From the NCBI GenBank assembly GCA_024278345.1, contig JAJRTK010000047.1:1-5830 (forward strand): DNA of 5,830 nt. The letters are read 5' to 3'. The translations under genes were made by a program, and so were the position numbers. The notes under the pieces were generated by a model. That model was not told where the DNA came from and did not search any database. It saw nothing but the letters and a program-made list of their open reading frames with translations. Below, in pieces: positions 1-5,830 of this stretch. Origin of the DNA: a bacterium. Lineage in GTDB: Bacteria; CSSED10-310; JAJRTK01. How positions within the stretch are numbered: position 1 is the first letter of the stretch; every line of letters starts with the position of its first letter.

Positions 1-92
1 GAGCTGGCTCCCTGGCGTGGGTCTGGGAGCGGCGCTCCCAGCGGAGGTCCGGAGGCAGAGCCTCCGCCGGGTTCCAGGGCTGGAAGCCCTGG
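1..92. repeat. Tandem array of short GC-rich hairpins, about 26-nt period
   Basis: Three perfect inverted repeats with three-base loops follow one another. The first is 23-41 (8-bp stem CTGGGAGC/GCTCCCAG, loop GGC). The second is 50-66 (7-bp stem CGGAGGC/GCCTCCG, loop AGA). The third is 74-92 (8-bp stem CCAGGGCT/AGCCCTGG, loop GGA). A probable fourth is cut by the window edge: GAGC at 1-4 pairs with GCTC at 7-10, and the flanking CCTGG would be its outer right arm. The centres lie near 5.5, 32, 58 and 83, a spacing of 25-26 nt. The stems differ in sequence but keep their pairing, so this is a structural repeat and not a simple copy repeat. It ends about 110 bp before the ureohydrolase start. 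It could be an intergenic repeat family, a structured RNA, or a terminator or attenuator region. No T-run follows any hairpin, which argues against a simple terminator. Confidence 0.75.
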
Positions 93-189
93 GGCGGCGT
101 CTGAAATCTGCACCGTGGCCGGTACCATGACCGAGGCCGGGGTTTCGTCCACTATGTGGTTTTGGCTACTCGTTGGCGGATACTTCAAC

Positions 190-194
190 GGAGG
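190..194 (+). promoter_or_regulatory. Ribosome binding site that fixes the ureohydrolase start
   Basis: GGAGG lies 8 nt before the ATG at 203. The frame is open further upstream to a TTG at 173, but that codon has no such site in front of it. The residues added by the longer start would be read through this GGAGG, so ATG 203 is preferred. Confidence 0.8.
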
Positions 195-202
195 ATCTCC
201 CC

Positions 203-1273
203 ATGTTGCTGCCCAGGACCGGTGTCACGGGATCCGACTTCGATCCCGATGGCCCTTCCGCACCCTGCTCCGGTATCTTTGGCCTCTCTTGCTCCCCGTC
301 CGACGCCGCTGTCGTCCTGCTTCCCGTTCCCTTCGAAGCCACCGTTTCCTACAGGAGAGGAACCGCCGCGGCACCCTCCGCGATCCTCCGTGCCAGTCAC
401 CAGGTCGATCTCTACGACATCGAGCTTGGTCATCCCTACCGCCAGGGAATCGCCTGGATCCGCGAGCCCCGCGAATTCTCCCTCTGGAATCGCCAAGCCC
501 TCCATCTGGCGATCCCGGTGCATGAGGCCGGCGGATCGTCGAAAAAATGCCCCCACCTGAGCCGGGCCTCTGCTCAGGTCGATGCCATCGCTCAACGGCT
601 CCACAATCTCGTGGAGAAGATCGCCCACAAGTGGATTGAGAAGGGCAAGCTGTTGGGTCTCATCGGCGGTGAACATTCCGTCTCCTTCGGCGCCATCCGG
701 GCCCATGCGCGGAAGTGGCCGGGGCTGGGAATTCTTCAGATCGATGCTCACGCCGATCTCAGGAACGCCTATGAGGGCTTTTTCTGGTCCCACGCATCGG
801 TGATGAAGAACGTGCTAGACAAGGTCGATGGGGTCCACAAGCTGGTGCAGGTGGCGGTGAGGGATTTGGGCCCCGGGGAGGCTGCGGTGATTTCCAGCCA
901 ACCAAAGAGGATTGCAACTCATTTCGACACCCTGCTTGCGGCAGAAAGGTTCCAAGGAATGACCTGGGCTGAGCAATGCTCCCGGATTGTAGATGACCTG
1001 CCCTCCCGCGTTTACGTCTCCGTCGATATCGATGGGCTCAAGCCTTCCTGTTGCCCCTCCACCGGAACGCCAGTGCCCGGTGGTCTTGGATTTCGCGAGC
1101 TCAATTATTTGCTGGGACGCGTAGCGAAAACTGGCCGCCAAATCGTCGGTTTCGACCTGGTGGAAGTGGCCATGGGGTCTCACGGAGTAGAGTGGGACGC
1201 CATTGTCGGAGCAAGGGTGCTCTACAGGCTGATTGCCTGGGCCCTGGAATCCAGGAAGCACGCCAATTCATGA
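203..1273 (+). CDS. speB: Agmatinase / arginase-family ureohydrolase
   Basis: This is a 356-residue cytoplasmic metalloenzyme of the arginase/agmatinase fold. It most likely hydrolyses agmatine to putrescine and urea with a two-manganese centre. The expected metal ligands are all visible: His158 in GGEHS, Asp181, His183 and Asp185 in DAHAD, and Asp275 and Asp277 in VDIDG. His197 in the SHAS motif and Glu321 in FDLVEV match substrate-pocket positions of the family. The protein is longer than E. coli SpeB (about 306 residues), with an extended N-terminus and extra sequence around residues 90-140 (numbered from ATG 203). The motif after the last metal Asp reads DGLKP, with Lys280 where Asp is usual; that position is not a metal ligand. 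No arginine decarboxylase gene is in view. Guanidinobutyrase, formiminoglutamase or another guanidine hydrolase cannot be excluded, because substrate choice is not readable from these motifs. Confidence 0.93.
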   Translation: MLLPRTGVTGSDFDPDGPSAPCSGIFGLSCSPSDAAVVLLPVPFEATVSYRRGTAAAPSAILRASHQVDLYDIELGHPYRQGIAWIREPREFSLWNRQALHLAIPVHEAGGSSKKCPHLSRASAQVDAIAQRLHNLVEKIAHKWIEKGKLLGLIGGEHSVSFGAIRAHARKWPGLGILQIDAHADLRNAYEGFFWSHASVMKNVLDKVDGVHKLVQVAVRDLGPGEAAVISSQPKRIATHFDTLLAAERFQGMTWAEQCSRIVDDLPSRVYVSVDIDGLKPSCCPSTGTPVPGGLGFRELNYLLGRVAKTGRQIVGFDLVEVAMGSHGVEWDAIVGARVLYRLIAWALESRKHANS

Positions 1274-1467
1274 GCGGTGAATCTTGCGGGCCGATGGTCT
1301 GTATTTCCGGGCCGAGTCTATGGTAACTTTGGGTTGCGTTCCGCTCCCATCACTCGCATCCGCTCCCGCTGCTCGCCTTTTCATGCCTGGCACTACCGGT
1401 TTTCTGATGTTCAAGGCAGATTGCGCGGGAAGCCGGACGGCCCCGGGGGCAATCTCAATTGTCAACC

Positions 1468-1473
1468 AGAAGG
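1468..1473 (+). promoter_or_regulatory. Probable ribosome binding site for the TPR protein
   Basis: AGAAGG lies 9 nt before ATG 1483. A second purine-rich run (CGGAG, 1476-1480) is only 2 nt from that ATG and too close to act. This favours ATG 1483 over the in-frame TTG at 1459, which would be read through both runs. ATG 1513 gives a more typical signal-peptide length but has no good site before it. Confidence 0.5.
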
Positions 1474-1482
1474 TGCGGAGCA

Positions 1483-3627
1483 ATGATTCGATTGGTCCAC
1501 AAGATCGCCGTCATGCTGAGTCCCACGGGTAAGCTTCTTCGATGTTTTTGCCCGTGGAGTGTCGTGGGACTTCTTTGGATTCCCGCCATCACCGTTGCCG
1601 CTCCGTCTGTTCGGGCGCTCCTCGATGCGGGGCTTCCAGCTCAGGCTCTCACAGCTTTACCGACGCTTGGGGATCAGGGGATACAACCTCAGTCTCTGCT
1701 GTTTCTTGCACGGGCATTTGCGGCGACCGGTGATCACACATTGGCAGAAACCGCCTACGCACGGTTCCTTGGAGCGGCCGACACATTGACCACGGGCGCC
1801 GATTGTCCCCCGGGAGAGCTTGTCTCGGAGGCTCAACGTGGAACCGGAGAAAAGCTTCGCTACCGGGTCCGCGTTGACTATCGCGTGGGTGGGGAAACAG
1901 ATGGCAGGATCACCCGACTCCTGGGGAGTTGGGTCCTCGAAGTGACCTTGAAGGGCATCGACCAGAAGGGAGCTATCGCCAGATACCGGATCGAGTCCCT
2001 CCGCGCGGCAAGTCGAAAAGGCTCGCTCCGGCCTCCCACGCTGCCCCGATCCCAGAAACCGATCATCGAAGTTTCCAGGTTCGGTTTGCTGGAACCGGCT
2101 TCCAGATCCCTGGGTTCGAACGAAACCGCGGCGGTCTGGAACCTCGTCCTCCGGAGCCTTTTCCCTCCAAGTTTGCCCCCCGGCCTCACGGGGCCAGTGG
2201 AGATCCCCTGGCTTTGGCGGGAAGAGGGGGACTCCCTCCAGGGCTGGCTCTGCCCAGGCGCCGGAGGAAACCAGAGCTGGAAGGGATCGGTGAGCTCCCC
2301 CCGCCGATCCGTGGAAGCGAATTTGATCTTGACCTACATAGGGGGCGAGAATCTGGGGATTCTCCAAGCAATAAAGGCTGAGTTCCGGGACTCCGGGACC
2401 GATCCCGCTGCTGGGAATTCCACTACCGTAGGCGTGACCCTCCAGGCCACATTGCTTCGCCACATTCCCGGCCCGGCAGGGAGCACCGAACAGGCGCCTC
2501 CCGCACCCCTTTCCGCTGCATCGCAAAGAGCTTCAAACGGCGACGGGACCTCACCGGTCCAGACCTCTCCCAAAGACGGAGTCGTGGCCATCTACACCGG
2601 CGGATCGCCTGGGGGGATCGCCCAGGAAACCACGGAAAACTCCTCCTTGGCAAGCGTCGATTCTGGCTCTTCGCCGGGAGGCGTCGTCAGACAAAAAGCT
2701 GACGGCGCTACTCTGGTGACCGTTCGTGCCAATTCACGGATTGTCTTGACGGAACATGGTGCAGCTCGTGCTGATGACTGGCCGGCGGCACGCCCGGAAT
2801 CAACTCCGCTCCCGTCGAGGGGAAGCTCTCCCGACGCCTCCTTCGCGCCAAGCGCCAGTTTGCCGGAGCCCTTGGCATCCGGCGCATCCTCCGCGACACT
2901 CACCTATCCGGGAAGACCATCCAGGGCGTCAGCTTTGCCGGCACCTCCGGCATCCAGTGCATCCTCTGCCATATCCACCTATCCGGGACGGCCATCTGGG
3001 ACGCCGGTATCATCTTCGCTGAGTCCCGAGTTCCCTTCTCCATCAGAGCCGTGGCCTCAGCCCGGAGAAGAAGCAAGACCTGGGATTTCGCCGGTTTCTG
3101 GCGATTCCGGACATGCGGCGGAGAGTTCTAGCGATACCGGTTCCCTGGTCGCCCCGGCTTCGGGGACACAACCTTTACCGGAAACCTCGGCGACGGGTCA
3201 CCCCGCCCGGCGTCTTCTGGAGGAACGCCGTTTCCACGAGGCTCTCCGGTTTCTCAACGATGAGATCCGCCAAGGTCCTTCCCCCGCTACCTATCTCCTT
3301 CTGGCCAAGACCTACCTCATGCTGGAAAGGGACGAGCGAGCAGGGCTCATCTTATCCAAAAAAGCGATTGCGCGACACCCCACCGCCGAGGCCCATGGTA
3401 TTGCCGGGCAGTTTTGCCACCGATTGCGCCTGTACGATCAGGCCCTGGAACACTTGAACCGGGCGAAACCCTTTCTTTCAGAGCAGGAAACCTTCGTTCT
3501 GGGAGACACCCTGCTGCGAGTGGGCCGTTCCCAGGAGGGACGTCAGATCCTGCGAAACCTCCTGGCAACAGGCCCATCGGAGAGAGTCGCCAGCGAAGTC
3601 CGCGAAGCCCTGGAGCGAAGCGAGTAA
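1483..3627 (+). CDS. Exported TPR-repeat protein with long Pro/Ser/Ala-rich linker
   Basis: This 714-residue protein matches no named family that I recognise. It begins with a long signal-peptide-like segment: basic residues up to Arg20, then a hydrophobic stretch at about 22-39 ending in TVAA. Residues 41-95 form one or two TPR-like helix pairs. Residues 100-327 look like a beta-rich domain (GEKLRYRVRVDYRV, then GSWVLEVTLKGID). This part holds the only two mature cysteines I noted before the linker, Cys108 and Cys257, which could pair as a disulfide. Residues 328-572 are a low-complexity linker rich in Pro, Ser, Ala and Gly, with a 22-residue and a 25-residue tandem duplication. Residues 573-714 are four or so TPR-like units (RRLLEERRFHEALRFLNDEI, LYDQALEHLNRAKPFL). 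It probably acts outside the cytoplasmic membrane as a binding or scaffold protein. The gap of 209 bp from the ureohydrolase suggests separate transcription. Confidence 0.85.
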   Translation: MIRLVHKIAVMLSPTGKLLRCFCPWSVVGLLWIPAITVAAPSVRALLDAGLPAQALTALPTLGDQGIQPQSLLFLARAFAATGDHTLAETAYARFLGAADTLTTGADCPPGELVSEAQRGTGEKLRYRVRVDYRVGGETDGRITRLLGSWVLEVTLKGIDQKGAIARYRIESLRAASRKGSLRPPTLPRSQKPIIEVSRFGLLEPASRSLGSNETAAVWNLVLRSLFPPSLPPGLTGPVEIPWLWREEGDSLQGWLCPGAGGNQSWKGSVSSPRRSVEANLILTYIGGENLGILQAIKAEFRDSGTDPAAGNSTTVGVTLQATLLRHIPGPAGSTEQAPPAPLSAASQRASNGDGTSPVQTSPKDGVVAIYTGGSPGGIAQETTENSSLASVDSGSSPGGVVRQKADGATLVTVRANSRIVLTEHGAARADDWPAARPESTPLPSRGSSPDASFAPSASLPEPLASGASSATLTYPGRPSRASALPAPPASSASSAISTYPGRPSGTPVSSSLSPEFPSPSEPWPQPGEEARPGISPVSGDSGHAAESSSDTGSLVAPASGTQPLPETSATGHPARRLLEERRFHEALRFLNDEIRQGPSPATYLLLAKTYLMLERDERAGLILSKKAIARHPTAEAHGIAGQFCHRLRLYDQALEHLNRAKPFLSEQETFVLGDTLLRVGRSQEGRQILRNLLATGPSERVASEVREALERSE
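2599..2730 (+). repeat. Diverged 22-residue tandem duplication in the linker
   Basis: Residues 373-394 and 395-416 align without gaps over 22 positions. Both open with G-x-S-P-G-G, and Leu and Val match at positions 17 and 20 of the unit; most other differences are conservative. The DNA copies (2599-2664 and 2665-2730) have diverged strongly, so this is an old duplication seen mainly at protein level. Confidence 0.55.
2860..3009 (+). repeat. 25-residue (75-bp) tandem duplication in the linker
   Basis: Two adjacent 75-bp units (2860-2934 and 2935-3009) encode residues 460-484 and 485-509. Both follow the pattern L-P-x-P-x-A-S-x-A-S-S-A, then T-Y-P-G-R-P-S. The DNA is also clearly similar, most strongly over CACCTATCCGGGA (2901-2913 and 2976-2988). 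This is a younger duplication than the 22-residue one upstream. The Tyr-Pro-Gly-Arg-Pro core is the conserved part. Confidence 0.85.
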
Positions 3628-3633
3628 GTTTTC

Positions 3634-3671
3634 AGCAGGAGATGCGTCGCTCATCGGTGCCGCCTCCTGTT
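3634..3671. terminator. Possible bidirectional terminator hairpin between convergent genes
   Basis: AGCAGGAG (3634-3641) can pair with CTCCTGTT (3664-3671) in an 8-bp stem containing one G-T pair. The loop is 22 nt and could pair further (GCG at 3644-3646 with CGC at 3661-3663). It lies just after the TPR gene and reaches the end of the extended minus-strand frame, the expected place for a shared terminator. Only a short T-run follows on the plus strand, so the case is weak. Confidence 0.35.
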
Positions 3672-3785
3672 TCATGGGAAGTCGTTCTTTCCTTTCCGTT
3701 CCTCCTCGAACTTCCGGGCTTCGGCGTGAATCGCCTGCTTGTGGGCACGGTAGACCAACGGAAGGACGATGATCATGGCGACGCC
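3672..3785 (-). pseudogene. Separated C-terminal part of the zinc-ribbon membrane protein
   Basis: In the same frame as the zinc-ribbon gene, directly after its TAG, 37 sense codons run to a TGA at 3672-3674. They begin GVAMIIVLPLVYRAHKQAIH and continue as a charged tail rich in Glu, Lys and Arg. The first part completes the hydrophobic segment cut by the TAG. The rest reads as a positively charged cytoplasmic helix, as expected after a last membrane segment. This composition is hard to explain as random sequence after a true stop. It may be a nonsense-mutation remnant, a readthrough extension, or the product of a sequencing error at the TAG. An ATG at 3776-3774 could allow restart as a 34-residue peptide, but no clear ribosome site precedes it. 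Confidence 0.7.
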
Positions 3786-4094
3786 CTACGGACCCAGTAG
3801 GATTGCCAGCGCTACCGCCACCGCCATGAAGAGAGGGAACCTCACAAAATAGGCGATTCCCCAGGCTGTGAATCCGATGAGAGCCTTGGTGACCGGGTGC
3901 TCTCGATTGCCAACGATCCGCTTCAACTCATCGATGGAAAGCTTTCCTGTTTTTGCCTTGATCTCTCGGAGCTTTTCCTTCAAAGTGCTCAGCAGATCAT
4001 CCCCGATTTCGACGCGGAGACGACATTCCGGGCATGTGTAGATTCGCCCTTCCCTGTGGAGGGCACGGTTGCAATCCGGGCACTTGATTCTCAC
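3786..4094 (-). CDS. Small zinc-ribbon membrane protein, cut short by TAG
   Basis: The start is GTG at 4094, supported by AAGGGAG seven nt upstream. The 102-residue product opens with a zinc ribbon of two CxxC pairs, CPDC (Cys5, Cys8) and CPEC (Cys21, Cys24), likely binding one zinc ion. A charged helical stretch follows at about 30-66 (LLSTLKEKLREIKAKTGKLS). Then come hydrophobic segments at about 70-84 (ALIGFTAWGIAYFV) and from about 87 (LFMAVAVALAILLGP). The TAG falls inside the second segment, so the membrane hairpin is left incomplete, and the same frame continues to 3672. Without the stop the protein would be 140 residues with a cytoplasmic charged tail. The function is unknown; ribbon-plus-membrane proteins of this size are common hypothetical proteins. 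It points toward the TPR gene and is divergent from the next gene. Confidence 0.8.
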   Translation of the reverse strand: MRIKCPDCNRALHREGRIYTCPECRLRVEIGDDLLSTLKEKLREIKAKTGKLSIDELKRIVGNREHPVTKALIGFTAWGIAYFVRFPLFMAVAVALAILLGP

Positions 4095-4101
4095 GGACCA
4101 A

Positions 4102-4108
4102 CTCCCTT
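4102..4108 (-). promoter_or_regulatory. Ribosome binding site supporting a GTG start
   Basis: Read on the minus strand, AAGGGAG lies 7 nt before the GTG at 4094. It is among the best sites in the window and justifies the non-ATG start of the zinc-ribbon gene. The CxxC motif begins four residues later, so a later start would lose the domain. Confidence 0.75.
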
Positions 4109-4148
4109 ATCGTAGGCGGGCGACTGATTCTCATACCTAGGCTGGACC

Positions 4149-4814
4149 ATGAAGATTGATTTTTCAACAACAGACTGGCCTCTCTACGTGGTCATGGTCG
4201 TCATCAGCTTTGGGATCCATTTGACGATTCTTGTCACTTTGGCGTTCCTGCCCACGGGAGGTGGCGCTCGGGTCTTGGAAGCCGAGCTGGTGGATGCGCT
4301 TCCCGGATCCAGACGGGGCCTTTCCCTCTCCGTGGAGACCTTGCTCCAAACCTGGAAAAGCCATCTTGCGGACCGCTATGACAGGATGAAGCGGGAGCTA
4401 GCCAAGAAGGCCGACACCATCCAGGAAGACAAGGCTCCGGGGATGGAGGAAAACTGGACCGCGGAGAACACCCCGGCCAAGCTCCGGTACTACGCAAGGT
4501 TGGTGGGCACGGATCTCGAGGCACGGTTGAAGGAGTCCGCCACACGATCCGGGCGGTTTGACATCGTCATTCGCCTCAAGACTGACGCCTCCACCCTCTT
4601 CGACGATCTAGCTCTCGTGAGCCACTTGAGCGGAATCGCGACCCGCTTCAGCCGATACAAGACTTCAAAGCTCAAAGTTGAAGTCCTGGAACCGGACCAG
4701 ACGCGAGCCGGGTCTTTCGAGATTTCCACCGAATCCGCTAGAAGGCTGGCAACGGGCAAGAAACCCCTCCGGGAGATTTTCGAAGAGGGTGTGGCCTCCG
4801 CTCTGCCTGAGTGA
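4149..4814 (+). CDS. Single-pass membrane protein of unknown function
   Basis: I do not recognise this 221-residue protein. Residues 11-35 form one strongly hydrophobic helix (PLYVVMVVISFGIHLTILVT) without a signal cleavage site, so it is probably anchored by its N-terminus. By charge the short N-terminal part is more acidic than basic, which makes orientation uncertain. Residues 60-125 are charged and helical, possibly a coiled coil (YDRMKRELAKKADTIQEDK). Residues 135-180 look like alternating strands and helices (FDIVIRLKTDASTLFDDLAL). The layout of a short N-terminal anchor and a folded C-terminal domain recalls TonB-like or division-associated proteins, but no diagnostic motif supports either. 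The ribosome site is weak (AGG at 4139-4141). The stop is 12 bp from the end of the convergent lipoprotein gene. Confidence 0.8.
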   Translation: MKIDFSTTDWPLYVVMVVISFGIHLTILVTLAFLPTGGGARVLEAELVDALPGSRRGLSLSVETLLQTWKSHLADRYDRMKRELAKKADTIQEDKAPGMEENWTAENTPAKLRYYARLVGTDLEARLKESATRSGRFDIVIRLKTDASTLFDDLALVSHLSGIATRFSRYKTSKLKVEVLEPDQTRAGSFEISTESARRLATGKKPLREIFEEGVASALPE

Positions 4815-4826
4815 CCCCGGGCTTCC

Positions 4827-5483
4827 TCAGTTCTCCGTGGGTGGATCGACGTCCATGGGCACGGTTGCCCGCCGGACCTGGCCCCCTGGTTTCGCCACGG
4901 GCAGCTTCGCGGCTTTCAGCGAAATGTCTTTTTCCAGATCGGTCTTGGTTCCATCCACCACGAATGATCCGACGCGGCAAACGAATTTGATGCCGTTTTG
5001 CTGAGCAATGGCGTGGATCGTGTAGTTACCAGGATCGAGCCCTTTGACGATGAAATGTCCCCCCTCGTCGGCGGTCGTTGCAGAGACGACCTCCTTACCT
5101 TTCTTGAAGGTGATCTTGGTTAACGGGGCCACGCTGTCATCTGGAAAACGAGCATAACCGCGGACCGACGCTTGCTTCCCGAGTTCGAGCTGGAGAGTCA
5201 TCTGATCGGGGTAGCTAAAGGAACGGGAGACATTCTGATAACCTTGCTTGCGCGCCTCGAGCTCGTAGACGCCTGGTGCGAGAGAAGCTTTGACAACAAA
5301 TTTGCCTTCTTCGTTGCTTCTTGACGTCGCAATAATGTTTTGCGAGCCGTCGATGACAGTGATTTCGACGCCATCCAGCGCTTTGCCGCCAGAACTCACC
5401 TGACCGATGAACTTGCCTCCCCCAAGCTGGCAGGCCGCCAAGAGAGCAGCGCCGAGGAGAATCGTGATCCAGCTTCGTGACAT
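4827..5483 (-). CDS. Lipoprotein with two carboxypeptidase-regulatory-like domains
   Basis: This 218-residue lipoprotein carries a lipobox, LLAAC, with Cys18 as the lipid-modified residue after a hydrophobic leader (ITILLGAALLA). Gly residues follow, so the +2 position is Gln19 and an outer-membrane location is plausible. Two beta-sandwich repeats of the carboxypeptidase regulatory-like type come next, at about 25-101 and 105-187. Each shows the typical order of a G-x-V opening, an EGKF or GGHF turn, and a PGVYELEA or PGNYTIHA strand. Such domains usually act as adhesion or structural modules, not enzymes. The tail (residues 190-218) is Pro- and Lys-rich and probably disordered. The start ATG has GGGAG 10 nt upstream (5494-5498). 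A possible promoter lies at 5568-5595. The gene converges on the single-pass membrane protein. Confidence 0.88.
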   Translation of the reverse strand: MSRSWITILLGAALLAACQLGGGKFIGQVSSGGKALDGVEITVIDGSQNIIATSRSNEEGKFVVKASLAPGVYELEARKQGYQNVSRSFSYPDQMTLQLELGKQASVRGYARFPDDSVAPLTKITFKKGKEVVSATTADEGGHFIVKGLDPGNYTIHAIAQQNGIKFVCRVGSFVVDGTKTDLEKDISLKAAKLPVAKPGGQVRRATVPMDVDPPTEN

Positions 5484-5567
5484 GAGTTGCGCACTCCCGA
5501 ACTACGGCGGTACGGCTGTGTTGCCAGAATCGACCAACACCGCTGTCGCGCCATTTTGAGAAAATCA

Positions 5568-5595
5568 ATCCTAAACTTCTTGCCGCGAATCCCAA
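5568..5595 (-). promoter_or_regulatory. Possible sigma-70-type promoter for the lipoprotein gene
   Basis: On the minus strand, TTGGGA (5590-5595) and TAGGAT (5568-5573) are 16 nt apart, each matching four of six bases of the TTGACA and TATAAT consensus. Transcription from here would give a leader of about 80 nt. The evidence is only consensus similarity and a sensible position. Confidence 0.3.
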
Positions 5596-5688
5596 CCCCT
5601 GTCGATAGTGGACGGAAAAAAAGAGAGCTTCACGACATCCTCCATGTTAACCGTTCTTGCACTACTAGGGCCAATGTTCGATCTTTCG

Positions 5689-5745
5689 CCGGCAAGGCAA
5701 CACCTGAACCCGGATTTTGCTTGCTGGGTATCAGGTCTCCCTGAT
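5689..5745. repeat. Overlapping, mutually exclusive inverted repeats
   Basis: Three pairings share the same bases. CCGGCAAGGCAA (5689-5700) pairs with TTGCTTGCTGG (5717-5727) in 11 pairs, with one bulged base and one G-T pair. ACCTGA (5702-5707) pairs perfectly with TCAGGT (5731-5736). ATCAGG (5730-5735) pairs perfectly with CCTGAT (5740-5745) over a four-base loop. The second and third pairings compete for 5731-5735. It may be a regulatory leader, an operator, or chance. Confidence 0.4.
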
Positions 5746-5830
5746 TCACACATTCGTCCTTTTGCTTCCATTCCATCTCCAACCACCTGATGCCATCCCA
5801 TCGCCTCTTTAACACACAACCCCTCAGAGC

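Follow-up and report, generated by a model that had tools for sequence, protein, structure and literature searches.

An in-frame TAG, probably a nonsense mutation, interrupts a bacterial zinc-ribbon gene that is coding-like on both sides

Overview

The gene that we have analysed, from an environmental bacterium, encodes a zinc-ribbon protein with a hydrophobic C-terminal part and is interrupted, some three quarters along its length, by an in-frame TAG, after which the same frame continues for 37 codons that look like coding DNA. The likeliest origin of the interruption is an ordinary and recent mutation to a stop, or else a single wrong base in the assembly, given that the organism uses TAG as a normal stop, and we regard a real nonsense mutation of the ordinary kind, truncating the gene of a zinc-ribbon membrane protein, as the probable explanation. 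The sequence-only reading had offered a nonsense mutation, a sequencing error, programmed readthrough and suppression in this organism side by side; the first two fit the combination of coding-like sequence on both sides and an ordinary stop codon, while the last two have lost ground, as is described below.

The interrupted frame and its surroundings

The window, i.e. the whole stretch of DNA analysed, is an entire contig of 5830 bases (C514) from a 6.06-Mb draft genome of 550 contigs that is about 88% complete. By direct reading and in the list of open reading frames (ORFs), the minus-strand frame starts with GTG at 4094-4092, runs for 102 codons to the TAG at 3788-3786, proceeds for 37 sense codons and closes with TGA at 3674-3672. 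The features of the locus are the following:

3789..4094, minus strand: open part of the gene, with a GTG start and 102 codons ending in ...FMAVAVALAILLGP; zinc ribbon, helical linker and hydrophobic segment to LAILLGP (ORF list)
3786..3788, minus strand: in-frame TAG stop codon, in the context CCG TAG GGC (direct reading)
3675..3785, minus strand: in-frame, coding-like continuation of 37 codons, GVAMIIVLPLVYRAHKQAIHAEARKFEEERKGKNDFP; hydrophobic GVAMIIVLPLVY, then a charged tail (codon score, model helices)
3672..3674, minus strand: TGA at which the continuation closes; the converging TPR gene ends about 45 bases away
1459..3627, plus strand: converging neighbour, a TPR-repeat protein of 722 aa (ORF list; Pfam TPR_16, E 7.5e-10)
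4149..4814, plus strand: divergent neighbour, a protein of 221 aa that has a hydrophobic segment at its N-terminus and no family match (ORF list)

The GTG start is preceded, at seven bases, by the Shine-Dalgarno-like AAGGGAG, which is a good ribosome site. The gene might alternatively be split, with translation restarting at the ATG that is located four codons past the TAG and yielding a second product of 34 residues; the weak, ribosome-site-like AGGG that lies in TAGGGCGTCGCCATG, about seven bases before this ATG, speaks for such a restart, but the site is weak, the hydrophobic part of such a product would be reduced to about nine residues ahead of the charged tail, and supporting conservation is absent, and we give this arrangement scarcely any credence. 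The tryptic peptides predicted for the continuation include, for example, those of the GVAMIIVLPLVYR region and QAIHAEAR.

Codon content of the continuation

Our scoring of the continuation is based on a codon model trained on 300 long ORFs, with the continuations of 437 predicted genes, from 686 kb sampled from the same genome, as controls. The 37 codons that follow the TAG score 15.6 (0.42 bits per codon); the 437 control continuations, scored over the 37 codons at their beginning, all remain below this value (maximum 14.4; averages -1.1 to -1.8, with a mean of about -1.6 for all of them and a standard deviation of about 5.6), and this holds both for the controls that overlap other genes and for those that do not. 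Base shuffling of the segment gave 5292 stop-free sequences, and likewise none of them attains 15.6. With the frame re-read and the score above all of these controls and shuffles, the earlier description of a gene interrupted by an in-frame TAG and coding-like on both sides is borne out. The openness of the run is unremarkable in this genome: at least 37 open codons follow the stop in 223 of the 437 predicted genes, with about half of the genes staying open over this length for each stop type; it is the codon content that stands out. On the opposite strand, the frame that covers this stretch has a fairly good score as well (12.9); antisense frames of coding DNA often score well.

These figures bear on the possibility that the protein truly ends at 102 residues, the later frame being either a chance open run or the relic of a longer ancestor that was lost long ago. 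The frequency of 37-codon open runs past a stop (223/437) and the score of the opposite-strand frame are compatible with such a short protein, as is the fact that no orthologue shows the tail to be conserved; against it stand the codon score of the continuation, above that of every control, the preserved pattern of hydrophobic and then charged residues, and the similar extension of the paralogue that is described below. On balance, a genuinely short protein appears quite unlikely.

A wrong consensus base would give the same appearance as a mutation. The TAG might be due to one wrong base in the consensus or assembly, or to a minor-strain variant that the assembler chose, in which case the gene would be intact, with about 140 codons; the location of the gene on a 5.8-kb contig of a draft genome in 550 contigs is in keeping with this, and so is the coding-like sequence on both sides, without signs of decay or frameshift. 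The site, however, lies in the middle of the contig and outside any long homopolymer, no other gene interrupted in this manner occurs among the 437 predicted genes sampled, and assembled consensus sequences rarely contain isolated substitution errors. We rate a consensus error as unlikely, albeit the foremost of the alternatives to a real nonsense mutation.

TAG as a stop codon in this genome

TAG is an ordinary stop in this genome. It terminates 86 of the 300 long ORFs and 121 of the 437 predicted genes (28%), and the 37 codons that follow TAG-ended genes have a mean score of -1.43, being no more coding-like than those after TGA or TAA. Release factor RF1 is intact (491.7 bits, cut-off 423). 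Among 48 tRNA matches none has a CUA anticodon, an absence that is not absolute in a genome that is about 88% complete, and the matches to the pyrrolysyl-tRNA synthetase PylS are only far below the cut-off, as they are in most control genomes. TAG recoding and dedicated suppression have been rejected on these grounds; the proposal of suppression in this organism is contradicted by them, and the search for a TAG-reading tRNA that the sequence-only reading had recommended has turned up none. The gene shares with those of TAG-recoded and pyrrolysine-using organisms a TAG that lies in frame inside a coding-like frame, and differs from them in its genomic setting: RF1 is intact, neither a CUA tRNA nor a PylS above cut-off has been found, and TAG ends more than a quarter of the genes. 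For the annotation of this lineage, it is useful to know that TAG serves as an ordinary stop.

As a side observation, one of the 48 tRNA matches, a poor one, is located on contig C257 (L055 573-645, minus strand), for which ARAGORN prints two anticodon letters only; it is possibly a tRNA pseudogene.

Readthrough of the TAG, programmed or merely tolerated, would place a long form with a complete hairpin beside the 102-residue form. The coding-like sequence on both sides and the continuation without visible decay would be expected of such a gene; on the other side, no suppressor tRNA or PylS has been found, no orthologue is known that retains a stop at this position, and the RNA that surrounds the stop is less stably folded than shuffled versions of itself (z +1.65). 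An Rfam search of the window returned no match, and with the fold weaker than that of shuffles, structure-driven programmed readthrough is not supported. Readthrough in general strikes us as very unlikely, and even less should be expected of a TAG that is kept by selection and usefully read through, yielding both a protein of 102 residues with a single hydrophobic helix and one of 140 residues with the complete hairpin while TAG elsewhere remains a stop. If readthrough did occur, a stop codon would here control the topology of a membrane protein, an uncommon situation in bacteria; no finding of ours specifically suggests it.

Zinc ribbon and predicted membrane part

The zinc ribbon (CPDC...CPEC) occupies residues 5-24 and is followed by a helical linker and the hydrophobic C-terminal part. 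Several Pfam zinc-ribbon models match the protein, all below their cut-offs, and a Foldseek search aligned about 28 residues with zinc-ribbon structures, at an rmsd of about 1 A, no match having E < 0.001. The top Foldseek match is to YfgJ (PF07191), at 1.2 A and with an E-value that is not significant; with the YfgJ-type double zinc ribbon proteins (PF07191, Zn_ribbon_6) the window protein shares the CPxC...CPxC ribbon, over about 28 residues, whereas its score against this family is 16.1 bits, with the Pfam cut-off at 25, and the membrane part is not in common.

We have modelled the protein as it would be read through the TAG, with the paralogue as the sole companion sequence; the model is of moderate confidence (mean pLDDT 66) and consists of the zinc ribbon and helices at residues 67-82, 86-100, 102-117 and 119-136. 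In this model (mean pLDDT 66), the TAG maps to a G-P-X-G turn between helices 86-100 and 102-117, so that the continuation, first hydrophobic and then charged, would complete a helix pair. The C-terminal pair of hydrophobic helices, with its charged tail, is probably a membrane anchor. The earlier statement that the stop splits one membrane segment thus stands in part: a hydrophobic stretch that spans residues about 86-116 does run across the stop, but the model (pLDDT 66) places the stop at the turn between two helices.

The run-in to the hydrophobic part has, by eye, a likeness to DUF1232 proteins (YkvA-like, PF06803), i.e. the pattern G-D-P..P...K....AY before a short hydrophobic hairpin. 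Kinship of the hydrophobic part with DUF1232 is not supported, the profile-profile probability from hhalign being 0.0-0.1 percent; a search of the organism's own genome with the PF06803 profile gave no match. In three relatives from the same phylum (L118, L119 and L120), we have observed a common DUF1232 protein in which the motif SP[IL]DLLPE...GP.GY.DDIA replaces the usual DLIPDFIPVLG.

A distant paralogue and the length of the parent gene

The sole relative that we have found is a distant, intact paralogue in the same genome (C255:8854-9291; L008 1438-1875), which encodes 147 residues from its probable ATG, without an in-frame stop. It shares the zinc ribbon, followed by two hydrophobic segments (LLMLVAFFASLFG and LGLVVGCAVAICMILY) and a charged tail. 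BLASTP aligns the two proteins with 29% identity over 77 columns (E 1e-7, for this single comparison), and their full-length local alignment has a z of 10.6, equalled by none of 2000 shuffles; judged from these alignments, the two proteins are clearly homologous across the zinc ribbon and the linker. Past the position of the TAG the architecture is alike, while the sequence similarity of this last part alone is not significant, shuffles being as good in 380 of 2000 cases (local alignment) and in 69 of 2000 (global alignment). The paralogue's own predicted fold is too poor to be used (mean pLDDT 54). Close to the paralogue are two tRNA-Met genes and one gene that, by eye, is glycogen-phosphorylase-like.

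Searches of 60 relatives, the phylum sample (8 species, 8 genomes), GTDB contigs, viral contigs, plasmids and PDB sequences brought up no orthologue. A two-sequence profile, run over the phylum and 386 genomes, yielded no orthologue either, nor did a scan of GTDB contigs with the paralogue as the query; the GTDB and viral scans are seeded by short back-translated peptides of the query, so that with a single protein only close relatives are visible. Of the weak hits of this profile, the four that were read (L136, L138, L140 and L141) proved to be unrelated zinc ribbons or chance frames. A search for a syntenic relative of the divergent 221-aa neighbour gene and a literature search found nothing. 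The family is an orphan, known here only from the window gene and its paralogue.

The comparison of homologue lengths called for by the sequence-only reading has consequently been made with one distant paralogue only: this protein extends across the position of the stop into another hydrophobic segment and a charged tail, although the part beyond the TAG, taken alone, shows no significant similarity to the window protein. The parent gene likely had about 140 codons, since the continuation scores as coding and the paralogue has a similar, uninterrupted layout. Against a truncation it may be said that the 8 phylum genomes, the 386 genomes and the GTDB scan have provided no orthologue by which the ancestral length could be set. 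The gene resembles the nonsense-type pseudogenes of bacteria in its single stop, in its one frame throughout, in the coding-like sequence on both sides and in that TAG is a normal stop; such pseudogenes are usually proven by an intact orthologue, whereas here there is a distant paralogue only.

Proposed course of the truncation

Under the preferred reading, a nonsense mutation, the ancestral product would have been a zinc-ribbon protein with a length of about 140 residues, for which the C-terminal pair of hydrophobic helices, with its charged tail, probably served as the membrane anchor. A single-base nonsense mutation, which we infer to be probably recent, would then have created the TAG at 3788-3786, where RF1 would terminate translation to give a product of 102 residues whose membrane part is incomplete and breaks off in a hydrophobic run. 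Lacking the second hydrophobic helix and the tail, the truncated product would probably be impaired or degraded, while the 37 codons past the TAG would be the remainder of the gene, which would have had no time yet to decay. The case in itself matters little, since it concerns one interrupted gene, of an orphan family, in a draft genome.

Other features of the contig

Two further features of the window are mentioned here for completeness. On the minus strand, a 65-codon ORF is located at 3478-3675, with its ATG overlapping the TGA at 3674-3672 (ATGA); counted from an inner ATG, which is located eight bases past a perfect AGGAGG, it would have 58 codons. Most of this ORF is antisense to the terminal part of the TPR gene, and it is probably due to chance. 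On the plus strand, an arginase-family gene is located at 173-1273; its nearest family is agmatinase, with a score of 162 bits that is just below the NCBIfam agmatinase cut-off of 174 bits.
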